Source: Antedon mediterranea (Eukaryota > Echinodermata > Crinoidea > Comatulida > Antedonidae). Taken from it: 64,000 bases of DNA. The notes below the pieces were generated by a model that did no database searches, was not told where the DNA came from, and was given only the letters and a program-made list of their open reading frames with translations. The stretch spans positions 18,008,001 to 18,072,000 of the forward strand of contig NC_092671.1 of NCBI RefSeq assembly GCF_964355755.1, in the 5' to 3' direction. A program made the translations under genes and the position numbers. This document shows positions 1-64,000 of the stretch, piece by piece; position 1 is the stretch's first letter, and the number at the start of each line of letters is the position of its first letter.

Positions 1-421
1 ATTGTCTCAGGTTAAGTAGCTTTGAGTAGCTATAGTTATAGGTCAACATAGTTTACTGTATAGCGTCGTTTACATGCGCACCAAACTTGTATAGCGTATT
101 CTACATGCACAATCATCTATATAGTACCATATACATGCGATAGGTCTAATTGCGCAGAGGTAACATTATGATTATTACAACAATAATTTATATACCCAAT
201 TAGCCAACACATGTTTGCGCATCATTAAGTTGAGAGAGATTTTTAACAGCTAATCATGAGAAAAATAATTGATTTGGATTTGTGTAGTTTAAATGTATTC
301 ACGGTCATGGTTGATATTTAGTATTATTTTTCATTTAGCATTTTAGAAGTTGACTTCGATGAAAAATTGTGACGACATGATATCTTTTTTCTCAAAAAAT
401 TTCATCTGGTTTCAAATGGAT

Positions 422-523
422 ATTTAATAAATAAATGTTGACTTTTTGGTTAAACCAGTTGACTAGTACTTACTAGTACTTGTCAACTGGTTTAACCAAA
501 AAGTCAACATTTATTTATTAAAT
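422..523. repeat. Perfect 42-bp inverted repeat
   Basis: Positions 422-463 are an exact reverse complement of 482-523, separated by an 18-base loop rich in TACTAGTACT. The word ATGATATCTTTTT occurs just outside on both sides (377-389 and 522-534, the second overlapping the arm end). This suggests a small foldback insertion or a palindromic duplication. No coding content. Perfect arms imply recent origin or gene conversion. Confidence 0.85.
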
Positions 524-2165
524 GATATCTTTTTCTTTGATACTTTGGTGAATATGTTATGTATAATTACCGCATGCTTTATTATAAAAGATGTATATTT
601 TAGTATTATACTCCATAAGGTTCTAGTGGTAATTACCAACAGCGTTTCTACTGAACTATTACTAGAATTGTTAGCTGTTATTCGTTGGCAATACCGACTA
701 TTTTTAATGCTACCCACAATACTCTAGTACTGTATTACAGTCACTTTTTTACTGCTGCCACTTCTGTTAGTCATTGTTATGAACTATTATTTGTACTACC
801 GTATTATTTCTACCCATACAATGATCAAACTATTGTGCTTAGTACTAATTGTATATCTAAATGACTTTATCAATAGTCAATACACTACCAAAAATGCATG
901 CGTCTCACAAAGTGAGTGAGTTGCGCACTATTCTATGCACCTTTTACCAAAAGTAAGCTGCGATTATTCTCAAACCAAAGTGAGCTAAGTCCAATTATCC
1001 AACACATTTGTACGCATCATTGAGTAGCTCGAGATTTTCATTTTCAACAGCTAATCATGAGAAAAATAATTGATTTGTATAATTATATGTGACCTTCGTG
1101 CAATGTTTCTGCTCTAATTTAGACCGGAATCTGTTCTTTGGCAACATAGAATTCTAAATTAATCAAGCATTTCAAACACTAAGTAGAATATTGAGTGTAA
1201 CATCGGTCCAATGGTTAATTGATTTGGCCAGTAATCTGAGTGATGCTCATTATGGCGGTTAATAGTTTCTCAACTTTTTCCAATATTTCTTTTTTTCTTA
1301 TATAACCAAAAGCATTTTATTATATAATTATTGTTAGATGACTGAAAGTTTACTTATCAATAAATATTATGATCTATTTCCATTATATATTTTTGGTGAT
1401 GTGCGTCTTAAATTGCTAAGCACTTGATTATTTAACAACAGGTATAGGTGACATAAAGGTGACACTAAGTAGGTCAATTGCCGTATATTTTAATTAATAC
1501 TATAAACATGAATCTAAATTTTTGTCGTTGCTTAAAATGTTTTACACTGAAGATTGTGTTGATACTATACGCGAGGATCACGTGATATCTACTTAATAAT
1601 ATTCTGGGAAAGACATTACCGATTTAGCTTGAAGGGAATAATATGTAAAGTGGCGGAATAATTTCTATGGGGACATCTGTAATCAGGCATTTGCCATAAA
1701 AATATGAGTTTACATTTTCAATTTTCTACCATCATGCGTACAATACTTTAAAAAGAATAGAGGCATTAATGTATCGTATACAAAATTCGGTATTCATAAT
1801 CACGATAGGCCTATTATATACATCTGTTTACATTTACAAAATTGACATTTATGGTCAATATTTGTTGTATTTGACAATAGGGCCTATAAATATGTTTACA
1901 ATGTGCTCAGAGCATAACCTTTCTTTCTGTATGATATTCGCATAGTAACTATAATGTATAATAACGTTTACACAATAAAGATAAACAGAGGATATTATAC
2001 TAGTGTGCCGTATTAGTTTAACCCTAGACATTTCTGACTTGTTATTTAATTAATGGTGTAAAATGATACGCTTCAGTAATGGATTTGACTTAAGTTTTTT
2101 CTTAATTCCACTCACGCAGAAAACTACGTTTAAATAAAAATAAAAACACAAATAATATATGAATA

Positions 2166-2200
2166 AAAGTGGTGGTTCAAGCCACAAAAGAGAAAAAAAA
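2166..2200 (-). repeat. Short copy of a dispersed repeat end
   Basis: The segment AAAAGTGGTGG followed by CCACAAAAGAGAAAAA is closely matched at 52739-52775, beside the A/T-rich tail of the minus-strand SINE copy. It may be the 3' remnant of a related SINE or an independent short repeat. Confidence 0.4.
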
Positions 2201-2485
2201 GAAAATAATATATGAATTTAAATAAGTAAATATTTTATAAAATCTGGTAATGTTTCTCTATTAATATTATTGAATAACAATTACATTTTAAATTGGTAAA
2301 TTTTATGAGATATGAAGGCTAATAAGTTCGGGTATTAACCTTAGATTTATGAATATCATTACCTACGTTGGTTATACACTGCTGAATACATAAAATGAAT
2401 CAATATCATTGATTTATTTCTAAGGACTTGATTTGATTCAACAGAAAAAAATCACTAATTAGCGTTTTCTATTGATCAAGAATAG

Positions 2486-2559
2486 AAGTACACGGTGAAT
2501 AATATGATATGTAACATTGAATATTTTATCTAAGATACCATATTACTCACCGTGTACTT
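2486..2559. ncRNA. miRNA-like hairpin (candidate only)
   Basis: The arms 2486-2510 and 2535-2559 pair over 25 positions: 13 continuous pairs (AAGTACACGGTGA with its complement), one A.C mismatch, seven pairs, another A.C mismatch and three pairs. The loop is about 24 nt. Stem and loop size suit a pre-miRNA, but a decayed small MITE would look the same. No promoter or family match is visible. Confidence 0.3.
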
Positions 2560-5500
2560 TTCCCCTATACTTAAAAGTATAATGAATTTAGTATTTATGT
2601 TGCTGTGAAGAACGAAATATAATGTATGTGTTGATAGTAGCCTCAATAGAATGCTGATAGTGATATCTAAGATAATTTAAAACAAATGAATCATGATGAT
2701 AATTATGATAATGATGATTATGATGACGAGCAGTTTATCTATGGTTTGAAGATTGTTGTAACCATTTTATATGAATTCTCGGATTATTATGCTATCGATT
2801 TTGATACAATGAAAATTATGCGATGACAAGTTAATATCGACTATGGTGAACACGTTGTTCCAGTTCACTTTGTGATTGATCAGATCGTTGCTATACACGT
2901 GGGTGACGTATTTCACACTCAAACTTGCAAAAAGTGTTCCCATAAATAACTTCAACGTATTGATTATGTCGGCAACTCTAAGAAGTATATAACAACACAA
3001 AGGTTACACTGCAGTTTCGTGAATGATTAAATAAAAGGCGATACGTTTTCCGTGACATTTGACATTTGTACATAATTCGCTTTTTAAATGTTAGTCAAAT
3101 GTTAATACATATAGGCCTACGTTGTAGAATCCAACGAAGACTAATGTATGGTAATATTGACCCAATAATGTCCATTTCGGAGACGAGATTCGTGCATAGC
3201 CTGTTATATTAATTTACAGTGTTTATTGTTATTATATCATCACTTATTGTTGTCATTTTAAATTATTAATGGCATGCTGATCTATGTATATATATTTGTA
3301 TCGCTGCTGATTTTGAATGAAAAATAAATTAGGAAAGCTTAAAGAATCGTAAGTACACCTTGCTATCTGGCACTACTGTAGTCCTATGATGTACAATTCA
3401 ATAGGATTCCATATAGAACTTGAACCTTCTTAAATTTAAATTTAAAATTAAATGCGTAAATAGTATATGGCTACCGTCTACAGGCTGCATGTTACGTACC
3501 CCCCAAATGTGCACTGCTCTATAGCTTTATGATATAGATCCTTCATTAAAAAAAAGATGAAGAAGCTAGTTATCATAACTTCGTAGTAGAGTGTACCAAA
3601 GCCACTCTCTAAATAATAAGGATAACTACAATCCAACATTTTATAACTGCTGTACTGAATCTCAAACCACCAATTCTCAAGGTGGTATCGTATAGGCTTC
3701 CTGAATTATCACTATGATTAATGTTCTTTGAAGACAATGGAATGTAGGCTCTATAGAACTACACACGTAAGTACATAAACAGGTAAACAGTTCATTTTAT
3801 TCATGTATATTATTCAAGAATACGGTAGGCCTACTGGTATTGAGTACTAAAACATAAGCTATAACCTACCGTCATCATCATGAAAACGTACAATTAATAA
3901 TACGTGTATGATATTATTATTGATAACAAGAACGCGTTTTGGTATAAAACAGTTTAGATTATGCTAAAAATATGAAACAAAATCGTTTTACCTTTTTCTT
4001 AAATTCAAGAGACCATAGAACCGTTAACGCCACAGATTAATGCAAGCAATGCTATAAATCCACTAGCGAGTTATTAATATTACAAGTCAGTCGTGTGTGC
4101 AACTTGAAGTATATGATGTATTCACTGTACATCTGTTATAATGAACCACACGTTGAACAATGCAGATAGTGATGCTAATGCTACAATCTTCACCTCGTTC
4201 TTGTAATATATTCTGTATATTGTATCATGACGGATGGTACAGCAGAATTACAAAATGAAGTTTACCGTATATCTCGCCTGAAAATGTTCATATGCGCTTG
4301 TGTAATGGCAATACAAAATGGTGGTATTCCTTAGAGGTAGCTTCTGAGCGACAGTGAAGCCCCCCGAGTTAATATCTTGTTGCTTTTTAATACAAACTCT
4401 TCCGTAATTAGTTCAATTTCACACTTCATGTCCTGGTCGTGACTGTTCTATATCCAAGCAGTACATAATTAGAAAAACATAGACGTGGTTGCCTATGCAT
4501 TATTTTGTTTTATTTAAACGATAATAAGGTGTACTTCAAAATAATTTAGTCCTATAGTCAAATAAATTAACTTCTATGCAAACGCGATTCCAATTATGAT
4601 TCGTTTTGATATAAGCTATGACGAAGCTAATGGTTACTGATGAACAATTGCACTGTAAACTACGTCACCGTGCCAATTAATCAGAAATGGAATATGGATC
4701 TGGCTACCGCAATCGCAATTTATTATTACTATGCATGTTTTGTGTAAATTGGAATCGTGCATTTGGAAGGCGAGCATTGATCGCTGCAGCTGATACCTCT
4801 TTTTGTTATACTGGCTTTGATTAACTGTGAGAACAGAAACCATTTCAACGATCGCTATTCAGAAGCATCGTTCTGTAGCTTTTTATGCATAATTAGGCTA
4901 GTGATGCGTCTCAGAATATAAAATATGAGGATTTTTGCCAGTATGTGTTTTGTTTGGTTCTGCAGCCTTATTGCCACTGTAAATTTAAAAGATCTCATTT
5001 TCTTTCAAATAAATAGCACATGCACGCAACTAAATAAACATGATACAAGATTTATTTCAACGTGTTTCGCGTAAAACAGTTCCTCATGATATCGCATGGC
5101 CAACATTGCTTTTGAATTTTGTAGTATTTATTTCAAATGCTTCATTATTATTATCTAATTAATATATTTTGATTTAGAAACAGTAGGCATAGGTGTATTC
5201 AACTGGTCTGGGTTTGCGCAGATGAAGCTTTCCTCAGACCCGCTTTTTGTACGCGCACGTGTAGGTCACTGCGAGGAGACATTTGCTAGGAACCAGCACG
5301 ATTATCTAATACAATTTACCTTAATACAATTAAAAGTCATATGTTTATTTGTAAATGTAAGTTTACTAATATGTTGAAGAACAAGGCCATGTAAATGACT
5401 GCAGTCGCGTGCTCAAGTGAGTGTTTACCCACCGACAAGAGTGATCTGAGAGTCGCGTTGCAGGCGACTAAAAACTAAACAAAAAATGGTTAGATGTTTT

Positions 5501-6399
5501 GAAGGAAATGCAATACAAGTTTCACATCATTATATGAAAATGAAACAGGTGAAATCACAGTTTATGTTGACATACTCTAACAATTGTTGTTTTGGTTTAT
5601 CGCCCAAATACACTTATTATAACATAACGTTGTATATGGGTCTATAAGGAATTTATCAAATAGATACTAGATGCTATCAGTATTAATCATAACCATCGAA
5701 TATCTTTCTTAATGTATCCTATTGTTACTGTTATTCTTCGATAAATTATCGTGACGTATTTATACATTGAAAGAATCAACATGTTGATCAAAACGAGATC
5801 ACTCAAATACTGAGGTCATTTGAATAAGTCCACCTAAATCGTATGTTTGTTATTGTACCATTTAATTTATCGCAAAAAAATTAGTAGGTTTTTATGATAA
5901 TTAATATTGCATTTGAAATAAAATTCATAACCCTACGATTTTCATTTAAAAAACGATATTATTATCACCTTATTTTTAGAAAAAAATGTATATCTAAATA
6001 TAATGTAATTTCCAATTTTAAGATTTTTTTTTTCTTTTAATGACACACACGCATAGCTTTAATTTCTAATTAAGTATAGGAGCAAATTCCTACATCTCGT
6101 AATTCCCCTTAACGATACTTTACATCTGGGAAATCACAATCATTAGAATCTGCCATCTTGTGACCTTTTGTCAATAATCTAAATCAGAGTAATTTAAAAT
6201 GATTATGACTATTGTAAATTATACATTTATATTATAGATCTGTCGAAAAACACTAATCTAAATCTTATTTACAATACAACCTTATAACCTATAGTTCAAG
6301 AATGCATCATGGTTATTATCGGTGATTCTAGAACGTTTTCGTATTTCAATCTCAAATTATTTTAATAAGAGACGCTATTTAAGTATGGTATGTTAAGTT

Positions 6400-6945
6400 A
6401 CAGAATAATATTATTTCCGATACTGTGCGTACTAGTACTGGTGCACCACAAGGTACCGTATTGGCGATCATGTTGACCATAGTTAAGAAGTTAAATAAAA
6501 GGCTGTACTGCCTGAGGAAACTCGGTTCGTTCAGGGTAACGCAGGATATTTGTAGAAGGTTTTACTCATCAGTGATGTTATCTATTTAGGGTTATTCTAT
6601 ATTGGGCTGGGCAGGGAATATCAGTAAAAGGGATAAAGACCGAATTGAAAAGTTGCTGGGTAGAGCGGGGAAAGTAATTGGTTCGTCTGTTCAAACGCGT
6701 GACTCTTTCTACAGCGAACGTCTTGCCGATGTGTTCCATGCTATATTGGAAGACACCAACCATTCTCTTCATAACGACATTATCGGCTCCGTTATCGTTA
6801 GATGTGGTCGGATGAGGACGGTGAACGCGCAGACGGACCGTTACAAGTACTCGTTCTATGCAGCTGGGATAAGGCATTATAATAATGTATGAGCACTGTA
6901 ATTTCCATTTATATTGGACAATAAATGAATCTGTATCTGTATTAT
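6400..6945 (+). pseudogene. L2/CR1-like LINE 3' remnant
   Basis: Translation gives the RT motif-B end STGAPQGTVL, then jumps in frame to the thumb/C-terminal part (KKLNKRLYCLRKLGSF, then GYSILGWAGNISKRDK, HSLHNDII and RTVNAQTDRYKYSF), the usual C-terminus of L2/Rex-type LINE ORF2. The catalytic ADD region and about 200 residues are missing, so this is an internal deletion. One in-frame TAG lies near 6587. The ORF ends at 6890-6892, followed by a short 3' UTR and a TGAATCTGTATCTGTATT-like tail near 6925-6945. It is 5' truncated and non-functional. Family placement rests on remembered consensus motifs. Confidence 0.8.
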
Positions 6946-7072
6946 TCTGTGGTATAGAACGTATACAGTGAAACAAAAGCTGTTATAGTATACATATACA
7001 GTACTTCGTAGTCACAGTGGCCAATATTTTATAGTTGAAGTATAGTTCTTTGAAGCTGAAACCAATACCAAA

Positions 7073-7162
7073 ATGAGAACATCTGGGCCCAAGGAGATGG
7101 TTAATGATTCTTATTTAAAAAACCACGTACAGGAAGATGACGTTGCAGTTATTGTCATGAAG
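7073..7162 (+). CDS. Possible 5' coding exon (unknown)
   Basis: ATG at 7073 opens 30 codons (MRTSGPKEMV...DDVAVIVMK) with better coding-like composition than its surroundings, ending at AAG followed by GTAACT, a plausible splice donor in phase 0. No partner exon is evident and I do not recognise the peptide. Splice consensus and composition are the only support; it may be chance. Confidence 0.25.
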
Positions 7163-7389
7163 GTAACTTGAAATGATGGTTGACATATAATATGTTTAGT
7201 AAATGCGTATGATAAATGAACTCGAGTGTTTTGTTTACTCTATCGATTTCTTGATTCAAATCGAACCACATGGCATTAGATATTGCGCTCCAGGATTAAT
7301 TACATAATACCATTTGGTATGTCCGATTTCACTTATCAAAATTGATAAGTTTCAATGGAGGTGATTCAGTTTTGTTTTGGTTAAAACAA

Positions 7390-8075
7390 TGCTGTACAAC
7401 GTTATATAGAGACATTATAGCAACGTTATAGCAACGTTTATAGAGACATAGAAACATTGCAGCAACGTTTTAGAAACGTTTATAGAGACATAGCCACATT
7501 GCAGCGACGTTTATAGAAACAGCAACATTGCAGCAATGGTGTAGCAACGGTTACATAGACATAGCAACATTGCAGCAGCAATGTTGTAGCAACGTTTACA
7601 GAGACATAGCAACATTGCAGCAGCAATGTTGTAGCAGCGTTTACAGAGACATAGCAACATTACAGCCATGTTTTAGCAACGTTTATAGATACGTAGCAAC
7701 ATTACAGCAACGTTTTAGCAACATTGCAGCAATGTTGTAGCAACGGTTACAGAGAAATAGCAACATTGCAGTAGCAACATTAGGGCAACGTTTACAGAGA
7801 CATAGCAACATTGCAGCAGCAATGTTGTAGCAACGTTTACAGAGACATAGCAACATTACAGCCATGTTTTAGCAACGTTTACAGATACGTAGCAACATTA
7901 CAGCAACGTTTTAGCAACATTGCAGCAATGTTGTAGCAACGGTTACAGAGAAATAGCAACATTGCAGTAGCAACATTACAGCAACGTTTACAGAGACATA
8001 GCAACATTGCAGCAACGTTTTAGCAACGTTTATAGAGACATAGCAATATTGCAGCAACGTTGTAGCAACGTTTTA
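7390..8075. repeat. Hairpin-rich minisatellite with ~196-bp higher-order unit
   Basis: Variants of GTAGCAACGTTTACAGAGACATAGCAACATTGCAGCA recur throughout. A larger unit repeats with a 196-bp offset (for example the block starting AGAGACATAGCAACATTACAGCC at 7645 and again at 7841). Many units contain the near-palindrome AACATTGCAGCAATGTT, so each can fold locally. ORFs called here on both strands (7528-7740, 7683-7865) are translations of the repeat, not genes. Confidence 0.9.
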
Positions 8076-9153
8076 AAAAACACTTTGAACATGTATAGGT
8101 AATATTGTAACATCATTATGGAAACATTAAAGAAATGAAATGTTATATAGCACCTGTCTACATTTCCATATTTAAATATCTTTAAGTCGCACTTCCTTCC
8201 CCACACCCAGTATGCATTACGTTATTGGTGATTCAGGTCGTTAGGCTAGTAATTTACACACATCAAATTTGAAACAAAATAAAAACGAAATGCACTCGAG
8301 GAAATTTGCTTTATTGTTGTAAAGAATAATAGTATTACTAGTAGTTACCATAGTCATTCTGTCTTGATTCATAATTAATTAATATTTATCACACTCCGCT
8401 AATGTTGCATGACCTAGAATTATATATCAATCGAATGACGATGTTGATCATACACTGGAGTATTCATTAACAATATTAATACTCTTCATTTTTAAACGTG
8501 AACATTGGTTAACCATAAATAATGTTAGACCCTGCGTACTTAACAAATGATATATCATATTTCTTGGAGGATACAGTAAGACATTACTCTTAATCTAGAA
8601 CTTTTTGTTTGTTTCGTTCATTTATTAACAAATTGTTGTGCATTGTTTTTTTTTTTGGTGTTTAACTCACTCGAATTTCGATTTCTAAGAGTTTAAGAGT
8701 AAGATATAAATATACATCATTATGCTCGTAAACATGTTACCTGAATTTGTAATTGGTAAGTTTTTTTTCAACGAAATGAAGAATTAGATGGATAGAATTC
8801 TGCTCGTAGAGGGCGCGTGTTATATTGTTCTTATGTTAGAGTACCCAATGAGGTAGGCCTGCTGCTTTACTTGTAAGATATAATTACTAGCACACTAAAT
8901 GTTAAAATAAATAAAATATCTCAAAAAAGACGACTTATCAAGTTCAATTGTGTATTGTAAATAAATAATAAGCAATATTAAAGTGTATAGCTCCACCTAG
9001 AAAATTTCTATTTTTCATATATTAAATGTTATTTAAAAACATCATCCCTCATAAGAGTATTCCATAATTTTGCCTTGAATTTTATTCTGTGTTGATAAAA
9101 ATGAAAAACATTCCAATAATACTCATTTTTAGTATTTACCAAATTAATTTCAG

Positions 9154-9303
9154 GCATTCTTACCGTTGTAAATGTTCCCTTCGCTCTGGAGGTGAAACGG
9201 TGAGCGTGTGCTTAGCTCTGAACCCGCCATTACAAAATGCATTCTGCAAAAAAGAAAGTTTGAAAGTTATTTCACAATGTATAGTAAACCAAGATACGTT
9301 CAC
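9154..9303 (+). CDS. Possible internal coding exon, Cys-rich (unknown)
   Basis: The segment follows ATTTACCAAATTAATTTCAG (acceptor-like) and ends at TTCAC followed by GTAAGTG (strong donor). It is 150 bp, open in one frame, and encodes about 50 residues (HSYRCKCSLRSGGETVSV... with five cysteines). Both borders fall in the same codon phase, so it would be a symmetric exon. I do not recognise the domain. There are no detectable neighbours in the window, so it may belong to a gene with long introns or to an old retroposed fragment. Confidence 0.35.
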
Positions 9304-9357
9304 GTAAGTGTATATCTGTCTATAATTGTTAAAACATAATATGTATTTCCGAATGAC

Positions 9358-9500
9358 TAGTTGGTTGTGTAGGTAGGTAGTTGGTTGTGTAGGTAGGTAG
9401 TTGGTTGTGTAGGTAGGTAGTTGGTTGTGTAGGTAGGTAGTTGGTTATGTAGGTAGGTAGTTGGTTGTGTAGGTAGGTAGTTGGTTGTGTAGGTAGGTAG
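9358..9500. repeat. 20-bp tandem repeat, 7 copies
   Basis: The unit TAGTTGGTTGTGTAGGTAGG is repeated seven times with one G-to-A change in copy 5. The 60-codon minus ORF over it is repeat translation. Confidence 0.95.
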
Positions 9501-9762
9501 GCGCTGCATAGATTTCAAGCACCACTTGCATACTGTCAAGGCAGGCCTTGCGCCTTAAATTGCAGAGATACAGTGCGGTGGTGTTTGTTTGATGTTCTAT
9601 TTGGTTAAAAAATACCAATACTCAATGTATTCACTGAATAAAATACAGTAGGCCTAGAGTACTGTAGGGACCAAAAAAAAGTTTCTCTTTAATATATAGG
9701 TGTCCCTTCAAATCATGAGAACATTTCTCTTTAATTGTCCCAAAGGAGGAGTTCAACTGTGA

Positions 9763-9952
9763 AGGCTAATTTACACAGACGATGGATCGTGGTAAACTGT
9801 AAACAAAAATATAAAATATGTTGTTTCTTATGACCGTTACACAAAACGCAGAGCAGACGGGTGGTTGAGCGCAAACCCGCCACGGATAAATACAGTTCTC
9901 ATTTGGAACAACGTGGTTTTCCGCTTTTACCGCCGTCTGTGTAAATTGGCCC
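9763..9952. mobile_element. MITE, ~190 bp
   Basis: The ends read GGCTAATTTACACAGACG and, inverted, GGGCCAATTTACACAGACG, giving about 18-bp terminal inverted repeats with one or two mismatches. The interior has no coding potential; the minus ORF 9766-10002 is incidental. Superfamily is not determined because the flanking duplication is unclear. Confidence 0.75.
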
Positions 9953-10212
9953 AATACAGTCTCACTCCATACCCGATATATTTCAAGAGCTTGGCAAGAC
10001 ATATCTTCTTAACTATTATTATTCCGCTCTGAGCTAGTTAATCAATAATTCAGTACTTTCTGTAATTAGAAATCACTACATAAAACCGTACTCCTAATTG
10101 GTTATTAAATGATTGATAAATTCTTGATGTATATCTCGAATTATCAATAGAAAATCAGAATTAACATTTAATTATATCCCAACCATTAAATTAAAGTATT
10201 CAATAAACTATC

Positions 10213-10460
10213 GTACCACGCCGAGAATGTTAAAGAGTCGCTATCCAATCAAGTTCGAACAATACCATGAAAGCCCCAGTGGTCTAATGGTTAGGACATC
10301 TGCATATCAAGCAGGCGGTCCGAGTTCGAGTCTCGGTTGGGGCGACTTTTTCTCATTCTCACAGATTTCCTCATCTTTATCGTTTCAAATTAATTAATTA
10401 AATTTCAGTATATCACCGGGCGGTTTAGAATTAATGTTCTTTGCCTGATTTGTTTATATA
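10213..10460 (+). mobile_element. tRNA-derived SINE, copy 1
   Basis: A tRNA-like head (10273-10343) is followed by a body reading CTTTTTCTCATTCTCACAGA and later CACCGGGCGGTTTAGAATTA, ending in a short TA-rich tail near 10455. About 60 bases upstream of the head (from GTACCACGCCGAGAATG) are shared with copy 2, and part of that leader is shared with the minus-strand copy near 52960-52990, so the leader may belong to the element. Pol III box A (TGGTCTAATGG) and box B (AGTTCGAGTC) are visible. Confidence 0.85.
10273..10343 (+). pseudogene. tRNA-like SINE head (Asp-like, ATC loop)
   Basis: It folds as a cloverleaf: acceptor GCCCCAG with TTGGGGC, anticodon stem TCTGC with GCAGG, loop ATATCAA giving anticodon ATC (codon GAT). 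Animal tRNA-Asp normally uses GTC, and copies elsewhere in the window share the same downstream body. I therefore read it as a SINE promoter head rather than a working tRNA gene. Confidence 0.7.
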
Positions 10461-10577
10461 TATAAAAAGTATCTCTTCGGAGATCCCGCCTCGGGAATAA
10501 AAATACTGTAAGATGAGGGCGTATCAATTTGATCTCTGGTGCGCGTGCGTACAACTGAGAACTAGTGCTGTTCCGCC

Positions 10578-10816
10578 GTACCACGCCGAGAATGTTAAAG
10601 AGTCGCTATCCAATCGAGTTCGAACAATACCATGAAATCCCCAGTGGTCTAATGGTTAGGACATCTGCATATCAAGCAGGCGGTCCGAGTTCGAGTCTCG
10701 GTTGGGGCGACTTTTTCTCATTCTCACAGATTTCCTCATCTTTATCGTTTCAAATTAATTAATTAAATTTCAGTATATCACCGGGCGGTTTAGAATTAAT
10801 GTTCTTTGCCTGATTT

Positions 10817-10855
<39 letters not shown>
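10578..10855 (+). mobile_element. tRNA-derived SINE, copy 2
   Basis: Nearly identical to copy 1, displaced by 365 bp, including the ~60-bp leader. The tRNA-like head is 10638-10708 (acceptor TCCCCAG/TTGGGGC, again an ATC loop). It ends in a perfect (TA)n tract at 10820-10855, where a foldback element begins. The two copies may reflect a local segmental duplication or two insertions. The 65-codon ORF 10565-10762 is only the SINE read through. Confidence 0.85.
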
Positions 10856-11258
<403 letters not shown>

Positions 11259-11763
11259 CAATTATTAGCTAAAATGCATTATTGAGTTTGGTCAACACCG
11301 CGCATTTTATGATTGAGGGCAGTAGACTTAAAAATTATTAAACTTTTTATTTGTACAGAATTTCACCAACCGTTGGCAACGTCTTTCTTAAAGTTAAGCT
11401 CCACCCAGAACATTTCTATTTTTCATACATTTATGTTATTCAAAAATATCATGCCTCATACTTCATATTTTTTTTTAATAGTTTTCAAAACGATTTTCTT
11501 GAAAATCACGCCTTTTCGTAATTATGCTAGGGAGTATTATCACGTGACATTTTTCACGATCACACTATTGTACCGGCATAATCTGTTCTCGTCGCGAAAT
11601 TGTTTTTGACGGGTGAAAAGTATATTAAAACATTCTGGATGTGACCCTATCATGTTTTCACTGTATAATGATGTCATTATGAGATTATTACTAAAATGTC
11701 AAATTTAACGAGATCTGAAAAAGACGTGGCTATATATTCAGTAAAGCTAGGCCTACTAGGTCT

Positions 11764-12266
11764 TGTTACCGTAGGCGTCCATCATAAATAAATTACAAAT
11801 TTTGTAGATACTGATGTTCCTTTATTTATTCTCTGAACTATCTCTTGTATCTCTACAAATTACAGTATCATTAGCAACTTGAATAAACACCGTGAAAACT
11901 ATAATAAAACAAAGATTAGCATTACAATGTAGGCCTAATCATATCATCATCGTACAGGCAGACAAGCACAGGTCTGACTCATGGGGCTGGGGAACATGAT
12001 ACCCTAAAGCCTAGGGCTAGCTCTCAGCAATGAAGTAAAACTCAACTAATTAAAAATACAAGTCATAAGTTATAATTACAATCACATGAATAACCATGTG
12101 TAAATACCTTGTAGCCTTATTGGAGCCTATGGTAAAGATACTTTGAACAATGATTATCTCTAAACTTTATGTCATAAAAAATGTCTTATAAAATGTCTTA
12201 TTCTCTCTTATCACTTTTTATTTATTTGAACTCTAGAGGGCCTCCTATAAGTAGGCTGCAGTTACA
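11764..12266 (-). repeat. 3' LTR
   Basis: On the minus strand this is the 3' LTR: it begins TGTAACTGCAG beside the polypurine tract and ends GGTAACA at the GGTCT target duplication. It contains AATAAA-type words and a TTTATAAG TATA-like stretch, but initiation and polyadenylation sites cannot be assigned from sequence alone. Confidence 0.93.
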
Positions 12267-12275
12267 CTCCCACCC
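12267..12275 (-). promoter_or_regulatory. Polypurine tract of the LTR element
   Basis: On the minus strand GGGTGGGAG lies directly before the LTR start TGTAACTG, the expected site for plus-strand priming. A second GGGTGGGAG sits at about 12300-12308. Confidence 0.7.
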
Positions 12276-12398
12276 AAATCATCTATGATTTAACCTTAAC
12301 TCCCACCCTTGCCAGAATAAACACAAGTAATGCAAAACTGGAAGTATATTAACAATATTTACCAAAACTATAAAGAATAAGTTAACAGTTTGTATTTT

Positions 12399-15323
12399 TT
12401 AATTCTTTTCGTTCACTTGTTGAAGCTCGACTTTTATATTTACAATTTGTTCCTTTAATTCTTTTCCTTGATTTTCAATCCAATCTTTATTCCGATTCTG
12501 CTCCGTTGATACCTTCTCTTCAGATATATCATTTATTCCTTTGAAGAGCTTTTTCGTTTCCTCCTCTAGCATAATCTCATGCTTTTCAGTTAATTCATCT
12601 GTGATTTTCTTTGTAACAGCTTCAATCTCTTCTGCATGAGATTCTGCTAACTGCTGTCGAATGTTCTGGAATTCTTGAACAAATTCGTTCTCTTTGTCCG
12701 ATTTTTCAGTACAGAATTGAACCTTGAAATGGTCTTCAACTTCTTCTACTTTGGGTTTCATTTTGCGATCAATTTCAGCAACAACTTCAGAACGCTGTTG
12801 GTTTAATGCAATGCGATGGATATCTTCTTGATGGGCACTTTCATCTTCAAACCTTTTCCGATATTCATTTTCCAATCTTTCCTTTTCATCAATAAACTGG
12901 GTAACTCTTTCATCTAACTCTGAAGTTTTCTTCTTTATTTCTTGGTTAGCTTCATCAAGCTCTCGATGAAGTTGCAAAGTTACATCTTCTTCTTTCTCCA
13001 TTTTCTCTGTTAGTTCCTTGTTGTGATTATTAAGAAGTGCAACTTGATCTTCGAAGTCTTTTTGGATGTTCTGACAAGCCTCTAAGTCCATCTCTTTCTC
13101 ATCTAATTGGTCTTGGAGTTCCTTTAAATTCTGTTCTAATGCATCTCTAATTTTGTTGTTAGTTTCAGCATCTTCTTCACATTTCTTTTGCAATTCTTGC
13201 ATTTCATTCTGGTGTCTTTCCTGCAGCTGTGACTTAATCATAACAATTTGTTGTCCATAAGTCTCATCAAGTTCTGCATGTAGTAAAGCCAATTGTTCAC
13301 TAATGTTAGATGGATTAGACGCTACAGCCTGTTGAAGTTGTTTGTTCATATAAGCAAGTTCGTCATCTGATTTCCCTTTAACCAGATCTCTTTCTTCTTT
13401 AATTTCTGCTAACTCATCATTTTTCTTAGCATACTTTGTGGCTAAATCCTGCAATAGTGTCTCTTTCTTAGTGACGGTCTCTTGTAACTTGATAACCTGC
13501 ATTTGTGCTTCAGTTATCTCGTGAGCTGAATCTCTCTCCTTTACATGGAGACTTGTTGGATGTCTCCTTTGGCAAATTTTACAAATACTTTTCTGGTTAC
13601 AGTTCCTTGACACATGGCCATGTTGTAAGCAGCTGAAGCATAGACCATTTTGCTTGATGTATTGCTGTTTTTCGGTTTCAGGTTTTCTGGCAAACGCTCT
13701 GCAGTCACTTAGGTGATGGTTATTCATTTTACACATGAAGCATGATGGCATTCCACTGATACTGGTGGCTAGCGTTTGAGATTGGTTTCGATATCTTGAA
13801 CTTTTTTCTGTGAATTTTGTTTCATTTTCTGGTATTAAGGTAACAGGATCGCAAACAATTTCGGCTTCGGTCGTCAAAAATGTGGAAAAGTCATTGAATG
13901 TTGGATAACTACCCTTGATTTGCATAGCGCTCACTGCGTTTCTTCGCCATCTATTCACTAACCAATCTGGTAATTTTTGAAGAATTTTCCGGTTTTCTCT
14001 GCTGTCATTAAGAACTTCTAAGCCTTTCATTTCCTTCATTGCTATGTTGCATTGGTTCAGAAAGTCAGAGAGTCGCCTAAGGCCATTGTAATCTCTTGCT
14101 TGAATCCTTGGCCAGCTGTCTAATTTGTCTCTAAATGCTTCGGAAACTATAAATGGATTTCCATATCTTTTTTCTAAAACTGCTTTAGCGTTTTCATAAG
14201 CATGTTCACCTTGTAGCAGAAAGTATCCACTGACAACTTCCTTTGCTGGGCCTCCTATGTATCTCTTAAGGTAGTGAATTCTGTCTGCCTTAGAAATTCC
14301 TTTATTTTCGATTAACCATCTAAAGGATGCGTTCCAATCATAGTACTTAAGAGGATCGCCATCGAATATTGGTGGCTCTGGTGCTGGTATGCGGTTCATA
14401 CTGAAGGCTAAAGAAAAGGCTTCTGCTAAAGCGTTTAAGTCTGTGGTACTGCTAGATTGATTTTGAGGCATTGTCGGTTGGGCTGTTGTTGCTTGTGTCT
14501 GTGTCATTAGAGGTTGAGGTTTGGTTAAGTTGCAAAACCTTAGTGCATGATCATTTGAGGTTTGGTGTGGTGTGGTCATAATTTCTCCATATCCGTTCTG
14601 AATTTCCTGTTGAATTGCATCAACTCGTGCATTCTCTACAGCTGCAGCTTGTTTAGCCTCTAAAACTTTGAACTCTGCTTCAGCTTTGGCATGTTCTGTT
14701 CTTTGCTGTGCTTCCCGCCTTATTTCTTCAAGCCTTGCTTCTGCTTTTTTAATTTCCATTTCAGCTTCCTTTGCTGTAAGGTCTGCTTTCTGTTTAGCCA
14801 TTTTTTCAGCAAATTGAGCAGTTTTGTTGGCTGCAGCAGCATTCGCCACAGCTTGAGCTTTAATGCTAACAATAGATCGACATGAACTCCTTGATGCTGC
14901 AGATTTTGAGGCTTGACACTCCAGGGCTAATGCATGTGCCCTATCCATAGCGCTTGTTATACTAGCTTGGATGGAGTTGGTAATGGTGAGATATATGTTC
15001 TCATTCTCCAGGTGATCTTCGCGATGAATACCATCTCTATCTTGTGCATACAATTTATTCAATACGCACCAAGCATCACTATATTCCTTTAATGCAGCTT
15101 TAGCTTTGCATAATGCAGTTTGTATCTCAAATTCGTCACTTGAAACATCTTCTAGTTCACTTGATGCTTCTTGAGCCTTTCTCTGAGTTTGACTCAACAG
15201 TTTTACTTCAGTAGCAATGCTAATTGACAGGGCCTTAGCTGTAGGGCGTCTCTCACTCTGTTCTCTTAGATTCATTGAGTTTTCATCAGCTAAGTTTTCA
15301 CTATTACCGTAGGCGTCCATCAT
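12399..15323 (-). CDS. Gag fused to a captured AKAP9-like coiled coil
   Basis: This intact 974-residue protein has three visible parts. Residues ~20-250 form an Ala/Glu/Lys-rich coiled-coil N-terminus, common in BEL Gag. Residues ~310-500 resemble the DUF1759 Gag core (FDGDPLKYYDWNASF...). Residues ~525-592 carry zinc knuckles CFMCKMNNHHLSDC and CFSCLQHGHVSRNC (both CX2CX4HX4C) and CKICQRRHPTSLH. In ordinary BEL elements protease and RT follow here. Instead, residues ~593-974 are a continuous heptad-type coiled coil including AELDETYGQQIVMIK, which I recall as very close to a segment of vertebrate AKAP9 (AKAP450), the centrosome/Golgi PKA scaffold. No intron interrupts it, implying capture from spliced mRNA. 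The first ATGs lie inside the LTR; the second has a good Kozak context, and Met17 (15275) is the first outside. Gag identity is confident, the AKAP9 source is moderate. Confidence 0.9.
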   Translation of the reverse strand: MMDAYGNSENLADENSMNLREQSERRPTAKALSISIATEVKLLSQTQRKAQEASSELEDVSSDEFEIQTALCKAKAALKEYSDAWCVLNKLYAQDRDGIHREDHLENENIYLTITNSIQASITSAMDRAHALALECQASKSAASRSSCRSIVSIKAQAVANAAAANKTAQFAEKMAKQKADLTAKEAEMEIKKAEARLEEIRREAQQRTEHAKAEAEFKVLEAKQAAAVENARVDAIQQEIQNGYGEIMTTPHQTSNDHALRFCNLTKPQPLMTQTQATTAQPTMPQNQSSSTTDLNALAEAFSLAFSMNRIPAPEPPIFDGDPLKYYDWNASFRWLIENKGISKADRIHYLKRYIGGPAKEVVSGYFLLQGEHAYENAKAVLEKRYGNPFIVSEAFRDKLDSWPRIQARDYNGLRRLSDFLNQCNIAMKEMKGLEVLNDSRENRKILQKLPDWLVNRWRRNAVSAMQIKGSYPTFNDFSTFLTTEAEIVCDPVTLIPENETKFTEKSSRYRNQSQTLATSISGMPSCFMCKMNNHHLSDCRAFARKPETEKQQYIKQNGLCFSCLQHGHVSRNCNQKSICKICQRRHPTSLHVKERDSAHEITEAQMQVIKLQETVTKKETLLQDLATKYAKKNDELAEIKEERDLVKGKSDDELAYMNKQLQQAVASNPSNISEQLALLHAELDETYGQQIVMIKSQLQERHQNEMQELQKKCEEDAETNNKIRDALEQNLKELQDQLDEKEMDLEACQNIQKDFEDQVALLNNHNKELTEKMEKEEDVTLQLHRELDEANQEIKKKTSELDERVTQFIDEKERLENEYRKRFEDESAHQEDIHRIALNQQRSEVVAEIDRKMKPKVEEVEDHFKVQFCTEKSDKENEFVQEFQNIRQQLAESHAEEIEAVTKKITDELTEKHEIMLEEETKKLFKGINDISEEKVSTEQNRNKDWIENQGKELKEQIVNIKVELQQVNEKN

Positions 15324-15804
15324 AAATAAATTACAAATTTTGTAGATACTGATGTTCCTTTATTTATTCTCTGAACTATCTCTTGTATCTCTACAAATTA
15401 CAGTATCATTAGCAACTTGAATAAACACCGTGAAAACTATAATAAAACAAAGATTAGCATTACAATGTAGGCCTAATCATATCATCATCGTACAGGCAGA
15501 CAAGCACAGGTCTGACTCATGGGGCTGGGGAACATGATACCCTAAAGCCTAGGGCTAGCTCTCAGCAATGAAGTAAAACTCAACTAATTAAAAATACAAG
15601 TCATAAGTTATAATTACAATCACATGAATAACCATGTGTAAATACCTTGTAGCCTTATTGGAGCCTATGGTAAAGATACTTTGAACAATGATTATCTCTA
15701 AACTTTATGTCATAAAAAATGTCTTATAAAATGTCTTATTCTCTCTTATCACTTTTTATTTATTTGAACTCTAGAGGGCCTCCTATAAGTAGGCTGCAGT
15801 TACA
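15302..15804 (-). repeat. 5' LTR
   Basis: On the minus strand this is the promoter LTR. It is identical by eye to the other LTR except that its last CA is TA (15303), a change that is silent in the overlapping ORF (AAC to AAT). It supplies the first ATG codons of the gag fusion. Confidence 0.93.
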
Positions 15805-16458
15805 GGTCTGTACTGATGCTGCATGGTCTAGCTAGGCTATGATAGCCTTACAGCAGTGAGGTTTGTTCTGGCACCCAACCTCGGACTACTCATGATAGGG
15901 TGTCTGAATAATTGCTCTTCAGTCAGGCCTAGGCTTCCATATCGCTAACCTATTTTGTGATCTGAGCAATAGAATTTGTAAAGGATTTTGTGTTTAAAAA
16001 TTCTTAATGTGGGATAAATGGGGCGAACGACCAAGCTTTTCGAACCCATGAATACATAGGCCTGGTCCTATACATAAATGAGTATGAGCCTACTATGAAA
16101 GAGTAGACGGCCTAGCTACTGTAGGCCTAGCTTAAAATGAATAAGCAAGTTAATTATGAAGCTGTTATACAGTGCAAATCATGATGATAATATTTTTATC
16201 TGAAATATTACTTATGACATTATTACCTAAACAAATTAATTGTGTGTATACAATTGATTCGCCATTTTTCGACACTATAATTTACTAAAGGGGAGAAATT
16301 AAACCAACGAACAAAACGCGTCCATCGCCAAATGTAACAACGTATAAACTAATAACCCCTAACTTACTGAACAAGTGTAATGTATTAAAAACACTATTTT
16401 CTGACCGATTTTTTAGAAATAAGTTTTTAGAAAATATTGTCATATTTTCCCGGTTTTT

Positions 16459-17222
16459 AGTCGCGTGGAAGCGACTCTATAGTTCACTATGTCGGTCGGT
16501 CGGTCTGTCTGTCTGTCGGTCTGTCTGTCGGTCTGTCTGTCTGTCGGTACGGTATCACTATGCGTTTTATCGCTTTATGACCTTATCTTGATATCAGTTT
16601 AATCTAGCTAAGTCAATTTTTCACAGAATATTCCTTATGGCCAGGAATCGATGTGGTTATGTTTTCACGGTGCGCAATAAAAAATTACGCGGTCTACGCA
16701 CGATTTAACGAAATCACGTTTGTAATCATATCTTAACAACCATGAATCACAATTAAATAAAAGCTGGTACTCATAAATTTCAGGGCATAAATCATCATAT
16801 GGCAATACAATTACGTGCGTAGCGCATGTAACGCATGCATACGCGCGCTTAAAATTTTCAAAATTTATTTTCGATGAAATAAGAGTACGTTTCAGGCAAT
16901 TTGCCATGAGTGCGCAGATTTTTGCGCGCGCACTGCGCGTTAAATTTTATTGCGCACTCTTTTTGCCCGATTTCTGTTTTCTTGACTTACTTTTCAACTC
17001 GAAATTACGTTATACGAGCACGTCAAAAGTGACAGGCTACGCACGTGTAAATTAAAAAAATATAAATGTTTTTAAACATTTCAACATTTTTAAACATGTT
17101 CAGTAATTTCGGTCAGTATAGTTCACTATGTCGGTCGGTCCGTCTGTCTGTCGGTCTGTCTGTCTGTCTGTCGGTCTGTTTGTCTGTCGGTCCGGTATCA
17201 CTATGCATTGTAGCACGCGACT
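16459..17222. repeat. Repeat element with GTCT/GTCG arrays at both ends
   Basis: Starts AGTCGCGTGGAAGCGACT and ends AGCACGCGACTT, giving a short inverted terminus. Near each end the phrase TATAGTTCACTATGTCGGTCGGTC leads into a GTCT/GTCG tetranucleotide array (about 16493-16549 and 17129-17190) closed by GGTATCACTATGC. The middle (16650-17050) is unusually CpG-rich (GCGC, CGCG, ACGCATGC). The ORFs 16665-16907 and 17066-17293 are incidental. It may be one element or two copies of a smaller repeat. Confidence 0.55.
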
Positions 17223-20200
17223 TAATGGCTGTTGGCCTTGTTTATTTATGTAATCACTTTCAATTAAACATACTTAAACATAATATAAGATGAGAAAGTC
17301 TGAGTGGAGCTCCACTTTAATGTTGAGTAGGTATTGATTGTAGATATCGGTCCATCCGTTCAAAATGCAGTTATAATTATTACAAAATATTAGTAATAAT
17401 AGTAGGCCTATTCTGTTTTTACACCCAATAAAGTCAACAACCAGTAAGCTGGTAATGTAAAGTTTTAATTGGTAATTTACTAAACAAATTCCATTTCTAA
17501 TAATATCCTATTCAGTATGACTTTATATACAGGTTACAGTGAAGCGTTATTAACAGTTTTAATTATATTATTCATAATTTAAAGGTATTGCGGAAGTTTA
17601 AATCATTTGGGAACAAAACTAATTTTATGTTTCAATGGGGTATCCTCTTGGGGTGCCTTATTCTTATGTAAGTCTAGTTATTTTACATTAAGTGTTGGTA
17701 ATAGCAGAAGATCATAAATTTACTAAACTCAGTTTCTTATCCTGGTCATTGAATGAAGGCAATGCTGGTATTTAAAATTTTTACACGATTGCTACTAAGT
17801 ACGTATTATACTGTAATGATTTCCGAACTGTTCATTGTAGGCCTACAGATCTTTAATTTAAGGTCACAAACTCATTTTATGTACAAATAAATACTATATG
17901 GAACTATTGCGATAATTTGTTTCGTCTTCAAACAGTAAAACATTGTCGATTCTAATGATTTAAAGACACATTACCTACGGTACCATTTTTGACTCTTTGG
18001 AAAAATAATGCATATTACTTTTAAAACATTAAACCCGGTCATTCCTTGTAATAAATGTACGTTTGTGGTAAATTATGATAAAAATAGAGACACAGTGCAC
18101 AATGCTCCCGTCGAATGTCCTCTCGTGGACGGTCTTAAGGCCTAGCTAGGCTTATAGTTTTTAAAGTCTATAGCTGGTAAACAGCAGAACATACGAACAT
18201 CGTACGCTAGGCCTTGCCTGACATTGTCTAGTTGAAATCGGGCCGAATCTTCCCACCAATCGTCCCGGATTCTTCACGATCGATCGAAATTGGATGAGTC
18301 GCAGAAGAAAAACGAAAATATTAATCCGCGCGCAATGCATGTTGGGATTTATAGCGGACTGCTTAAATCATTAGAATCGACTAATTAATGTTCACATTTG
18401 TTACACTTTAAAGACGAAGAGAGTTATCGCAATAGGACCATAATAGTATATATTTGTTTACGTTAAATGTAGTTTGCGACCTTAAATTAGATTAAAAAAC
18501 GTAGGGAATGGGACTTTAAGCGACCAGCTACAAATACCAGAATGCATCGGGCGCGAATTTAAATTTTCATATTGCTTTTGTGATGCACCACATTCGATCG
18601 ACCGTGAATGGAAAACAAATAAAAGAACCGTAACTTTTCAGCAAAATTACCAGTTCTTCCCCAATTTGTATTTACGGATTCTGCTAAAAAAGGAAAGACA
18701 ATCAATTCAGCAACGAGACTTCAGGCTATTATATACTGTGCATAACATTATAGAACGAACATAGCCCCCTCTATCATCAACATATTTTTTAATTACTATA
18801 GAGGGCGCATTATTTGTTGCATAGAAATAATTTAAGTATGTTATTTTTATAGGCCGACTACTTTCTGGATGTATAAAGAAAGTGCAATCATTAGTATTTG
18901 TGGTTTCATTCATACTTTACCAGACCCTACGTACTTTAATAAGAAATATTTCTCACAAAAAACGTCGCTCGACCTTTTGACGTAATTGTTCTTTCTTCAT
19001 TAAATAATGCTTTTTTTATTTATTGATATTCTATTTAATAATTTAAGAAATAATGATTTGTTATCAATTATTTTTACTAAAATCAGCAGTAAACATGTTG
19101 AGTAACGTAAATATAGTCTGAAATTAAAAATTCTAAACTAAACTATAGTACATACTGTACATATTCCGGCTAAGGCTAAAAAAATCTAATTCCTCAGCCG
19201 CCGAAAAACGTACTCACTAATAAAACAATTCTTCATCTATACACCCCCTTCGCCAAAAATATTTCCATAGAGGAAGGATTGATTTGACAATGATAAACAA
19301 ATACTGTCTGCATACATCTTTTTGGGTTTGCGCATGCCCAGTCCGAGTTTCCAAATTCACATTTTTGTTCAGCCGTAGTAGACATAAGCTTCCTCGTGAT
19401 ACAATTTCCTAATGCTTCCGTCCATTTGAAAACCCAAAGGCACGGCGCGAAAATATACATCCTATAATAATACAAAATTGTCACTAAACTGATTCAGTAG
19501 GCCCATGTTCATATAAAATGTAGGACTACCGTAGCCTACAAACAGGGAAGAGTTACAACATTAGTAGTAAAAAAGTAATTTTATTCTTCCCTGGGAAAAT
19601 TAAAATGTTAATTTACAGATAGTTAAATAGACATAGGGTTACGAAAAACTGATAATATTGTATATAATATTTACAATTTATATGAATTAAGAATTGTCTA
19701 TTATTCATGAGTTCGTCAATCAAGCGTAAAATTACGTCAAAGTTTTTCCATAATGAAATACTAGTAAAAGCTATTTCAGAGAAAATAAAACAGTGATAAT
19801 AATTTACATTTTGATGAGGTTAATCAAATAATAACGAGCTCATTATAACAATGTAGTTTTTATAATAATAATAATAATGATAATGTATTGTTCTAGTAAG
19901 ATATGATATGCGTTGAAAATGCATAATTTCTCAGAGACAAAAGACAATAAAAAAAAAATCAAATTAAAAACGAATTACAGAAGCAGGCGTTATTTTTAAC
20001 GCTAGCGTTTTTAGATTCCCTGCGGAAATTACGTTTGTAAGATTTATACGGTAATCATTGTCACATTGAATACATTGAAACTTAAATTACAGTATGCAAG
20101 ATGTGTATTGTTCACCCCTAAATGTTCTTAAAGTCTTCTGTACGCAATTCTACTATTTTATTTTCACGTTGTCATAATAGGTAATACATTTTATTTTCGC

Positions 20201-20329
20201 AAATTAAATAAAAATTTAGTACCTAAACATTACATGGGATCGATGAATTTATTTTCCGATTTAATCAGATCAGATATCAAGATCAAAGTATCATTTTGTT
20301 AACTATAAATATATTCCCTACTCCTCTAA
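17223..20329. other. Non-coding stretch
   Basis: No convincing gene. A relatively GC-rich patch at 18220-18370 contains GCATGTTGGGATTTATAG (18337-18354), three mismatches from the ZNF143/THAP11 promoter element as I remember it, and GGGCGCGAA near 18549. I could not link either to a coding exon. ORFs 18707-18913 and 19233-19484 lack supporting signals. Confidence 0.45.
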
Positions 20330-20361
20330 CCTCTCCCTCTCTAACCTCTCTAACCTCTAAC

Positions 20362-20392
<31 letters not shown>

Positions 20393-20412
20393 CTTCCTCT
20401 AACCTCTCCCCT
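20330..20412. repeat. (CT)n / CTCTAACC microsatellite
   Basis: Imperfect CCTCTAACCTCT units flank a pure (CT) run of about 24 bases. Confidence 0.95.
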
Positions 20413-21445
20413 TTTTGTAACTCCAGCCACAATTTTAAAAAGGTTAGATGGGTGAAATTGCCATTGTAAAGCTAATGTGTTGAAAGAAAAACTATAAAGC
20501 TGATTTTTTTTTTCAATAATTTAAATAGAAAGGAAGACTAAAATGATTTTTAAAATACTATAAATAGAAAGAAAAAATAAGCTGATTTTTAAAATAATTT
20601 AATTAGAAAGGAAAGGTTCTTTTATTAAAGATAGACAACTATTTTGAAAAAAAGTTAAACAAACGACATGCTTTATCAATGGATTTATTTGCTCCTCCCT
20701 AATAATATATTATGATGTTTTACAATTTGTCAAGTGAAATATTCAGATGATACGTATCCATTTACAGATAACCTTGTGCAAACGTTTTCTGATCAATTTG
20801 AATTGGAACCTAGCCACTCTCGTCTGTAATTAAAGCTATGTTATTAAATATAATCGAGATAATGCACGTATTTATGCCATTGTGCATTACGTCATTATTA
20901 TGAATTAATCATGCATAACGGAGAGTAACTAGCGCCATCACACAACTATACTAATTAAAACAACTACGTTTACCCCACTGCGTTAACATTTTCTACAAAA
21001 ATACATAAATCTAATTTTTTTTTGGTTGGTGGTATTGTGTAAAAACAAATAAGAATAGTTTCATGTGCCTATGTACTAATTTATGAAACAATATAATATA
21101 AATATTGATAAATTAAACAAAAAGATACATGTTGGTTCCTTCTCTGTTCTGCTGTAATACCAAGTCGGATCATCTCTTTTATTTTACAAAGGTGTTATAA
21201 CATTAATACGTTGTGGTTTACCTCATTTTCAATGACAGTACCGTCACGTGATTTATGATAGCGAAATCAAATCCGACATTGCTAACAGTCATTGATCACA
21301 TGATCTTCATATAACGATCTACACATTAAACGAATCTAAATGTACAATAAAGGTTATTAATGTGCTATATCATATATATTGACATGTAGCCTTTATTCTA
21401 TTTTAGTAGCACCTTCTAAGAAAGATCAATTATGTAAACATATTG

Positions 21446-22369
21446 TACGAGTTTGACCAGCCTGTCCTCTGTGTACGAGTTTGACCAGCCTGTCCTCTGT
21501 GTACGAGTTTGACCAGCCTGTCCTCTGTGTGCGAGTTTGACCAGCCTGTCCTCTGTGTGCGAGTTTGACCAGCCTGTCCTCTGTGTACGAGTTTGACCAG
21601 CCTGTCCTCTGTGTGCGAGTTTGACCAGCCTGTCCTCTGTGTACGAGTTTGACCAGCCTGTCCTCTGTGTACGAGTTTGACCAGCCTGTCCTCTGTGTGC
21701 GAGTTTGACCAGCCTGTCCTCTGTGTACGAGTTTGACCAGCCTGTCCTCTGTGTGCGAGTTTGACCAGCCTGTCCTCTGTGTACGAGTTTGACCAGCCTG
21801 TCCTCTGTGTGCGAGTTTGACCAGCCTGTCTTCTGTGTGCGAGTTTGACCAGCCTGTCCTCTGTGTACGAGTTTGACCAGCCTGTCCTCTGTGTGCGAGT
21901 TTGACCAGCCTGTCCTCTGTGTACGAGTTTGACCAGCCTGTCCTTTGTGTGCGAGTTTGACCAGCCTGTCCTCTGTGTACGAGTTTGACCAGCCTGTCCT
22001 CTGTGTGCGAGTTTGACCAGCCTGTCCTCTGTGTGCGAGTTTGACCAGCCTGTCCTCTGTGTGCGAGTTCGACCAGCCTGTCCTCTGTGTACGAGTTTGA
22101 CCAGCCTGTCCTCTGTGTACGAGTTTGACCAGCCTGTCCTCTGTGTACGAGTTTGACCAGCCTGTCCTCTGTGTACGAGTTTGACCAGCCTGTCATCTGT
22201 GTACGAGTTTGAACAGCCTGTCCTCTGTGTACGAGTTTGACCAGCCTGTCCTCTGTGTACGAGTTTGACCAGCCTGTCCTCTGTGTACGAGTTTGACCAG
22301 CCTGTCCTCTGTGTACGAGTTTGACCAGCCTGTCCTCTGTGTACGAGTTTGACCAGCCTGTCCTCTGTG
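21446..22369. repeat. 28-bp satellite, 33 units with no indels
   Basis: The unit TACGAGTTTGACCAGCCTGT + CCTCTGTG repeats exactly every 28 bp; 924 bases hold 33 units. The second base is A in all units at both ends, but A and G alternate through much of the middle (units 4-23), suggesting expansion of a 56-bp dimer. Only a few other substitutions occur (for example TTCTGTG, CCTTTGTG, GTTCGACC, GAACAG). Because 28 is not a multiple of 3, the 316-codon minus ORF simply cycles through three frames of the repeat. It is not a gene, and there are no spacers, so it is not a CRISPR array. Confidence 0.97.
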
Positions 22370-22554
22370 TACGCATAAAACAGATTTATAGTGAATAGTA
22401 GGACTACAGAAGTAGGCCTAGTTTTCTATTTCATATGATTATAGCTAGAAGCTGCCCAATGCTATGAGTACCTGTAACCAGACTCTAGTAATATTTTACT
22501 CGTATTGTAATAGACAATATTCAATATTAAATTCAAATGTAAATTACCGTAACT

Positions 22555-22640
22555 GAAAAATACAACACTGTGGGTATCAGTAGAGAACAAAATACATCTA
22601 AATCAAAACGATAAAGTAAAATAGGAAAACACTGTCCGCG
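22555..22640. mobile_element. Partial copy of the 10852-11081 foldback family
   Basis: Shares ACTGTGGGTATCAGT and AAATCAAAACGATAAAGTAAA with the complete element. Internal deletions remove the ribozyme-like part. Confidence 0.6.
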
Positions 22641-23194
22641 TTATGTGCTTATCTCTCTCTATCACTATCGCCATTCAGACATTACGCTTTCCACGATTTG
22701 TTTCCATATTTTGGACAGGACGGTTTGTTATTGTGTTAAAGTCTACATTTTTTCCATTTAAATCCTTTTTATTTGTTTTATATCCAGTTATCTTTTGGTC
22801 TTCCTGGTGTTCTTTTTACTTTCTTTTAGTTTACTCCATTTGTGTTTCGTCCGGTAGTCTAATTACGGTTTCCATACCATTTTAATCTTCTTCGTTTTAT
22901 TATTTTACTCCATTCTTGTTTTGTTATGCACATCATTTTAAATAAATAATAACAATAAAACAATTTCCTGTATTAGTACTCATTATACAACCAGGGTTAC
23001 TCCTGATACGACAACACGATTTGGGAAAAACAAAATGTGTATTTTTTATATAAAATGGTCAGCATATGTGTTTAAAAGTGTAATGCATTACTATCAACTG
23101 TATTAGAAGATGTAATTTCCGTGTGTTACATGCTTCGTAGCTTGTGTTGATCTGTAAACTAAAGTTCAGCCATAAGTCTCATCACAGTACTAAC

Positions 23195-23285
23195 TTGCGG
23201 TACGTTCCATCGACAGAATTCATGTTCATGCTAATGGTACACTGGTCATGAATAACAGCTCCTTGGGCGGCATTCATGTTTTCAA
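23195..23285 (-). CDS. Possible exon, minus strand (unknown)
   Basis: On the minus strand an open frame reads SNVENMNAAQGAVIHDQC and on to NSVDGTYRK, ending at CGCAA followed by GTTAGTAC, a good donor. The acceptor side is ambiguous. Composition is more coding-like than the surroundings, but I do not recognise the peptide. Confidence 0.22.
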
Positions 23286-24286
23286 CATTGGACGTGAAAT
23301 GATTATGAAAACAGTAATGTTATTGGAAATTTAATTATTATGGAATGCTTACTCAATTTAGTAACATATTTAGTTGCTTGCTTGCCAAGTAGGTTCAGCC
23401 GAATATCGTACGGTATATCTAGCCTGTCTAAGGAAAATAACCATAGCCAATAAATTAGAAGACATATGTTAACATTGTGAGACTTAGCCTGTTTAGGCCT
23501 CTGGGCCTAAATTGTAGACACTTTGTTATGTATACCATGCTTTAGTTTAGAAGTGATACTTAATGTTACTGTATTGATTTTAGATTCAGATTGCAATGCT
23601 GTCTCAAATAGGCTGGATTGCAAAAATTACCTTGTTTAGTTAGTGTCGATTGTCAACTGGGGTGATCGATATTGAATGAAATTGGATATGATGAAACAAA
23701 TTTACAAATTTGCATTTTCTTAAGATCTAAAACAGTGATTGGATGACAAAAAGAACACAAGATCCACGTATCTTGATACGTATTACATAGCGCATGATAT
23801 TAGTCGTTTTGGGAACTCAAATTAAGATTTTACACAGCGAAACTATTAAAATATAATAAGAAAAACACATTTAAACATATTGATGTTAATCTTGAATTGT
23901 TGTTAATGGTCCCGTTAATGATATGGTGATATGCTAAAGAATGATGCGTTTGTATCGAAATACATTGATCTACAGTAGTAAGTAGTAACATATATGATGT
24001 TTACTAACACTTGCCCGTCTTAGGCATACATCTGTAGCTTTCGAAAATGTAGAAAAGATGAATTGAACATTTAACACTACGGTCAAGAGAAATCGATATC
24101 AACAATCATCAACAACGCACAGCGAACGAAAGGGAAGGAAGGATATCGACAAAAAGATGACACCAAACACTGGTGATGCTCTTGCTTGCCAGACGTCCAC
24201 TTACACAGAAATAGGTTTCCAATTTCATACAATGTTTTATATATCGGATTGCGATAGTATCTAAACATTCCTAGTTCACCTTCTAC

Positions 24287-24400
24287 CTGAGCTTCCATCC
24301 TGATTGGAACTCAAGCTTCCCGTTCACATCCGTTTTTTCACTTGGAGTAACGCAACCAGTTTGTCCGTTTAAAGTAGACAATCTTTTCCATATTCTTCAT
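24287..24400 (-). CDS. Possible exon, minus strand (unknown)
   Basis: The open frame reads LNGQTGCVTPSEKTDVNG and on to FQSGWKL, ending at CTCAG followed by GTAGAAGG on the minus strand (donor-like). A different frame gives the 71-codon ORF 24083-24298. Weak evidence only. Confidence 0.2.
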
Positions 24401-24879
24401 GTACAAAGGTACATAATGTAAGGCTTCATATTGGCCCATGGTTACTAGTGTTGTTTACCACATAAATGTTTTAAGAATATATATTTGTGGTTTGAATATC
24501 TCTAAAATGTATTATGATAAAACTTTCTCTAATTGAAAAGAAAGACTCTTGTACTGTACACTCACTATACATGCAATTCAGACAATTATACTTGCTTGCA
24601 CTTATGTCGGACATTCCGATTTATGAGACATCACTATATCATGGGATTAGAGTGTGATTCTATTCTAAACGTAAATTGATGAATATTAAGAAGCATAAGG
24701 CTTAAATTCGCCCTACTTTCTCATAGAGTGTGTGAGGACATGGGTAGATCTAACACGGTCGAGTCGTTTAACATGTAATCAGAGTTTCATATATTTTACT
24801 GGTCTAGTTTTTTTCAAAAGTACCGTGTATAAACCAATGTTTGAATAGTATTAGGAATAATTTTTTTCAATTGACTGAA

Positions 24880-24909
24880 TTTCCAGTGTATTTAGAAATA
24901 CACTGGAAA
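24880..24909. repeat. Perfect 14-bp hairpin
   Basis: TTTCCAGTGTATTT, two bases, then the exact reverse complement. A small cruciform with no obvious host feature. Confidence 0.85.
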
Positions 24910-24954
24910 CGTGCTATGAAAATAGGCTATTTTGTTTTTCTTTAAATATCAATA

Positions 24955-24982
24955 TCATCACCATCATCACCATCATCATCAT
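24955..24982. repeat. (CAT/CAC)n trinucleotide run
   Basis: ATCATCACCATCATCACC-type imperfect trinucleotide repeat. Confidence 0.9.
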
Positions 24983-25417
24983 TTCCACTGTATATATTAT
25001 CATGAGGTGGTCGTACACATTTCATAAATTGTATTGGTTGCTATAAAATTGTTGTTTAAAAAATGATTACACTTCAGTGAGTGTGTCAAGACTAAAAGTA
25101 TATACATTAAACGCCATTAACCATAACCTTGGTTTATAGTAAAGTCTGTTTGGGTGTTTTTAACCGTTATTTTTACGATGTCATTTAATCGGTTATTGAA
25201 AATTTGTTTCTATTGTCAATAAATTTGAGTTAATGTATTCACACGGTAATAATCGGTTAGTTTTTGAGCACATTGGTTGTCATTAAATAGGTAAGTCCTA
25301 GCAGGAAGAAGTACCATGGCAACTGCCTACTAAGGACACACATCTCACGTCGCCATTGTACTCGTACATTAAGCTGGCTAGAATTGACATTGAAGAAAAT
25401 CACATTAAATGGCTGTT

Positions 25418-25855
25418 AGGTGTTTAAAAAGAAACTCATTTATGTCCGCAAGAAAATGATCTTGTTAGATGTATTACGAACTATCTGTTACGATCTTCAA
25501 ATCTCTGTTAGATTTTTTTTTTTAAACTCACATATGTCCGCAAGTGCGTCTATGGTTTTAAAATAAGAGTTTTGAATAGTGAAAATTATCTTGTTAGATG
25601 CACTACGAACTACCTGTAACGATTTTCAAATCTCTGTTTAGGTGTTTAAAAAAACCTCACGTACCGTATGTCCGCAAGTGCGTCTATGGTTTTAGAATAA
25701 GAGTTTTGAGTAGTGAAAATGATCTTGTCAAATGCACTACGAACTATCTGTTACGATCTTCAAATCTCTGTTTAGGTGTTTAAAAAAAAAAATCAATCTA
25801 TGGTTTTAAAATAAGAGTTTTGAATATTGAAAATTATCTTGTTAGGTGTCAAATC
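25418..25855. repeat. ~130-bp tandem repeat, ~3.5 copies
   Basis: Blocks containing TATGTCCGCAAGTGCGTCTA, TGGTTTTAAAATAAGAGTTT, ATCTTGTTAGATG and ACTACGAACTAYCTG recur with AAATCTCTG at 25499, 25628 and 25762 (spacings 129 and 134). The last copy is truncated. The ORF 25598-25783 arises from the repeat. Confidence 0.9.
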
Positions 25856-26097
25856 TCTTCACTAAATGGAAGAAAATCCTCTTTTAGTGTGATTTTCTGT
25901 TTTTTATATTGTCTGTTATATATCAAATTTTATTCTGAAATAAAGAGATCAATCAATAACCCATAGTCCGTAATTAGCACAAGTAGATTATTTACATTCA
26001 CGAAAACATTCACATTTCGTTATTACCAGGGTATATACATATCATTTTGTAACATCTTTGTACAATTTTATCGTTTGCATACCTGTTTGTATACATG

Positions 26098-26275
26098 AAA
26101 AGGCAAATTACTGAACACATGACAATGCTGATATTGGCTATCAGTGACTGAATCTCAATGGAGGTACAAATAAGCAAAATGCCAAATCAAAACGATAAAA
26201 TAAAACAGCCAGAAGAAATTGTGCAGAGCTTTCCGGCAAAACCAGCCCTTCCTAAATGCAAGTGATAATATTTGT
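26098..26275. mobile_element. Diverged copy of the foldback family
   Basis: AAAAGGCAAATTACTGAAC at the left end, then ATCTCAATGGAGGTACAAAT, AAATCAAAACGATAAAATAA and GCAGAGCTTTCCGGCAAAACC match the element at 10852-11081. The right inverted arm is missing and the CTGATGA core is mutated. Confidence 0.7.
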
Positions 26276-28088
26276 AGGTAGCTGTTTGTAGGCCATATGT
26301 AAACTATCCTACAGTACTAATATACACAGTGTACAAAAAGATCGTTCCATAAAGATAGCAAGCAGCCAATCAAAATTAATTCTTAAAAGTCGGCTTACCA
26401 GTCTGAACCCAATACATACAAACATTCTCAATAGATTTTGAAATTAATCAATTATTATACAACGTTCAACTAAGATGGTTCATTTGTTTACTTTATTCCC
26501 ATACGTAAACTATCTTGATGATTTCTGTCCTTTGAATATCATTTAACAGATTATTAGTGTATTGTAAAATAATAGATAGTTAATAGAATAATCACTATTC
26601 ACTTGACAGATTATCATTACAAAACAAAGTGTATTTGTAACAAGAATGTAGAGCAATACTTCTACAAAGTTCAACGTCTATAGTTTTATACTTTAACTGT
26701 TTAGTTATTCAGCTTTTAGTTGAACCATGAATCTAAAACTGACAAAAACTTACGTTAGTGATATAATGCAAGGCTTCTAAATATACATTTTAGCACGTTT
26801 CTATACGTGTAAATAGTGTAGCAATGTGTTGCAAAGCCGTCTCCAGATATTTTAAATAGGTATACAAAGGGTAATGTAAGGCCTACAATATCAGTCAATT
26901 GTTAATACTATTTAATACACAACCCAACTCGATCGTTTAAGCGAAAAAAAACCTCATTTTGTTTACAGCTGACTACATAGTTATATGTTATATTTATTAT
27001 ATGTAATAATCAAAGACTTGAACTAAATACACAGTTATTTTTAAGTTTGTTAATTGTTTGTTTAACGAGGGTTTAAGCCAAATGATTTGTAACGTTTCTT
27101 TTAGTTTAAGTTGATAAGGTGTGTGTAGATTCCAGCTTGGTGCATTGTTGACAATCGCGGTGAACTGCAGGAATGATCTTAACATTGTTCAGATAGCTTT
27201 TAATGGCGTTGTCTATAAGATTTTGGGGGTACAAATTTTTCTTTAAAAAATTATAAACATTCCACGTACTGGTATTTTTTAGGGAAGGCCAAATAATAAT
27301 CATGTCATTATTTTGTTGAAACTTAATAAACGAAAGGTGCAGCTTTTAAAGGAAACAAATATGCTAAAAGTGAAGACGTAACTTCCTGGAAAAATGAATC
27401 TTGAATATCTTTTAGATAGTTGTAGAAATTATGCTAAATTGTGCTCAAAATAAGTCAAGTTCAAGTTCTGTCAAATTATGTCATAATTGTTAACGTTATG
27501 TAAGATGTTAAAACAGTCAAAATTATGCCAAAAAGCAAAATTTGTGCCATACTGGGTGTATAAATACTATTTTGTGGGTACACGGGAATTTACAACAATG
27601 ATCTAAATTTCGGTATATTTTTTTTTCAATTTATATTGGAAGAACGTGTGTTTTGTAATAATTGTTTTGTAATCATTACAAATACGACGAAACACACGTG
27701 ACTCTGTTTGGTTTTCCTCCAAGGCATATTGCTTCAGCTCATTACTTATTATTATTATGCCTACATCATTTGCAAGTTTATATAGTGGTCTTTAAATATC
27801 TGGGTCCGTTTATATACTGTAGTATTTTGATTGGTTATTAATTGATGGATTATATAGTGAGAATAATGACTTAAAACCTGCCGAACGGTTATTGGCAATT
27901 TAAGAGTGAATTTTAAGAGCAGATCTAATTTGGTAAACAATCTTGGTATGTTAGCTAATTGTTAATTCGATTAGCTGAATCTGTGTCAATAAATTGAACT
28001 CTGTACAAAGGCTAAACATCACAAACAATTGTTATTCAAGTTGTGTTGCTTGTGAAAAGTTGAAAGCCTAGTAACGAGTGTAGGCCTA

Positions 28089-28232
28089 AAGCTCTGTCTA
28101 CATTATCAAACTAGTTTGACAAAAAAGTGTGATATGCCCAAATATGGTAGTGATATGACGTCTATCGTGTTCATATATGGGCACGACACATTTGTTTTGT
28201 CACATAAAGTTTGATAATGTAAATAGAGCTTA
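28089..28232. mobile_element. MITE, ~143 bp
   Basis: The ends AAGCTCTGTCTACATTATCA and, inverted, AAGCTCTATTTACATTATCA form ~24-bp terminal inverted repeats with two mismatches. The interior is also partly palindromic (GATATGCCCAAATATGG... CATATATGGGCACGAC). Non-coding. Confidence 0.8.
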
Positions 28233-29114
28233 AGTCAAACGAGTAAACAGAGGATAAATATATTAATCAAAAACATTGATTTTATTTTCACAAATGATGA
28301 AGATAACATCTTGTCGATAATTGTAATGAAATATTATTATGCCTAGTTTATTGCAAACGATCATATTACTATTGTTTAATTTTCTTAGCAAACTTTCAAT
28401 AGAATGAGCTACATGAAATCAGTCGGTAAAAACATGTAATGGAGGGTATGACCTGTACAAGGTACCTCCATGGTTAATGGCTACAACATGACAATACACC
28501 ATAAACGCCAATGCCAGTGCAATTGTAAGTTTGCTTTCATGTGATGGATATTAGTTGTAAACATTCGGTTCATTAGTTTCTTTACAATACTTAATGTATC
28601 CACTCAATTGTTAAGCATTGTGCTAATTTACCCTTGATTTAATTGTACCAAACACTTAATAAACTATATTTATGCATTGCCAGCCAATATCTAAATTTAA
28701 TTGAATTTACGGTTTTGTGACATGACAGGCTCTGAAACCAAATACATTAACATGGTTAGCCCGTATTGCAAATCTTGAACGACGAGCAATTTTATTTATT
28801 GCGTTCTATATTTATTTAGCGCATGAGGCTCCGGATTTACCGGTTATCACATGTTATATAATGGATTTTCATCATAAATTGCTATTCAGGTCGGTTCTCA
28901 AAGAATTTAGCCGTAATGGATTAAATGTATAGAGTTAGGTTTCGGTCAGGCCGAAGTTTGCATCAAATTCTTGTTAAAAAATACGTTTACGTTCACGTAA
29001 CTTTAGTAAAAAATGTAATTACATTTACAAAATATATTATTTAGGATATTACAAAAAAACATATCCACACCCAATATACGAAAAGGTAATCATAGATTGT
29101 AACGTGTTTTTCCT

Positions 29115-29206
29115 ATAGAGAGCTTTCATCCTAACTACTCCGCATGCGCACAGTGAATTAACTTGACGTAAATTTGTCGATCGACGCAAATCTGAAAGCT
29201 CCCTAT
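29115..29206. mobile_element. MITE, 92 bp
   Basis: ATAGAGAGCTTTCA and the inverted ATAGGGAGCTTTCA delimit it (13 of 14 match). It carries CCGCATGCGCA, close to an NRF1 site, probably only as part of the element. The minus ORF 29049-29231 is incidental. Confidence 0.65.
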
Positions 29207-29999
29207 TCACAACGTTATGCCAGCTACTCAATGCCTACATTTATTACAACAAAGAAGATTTGATTCATTCATTCATATTCTGGTCAGTGTTCATCGTAAT
29301 GACTTTAATTTAGATTAACCGAATGTCGTTTTCAATTCTGCACGTTTAATGTTAATGTCAACTTGAATATATTTATTGTATTAATTCTGTTATTTCACGA
29401 CAATGGTCGTTGGAAAACAAATGCAAAATTATAACTTTTGAATATCATAGCAGAAAAAATCCACCGCTAAATGGTAAATATAAGTAAATTTTACTCTATG
29501 AGTTGGTTAATCCATGAATAAAATCCCTTTCGAGGCCTGAGGTATCCAGTTTTGATTTATAGTGACAAAACAGTACCCACTATTCATTGCAAACTAAATG
29601 AAAATAACTAGTAGTTGTATTTTGCCAGTGAAATGCTTTTCATAAATTTACTACATCCTACATCATGTCGTTTGCAACTTCACCATAAACATTTACATAT
29701 CCTACTATTTATATATTTATTATTAGTGAATCAAGCTATGTGAAAAGTTTACAATTTCAAATCAAATCAGGCTTACGGGTTACGGTATTAGAATTAGGTT
29801 ATTTTCGGTGTTAATTTCTAGCAACCTTTCTGTATTACTGTGCGTTCACATTGTGAGACTTTGCTGTCTGCCCAATTCAGTAAAGCGTCTTTTTACATAA
29901 TTACTAAAAATGCAAAACAAAACAATAGCAAACATAATTTGTTGACAATCTCCTGTTTCCAACGCTGATCATTAAATTCTAGAAAATTACCGTATGTAT

Positions 30000-32900
30000 G
30001 ATGAAGCAAGCAAGCAAGTAAGTACATGTAATCTTGGTTGATTATGTTAAAGGTCAACTCTATATTAGATAACTATATGGGTTTGTCTAAGATATGTGTT
30101 TTCGAATTAGTTATTGTTAATAGACATTTAACAAGAAATAGGCTAGACCAAGTCCCTAGTTCTTGACTTTTTTGTCCATCAGTCGTTGTCTCAAGTATTA
30201 CACGTATGAAACGCCATGTGTGCCAAAATATTATCTTTTTATCAATATCAATACGAAATGCCGTCTAATACTAGACTACCTAGGAGTATTCTTACCAATG
30301 TTAATGTCTAATGTACATTTTAGGAACATTTAGGAGCCAAAATCTTTAGTGAAATATATTTTATATATGTTTTTAAATCATTAAACTGATGATTTGAACC
30401 AACTCTGCGATAGCTGAGCTTATTACCAAAGCTATTCCAATGAAATTTAAAAAGTAATCTACGGTTTTTTATTCACTACCTTATATCGTATGCATTGATA
30501 TAAATAGATTACGAGTTTATTTCTTAAGGCGATTCGATTTTAAACTTGATCTATCTATTCGGAAAGCAGAAATATTTAAAACCTGTACGGTACTAAATTA
30601 CCAGTCATGGCAGCAATAAATCCCATCGCCATAGACAAATGTTGAATGTGGATTCCGAAACATTATTTTACAGTTGATGTATAAGATAGTCATTAGAAAT
30701 CTTGAAGAACTATAAAACGTGTATCAATTTTTATAGCAATGTAAAATAACAATTTAAGTTTGCAGGTTTTTTAATCTAAAAATAAATTGTAATCAATGAT
30801 GAATACTAATCGATACTCTGGAGAGAACATTCTCAATTTTTAGAGATCACCCAGTATAAAGAATAAATAAATACATGGTATATTGTACCGTATGCAGTTA
30901 CTCATACTATAAGTAAAACTCCTAATAAAACGTAGACTATTATGTACAGTATTACAAATTAAACGTATCAAGCTACTAAAATAAATATTCTTACTTATAA
31001 AATATGCTAATGAAATTTTAATTTACGCCTGTTTCATAAGTAAACATGGTATGCCTACTTATTTCACATTAAATGTAAAATGAGAACTGTTGCTTCTATA
31101 ATCAGATATGTATCTGTATTTAAAGTGTACAATCGTCGCCTGCAATAAATGATTTCACCCGCAGAGAGCGAAAGTCGTAAACTTGCCTAGGTCGTCTTAG
31201 GCCAATGTTTTGTAGTCAAACGTTGAACTTTCGGATCTGACAAGCAATGAAGCGTTACAGTAGATCAAATTAATGTGTATAATATGAATAGCATGCTACG
31301 CAGCAACAATATTGGTTACCGAAATCTACAATTAAGTATCTCTAGAAAATTGTATACAACCTTTCACAAATTTTAAAAGCGTTTTCTAAAATTAAATTTC
31401 TGTTGCCGTACCGAATTAATCCACATTCTCAAATACTTTTACATGGGACATGCATAGGCCCATATACACGATTTTGGGAATTTAGAACAGTAGTAGCTGA
31501 AGTAGCGCAGCGTGCGAATTTAAACTTTTTTGTAGACCCATGTATATTATATTGGCGTATGATAGTGGTACTATAGTATGTTGATGTTATGTGCACAGAA
31601 AAGTAGCTCTTTCATCAATTCATTAATCCTTCTCTAGAATCTCTGTTTAGACGTAGATTTTGTTTATTACAGACGCATCTTCATCTACGTTTGTTTTCTT
31701 GACTACCATATACAAATGATATTCAGATTACAGCAAATAGCAGCAAGAAACAGAACAAACGTCGCAATTTTTCACTAATGTGGTTTGTTGATTATTCTCG
31801 TGTTATCGATTTAAAAATGAAGATACTATTTGATCTATCATAGACCATTCAGAAGAAAGTCAGTAGGCGTCTTTATTTATAATTAACAATGTCAATAAAC
31901 TATATCATCAGCATCAAATTGCCGTTGACGACCTAATCATCAGAAACGTGTCAAGATTTTCGTATACATCAACCCATTCAAATCTATTATTTCTTGTTTA
32001 ATTTTGTGTGTCGAACTTTGAATAAAGAGCTGTTAGTTTTTAAATGTTAAATGTCAACGTTCCGGTTCAATATTGCTATCTGATCAATCTGGATTTAGAT
32101 AGTGAATCCTCTTCTATTTTATTATATAAATTTCGTTTCTACATAAGACTTACATCTCAGAAGAGTTTGGTTCAATTCTCAATAGTACGATGATACTCGC
32201 GCAACTCAAGTAATTTGACCAATCAAAAGACGAATCAATCACCAGAAGCTTCAGTGTAGAAATTTAAGCTCACTCCAAATTAGTGTATCAAAGTGCAAAT
32301 GATCGTGTATGACGCACATCGAAGCAAACATTAATTTCAAGAATGTATAAAAGGTATATTATCTGTTATATCAGGGTACTGACTGTGTTCCACATTCTGA
32401 TTGTTATATTACAACCGTTCAAAGAAAGAACAAAACATAGGGCCACCCCAGATTCGAAGAACATGGCCTCCATTGGATTAACGTCAAAGAATGATGTGGA
32501 TAGGTTATTAGTTTAAATCTTATCCTGCCGGATTATGTCAAATGTTATCTAATAATCAATGTATTATATTTCCGTGAATATAGAAAATTTCTTTATATCA
32601 AAACCTATGATAAAATATGATGGTAAATATCTTCTTGATATTTTTCCTTCTTCAGAAATAATACAAGTTGTAATTAGACAGAATGACCTTAAGCAGGCCA
32701 ATTCTGCCTAATTATTTATAGGCCTATTTAAGATTTATAAAAAATTGATTTGACTATTTAGTTAGTCTTTTATTATTTGATGTGTAGGCCTGATTTATAC
32801 AACCACCTTTACCGAGCTGATTGCTTTTGAAATTATTTTATTTTAAACTCATAATCCAAATCTTTTTTGGCAGTGGTATTCAAGTATAGTTTTAGGACTA

Positions 32901-35458
32901 TGTGCGTAACATGTGACCTGAATCTTACTGCTCAATTATGTATAATGTATATTTTTCAAAGTAACTTTGTCGATCGATTTTAACATGACATATCTTTGAC
33001 AAAATACGAATAATAATAACCTCCTCCAGTTTTACAATACTATAAATTGAATAAGTAAATAAAATAATGTTTCTATTTATATCCATTTCAAAGAGGAATT
33101 ACAAATACAGAAAAGAATAAATATGGAGAGTTTATTAATCAACATTAATAAAATGTTGCACAGTTATATGAAATAATACGGACAAAATCAATTGTAATGT
33201 ATTAGTCAACATTATTATAATAACATTGTAATAAAGTATTTATATTACCAATGGAAACAAGACGACGTGTGCAACATAATATTTTTTTTAATTCTGCAAT
33301 TCATTCATTCATGCGCAACCCATCGTTACCCAATTCAAATTCTAGTACAGTAAACGATTTCCAACTATATTTGAATGGATGACATTTTTATGCCTCAATA
33401 TCCGAGATACGTCAAATTAGGATTTCACTACAATTTTAATTAACGAGATGTTAAATATATAAAGGATAATATATACAGAATGTAGAAGGTATTTGTTCGT
33501 AACCGAGCTACTTTGAAATTTTTATCAAAATCAGACTTGGTATATTAATTGTTTTTAATCTTCCCTGGAAAAAATCCAATATCAGATTAATAAACTATTT
33601 CATGAATCGACTTTCATTCAAGTAGGAAATTAAAAGAAGTAATTAAATATTCTGTTTGTCGGATAAATTATTAAATTAACATTTTATGGATTGACGTCTA
33701 AGATTTCAAAGCGTTACCATGAGATGGTACAACGCTTTTTTTTACAATTCTTTCCAATGAATTGACGTCATCACTATGACTCGGTTATTAAATGTTGAAC
33801 ATAATGTATCTTTTAAAAATATACTGCTACCAAGTGTACCATTTCATTAAATAATGATTACATATAATTATGGATATCGTTTATTTGGCTTTAAAATTCA
33901 ACTTTATCGAATATACGAATAGAAAAATCTTTGTTTATACACTCATGCAGATAAAATGTAAAAAAGCACATAAACATAGGGTTCAAACATATACAAGAAA
34001 AAAGTATTAAGAATATTTTATGATTCAGATGTTTTTTTCCCTGAGTAATTATCTAGCAACATATTTGTTAAATTGTGGAACGAATAACTTATAAAATAAT
34101 AAATTAGGCCTATGTAATCCAATACTATTAAATTAATGATTCATTTTTACAGTTTATTTATATTATGTACTCTCGCTCGGCATCCCTTCCCCTCCCCCAC
34201 CCGCATGTGGCATAAATTCATAAGGTGGGCAAAGGCCGGGTGGAAAAAGTAACAGTCGGGTGGCAACTGGCCGGAAGTGGCAACAAACCGATTAAAAGCG
34301 GATAAAAAAGTTCGGGTGGCTAGGGACCAACGGGCCTAAATCCATTGCATCAAAATCGAATTCTGTTTGTATAAAAACTCAATATGATTATTTATAACAA
34401 AGTTTATAGGTGAAGAGAAAGTTTATCACGTTACGATATTTTTGGCCTATAAGTCATTTCTATAGGCCTACTGTATGGTTAAAATAAAATAGGCAGAATT
34501 TTTAATTCTTACAGCTGCAGTAAATCAAACAAGTGAAAGTTTGACGTTTTAGTATGCTGCTTACGCACTAATGCGTGTAAGCAAACTTAAGGAAATATTA
34601 TTACGTGTATGGCAATATAAATGCAATTTCAAATATTTCAACCTATACCTGACATACATGTACGAATCTGATTTATATATTATTTAACATTTAAAATTAA
34701 AACTGAACTTTATGCTAGTGTAATTTATATCACAAATTAAGCAGCTGAAGAGGTATAGCACTGTAATAATAAAAATGCTTTAAACAATTTTAATACGAAT
34801 ACAGACACTTTTATACAAAATCTGTAACGTCAGCGCTATCATAATCAGCACTATCATGACCTTCATTACAATAATGTGTTTGTTTTTATTGTGAATATAC
34901 TGTAGATAATAATAGTATTGTTTCATTATCGTTGTTTTTGTGTATGCGTCGAGGTTGCGACACCCGAAGTAAAAATCAGACGAAATCTCAGATTTAACAT
35001 TTTATATCTATTTCAGTATCACAATTAAATTATACAAAAAAATTATACTGATGGTATACTTAAAGAAGAAAGGCTTTATAAATACACAATAGACAACATT
35101 TTGGGGAAAATAAAAATAAACAATTTCAAATGATGTCTCCGAAAATAATAATAAAACATCGCCACGTTGTAATTATTTCTGGGGATTTTGATGAAGCAGC
35201 ATTCAAGTAGGCTAAGTCTAAGATAGTAAAGTGACAGGAAAAACAAGAGTTTTATTCCAGCATAATAAAAACTGCAAATTATGTTCTAGCCAGATCATTA
35301 GGGCCTATGCCATGCTCTAATACAACTATATAGGTTTACAGGAGGAGCGTCATCATAAGTCCTGTTAGAAAGTAAGGAACGCAGTGGCAGATTCAGCGTG
35401 TAGGAGAGGGGGCATAACAATGTCACTTACGATAATTAATTAACTAATAATAATATAA
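30000..35458. other. Non-coding stretch
   Basis: No convincing ORF. A hairpin (AAAGCGTT...AACGCTTT, ~33706-33740) followed by a T run could be a small cruciform. A local GC-richer patch at 34180-34340 (CCCTCCCCCACCCGC, then GGGTGGAAAAAG, GGCCGGAAG) stands out from the AT background but has no open frame or clear promoter organisation. Confidence 0.5.
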
Positions 35459-37756
35459 ATTCAACTTTCAAATTCACAAAGGAGAGGTATAATTTAATTA
35501 CTTTTCAAAAGTGGACAAAGAGAGAAGTTAGAAAACTGGCGACCTATCACACTCATTCATGTAGATTATAAGATATTAGCTCATGTTCTATCAATCAGAT
35601 TACAAAAAGTAATATCAACTATTATACATTCTGATAAAAAAGGTTACATTACTGGAAGATTTGGTGGTGAAAACATAAGACTTGTAGAAGATATACTTTA
35701 TTTTACCAATATCAAAAACAAACACGGCGCCTTAATTTTCCTCGATTTTGCAAAAGCGTTTGATTCGGTAAACAGAAATTTAATGTTAAAAACGCTAACA
35801 AAATTTGGATTTAGTCCTTCTTTTATTAAATGGATTAAAGTAATATATACTGATACAGAAAGTATAATGGTAAATAATGGTTGGATGTCGGAAAGCATTA
35901 ATATGGAATGTGGAATAAGACAAGGGTGTCTTTTATCGGCCTTGTTATTTATATTGGTAGTTGAATTGATGGCCTGTAACATACGGAACAATCCCCTATG
36001 TAAAGGAATTGAATTGCCAACAACAAATGATGAGGAATGTACTGTTAAGATAGCTCAGCTTGCAGACGATACTATCATCTTTACAAAAGATAAAGAATCG
36101 TTGATCTGCTTTTTACATGAGATTGGGCTATTCTGTAGAATATCAGGTTTAAGATTGAACAAAGGAAAAACAAATGGTATGTGGATTGGTGCGAGTAAAC
36201 ATAATATGTCAGAACCATGTAATATTACATAGACAAAGAAACCTGTAAAGTTTCTAGGAATTTATGTTGGATACGATAACAAATTATGTGAAAAGAAAAA
36301 CTGGGACGATAAGATTATTTCTTTAGAAAATATCTTAAGATTATGGAAAAGAAGAAATCTTACGTTCTTTGGAAAAATTATTATAATTAAAACTCTAGCC
36401 ATATATAAACTAATATACAATGCTAGCATTATAACCGTACCAAAATATATCTTGCCCAAAGTGGAAAAGATAATATATAGTTTTATGTGGAGTGGTAGAC
36501 GAGAAAAGATTAAAAGAACCACACTCAATAGAAAAACAGATAAAGGTGGTTTAAATATGATTAATTTGAATGCAAAAGACAAAGCATTGAAGCTAAACTG
36601 GGTTAAGCGACTCCTTAGCCCAGATCCAGGAAAATGGAAATGTATACCGAATTATTTTATGCACCCTATTAAGTATACTGTTAATATCACTCAAATTAAC
36701 AATGAAGATCATTCTGATCTAAAACTATTGCCGGTTTTTTATAGAGAAATGCTAATTGCTATAGTTAATATTAACAGCTTTAACTGGTCTGACCCACAAA
36801 ACATTGAAGACGTTAAAAACCAACAGTTGTGGGAAAATAAATGTATACAGTTAAATGGAAAGTCAATATATTTCAAAGTTTGGCTTGATGCAGGCTTTAG
36901 AACAATGAATGAGATAATTAAGGAGAATATATTATTACCAATGAATGAAGTGTTACCATTACTATCACAGAAACAAAATGGATTATTTGAATATATAGGG
37001 CTAATGAATGCCATACCACAATCATGGAAGGAAATTATTTTGAATGGTGAATATGTAAATAATCAAACAAACACTGATTGCTTTTGGCTTCATACAAAAC
37101 AACTTAATGCAAAACTATTTTATAATTTATTTGTGGAAAATATAATATCAACTCCTATAGCACAAGAAAAATGGGAGATAGAATTTCAAAATTACACTTT
37201 TGCATGGGATACCGTATGGTATAACAAGGTGTTTTCTATAAAACATATCACAAAAGTCGCGCAATTCAATTTCAAACTACTACATCGTATTCTTGCGTGT
37301 AAAAGTAAGTTAAAAATTTGGAAACTTTCTATAAATGACGTATGTGAAAGATGTAATAGTGAAATTGAAAATGAAAAACATTTGTTATTTTCATGTAATA
37401 AGATTAAACCCATATGGATTGTATTTACGTTTTTGATCTCAAACTGTTTTGTACAAAAGATTGATATAACCTGGCGTAATATTGTTAAAGGATCGGAAAC
37501 GAAAACTGTAAATGAACTTATTTCAATATTTACTTTTTGCATTTATAAATCGTGTTTAGTAATAAGAAAAGAAAAGAAACAAAATCAGGAATCAAAAATA
37601 ATTTGGAGATTATTTTACTATGAATTAAAGCATTTATTAACAAATGAATTTATGCATAATTTACATAAGGCTCAGAAGAAATGGACGAATAACTTAAAAG
37701 ATAAACTATTAAAACTATCAAAAGACTTGATGTTAATAATTCAATTATTTTATTGA
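35459..37756 (+). pseudogene. Tx1/L1-like LINE ORF2, few lesions
   Basis: One frame runs from LSNSQRRGII through NWRPITLIHVDYK, LIFLDFAKAFDSV (motif A with the catalytic Asp), MECGIRQGCLLSALLF (motif B), QLADDTIIF (motif C, the catalytic DD), KPVKFLGIYVG, and a long C-terminus ending with a CERCNSEIENEKHLLFSC zinc-knuckle-like motif (CX2CX8HX4C). This order is typical of L1/Tx1-clade ORF2. It is 5' truncated, so the endonuclease is absent. In-frame stops are a TAA at 35495 and a TAG at 36230-36232 in NIT*TKKPVK, where related elements usually have Trp, so probably a single TGG-to-TAG change. Antisense ORFs 35698-35991, 36262-36582, 36739-37014 and 37192-37542 are shadows. Confidence 0.92.
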
Positions 37757-38330
37757 TTCATTTTTCTTTCTTACCTTATCATAATGGACACAAATCCTGT
37801 ATATCAACCAACGTAAAATCTGTTTATAGGCATCATATATACCTTTTTAAGATGACAATAGTTCAAATACATGTAGCATGTCAATATAATCTGTATGTAT
37901 TGGTATTTGTTTAACATATTTTTCTATATTTGCAATATTTTATATCGTATACATGTCAATTTAATCTATAGGTATGTGTATTTGTTCAATATATATACTT
38001 CTATATATTTTTATATATTTGCAATATATTATACCGTAAATACAAATTGTAAGTAGTAGTTGTACTAAGATGACATCGGGTATGAAGCGTCTCACATACA
38101 CACAGAGCCAAAATTGCATCTTGGACTTGCACAGTGTATGGACTCTAACCTTACGGTTTTCATTAAATATACCATTTCATGCTATCATTCTAAATAACTA
38201 ACTTTCAACCTATTGCATTCCTCTTTTTTTTTCATTCCATCCATCTTATCTTGGTGAAAAGGGAGGATACTACATTTTCCTCCCCTGAGTTTATAGCCTC
38301 TCTACTCAAACACAAATAAGAACACAAATA
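37757..38330 (+). mobile_element. Probable 3' UTR and tail of the Tx1-like LINE
   Basis: AT-rich sequence after the stop runs to a pyrimidine/purine segment (GGAGGATACTACATTTTCCT) and a two-copy ACACAAATAAGA repeat at ~38306-38331 that resembles a LINE tail. The exact 3' end is not certain because no target-site duplication could be defined for the truncated copy. Confidence 0.45.
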
Positions 38331-38331
38331 A

Positions 38332-41300
38332 GATAGTTTAACAAGAAAATTTTAATCATGTATTTTACCGCCATTTTTCATTTCTACATTTTAATTAACA
38401 TCGTATCTAAAATTTTAAATGAGAAAATATATGGTTAATACTGAATTCTGGCATCTTATTATGTAAATATACCGGTATTTTAACTACTTTAAACACTTAC
38501 TTTTAATTGTCACAAATGTACTTATTTGTATATAATATATTCATCAATGAGAATTTAAATAAACGTAGAAGAACTCACACAAGACAAAAAAAATAATAAG
38601 ATAAATTAAAATTAATGTTAATATTAATAATTATATTTTTTTGTTTGCATTGTAGTTTTTGAAATGTTGGTGTGAAATCTGTCTATGGGACGCGAACAGT
38701 TGGTTCAATTTAATAATTAAAATAAAAAGGTAATCACTTGTAGTATCACTGAATCATATCATCCAATGTAGTGCATCCACTTACAGAATATAATAATACA
38801 AGAGCATATTAAACTACAGCACAGCAAGATATGAAATTATGGTCTGATTTAAGTTAGTAAATGTCCAAACAAAATGATTTAACTATATTTGTTTTTTTTT
38901 CACTTAAACATTTGGTTTTCTTTCTGAACATCTGAACATTAATTTTCAAGTCAAGTTATTGTTTAGGCCTACCATTAACATTCTTTTATAATATTATGTT
39001 AATAATAATCATTTATTACAATATGGTGTTTTTCTTACTATTTCATTATTTATTCAGTCTTCATTCAATCCTTCATGAAATTTAATTAACGTACATTAAA
39101 AGTATTTAATACAGTAAAGACTCTTTTACTTGCGATAGTCGGTTAGAATTTGTCTATTGACAGCTGCAGAATCGGGTGTATACACAATGACGATATGCAT
39201 GTACGTAGTCTTGCGCAACGCTAATGTTCAAACATTCGAAAACATGTTTTTCATTTTCTATTGTACGCTTTAAAGTCAACGACACGACAGAATTCGGTAG
39301 CTCTTTATTTGACATGTTTGACTGCTTCACTATATTCCGTACTATACGGTACACGTTCATTTTGTATAAAACCTAATGTTCATTGGAAGCTGAACTAGAC
39401 GGAGAAGGTGAATTGTATTGCCGTAGCCGTAAAATAGATTAATGGTGTGTTTGTCTGCTTTTACGAGTATGGCCATTTTAGTGTCATGGGCCACATCGAC
39501 CAAATGAATTGTATGATCTCAAAATCCAAGCTTATTAATGAGTTCAACCGTATAGTCTAGTCATTCGAGACCAATGCAGCAAAACATTGTTTGTGATGCT
39601 AGTGGAAAGTGTGACTAATTTATCTTCTAAACCGATGAATGATCATTTATTTTCACTATCGAAATACACGTTATCCAGCAATCATCTAAAGGGAAGTGGT
39701 TTTCCCGACAGTCCCTAGTATTTAGAAGAGCGTGAATTACAATGTTACAAAATTACCCAAGATAATTCGGTTTATCCAGCGTTGCGCTTGCATACTTTCC
39801 ACCTTGTTTCGAGCCTTGTGGATGTAGCGCTTTAGAGAAAATGTTATTTTGGTTAGGTGCTATACAAAAGACAAATATTAGTATTATTACGTCATTTACA
39901 TTATGTCCTATAGTGGGAACCAAGCTTGATATTGGAAGTTTACAGCATTTTTAGATGAATAATGCTTGCCAATATTATTTATTATTTTGTGTAAGCTACC
40001 AGATTAATGAGGGAACTGTGGTTCCTTGAATCACGTCGCTTCACATCGACCAAGTATATCGGCGTCATATCACTAGAAAACTACTCTACCTAGATCCATA
40101 CCAGAATAGGGGTTCTTTGAATCGTTTGTTTGTGTTGTGATTTTAATGAAAAAGAACTCAACCATTAGGCCTAGCTCTTAAGAGTGCTTTACAAGGTTAC
40201 TGGTTATTTTACCAGCATGTCTGTGTGTATTTTAATAATTGAAGGCAAGACATTCATCTTGTTACGGTGCCGTATGTACTTTCAACATTTATAATTCCAT
40301 TAAGTATAAGGTAACTATAGTCCCAAGGTGTTTCTGGAAAAGTGTATTGTTCCATTTGCAAATTAGTCCAAAATTAGTACATATAATATGTTAAAAACAA
40401 ATGTAAATGTATCATACCATTGACTGTAAATATCGTATTTCTTGTGAATTTTTAACAAAATTTATTTAAAGAATTATCAGTGCATAGACCTACACTAATT
40501 TTGTTTTTAAAGCGATGGTCGTCTTCATCGATAAATACAAAATAGGACATTGTCAAGAAAGATGACAAGAATGGTATTTGAAAACATGTCATTTGTGTGA
40601 AACAATTGCGATTGAAAATTCTTCATTTTGTCGTTCTAAGAAACTACTATGAGACAATATCCTTTAGGGTTATATTAGGTCTATAACTATTTGAGACACT
40701 GGTACCGGTACGTATATCCTTCAACAAAAGTTGTCGCATTCTTTATAATTAAACATACTTTATATAATTGCAGCTTTTTATAGCATAGCATAGCAGTGAT
40801 TGATATGTACAGCAATTTGATCTCCCGTCACACTTCATTGCTTGTCAAAATCGAAAGATCATTGTTTTACTACAAAACATTAGCCTAGGCATAGGTTTAC
40901 GGATTTCGTTCTCTGCGATTGCATGCGGCGATTGTAACTGATAGTTTCCTACGTGTGTTACGTCAAGTTAAGTTGCCACATCTTCTATATTATACAGAAT
41001 GTTTTTTAAAATTGTACTTAAAACCATAAAATTACGATTGAAAGCCATCGTATTTGTTATCCAACTGTGAAGCGTTCTAATATAGACATTGGTTTCCTCA
41101 TGTGTGTTCTCAATAGAAATTTGCAATATCTAAAATATAATTATTATTATTACAGAACAAACTAAATTTTTCTTTTTTAATTCATGTCAGTCTGAATTTA
41201 GCTAATATATAACACGATAGGTATGTATGACTGCGATTTCAATGACATCAAAGGCAAGGAACTCAAGGCAATTTGTTTTTATTATGGTACCTAGAGGAAA

Positions 41301-43221
41301 AATATAGATTAAAAGGGAAAAGATCCTTGATAAAGTCCCATGCACGATACGATGATGAACGACAGCAGTGTTTTTAGCCTGAAGACTATTTTGTAACACA
41401 TGAACAATCACAGAACAAATAAAGAGAACCAGGTATCGTACCGTATAATACAGGATATGTTGGGAGTGCATTGGGTATGGGGTTGATTTTTACCTAAGAA
41501 AACATTACATTTCTAAAAGGTCTTCTCACCTTTTCTAAAGGTGGGACTGGAAGCTAAATGTTTAAGTATGGCCCATATTTTCTCCCATTTCATATCCTTT
41601 TATTGATCTGTACACATGACCGTTGATCAACGTTGCTAAATAAAAAGACGAGGGAATAATAGTAAAGCATCTTGAATGTAATGGCAAAGAAGACGGAATT
41701 AGCTCAGGGACGGATTCAGGACAGTGGTGTCTATCTATATTTGACTATTTTTAGTCCTCTTCCCCTCTACCACCCCCGTTTTACAAATCCTGTAGCTCAA
41801 ATTTAATAGTAAAATTCATCGAAGATTTTAAATTTCCAACAAGATATTATTTTCAATTTCAATTATCAATAAAATCTAATCCAGATACGTTCAATGTTGT
41901 CGTCTCGCAGGTCACAAGTGTGTATACGGCAGTCGTCTACATCATCACGTTCATTCTAGCTTTGACACTATACTATCTGACTGATTGAAATTGAATTTCA
42001 ATTTGCATACATTTCCTATGGTTTTATCTTTGGAAAATAAATTGCTGTTTCAAGGATTTCTTGTTACCATAATTTACGGCCGTTTGGGGAGGACAGTGAA
42101 TTTTATAACAGGTTATATTGAAACAACTCATTATTCCATTGAGGTACCACTATCTTAACCGTAAGGCTATAAGAGAGTTCAAAAGAGTATGACTAAATCA
42201 CGGTATTTACAGATTTAATAGTGAAAATTATTGTTCAATTATACCGTTCTCTTAAACAGAAAATTCAACGAAAAGTCGGAATGCAAAACCTACTATGATT
42301 CGATTCAAACCAACTATCTTATGAGTGAGAGCCACTCACTTGATCATGTCTAGTGCAGGCTCAGCTCAAGTGGAAGAACGCTACCATATTAATTGATCGT
42401 AAATACACCCTAGGCTTATAATTAAATAGGTCTGAATATCAAAAACCAAAATTGTTTTTTGTTGGAAGCTTACTAGTGTTGCCAAGCACAATCGGAACAT
42501 ATGATGATGACCTTTGCCCTTAAGGGTAATGGTTGATTTGGGACCGTGCCATTCAGAACCTACCACCCCTTCTGTCACCTAAGTTATACACATCGGAGGT
42601 CTTCTTTGTAGTGAAACATTACTATTCGAATAACGAACGTGAGCACTATTACTATATAAACTAAATAACTCGAGAAATACACGCCCTTCACATGCTGTTT
42701 ATAATCAGGAAATGAATCCTGTCAATACAATTCAATACTAATCAATGCCAAAATGTTAACCAATCATCATTAATCATAAAGTATTGATCAGATGTTATAA
42801 AATGACTGTTACTTAGTATATGTTGAGCTTAATTATTAGCAGTGGTATTAAATTAAATAAACAGAGCCCAGCTTGGGTATAGGCCTAACAATAATTTGGC
42901 GGGAATAAGAACAGTAGCCTACACATGCAATGAGAATACTAGTAGGCCTATGAGTTTGTTCTTTATGTGATCATAATTTTGTGCGCATATATCCGTATTC
43001 GTACATTTGGGAATAGTAATTTTTCACACGAGGATTTTAAGTTGTTATTTTTACGATAGTTTGGGGAGGGATTATGAATTGAAGAACATGGTTGGTCATT
43101 TTATTGACGCACGAGTATTATTGTCATTATAAATTATGGTGTATTATAAGTAAACCTGTAACGCGTTATTACACTCCATATCCCCGGCATCTTGTAAACT
43201 TGACGTTCCGTATAACCTTTT
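38332..43221. other. Non-coding stretch
   Basis: No gene supported. Several short ORFs (39154-39360, 41202-41471, 42381-42578) lack any recognisable motif. CAGGGACGGATTCAGGA at ~41705 looks like one end of a hAT-type MITE, but I could not find the other end. Confidence 0.45.
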
Positions 43222-43677
43222 AGACTAGTCCAGATTTGAGAAAAATGAAGATTCCAAATTTATTGTTATTAAAGTTGCAAATATTCTATTTCAGCCGCCA
43301 TGTTGAAATCCAAGATGGCCGCCATTTTAAACATTATTTTGTCTTATAACTTGATGGCTTGGAGTTCAACATGGCGGCTGAAAAAGAATATTTACAACTT
43401 TAATAACAATAAATTTGGAATCCTCAGTATATCACAAACATAGGTATAGAAACCTTTTTTAACTTGCTATGTCACTTAAAAGTCAAGTTATAAGCCAAAA
43501 TAGGTCCGAAATGGCGGCTTTTTTGTTTTTCACATTTTAAGGGTAAAAATCTAAAAATTGAGCCGGGTAAACAGCAGATTTGAATTCAGCACCCTAAAAT
43601 TACCCCAAAACACGCTTTTAACACGAAATGCCTACATCATCTTATTAGAGTTGAAATATGACTATCTGGACTAGTCT
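43222..43677. mobile_element. 456-bp TIR/foldback element (short form of 51639-56047)
   Basis: Begins AGACTAGTCCAGAT and ends ATCTGGACTAGTCT, 14-bp exact terminal inverted repeats. Flanks are CTTTT and ATTTT, four of five matching. The interior is itself palindromic around GCCGCCATGTTGAAATCCAA and its complement. The outer ~200 bp at the right match the ends of the 4.4-kb element, so this is a non-autonomous deletion derivative of the same family. Confidence 0.88.
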
Positions 43678-43743
43678 ATTTTGTTAAATGCGCAATTTCC
43701 GTTACATAGTGCATTTGTGTAATTATTAATTTGATACCTGAAA

Positions 43744-43950
43744 ATGTCAGCTATTTTAAAAATGGAAAATATATGTATACATGTAAAAAAAAGCCGGGTC
43801 TTAGCAAGTGTACAGACTGTGTCCAGTAACGACGGTTGGGTTGTAGAGGCATTATCGTACGATTCGTATGACTGCGTCATATACAAAGCTACAGTATCTG
43901 CGTTCAGACTTGACAGGTATTCCCTTACTGAACTTAAATTACCCCTATAA
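43744..43950 (+). CDS. Short coding-like ORF (unknown)
   Basis: A 68-codon ORF whose second half (SRVLASVQTVSSNDGWVV...) has balanced codon composition, with CGACAG followed by GTATTC (weak donor) near 43910. A second short open frame follows at 44053-44235 (KHNELLLSDIAGAQNDC...). I recognise neither. They could be exons of one host gene or decayed mobile-element coding sequence. Confidence 0.2.
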   Translation: MSAILKMENICIHVKKSRVLASVQTVSSNDGWVVEALSYDSYDCVIYKATVSAFRLDRYSLTELKLPL

Positions 43951-45539
43951 GACTATGAGGTAACACAAAATGTATCTTCGCGCGTTCGATGACCGTCATG
44001 GAGTACCCGACTATTAATCGTCTGCTAAAAGTATGACTAGGCCTACCTTTGATTGATGAAGCATAATGAGTTGTTACTTTCTGACATCGCTGGTGCGCAA
44101 AATGATTGTATTATAGTTAAAGAACTGATAGTGGCAGCCGTTTCTTGTACCAGGAAAGAGTGCAATTTCACTCTTCCCTGCTCGTACTATATTTCCAACG
44201 ACAATAAACAGAATGTATCACGTCTGCTAATATAAGGTTTATGTTGATATAACGGTACTTTTTAAAATTGTAATCTCTGTATTTTAAAATACAATTGTTA
44301 TTGCGTTTTTTCCTTGTAGGCTACACATTTTGCTATTGCGTTTCCTAGTTTTAAATGAAACATAGTTTTTCTCCTTTCTTTGTTTTTTTTTAGAGTTATA
44401 GATAAGTTTTAATTATTACGCAAAACTTGGTAGGCCTATCAACGTGAAGAGCATAATATGATACTAAGTAGAAGTAGTTGCTATTTTCTTTTCAATCAAA
44501 GTCAACCCGGTATCGATGTTAACGATAAAGAAATTATCATGATCAGTTCGGAGAGATAGTTATACTTACTTTCTTGTAATTTAATCTAATTTTCAATTAG
44601 GCCTGAATTCAAGTCTGAATTAAGCTTGACATCGGCGTAAATATCACTTCTTCGCAATCTATATTCATAATTCTGGGATCGCGACTGAGTTTTGATTCTG
44701 GCCATTGGGCTGTACATTAAATTAATATTGCTTGCAGTTCATAAGTGATTTATAATCCAATAATAGAGTTTCAGTAGACTTGTAATCCAAGCCTGTGTGT
44801 TGAGTCTATATTATAAAGTCACATTATTAGTCCAGTCAATCTAATGATATACCCACCACAAATTGCAATAGTAACAAAGCTAGTATTTTTGAATTCGATA
44901 TAATTTGTAGAACGACATACTAAAAGTCACCGAAAATCCAAGCATTGGGTCAAGGGGTCAGAGGTCAATAAAGGTCATTTTAAGTCAAAATTAATATGCC
45001 CCATTAATTACATATATTTAACCATTTAAAATACATTATATACAAGTGGGATTTATGTCATTCGAAAGCTTATTAAATTTTCTATTCAGTGATATCAAAC
45101 TTATAGTCATAACATTTTATTTAGAATGTCAATTTTGCGGAAAAACACAACATAATGTGTCAATTTTGGCTAAAAATGTTGTTTTCGCTGTAAACACAGG
45201 GATTCCCTGGGGTGAACATTTCAGTCCAACGCGATACACATGACCAGTTCAAGATGCAGATGAGTGACATCTCCGTTCCTGTTGCTTCTGGATGATCTAC
45301 ATTCCAATTTTTCCAGTTGGCATTTGTGTTGCCATGGTTACAGTATTTATATTGGAATGTATAAGTATTTTTTAACCAGTAGAAATACAAAGATATTCAA
45401 CAGCAGTTTGACAATGACCTCCATGTTGTATGACGTTCGGACCATCTGGGCTGGATTGTCAACAGACCTGCAGGTGATTGAAAAAGTTTCTATGAGAAGC
45501 CTCAAAGAAAACAAGAGGTTTGACAAGAAAATATAGGAA

Positions 45540-46975
45540 TGCGTACATCCAGACCAAATCTGCGCTGAAATGTATGTAATGCCTTGTAATAGTATCAGGG
45601 CGTTACTCCAGAGCAGCAGCGGCCAACATAAGACCTTATGGCCACACGTCAGGAACACAATGGCAATTGAAAAATCCATTTGGTTACGACTCAGAGACTT
45701 CATACCATTGACACGGGAGTTACTGCAGGTGACTCGGAATATTAGCAATGTGGTATTAAGCATTGAATATTTTGGCCAGAAAGTCTTCCAATGTATTCAA
45801 GATCCTGGCAATAAAGTCATATGTGTGCATCAATCCTACAGTTCCAGAGGAGACTCGAGGTGACTGTTATCCACCACCACTTTTTGAAACTACCAACTTA
45901 CAATACTTTCAGCTAATAAACCAACATGATGCCACGTGGAAACAACTTCTTCTGAAAAGTCTAATACATCCAACTCACTGAATGATGTCCAGTAGGCCTA
46001 CATTTTAGATGGTAGTGCTCTACTGCACAGCATTCATATGGAATAGTGTAGAGATCTGTAAAAAATATTGCTCTGCATAGTCTTTGATAATTATGAAAGC
46101 GGCTCGTCCACCAAAGACGGCGCACATGGTAAAGCGGGTCAGGTGGTAGTGTCCCTGTACATTTTACCAGTGACATGTTCCACAAAATAGGATCACTTTC
46201 TGTAACAAACAACAATTTATAAATCTTCGTAACTAGTATTTGAACAACATGGCAATGAGTGAATGCAGCTGCTGATGCAGATGTTCTTTCGGATAGTACA
46301 AAAACCATTGAATCAGCAAACAGGAAAACAGCTGTCATTATCCGATGACACGGATCTACTAGTGCTCCTCTGCAGTCAAGCATTTAAAACATCTTGTGAT
46401 ATTCTTTAGACTGGAGCTGAGATGCTGGACTATCAAACTGGTTCAAACAGTACATTTGAGAGACATCTGTGATAACCTTCTGTTTGCTCATGCGATACTG
46501 GTGACACAACATCCAGAGTTTTCGGAATTGGAAAACAAGTGGCTCTAAAAAAAGCTTGTCATTGCACTTATTTCTGACATTATGCTGTAGTCTTCAAATG
46601 CAAACAAGCTACAAAGGATGACATTGTGGTTGCTAGAGAAAATGGTTTAGTGCGTCTGTACAATGGACTACCTGGACAACGTGGAATGCCTTTGACTCCA
46701 TCCCATCTACAAGTACAACCTCACATATCGCCAACTTCATAATCGTACCACAACCAAGGTACTTAACATCAGGTTCAAGTTCAAGTTATCTTTTAGCAAT
46801 GGAGTGGGGTTGATATGTGTACTGAGGATTGGGGATGGAAGATCAGATGATGGAAACATGGTTCCTCTACACACAGACTTAAAGCCAGAGCCTGAGTATC
46901 TCTTTGAAGCATTCAGGGGTAACTAGAACTACATGTGGTGAATGCAATGGCATTGCACTGTACTAATACCCGAAC
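45540..46975 (+). pseudogene. Decayed PIN/FEN-like nuclease-family gene
   Basis: Pieced over frameshifts and stops, the plus strand shows in order: a segment like GDCYPPPLFE; DGSALLHSIHME; VFDNYESGSSTKDGAHGKAG; AADADVLSDSTKTIESAN; DDTDLLVLLCSQAFKTSCDI; RHLCDNLLFAHAIL; DTTSRVFGIGKQVALKK; EDWGWKIR; NMVPLHTDLKPEPEYLFEAF; and CGECNG. I recall this order from a high-copy family of uncharacterised invertebrate proteins whose acidic motifs (DGY.NGPSTKD, GDADV, GEDTDLLVLL) suggest a PIN/FEN-like nuclease fold, followed by DWGW and a Cys-rich tail. Here it is broken several times. The antisense ORFs 45347-45763 and 45961-46383 are shadows. Family recognition is from memory, function inferred. Confidence 0.7.
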
Positions 46976-47089
46976 AAGAAAGTGATACTGATGACATATA
47001 AGTTGTGAGTGCTTTTCTATTTGAAGGATTAAACAATATCATCCCACACGGAGCAATTCAAATAAAAAGGTCTGGATTAAAATGATCTT

Positions 47090-47900
47090 ACAAAATATAC
47101 AAAAATATCACAATATACAGTACAATATAACAAGAGTCAAAGTTCAAGAATTTAAGAGTCGGATGGCAACTGGCAAAAACGATTTTTTTTTCCAGTTTGT
47201 TCTACATGCCGGGCATTGAAAGCGACGCCCATGAGGCATGAGCTCGAAATCACTGAACAAGGCATGGTTAACATTTTTTAGAATAGCTCTACTTTTTTTT
47301 CTAGAGTTTGCATGTCACAGAAGGAAGACAAGCTACGAAGTTGACAACCTATTAATTTAGAACTTAAGTTAACAAGTTTGTAGTGAGTTTCTCTCTTTGA
47401 CCCTAAGACTAAAAAACCAGCATATAAAGGAAAAAAGTTAAAACATTCTCAATAAAGGAATTATAAAAAACCATGAGAATTACTTTATTGACATTAAAAT
47501 GGTTCAGCTTCCTTAACAGATAAAGTCTCTGGTGTCCTTTCTTTACTATTTCCTCTGTATTTAATTCCCAGCTGACATTGTCCTCAAATATAGTACCTAG
47601 GTATTTAAAGGAATGGACAATGGTTCGTCATTTGTGGGGGATACCAGAGGGCTGCGTCCTTTCTCCTTCCTAAAATCTACAATTAGTTCCTTGGTTTTTT
47701 TCCACAAAATTGGATAAAACCATCTAATGCGGAACCATGACCGTCCTGTGAATTTTGAAGGAGAGACAGCAAGACAGTGTCGTCAGCAAATTTGAAAAGA
47801 TTGTCCTGTTTGCTCCGACAGTCATCCGTGTATATAATATACAAGAGAGGAGAGAAGACGCAACCCTGCGAAGATAAAATACTTCCCATTACGTACATTC
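47090..47900 (-). pseudogene. L2-like LINE 3' fragment
   Basis: The minus strand reads QGCVFSPLLYIIYTDDCRSK, LFKFADDTVLLSLLQNSQDG, LIVDFRKEKG, then with a frameshift VHSFKYLGTIFEDNVSWELN, IVKKGHQRLYLLRKLNHFNV, FYNSFIENVLTF, and near the end FELMPHGRRFQCPACRTNWK and SFLPVAIRLLNS before TGA at 47144-47146. This is the RT motif B to C-terminus order of L2-type LINE ORF2. The ADD catalytic box is intact, but frameshifts and a degenerate middle inactivate it. It is nested within the 4.06-kb TIR element. Confidence 0.88.
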
Positions 47901-48152
47901 GTTGATACTAAAATTATCAAAAATCTATCTATAGTAAATCATGAGTTGATTCCAAATTATCAAGACTCATTAATTAATCATCAATAGTACATACCGCTAA
48001 TGAATTTCAATTTTCTTCTAGCTAGTATCATTTTTCCTATTTCATGACGATACAATAGGTACAAGAAAAACATTATTTGCACCAAATACTTCCAAAATAT
48101 AAATATAATATATATAAACATAATTTAGTTTTACGCTATTTTAAGAACATTT

Positions 48153-48720
48153 GAGTTTTTGTAAAAGGTCAATTACCTTTTGACCCCTAGTTACGTATAA
48201 CTGTTATTAATTGTTTTTTAATGTTTATTATTAGTAGGATATATATAATCTACACATTGGTACTAAAGCTATTTACATATGATTATAAAACAATGGATTA
48301 TAGGCATAAACGCTACCCCTACCCCAAAATTGTTTACATTACATTTGATCAAGAATCAATTTCAATAAGAATAGTACATCATTACTTTTAACATTCTTCT
48401 AGTTAACATCATGTTTGCTATTTTATATATCGATAGGTACAGATAAAACACAATTTTGATTAAATGCATATACAATTATGGCACAATATTACAGTTAATC
48501 ATTTTTTAAAGAAAAAAAATGAGTTTTTGTAAAAGGTCAATAACCTTTTGACCTCTAGTTATATAAATAAATGTTGTATTTTGTTTTTGTAAATTGCATA
48601 TTAGAAAAAAATATATATTCTACACATTGATATCAAGATTATTGAGATTGGATTATAAAACCACAAGTTATGGGCATAAATGTTACCCCCTACCCCAAAA
48701 TATTTATGGAATAAAATCAC
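48153..48720. repeat. ~368-bp subrepeat in the right arm
   Basis: The block beginning GAGTTTTTGTAAAAGGTCAA and containing CCTTTTGACC, TCTACACATTG and TACCCCAAAAT starts at 48153 and again at 48521. The second copy runs into the terminal inverted repeat. Confidence 0.8.
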
Positions 48721-49550
48721 TATATAGTTGTTGAGATTACGTAAAAAATAATGTGTTCCAATGCTTCAATTTTTGGTGACTTTTAATATGTCATTATAAA
48801 CTACATTTGGAATGAAAAAATTAATGTTTCGTTACTATTGCAATTTGTGGTGGGTTTACCTCTAAATATCACTAGATTGACTGGACTATATAGGCCTAAT
48901 TCAATGATAATACATTGGCTATATAAAATGTTAAATTCGACACTATATGCTTACGATGTCGGTCAATAAGTTCAATTTATTTTAATTTTATTTTATTTCA
49001 CATACATCCAACAGCGGTATCGCCAATTACATGATGCCTTAAGGATAATAAGCTAAATTCATGTGTACTTTTTTTACAACACATCTGGCTTGTTAAAATA
49101 GCAAACGTACACTGGTCTACTGTACCCGCAATGGACCAACCCAATCTCTCTCCATATTATATGCCGTTTGTATATTGCTTCGTTCTATTAATTAACCATG
49201 CATGGCAGATTGTAACTAGCGCCATCACATTAATTCGTTTGTTTTGAACAAAGTATTCGGTACAACCAGTACTACAGTTTTTACTCGGGGTACCCGAGTC
49301 TAGGACTTACTCATTTTCTCCTCTTCTTCCTCCATCTGGACACTATTGAGTAAAAAGTGCGATTTTTAAAGTACTACTCCTCCCTTATTCGTTGTAGTAT
49401 TGAGCTGGGATTTGGCATGAACATACTACAGGGACATGTCCTCAAAGCTATAGAGCCGGATTTTTAATTTTTTGTTAATTAATTTGTTTAATTAAGAATC
49501 CACAATGTGTGACACACACCACAGCGTTATGTAGTTATATGGTTATATGC

Positions 49551-49622
49551 GGATTCTTGGCGTAGTGGTTATCACGTTTGCTCAACACGCAGAAGGTACC
49601 TGGTTCGAGCCCGGACGAAACC
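49551..49622 (+). pseudogene. tRNA-Val(AAC)-like pseudogene, copy A
   Basis: The D arm GCGTAGTGGTTATCAC, anticodon stem TTTGC/GCAGA with loop TCAACAC (AAC), and CCTGG-TTCGAGC-CCGGA T arm are present, but the acceptor (GGATTCT against CGAAACC) mismatches at three positions. A T8 run follows at once. Confidence 0.55.
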
Positions 49623-49836
49623 TTTTTTTTAAACGTTATGGTGAAAAGTACTCTATACGCAATATGATAATTATACACAGTATATCTTATTTTTATTATT
49701 TTTTTAAATACTTATTTTGTGTAATCGGTAATTATCACTTTTACACATGTTTATTTTTCTTTGTGCTTATTACCATATTTATTTGTAACTTAAATGGATT
49801 AAAAAACTTTCTGTAACCCACATTTTTAGTGTAAGT

Positions 49837-49908
49837 GGTTTTCGTAGTGTAGTGGTTGTCAAGTCTGCTTAACACGCAGAAGGTCCCGGTTCGAGCCCTG
49901 GCGAAACC
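49837..49908 (+). tRNA. tRNA-Val(AAC)-like, copy B
   Basis: The sequence GGTTTTCG-TA-GTGTAGTGGTTGTCAAG, anticodon stem TCTGC/GCAGA with loop TTAACAC (AAC), T arm CCCGG-TTCGAGC-CCTGG with one mismatch, and 3' CGAAACC. The acceptor has one extra T compared with copy D. Box A and box B are good. Possibly functional, but the variable loop is one base short compared with the usual animal tRNA-Val. Confidence 0.5.
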
Positions 49909-50070
49909 TCGGGTTTCTTTTACTTTATGGTGAAATAACTGTATACGTCTGTATACAGCTTCTTTCGCTGTACCCCGAGTATTGCACATTCGTGCTTTTT
50001 TGTTAATTAATTTGTTTAATTAAGAAGCCACAATGTGTGACACACACCACAGCGTTATGTAGTTATATGC

Positions 50071-50142
50071 GGCTTCTTGGCGTAGTGGTTATCACGTTTG
50101 CTCAATACGCAGAAGGTACCTGGTTCGAGCCCGGGCTAAACC
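50071..50142 (+). pseudogene. tRNA-Val-derived pseudogene with AAT anticodon, copy C
   Basis: Equivalent of copy A in the second unit. The T stem CCTGG/CCGGG pairs well, but the acceptor GGCTTCT/CTAAACC does not, and the anticodon loop is TCAATAC, changing AAC (Val) to AAT (Ile codon ATT). A T8 run follows. Confidence 0.55.
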
Positions 50143-50352
50143 TTTTTTTTTAAACTTTATGGTGAAAAGTACTGTATACGCAATATGATAATTATACACA
50201 GTATATCTTATTATTATTTTTTAAAATACTTATTTTGTGTAATCGGTAATTATCACTTTTACACATGTTTATTTTGCTTTGTGCTTATTACCATTTATTT
50301 GTAATTTAAATGGATTAAAAAACTTTCTGTAACCCACAATTTTAATGTAAGA

Positions 50353-50423
50353 GGTTTCGTAGTGTAGTGGTTGTCAAGTCTGCTTAACACGCAGAAGGTC
50401 CCGGTTCGAGCCCTGGCGAAACC
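50353..50423 (+). tRNA. tRNA-Val(AAC)-like, copy D
   Basis: The best of the four. The acceptor GGTTTCG/CGAAACC pairs over all 7 bp, with anticodon stem TCTGC/GCAGA and loop TTAACAC (AAC). There is one mismatch in the T stem, a 10-25 mismatch in the D stem and a 4-base variable loop. A TATTTTTC pol III terminator starts just after it. Likely a real or recently inactivated tRNA-Val gene. Confidence 0.6.
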
Positions 50424-50699
50424 TATTTTTCTTTAACTTTCTAACTGTATACGTCTGTATACAGCTTCTTTCGCTGTACCCCGAGTATTGCACATTCGTG
50501 CTTGTTGTGTATAAACTAGGTTATTAGTAGGTGACTCTATCTAATCCTACTTCCTAAGTTTATAAGCACAATCAATTTATTTATTATGTAATTGCCGAGT
50601 TTCTCGCTGTTAATGGGAAGAAAAAGAAAGAATATACAGTTTTTGAACTGGAACTGTGACACTATGCGCGTCATTGACGTACGTATTCAACGCTTTTTT

Positions 50700-51633
50700 T
50701 TTTACTGTGTCGGGGCTCTATTACTTTCCATAGAAAATGTTTTAAATTGGTTTGTAAATTATCTGAAAAAACAGAAAACTGTTTGTATACTGCAACAATA
50801 GAAAATCTAAACTGAGAGATATTAACAGTGGTGTTCCGCAAGGAAGTGTCCTTGGGCCCATCCTTTTTCTTCTTTTTATTAATGATATTTCGCAGTCTGT
50901 TATAAATGGAACTTGCAGCATTTTTGCTGTTGTTGTGTGTATACTACTGGTAATTCAACTAAGTCTGTAAACGATTCTCTACAAATAATCATGAATAATG
51001 TTAGTGAATGGTATAATAGAAACCAACTCTCAATCAATACAGACAAAACTAAGGTCATGTTACTCAGAAACAGTCGTTCAGTAGATAATATCCAACTGGA
51101 TATTAAAATTGGGCCCACCAAAATTGAACAAGTTGATAGCATAAGATATCTGGGAGTTATTATAGATGAAATGTTAACGTGGAAACAGAATACCCAGTCT
51201 ATCAGTAAAAATATTGGGTATAAAATTTCAATTTTGAGTAAAATGGCGGGATTTCTAAATAAATCATTATTAGAAACGTTGTTTTTGAGTAGGCCTACCA
51301 TACAACCTTGTAGTGACTATGCGATAACTGTTTGGGGAAATACCTCTGAGCAAAACAAGAATATCTTGAAGCGTCTTCATATAGAAGAGCGGCTCGCATT
51401 GTTACCCAAAATTTTGATTTTGTTGACGTGAGGGGTGATGACATAATTCAGGATCTTTCCTGGAAAACATTTGAAGAGAGAAGAGATTTTTATCTAGCTA
51501 GTCTAATGTATAAATGTATCCACGGCCTTGCGCCAACCAGATTGACAGATGAAATTGAACTAATTGGGAATGTACACACCCATTCAACGCGTGGAGTAGA
51601 CAACTTAAATGTTGTTATACTGTAGCCTACCCC
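50700..51633 (+). pseudogene. CR1/jockey-type LINE ORF2, 5' part (interrupted)
   Basis: Translation over several frames gives VLNWFVNYLKKQK, SGVPQGSVLGPILF...LFINDI (RT motif B), then a degenerate stretch where the ADD box should be (50925-50950 encodes FAVVV...), then VSEWYNRNQLSINTDKTKVM, SIRYLGVIIDEMLTWKQN, KISILSKMAGFLNK, ERRDFYLASLMYKCIHGLAP. It is 5' truncated with frameshifts. The sequence stops at ATAAT (51634-51638), where the 4.4-kb foldback element begins, and resumes at 56053. Confidence 0.9.
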
Positions 51634-52467
51634 ATAATAGACTAGTCCAGATAGTCATATTTCCACTCTAATAAGATGCTGTAGGCATTTCGTGTTAAAA
51701 GCGAATAAACATGTGTTTTAGGGTAATTTTGGGGTGCTGAATTCAAATTTGCTGTTTACCCAGCTCAATTTTTAGATCTTCACCCTTAAAATGTGAAAAA
51801 CAAAATGGCCGCCATTTCAGACTTATTTTGGCTTATGACTTGACTTTTAAGTGACGTAGCAAGTTAAAAATGGTGTCTATACCTATGTTTGTGATAGTGA
51901 AGATTCCAACTATATTGTTATTAAAGTTGCAAATATTTTATTTCAGCCGCCATGTTGAAATCCAAGATGGCCGCCATTTTAAACGTATTTTGGCTTATAA
52001 CTTGACTTTTAATTAACATAGCAAGTTAAAATTAGTTTCTATACCTATGTTTGTGATACTGAGGATTCCAAATATATTGTTATTAAAGTTGTAAATATTC
52101 TATTTCAACCTCCATGTTGGGATTCAAGATGGTCGCCATTTAAAACGTATTTTGGCTTATAACTTAACATATAAGTAACATAGTAGGTTAGAAATGATGT
52201 CTATACAGTACCTATATTTGTTATACTGAGGATTCCAAATATATTGTTATTAAAGTTGTAAATATTCTATTTCAGTCGCCATGTTGGAATTCAAGATGGT
52301 CGCCATTTAAAACGTATTTTGGCTTATAACTTGACATATAAGTAACATAGTAGGTTAGAAATGATGTCTATACAGTATCTATGTTTGTGATACTGAGGAT
52401 TCCAAATATATTGTTATTAAAGTTGTAAACAGCCGCCATGTTGAAATCAAAGATGGCGCCTATTTTA

Positions 52468-52488
52468 AACACACACACACACACACAG
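52468..52488. repeat. (AC)n run
   Basis: About ten AC dinucleotides at the inner border of the left arm. Confidence 0.95.
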
Positions 52489-52744
52489 GGTAGTAACAAA
52501 GTGCGAGGCAAACAAACAAATGAAAATGAAAAACTCACAAAGGGATTGTTCTTTATGTGTAAAATATTTTAAAACGAGATAGATGATAATGATCATCATT
52601 GTCAAGTGTTTAGAAAAATTAATGAAAAAAGGAGGTAATACGGAATTCATAAATGTAAAAATGTTACTGATGACATTTGGAATTAACAAAAATGTGTTAA
52701 ATAATATGATTTAATGACATGAGATAATAGGAATGTGAATAAAA

Positions 52745-52990
52745 GTAGTGTTTGCGCCACAAAAGAGAAAAATATATATATATACAGTATATAAACATCA
52801 CAGAATAAATTCTAATCCGCCCGATATAATGAAATTTAATTAGAAAGAATAAAAATGACGAAACCTGTGTGAGAATGAGAAAAAGCCCTCTCCGAGATTC
52901 AAACCCGGAACCTTCTGCTTGATATGCAGATCTCCTAACCATTAGACCACTGGGATTTGCATTGTATTGTTCCAATTCGATTGTGCGAGG
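52745..52990 (-). mobile_element. tRNA-derived SINE, copy 3 (nested)
   Basis: On the minus strand it has a tRNA-like head (52885-52957) with TGGTCTAATGGTTAGGAGA, the same loop containing ATC, and box B GGTTTGAATC. The body CTTTTTCTCATTCTCACACA and TATCGGGCGGATTAGAATT matches copies 1 and 2, with a (TA)n tail near 52775-52790. Head and body are more diverged than copies 1 and 2 are from each other. It lies inside the 4.4-kb foldback element and so inserted after it formed, or travels with it. Confidence 0.85.
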
Positions 52991-53032
52991 CAGCGAGGCA
53001 CACCAAATATAAGTGTGAGGCATACGAGTTAT

Positions 53033-53096
53033 ATAGTTTACAATTTCAAAAAGGTGCGAGGCATATAGTTTACAATTTCAAAAAGGTGCGAGGCAT
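53033..53096. repeat. Two direct copies of a ~31-bp unit containing GCGAGGCA
   Basis: ATAGTTTACAATTTCAAAAA followed by GGTGCGAGGCAT occurs twice in succession. GCGAGGCA itself occurs at 52503, 52985, 52993, 53056 and 53088, and inverted at 53971 and 54002, all within the core of the foldback element. Confidence 0.8.
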
Positions 53097-56052
53097 TTCT
53101 TAACGTGCTATTATGCTATATTATAGGCCTAATAATCAATTATTTATATTTTTAAAATAGGCCTAGCGTATCGAAATAGATTCGTGTATACACTCATCAT
53201 GCTATGTTGTATATTTTTATGTAACGATTGTTTTTTTCATTCAAGTCATAAGGCTGGTATAAGTTGACAACAATGTTCAAATTGTTTGTTCATAATGATA
53301 ATGAAAGAGTTGGTCAAAAAGACTTCACAGAATTAATTCAATACAACAACAACGTATTTATATCAAAACATTTCTCGGAATAGAAATAGATTGTAAAATT
53401 GGTAAAAAAACAAACATGTTAAATGTATACAAACAACAATTGATAAAGACATCAGTATAATAATAATATATAAATTGAGAAAACTGCTAAAAAGTAGTGT
53501 ATAATTTATTTTATTTATGCATTGATATTACCATATATTAATGATTGTTGTGAAATTTGGGGTAACACTTATAAAAGTACAGTACAAAATGTTTACAAAA
53601 AAAAAGTACTGTAATTTATAAAATTATCAATAGTGTAAGATGATAGCATTAGCCATAGTAGTAAATGATACTGGATACCAGAGGAAGTAGAGGTTTCGTT
53701 TTGAGGTTTTTTCATCTACAGTATTATATATAATGCCTTCAATTCAGAATAAGGAAATAGAATTAAGCTTCACGGCCAAAATGATAATAGAGGACTAAAA
53801 CAAAGTGGAATGCGCGTCAATTTCTCATGCATTTATTGGTGAAAAACACTTTTAATCTCAATATCTTTTTGTTAATTTGTCAACAAAAATGCTGTAATAT
53901 GTTACTGCTGATACTGTTCTGTTTTCAAAGAATAATAATCGATCCTAAATTTTGGGAAATGATAAAATGATGCCTCGCATTTTTTGATGATGGTAAAACG
54001 ATGCCTCGCATACATTTCTGACTTGCCTTGCTTTTGCGCATATCCTAGGCCTGTTGTGCATGTAGTTCTCTGTGTCCTGGGGACCTTTGAACACCTGCAC
54101 ATAGCCGGCCTAGCCCATTAAACAATTATTACGAAATAAACATTAAGCTATATATTGCAATTAGTGGTAATATGTAGGCCTACACACATAAATATAAGTT
54201 TAATTTATAGTATAATAATTAGATATCAAATTAATAGTTTTCATACAATAATATCGTGGATTTATATAGCGCCTAATGTTGTGAAACATTATTACCCCAG
54301 TCTATGGGATCAAACGTGTATGGAAACATCCAAAATTGAAATGACACATGAAATAAATAATGTCATATTGCAGTTCTTGGTATAACAAGTGAGCATCTTC
54401 ATCTGCAATCAAAGTTGCTATTTCATTGCCAGCATTTTACCTGTTTGGTGACCAAGTCAACAACTTTTTTGGCTTATATTATAATGCTGTTTCCAAGATT
54501 CATCGAACATAAAGTACATTATATTGTGCCAACAAGGATGAAGAACCATCAGTTAAAGATACTGCATATCAACGGTATTCAAAGGGTTTGGGTAATTTTC
54601 TAACTTGCCATCACTACCGGTGACCGGTAAACAAGCTTTGTTCTTATGTCATCCACACCAGCATTTGTTATAAATCTTTATGAATTTGAAATAATTTGAA
54701 ATGGTGAATAAATTGATAATTGGTACTTAATTACAGTATTTAAATTTCTACAACAAGCAGTATTTAACTTCCTTGGCAAAAAAATTCAGGAAATGGAATC
54801 GAAACTTTGAATGCAGATGGAGCATTAAATCTATTAGGGGCCTACTATTACTTTGCCATCATTAATAAAATATTTTAAGACAGAACAAGCAATATAGTGG
54901 AAAAATCTGTAGTTAAAGAAAACACTGGGGAGCAAATGGCAACATCTTCAATGGCATTTCGAATGAGAAACGATCTGTACTTGCAAAGAAACAAAGATAT
55001 GAATTATGAATGAATTCGAAACATGCATCTTTTGTTCAGTCCAAAATTAACAGGACATCTGATTAATAATAATTAATAGTAATTCACTTACAGTAGGTGG
55101 TCTATAAGTAAAACCAACCGTTATAAGGAGATAATATACAGGGCTTCAAAATGGTAAATGGCGGCCATTTTTAATTTATGCTAATGAACCCACTTCACGA
55201 TGTCCGATTTTGGTAAACTTTGGATATGATGTTAATTTGGACCATATCAACCAGACAAAACAAAAACAAATTATGTTGCAATTTGTTCTAGGTTCAATCA
55301 TACTTTTACTGGACTAAAGGTAGAAACCATTTTTAACTTGCTATGTTAATTAAAAGTCAAGTTATAAGCCAAAATACGTTTAAAATGATGGCGGCCATCT
55401 TGGATTTCAACATGGCGGCTGAAATAGAATATTTGCAACTTTAATAACAATATATTTGGAATCCTCAGTATCACAAACATAGGTACTGTATAGACATCAT
55501 TTCTAACCTACTATGTTACTTATATGTCAAGTTATTAGCCAACATACGTTTTAAATGGCGACCATCTTGAATTCCAACATGGAGGCTGAAATAGAATATT
55601 TACAACTTTAATAACAATATATTTGGAATCCTCAGTATCACAAACATATGTATAGAAACTATTTTTAACTTGCTATGTTAATTAAAAGTCAAGTTATAAG
55701 CAAAAATACGTTTAAAATGGCGGCCATCTTGGATTTCAACATGGCGGCTGAAATAGAATATTTTCAACTTTAATAACAATATAGTTGGAATCTTCACTAT
55801 CACAAACATAGGTATAGACACCATTTTTAACTTGCTACGTCACTTAAAAGTCAAGTTATAAGCCAAAATAAGTCTGAAACTGGCGGCCATTTTGTTTTTC
55901 ACATTTTAAGGGTGAAGATCTAAAAATTGAGCCGGGTAAACAGCAAATTTGAATTCAGCACCCCAAAATTACTCTAAAACACATGTTTATTCGCTTTTAA
56001 CACGAAATGCCTACAGCATTTCATTTTTCTCAAATCTGGACTAGTCTATAAT

Positions 56053-56361
56053 ACCCGTAGCAAAATGGATTCGTCTTTTAAAGTTGCAGGCGGAAAAATA
56101 TGGAATGACTTGCCAGCAGATATAAAACATTCACCCACGATTATGTCCTTTAAAGCTAGATACAGATCTCATTTCTTTTCATAACATTAACTTCCAGTTT
56201 ATATTTTTTGTTGCTTTTATTATTAATTGTAATTGTATAAGATTTAAATTTGTATCCGTTGTTGGCGACAGGACCACAATGCAAAACAAGTTTATTTCTA
56301 CTTGATTGTGTATTATCCTGTATAAATATGTTGTTAAATAAATAAATAAATAAATAAATAT
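56053..56361 (+). pseudogene. CR1/jockey-type LINE, 3' part and tail
   Basis: Continues the element of 50700-51633. FKVAGGKIWNDLPADIKHSP and SFKARYRSHFFS end at TAA (56182-56184), the usual WN-LP C-terminus. A ~150-bp 3' UTR follows with GACAGGACCACAATGCAAAA and a (TAAA)n tail at 56335-56361. The two minus-strand ORFs here are shadows. Confidence 0.9.
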
Positions 56362-59300
56362 GAAAACATAATTTTCCATTGATTTGTATGATCTGTTTGT
56401 TAATCACTCTCAAAAGTATTCTAATGTTTTTTTTTGTATTGAATAATATAAATTTAAGCAGTAGGTATATCTCCTGAGATTCGAGTCACATGGGTTTAGA
56501 GACATTATTACTGTAAGGCATTGTTTGCAATGTACCTTACGTTATTTTTATCATAATCCCACCTTGAACGTGAATTTGGAATTGTTCCTATGGACACATG
56601 GTGATATTAGGCCTACTCTCTATGTTTTACATTAATGTATACGTGGTTCATATGTCATAGCATATTATAGAGTTACATCACATTTCACTTTAATGACTAT
56701 TGTTTCCTATAGGCCTACAGTAGTGTGTAGCCTCAACAGTCAATATGACATATTGCTATTAAACTATTTGAATATACTGATTGTAACATTATTAATAATT
56801 AATATATGTATTATTTGCAGAAAACTAATAAACAACAACAATTATTGACACTAATGATATAATTTAGGCCTATAAAATCAAAACCGTCGCATCGGTCATA
56901 ATAACCGAGAGCATTAATGAGCCGAGTGTATCCTAACATTTTTTTAAATATCACCACAATATTGAAATACACATTATTATTAACATATATTTATTTCACG
57001 GAAGAGCTATAAGTTAATCACGGTCAATAAAAATCAAGGTTATTATAATCCAGTCTTATTTAAAATTCATAGCAATTAATAAGACAATAAGCTCAATGAT
57101 TGCCGCCATAATTTCATTGATTTTTAATCTCAATAGGTCGCCCTACTTAAAGTTGAATTCACAGAATCAACTAAATCAATTTAATGAAAAATATTTATTT
57201 ACTTAAATTAACTTTACAGCCATCGGCTGAAGGAAGTGCAGAATAAATTAAGTAAAATTTGCCGATTAGTTTAATCAAAGAATAAAAAATATAATAAATA
57301 GAGCAAATCCAAATAGTGATCCGATTCTCGGTACTGTATCTAGATTTCTCCAGTGTCACAAATATTCGGTAATTCAGCATCATAATTATGTTTACGTGTA
57401 CCGCCGTAACCTAACCGTACATGCCCCGCATGTCGCGATAGGGGCAAATACTGTCGTATGTGCATGAGATGATGAAAGGTGTATTTAAACTCGACTTCGA
57501 CTCGTTGATATATAACCTTTCATCATTCACCAAATGCCATTATTTGTACCATTACACGAATATAAAACATTCATTATTTGTTTTATTCAACATCTAAATA
57601 GATTCCTGTCATTTGAATTAGATTGAATAAAATGTAGGAATTCTTGGCCTACATTTGATTTACATTGAAACAGTATTCAATTCAATTCACATTTATTCAG
57701 CAATATAAATACGCATAGGGATTGTAGAGACAAGTAATACTTTTTAAAAAAATATAAGCAAAAGTATAAATACATATAATAGTATAGTAACATTTTTAAT
57801 TATTTAGTTTTTAATAATAATTATATTAAATATTACATTTATTTGGATTTATAAATACACCTACTGTTTAGTGTTAATTTATGTCAAGAAACGACCAAAC
57901 AATCCTACTGTAGATAGGCTAGAAGTGCAGCGACACCATTACAAAACTTCGATCGGCAACTGGAACGCATCCAGGCTACTTCAAGATTCCACGTCTTGTA
58001 GAGAGATGTTCAAAATCATTCAAACAATCTAAAGCTAATTTAAATGCTTTTTTGGTCTAAATTAGTGCATAATTATATATCTCCAAAAATGTACTTCCGT
58101 CGCGATACCAATCATCAAACACATCTTCGCGGTGGAAGTACAAAATGGGTGACGTTATTATACTTCAAAAGTAATAGTATAAAGAAAATAATATGTTTCA
58201 AACGAGAACAACCGTTCAAATAGTGCGTACTATTGCAGGCCATGTGTTTCCAATCAAATTTAAAATAATATCCTTGTGTTGTCCAAAATGTCGTGATACG
58301 TTCATGTGCAGACTCTCACTCGGCCTTGGTGTTTATCCGTTCACTGCACTCTGTATCTAATGTCTTCAGGTATCAGTAAATTCTGACGGTCACATGTATC
58401 ACATATGAAGCCTGTATCATACATCATACATGCCAAAAAGTATTACGGAATTGCATAATTGGAGGTAATGCCATATGTGGAGATACATTACACATGCCTG
58501 GTTAGTTTACTAAATATATGATATTGATTAATAATAAATATATACTAGCATACAGTTGATTGATCAAATATAACTTGGCATAGACTTTTATACGATATTT
58601 GCATTTTTTTTTAAATTTTACGTAGGACATCAACATCTTTTAGACGTAAAAATATAGAATACCACTTGGAGATTATGGTTAAACACTACAATCAGGACAG
58701 CGTGATCTTTACGCGCATGCTCCAGTAATAAAGGCATGAACTGTAAATTGACACTCATGAATCTTAAAGTCAACCCGACATGCGAATATCTAATTATAAT
58801 AATCATGATGATGATACAAATTTAATATTACAGCGTTAGGTCACTTATTAAACAATATGCTAATGTTTGTAATTATTACCTGACAAGCAGAGATAAATAA
58901 TTATATTCCTCTGATTGAATTGTGATCAACTTGGCAATAACGACCGGATGTGCATTGAATTTTCTGTTAAGAGATACGAGCCGATCTGAAGCCTACCAAA
59001 TACGGCTAATGGATATTTGAAACGAATAGAGAATCATTCACACAACGCGGAACATTGAAAGCAAAGGATTATCCGGTCTTCAACTGATTTCTGAAGTATA
59101 TTAACAATATCGTCGTCTTCTATATTTTCATACCAATTTCCTTCTCTCTAATTCATTCTCCTTCATACTCAAGCAATCACTCGTCACTCACCTCAAAACC
59201 CACGCATGGCCAAAGTGCTCTCAAAATGACCAGTCATATAGGACCTACGAAACCCTGTTTATGGAAGAAACCTTGTTTATTTCCCCCTTGCCTGTTGTTA

Positions 59301-62300
59301 CCTGTCAACACTAAGCTTTTTTCCCACACGCCATGACGTAGCTGAATTCGACCGTTAAAACGCGATGGACACCATATCTGTCACTCATGGTCAACTCACT
59401 TCCATTGCGCCTACGTAGTTGCGTTGCGCTCAAGTGAGAACCAAGCTTTATTATGAAACATTAACATATTTAAATATCGCACATTTTAATAGAAAATCCG
59501 TACACATAGGCAACATGACAGATATGTTAGAAAGGCTGAAGGCGCCATGTTGTTTTAAGTTGAATTGCAAATCTTCAATATTACAACCCGCTGCTATACC
59601 TCATCATCACTAAATTGCACAAATTAATTGTTCTTGGATTTTAGTTATACTATAGTAAATCTACAATCAATATCGTGAAATTGATTTATGTTGGTAAATC
59701 ATCAATTATGGTACTTGTGTATTATAATAACGGACGGCGATGGCCATGGACATATGCTCCCTAGCAACAAATGGCAATGTTGACGTGGATATTGCGATTA
59801 CTTTGCTTAAAGCGGGTATGACAGTAGTTGATGTTGAAAGGCCTACAAACGATGATAATGAATTGAAGCAGAAACGACGGCCGGTGTTCTAATGAATATG
59901 ATAATAATGAGATGGCAAACTGGTTAACTTAACTTTTGATGACTTTAAATGATGAAATTGTACCATAACATTAAACATTATTTTTATAGGTCTCACTAGT
60001 TTTTTAATTACATTGTTTTAATTTCATTTTATTTATTTGTTAAACAAAAACGTTTTCTAGGACTTTTAAACAGTCAATGAATGAGATGGCTCACAAGTCA
60101 GAAATCCTAGATTACAAATTACAACAGTAAATATGTTAAAATTCATAAAAACGAATATAAACACTTTTCTATGATTTGTAAATGAGAGTAAAATAAAAGG
60201 ATTATTCTGACCCCACATTAATTGATTGCAGATTATTTTGTTTCTATATCATATATAAAGAATAAAGTGCATGCTCTTGGCTTTTTTTTATTAGTATTGA
60301 TTTTTAATAATATATCATAATTATCTAACAATGTTGATTTATAATGGGGTTTTTCATATGTTAGCATGCTCATTCCAATAATACGGAATGTAAATAAAAA
60401 AAGAAATTTGATATTTTTCAGTATCGATTAACGATACAGATTTTGTTATAGTTTATGATCATCAGTATCCAATCTGGTTGATATTAACAATCGTGATGTT
60501 CTATTTGTAACCCGTACTTGATTGAACTTGATTCGAAATCCTTCTACATCGCTTTTTATTATAATATCTGTCTAAGTTTTAAAACGCATGTTTAGATTAA
60601 TGTTTTATGTCAAGCCTGTTCTATGTACTCAAATAAAAATACATATTACCTCCATAAAAAAATGTTCACATTAATATAGGCCCCCAGTTATTTTGCATGT
60701 TGAATATGTTTTTAAAAAAATGTGCAATTTACAGAAAAAAATGCTTTCGTTGTAACCACTGAACTCTTCCCTGTTGTATCGAACAGTGTCATTATTCCCA
60801 TTCCCACCAAATGTTGCACTTGGCCTCCTTATGTAATTATATGTTTAAAAGTGCTAGTCAAAAATATTTGACTTGTGCAACATCATGCAAATGTTTATTT
60901 TACAATTTAAACCTCGAATGTACCCGAGAATATTCAATGTATAGGCCGAAACATCATTTTATTGAAAATATTACATTAGTGCATGTGTATAGTGAAAATA
61001 GGAATATGCTTTATCGAAAATGATTATTACTACGGTGATAAACTATACAAGAGTTATATACGTTATTATGGTAATACGACAAGGGTTACATGAATTAATA
61101 ATTAATAGCGTTGTACAAATCGGTAATAAAAATACTGTAAGTATTTTTGTAACCTGAACCTATAACTCAACTTAGGAGATTACCAGTGACTAAAAATACA
61201 GATGTACATTTTTAAAGCAATAATGCCGAGGTTGAAGTAACCATTTTAATCCCTAATTATTATGACCGAGTGTTATCAATAATATTGTCATGTTCAATGT
61301 GTACAACGCTTACTACATTTGTAATTTAATCTGATTTCATTGGGGACATAGCTGGCGAGAACACGTAATTTTCTTAAACCAAATTACACTAGGCCTACTA
61401 TGTTAGAAGATGATGAATATACACGTAAACGAACATATCTAAGTAGATAATATAAGAATAGATTATGGTATTTATTCTCAATAACAAAATACTAAATTGA
61501 TAGTTTAGCCATGTTTTTTTCGTATCGCATATCTCATTTCGACACATTACTGCAATAAATCACCCTTTTCCCAAATCTTCTTTATAACCATGTATTTTGA
61601 AGACATGTAAACAATACACTCAGGTTACCCTTAACGTATAGCAAGTGCTTAGAAGCATTTGCTGTCTAAATTATTAGTATTATTCATATTTTATACAGGC
61701 ACTCTAATCTTGTAACAAGCCACGGCTGTCCCGAAGGGCTGAATTCTAAATCTTAATACAACGGCGGAGCATGAAGTCAACGTTCGAGTAAAAACATAAG
61801 ACATAATTATCTTAAAAAGTAAGTCTTATTACAGTAGTTAGTATAAGCATCTACGTGTCGAACATAAACGCTCGAGTTTGAGTCAAGATTTCAACGTCAA
61901 AGAGGACTGTATAAAGAAGGGTGTCTAGCATTAATATTATGATTATTTCGTGAATTAGTTCAGTCCAAATGCATGCCCAGGACGTCGGAGAAGAGGTGCT
62001 TTCCGATACTGTATTTTCGGCAATAAAAATCTCATAATCAATGTTTAGGGCATCTGATATAGAAAACCCTGGTTTAGTTTGAATGTAATGCACACTATTC
62101 TAACACAGGGTGGAGGGTGGTGTTGTTGTATTTGGAAGCATCTAATACTGTATATGATGTCAAGACAATGTAGAGCTGCCAGCTACCATTGACGTACATT
62201 GTATAGGCAATCAACTGCAACAGTCAAGAAAGTTTTTCATCCCCCACCCTATTTAAAAAAATAAATGCTTAGGATTATACCTCATTTACATTCATTGCTG

Positions 62301-63663
62301 TTTATCCAACCACAATGCTATCCGGTGTAATTTCACTATATAAACTTCATGAGTATTATGTCCAACGTGTAACTGATAATATCTTTAAATGGCAAAAGCT
62401 ACATTTTGTATGAACTTAATTACCTCCAATTTATTCTGTATAGAGTTACAATTAGGTTGGGAAAATATCACCTTATAAGTCTGCAATTTAACTATCAATA
62501 TTTTATACCCTTGGAAAAATAATTACAATCGACGAACATCGTATGCAAAAGTCTACTCATGTTACAGTCTGTATAAAAATAAATTTACTGTCCAAACCAA
62601 AAAATAACAATTTAACATTTATTAATATTCATTATTCACTGCATAGGATTAATGCAATGAACGTGCCGATATAGTATAATACGTGATGGCGAATCTTATT
62701 TCAACACTGTTTATGTCCGTCAAATTACCAATCTAGCCGGGTCAATAGCCTATACAATATCATTTCCACTGAAGTGTTGAACAAATCGAAACAGACAATT
62801 CCTTGGATGGTCAACCACCTGACAACCCAGGGGGAAATAGCACCCCTCAGAAGAGGAAGAGACTCATATCTAATCAATATAATAATGGAAGTAATGGACG
62901 CACTCATCTAAACGGTCGGTCACGTTGTCACTATTTTTGCATTCCTATGTTTCTGTAATGTTACCTATCCCAACTTTAAAAATCGATATACTACTGCATA
63001 TATTAGGCCTACTAATAATAGTATAATATTCATTAAAGACGTTTATTATTATTTATACAATTTTTATACCATACACGTACGTGCCTACTACTGGTAATAT
63101 AATATAGTACCATCAGCAATGAACGCGTATTAAAAAGCTGTAATAGCATTAGTTTACACACACTAATAGTAATTATTTAAAAAAAAATGTTCAATAAGAG
63201 TAATACATTGACCAACTTACGTAATGATAAGGGAATGACGGATGACACGCGCGTTCCTTTTGCAAGACGCATATCGACCGGTATGATCCGTTGCCAAAAT
63301 AGCGTATGAGATGTTACTCGTGTACAATGCAAAATAATCTTCCTCCTCTGATAACAAAAAAATGAACCGTTTTCTCCTTCTGAGATTGATTGGATACAGT
63401 AATTGATGTTCGTTTGAACTACCTCATTCACCGGGTGTGTCTAGCAACAGAATATTTCGTATCAATACAATCTCTAATGAGTATAACCTTCAAAGAAATG
63501 GAAAAGTATATTCAACAGATAAGCACTGAAATCATTCAATGATTGAATTCAAGGCACTCAACGGTTGGCTGTCTTGCGTGTGACGTAGCATTAACATTAA
63601 GATTGCATTGAAAATGAGGGTTTTTGAATGGTGCATTGGCAACTCACAGAATGCGTTAAGTGA
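56362..63663. other. AT-rich, mostly featureless stretch
   Basis: No supported gene. The peptide at 59740-59892 (MAMDICSLATNGNVDVDIAI...LLKAGMTVV) looks faintly ankyrin-like. The frame at 62733-62913 (SLYNIISTEVLNKSKQTIPW then HLTTQGEIAPLRRGRD, ending MEVMDALI and TAA) looks like the C-terminal piece of a decayed coding sequence I cannot name. Otherwise scattered TAGGCCTA words and A/T runs. Confidence 0.4.
62733..62913 (+). pseudogene. Coding-like fragment, unknown
   Basis: About 59 codons are open in one frame, with balanced composition against an AT-rich background, ending at a TAA. There is no start and no splice acceptor that I trust. The minus ORF 62725-62907 over it is a shadow. It could be the tail of an unrecognised retroelement ORF. 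Confidence 0.3.
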
Positions 63664-64000
63664 TAATGGCCGAACGCAATTTCACGATTGCAACGCAATA
63701 GAGTGTGGCACTGATCTGCTGTTTCAGTGAAAGGTCGCGTTCAAGGAACTTGTGTCTGAACGCGTAGGTTGGTTTTCAATGAATATAAGTCGTCGTCCTA
63801 CGAATTGGTTTTACTTACTAAAGACCATGGCTTAGTATTTCAGTTTTATATTAAATCTTAATTCTGTAGTAAATAAAATTGTTTTTGATTAACAAAGCGC
63901 TAATTGTACAAATTAGCGTTGTGATCGTTTTATATACGTTTCTTATTGCCGTTTTTTAATTCAATACGTTATGGCCGAACGCAATTTACACGATTGCGAC
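63664..64000. repeat. ~31-bp direct repeat pair, ~306 bp apart
   Basis: ATGGCCGAACGCAATTT followed by CACGATTGC occurs at ~63667 and again at ~63971, running to the window edge. It may be the start of a tandem repeat or the two ends of an element continuing beyond the window. Confidence 0.6.

What the first reader, a model, noticed from the sequence alone, without database searches (positions are those of the whole stretch)
12399..15323. A BEL/Pao Gag fused in frame to a captured AKAP9-like coiled coil, in a very young LTR element
Seen: 503-bp LTRs differing at one visible base, GGTCT target duplications, and a single 974-codon ORF that switches directly after the third Gag zinc knuckle (residue ~592) to ~380 residues of coiled coil. 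There is no pol. Known: BEL elements normally continue into protease/RT/integrase at this point; vertebrate AKAP9 contains, as I recall it, RAELDEMYGQQIVQMKQEL, against HAELDETYGQQIVMIKSQL here. Inference: a host AKAP9-family mRNA was captured after splicing, replacing pol, in the manner of gag-onc fusions. The intact frame and identical LTRs mean it was mobilised recently by helper elements. A centrosome/Golgi scaffold segment on Gag could direct particles along microtubules or interfere with the host protein.
Basis: partly seen in the sequence, partly recalled or inferred. Interest (0 to 1): 0.92.

Follow-up and report, generated by a model that had tools for sequence, protein, structure and literature searches.

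The report
Pol-less BEL element carrying coiled-coil cargo
A young jumping element, probably in an animal genome, lacks its enzyme genes and instead has, joined in frame to its particle-forming protein, a long coiled-coil segment that resembles part of a host scaffold protein (AKAP9), much as some retroviruses pick up host genes; the host origin is likely but not proven.

Summary
On the minus strand lies an LTR element with 503-nt LTRs (11764-12266, 15302-15804; one difference), a GGTCT target duplication and one 974-codon ORF. Gag is BEL-type: DUF1759 at residues 320-463 (E 2.2e-13) and three zinc knuckles. Directly after the third (residue 593) come 381 residues of coiled coil, then the stop. 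No protease, RT or integrase domain was found.

The best motif has 15 of 24 identities (0 of 400 heptad-preserving shuffles reach it). One alignment spans nearly the whole coil (234 against 170 ± 11; 0 of 500). HMMER gives no significance once composition bias is corrected. Host capture is likely, not shown. Splicing and copy number are untested: the genome search did not complete and the protein database was off. Near-identical LTRs would also result from capture and insertion in one reverse-transcription cycle.

Best reading: a Gag-only BEL element with gag-onc-like host cargo, mobilised in trans. Side finding: a possible Tf1-like self-primer.

The parts
11759..11763 (.). target site duplication GGTCT, left copy
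11764..12266 (-). 3' LTR, 503 nt
   Evidence: one difference from the other LTR in 503
12267..12275 (-). purine tract GGGTGGGAG against the 3' LTR
   Evidence: read by eye
12399..15323 (-). single 974-codon ORF, Gag-coil fusion
12402..13544 (-). coiled coil, residues 594-974, AKAP9-like
   Evidence: periodicity; comparison with recalled AKAP9
13224..13295 (-). 24-residue stretch (677-700) with 15 identities to recalled AKAP9, holding AELDETYGQQIV
   Evidence: 0 of 400 shuffles reach 15
13545..13583 (-). third zinc knuckle, CX2CX3HX4H, residues 581-593
   Evidence: read by eye in the translation
13599..13640 (-). second zinc knuckle, residues 562-575
13701..13742 (-). first zinc knuckle, residues 528-541
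13935..14366 (-). DUF1759 (BEL/Pao-type Gag), residues 320-463
   Evidence: 50.9 bits, cut-off 25.4, E 2.2e-13
15302..15804 (-). 5' LTR, 503 nt; holds the first two ATGs of the ORF
15805..15809 (.). target site duplication GGTCT, right copy

Best explanation
A non-autonomous BEL/Pao element. It keeps the parts needed in cis (LTRs, leader, purine tract) and an intact Gag, but pol has been replaced by about 380 codons copied from a host gene of the AKAP9 type, which gives one Gag-coil fusion. Its RNA is packaged and copied by Gag-Pol of an autonomous relative. The fusion sits where Gag-Pol normally sits, so it could enter particles as a minor subunit; the coil is most likely a tolerated passenger that adds dimerisation. 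Shown: the anatomy, the in-frame switch after the third knuckle, near-identical LTRs, the target duplication, no pol domain. Inferred: host origin of the coil, supply of enzymes in trans, entry of the fusion into particles, and the way of capture (read-through of a truncated copy, or template switching onto host RNA).
For: Anatomy. Coil against recalled human AKAP9: one alignment in order over coil residues 10-380 and AKAP9 337-723, score 234, reached by 0 of 500 heptad-class and 0 of 500 window shuffles; 15 of 24 identities in the motif, 0 of 400 shuffles; the part after the motif scores best, of 112 AKAP9 windows, in the window that the motif predicts (136; 14 of 1000 shuffles reach the 135 of the expected window). 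The coil has no match to Gag or elsewhere in the window. A plant Gag-only LTR element has been seen to transpose (PMC8704663, passages).
Against: The ungapped score of 96 is reached by 4 of 1000 shuffles. With the motif masked, 18 of 500 shuffles reach the score. The runner-up windows for the part after the motif are close (129 and 128 against 136), and the part before the motif is not specific (66 in the expected window, up to 69 elsewhere). GC3 does not mark the junction. No host gene, no second copy and no helper were seen.
Confidence: 0.62

Rival explanations
1. The coil is a lineage-specific extension of this BEL family's own Gag, present also in autonomous members; this copy merely lost pol, and the AKAP9 likeness is convergence of coiled coils.
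For: Gag already has helical, charged N-terminal segments; HMMER with bias correction sees no AKAP9 relation; no autonomous relative could be fetched to exclude it.
Against: The coil starts directly after the third knuckle, where pol follows in usual BEL elements (recalled); it does not match Gag's own helices; the motif has 15 of 24 identities with AKAP9 as recalled.
Confidence: 0.17
2. The coil was captured from a host gene, but from another coiled-coil gene than AKAP9 (pericentrin, a golgin, a myosin or SMC-like protein).
For: Coiled coils are hard to assign, and only one candidate was compared, from memory; curated libraries give only generic matches (SMC_prok_B at 16.9 bits, cut-off 567; ApoE at E 0.022).
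Against: The motif and the order of the matches after it fit AKAP9 as recalled.
Confidence: 0.16

Closest known systems
TR-GAG elements (Gag-only LTR retrotransposons of plants; PMC8704663, abstract and passages seen)
   Same: LTRs, one ORF coding Gag, no pol; one such element was caught transposing, with a related full-length element as the likely source of enzymes.
   Different: Described there in a plant Copia family; no host cargo is mentioned in the passages seen.
Bs1 of maize (PMC13317346, passages seen)
   Same: An LTR retrotransposon that carries pieces of host genes.
   Different: A plant element with pieces of three host genes, none with a full-length ORF; here one piece of a probable host gene is fused to an intact Gag.
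Acute transforming retroviruses with gag-onc fusions (recalled, no call)
   Same: Host coding sequence fused in frame behind gag, replication genes lost, helper needed.
   Different: Infectious vertebrate retroviruses with selected oncogenes; here a BEL/Pao element with a coiled-coil piece and no known selection.
LTR elements of bdelloid rotifers with extra ORF3 (PMC5408684, abstract and passages seen)
   Same: Animal LTR elements with additional coding sequence, some of it coiled coil.
   Different: There ORF3 comes in addition to gag and pol; here the extra part is fused to Gag and pol is missing.

Membership tests
BEL/Pao (Belpaoviridae) | BEL-type Gag (DUF1759; that this family marks BEL/Pao is recalled) | tested here: met
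   50.9 bits against a cut-off of 25.4
BEL/Pao (Belpaoviridae) | TG..CA termini and a 4-6 bp target duplication (general for most LTR elements, PMC12440569) | tested here: met
   GGTCT on both sides; the outer ends are TG and CA, the inner end of the 5' LTR reads TA
BEL/Pao (Belpaoviridae) | RT placed in the BEL clade of the RT tree | not testable with these tools
   the element has no RT and no relative could be fetched
Gag-only (TR-GAG-like) element | LTRs and an intact gag ORF, no pol | tested here: met
Gag-only (TR-GAG-like) element | several copies, and an autonomous partner with matching LTRs | not testable with these tools
   the genome search gave no answer in ten attempts
gag-onc-like transducing element | host coding sequence in frame behind gag, with an identified host progenitor | tested here: inconclusive
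   in frame; progenitor inferred from recalled AKAP9 only
AKAP9 family (coil only) | similarity to AKAP9 beyond that of generic coiled coils | tested here: inconclusive
   motif and order above shuffles; bias-corrected HMMER not significant; reference sequence recalled
AKAP9 family (coil only) | C-terminal PACT domain (recalled as a family feature) | tested here: not met
   no Pfam PACT match at E up to 1; expected if only an N-terminal piece was captured, but it means that the fusion is not an AKAP9 protein
Tf1-type self-priming | RNA 5' end complementary to the site just inside the 5' LTR | tested here: inconclusive
   9-nt complement exactly at the boundary; 23 of 2995 internal anchor points (itself included) and 71 of 9960 genomic ones reach 9 or more; transcript start unknown

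The most novel reading that the evidence does not exclude
A lineage of BEL/Pao elements that has transduced an AKAP9 segment and spreads as a Gag-AKAP9 fusion: a gag-onc-like system outside the retroviruses, in which the host scaffold segment gives the particle an advantage in trafficking or assembly, or interferes with host AKAP9.
Probability: 0.15. Interest if true: 0.85.

Novelty: new variant of a known kind. Interest (0 to 1): 0.55.

Why it matters
In-frame gag-host fusions are classic in retroviruses (recalled), and host-gene capture is described for plant LTR elements (PMC13317346, passages). A clean, recent case in a BEL/Pao element would suggest that capture behind Gag is open to LTR elements in general, and would give a young junction from which the way of capture can be read. 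No such case stood out in five literature searches, judged from titles and abstract starts only: 10 of 1,187 papers listed; 5 of 5; 15 of 50; 6 of 6; 12 of 912. The library lacks most subscription papers, so this is weak evidence that it is not in print.

Tried and rejected
Tried without result. Relatives: IMG/VR by protein, coil and Gag piece, no confirmed relative; IMG/VR by DNA pattern, LTR end and coil motif, 0 matches; phage records with the coil, no match; the paper library for the motif as printed text, 0 papers. PDB: coil, best ApoE at E 0.022; Gag, one 21-residue nucleocapsid peptide at E 0.9; motif segment, one Mx1 chain at E 1.8. A PDB search with the recalled AKAP9 segment, meant to check my recall, found nothing at E up to 0.01, so the recall stays unverified. 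GC by codon position did not mark the junction.

Considered and rejected. Chance ORF: 974 open codons with a DUF1759 domain. Duplication of Gag's own helices: no match between Gag and coil. The host gene lying in the window: only the element itself matches. LTR near-identity as proof of spread after capture: one cycle of capture and insertion would look the same.

Not done: structure prediction (a lone coil would give long helices only) and the genome-contig scan (prokaryotes only).

Full report
OBSERVATION. The element lies on the minus strand between two copies of GGTCT (11759-11763 and 15805-15809). Its LTRs, 11764-12266 and 15302-15804, are 503 nt each and differ only at 11765/15303, the second base in from an LTR edge. 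The one long ORF, 974 codons at 15323-12399, is the longest of 4 ORFs of at least 150 aa listed in the 64-kb window. Pfam finds DUF1759 at residues 320-463 (50.9 bits, cut-off 25.4) and no protease, RT or integrase at E up to 1. Two CX2CX4HX4C knuckles stand at 528 and 562; a third, CX2CX3HX4H, at 581-593 was read by eye. The stop is 132 nt from the 3' LTR, which is preceded by GGGTGGGAG (by eye). The host was not identified; BEL elements are reported from metazoans only (PMC3601003, passage).

THE COIL. Residues 593-974 fall into four segments with hydrophobic periods of 3.55, 3.55, 3.7 and 3.75, 34-49% charged residues and 0-3% P or G; the first segment's peak is weak. Library matches are generic: a flagellar hook family at E 0.014 and below its cut-off, ApoE at E 0.022, SMC_prok_B at 16.9 bits against a cut-off of 567. 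The coil matches neither Gag nor any other part of the window at E up to 1.

AKAP9. No collection that answered yielded an animal AKAP9, so I compared the coil with the N-terminal 1397 residues of human AKAP9 as I recall them. This is a lead made quantitative, not a database result. One local alignment runs in order over coil residues 10-380 and AKAP9 337-723, score 234. Heptad-class shuffles of the coil give 170 ± 11 (highest 203, 0 of 500 reach 234), 20-residue window shuffles 156 ± 12 (0 of 500), and the reversed coil 173. Against a 389-residue part of AKAP9, the motif has 15 identities in 24 residues (shuffles at most 12; 400 made) and 11 in 13 (shuffles at most 10). With the motif masked, the score falls to 170 and 18 of 500 shuffles reach it. 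Of 112 windows of AKAP9, the part after the motif scores best (136) in the one starting at 451, where the motif predicts it; the window starting at 457 gives 135, reached by 14 of 1000 shuffles; but windows elsewhere come close (129 at 401, 128 at 731 and 741). The part before the motif is not specific: 66 in the expected window (30 of 1000 shuffles), up to 69 elsewhere. Against the claim: the best ungapped score, 96, is reached by 4 of 1000 shuffles, and phmmer with default filters reports nothing. With filters off, bias-corrected E is 1.2e3; without correction it is 1.1e-15, but reversed AKAP9 already gets 9.4e-10. The claim therefore rests on the motif, which holds a Y and a G, unusual in coils, and on the order of the matches after it. 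I put host origin of the AKAP9 type at about 0.7.

AGE AND MOBILITY. One difference in 503 nt and a perfect 5-bp duplication mean a young insertion. They do not show that the fusion has spread: a template switch onto host RNA in the same reverse-transcription cycle would leave the same picture. Copy number decides, and the genome search did not complete. A Gag-only LTR element of Arabidopsis has been caught transposing (PMC8704663, abstract and passages), so loss of pol is no bar to movement where a helper exists.

HOW IT MOST LIKELY WORKS. The element keeps what must be in cis, and its own Gag. Gag-Pol of a relative supplies protease, RT and integrase (inference). A C-terminal extension of Gag is what Gag-Pol itself is, so the Gag-coil protein can plausibly join particles at a low ratio. 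The coil probably dimerises. No PACT domain is present, so centrosome targeting by that route (recalled) is not expected; a Golgi link through the N-terminal part of AKAP9 (recalled) is not excluded. Whether the host piece came in by read-through or by template switching cannot be told from one copy; both routes are described, for plant elements, in PMC13317346 (passages). Capture after splicing is untested; a single large host exon could supply 1.15 kb.

SIDE FINDING. No TGG-type tRNA primer site follows the 5' LTR (the first 40 internal bases, hold no TGG). The first nine internal bases, GTGAAAACT, are instead perfectly complementary to LTR nt 367-375, and the predicted fold of the RNA from nt 367 pairs them, with an AATAAA in between. 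That is the layout of self-priming, reported for Tf1 and others (PMC6934838, passage). Controls: 23 of 2995 internal anchor points, this one included, and 71 of 9960 genomic ones do as well or better, so about 0.7% by chance. Suggestive only; the transcript start is unknown and no TATA box was seen about 30 nt upstream (by eye).

VERDICT. Observation confirmed; interpretation partly supported. A Gag-only BEL element with an in-frame cargo of probable AKAP9 origin: a new variant of a known kind (gag-onc, Bs1, TR-GAG), pending the host gene and the copy count.

Noticed in passing
15293-15301 with 15430-15438: The nine bases just inside the 5' LTR are the exact complement of LTR nt 367-375, the layout of Tf1-type self-priming, and no TGG-type tRNA site is there; about 0.7% of control anchor points do as well.
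   Followed up: partly
15302-15326: The ORF runs open from inside the 5' LTR into gag, so its first two ATGs are LTR sequence (LTR nt 482 and 485); a start at Met17 is the alternative.
   Followed up: no
10212-10464 and 10577-10829: Two 253-nt direct repeats, 99% alike, each holding a tRNA-Asp-like gene with the unusual anticodon atc.
   Followed up: no
49838-49910 and 50352-50425: Two tRNA-Val (aac) genes close together.
   Followed up: no
36452-37756 and 50913-51431: Remnants of other retroelements: a zf-RVT match above its cut-off (32.8 bits) and an RVT_1 match below its cut-off (24.6 of 29.6 bits).
   Followed up: no
21426-22376: A 316-codon ORF made of short tandem repeats; its six Pfam matches have no stretch that passes on its own and look like repeat artefacts.
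   Followed up: no
12297-12311: A second GGGTGGGAGTTAAGG-like purine stretch about 30 nt inside the one next to the 3' LTR (by eye).
   Followed up: no
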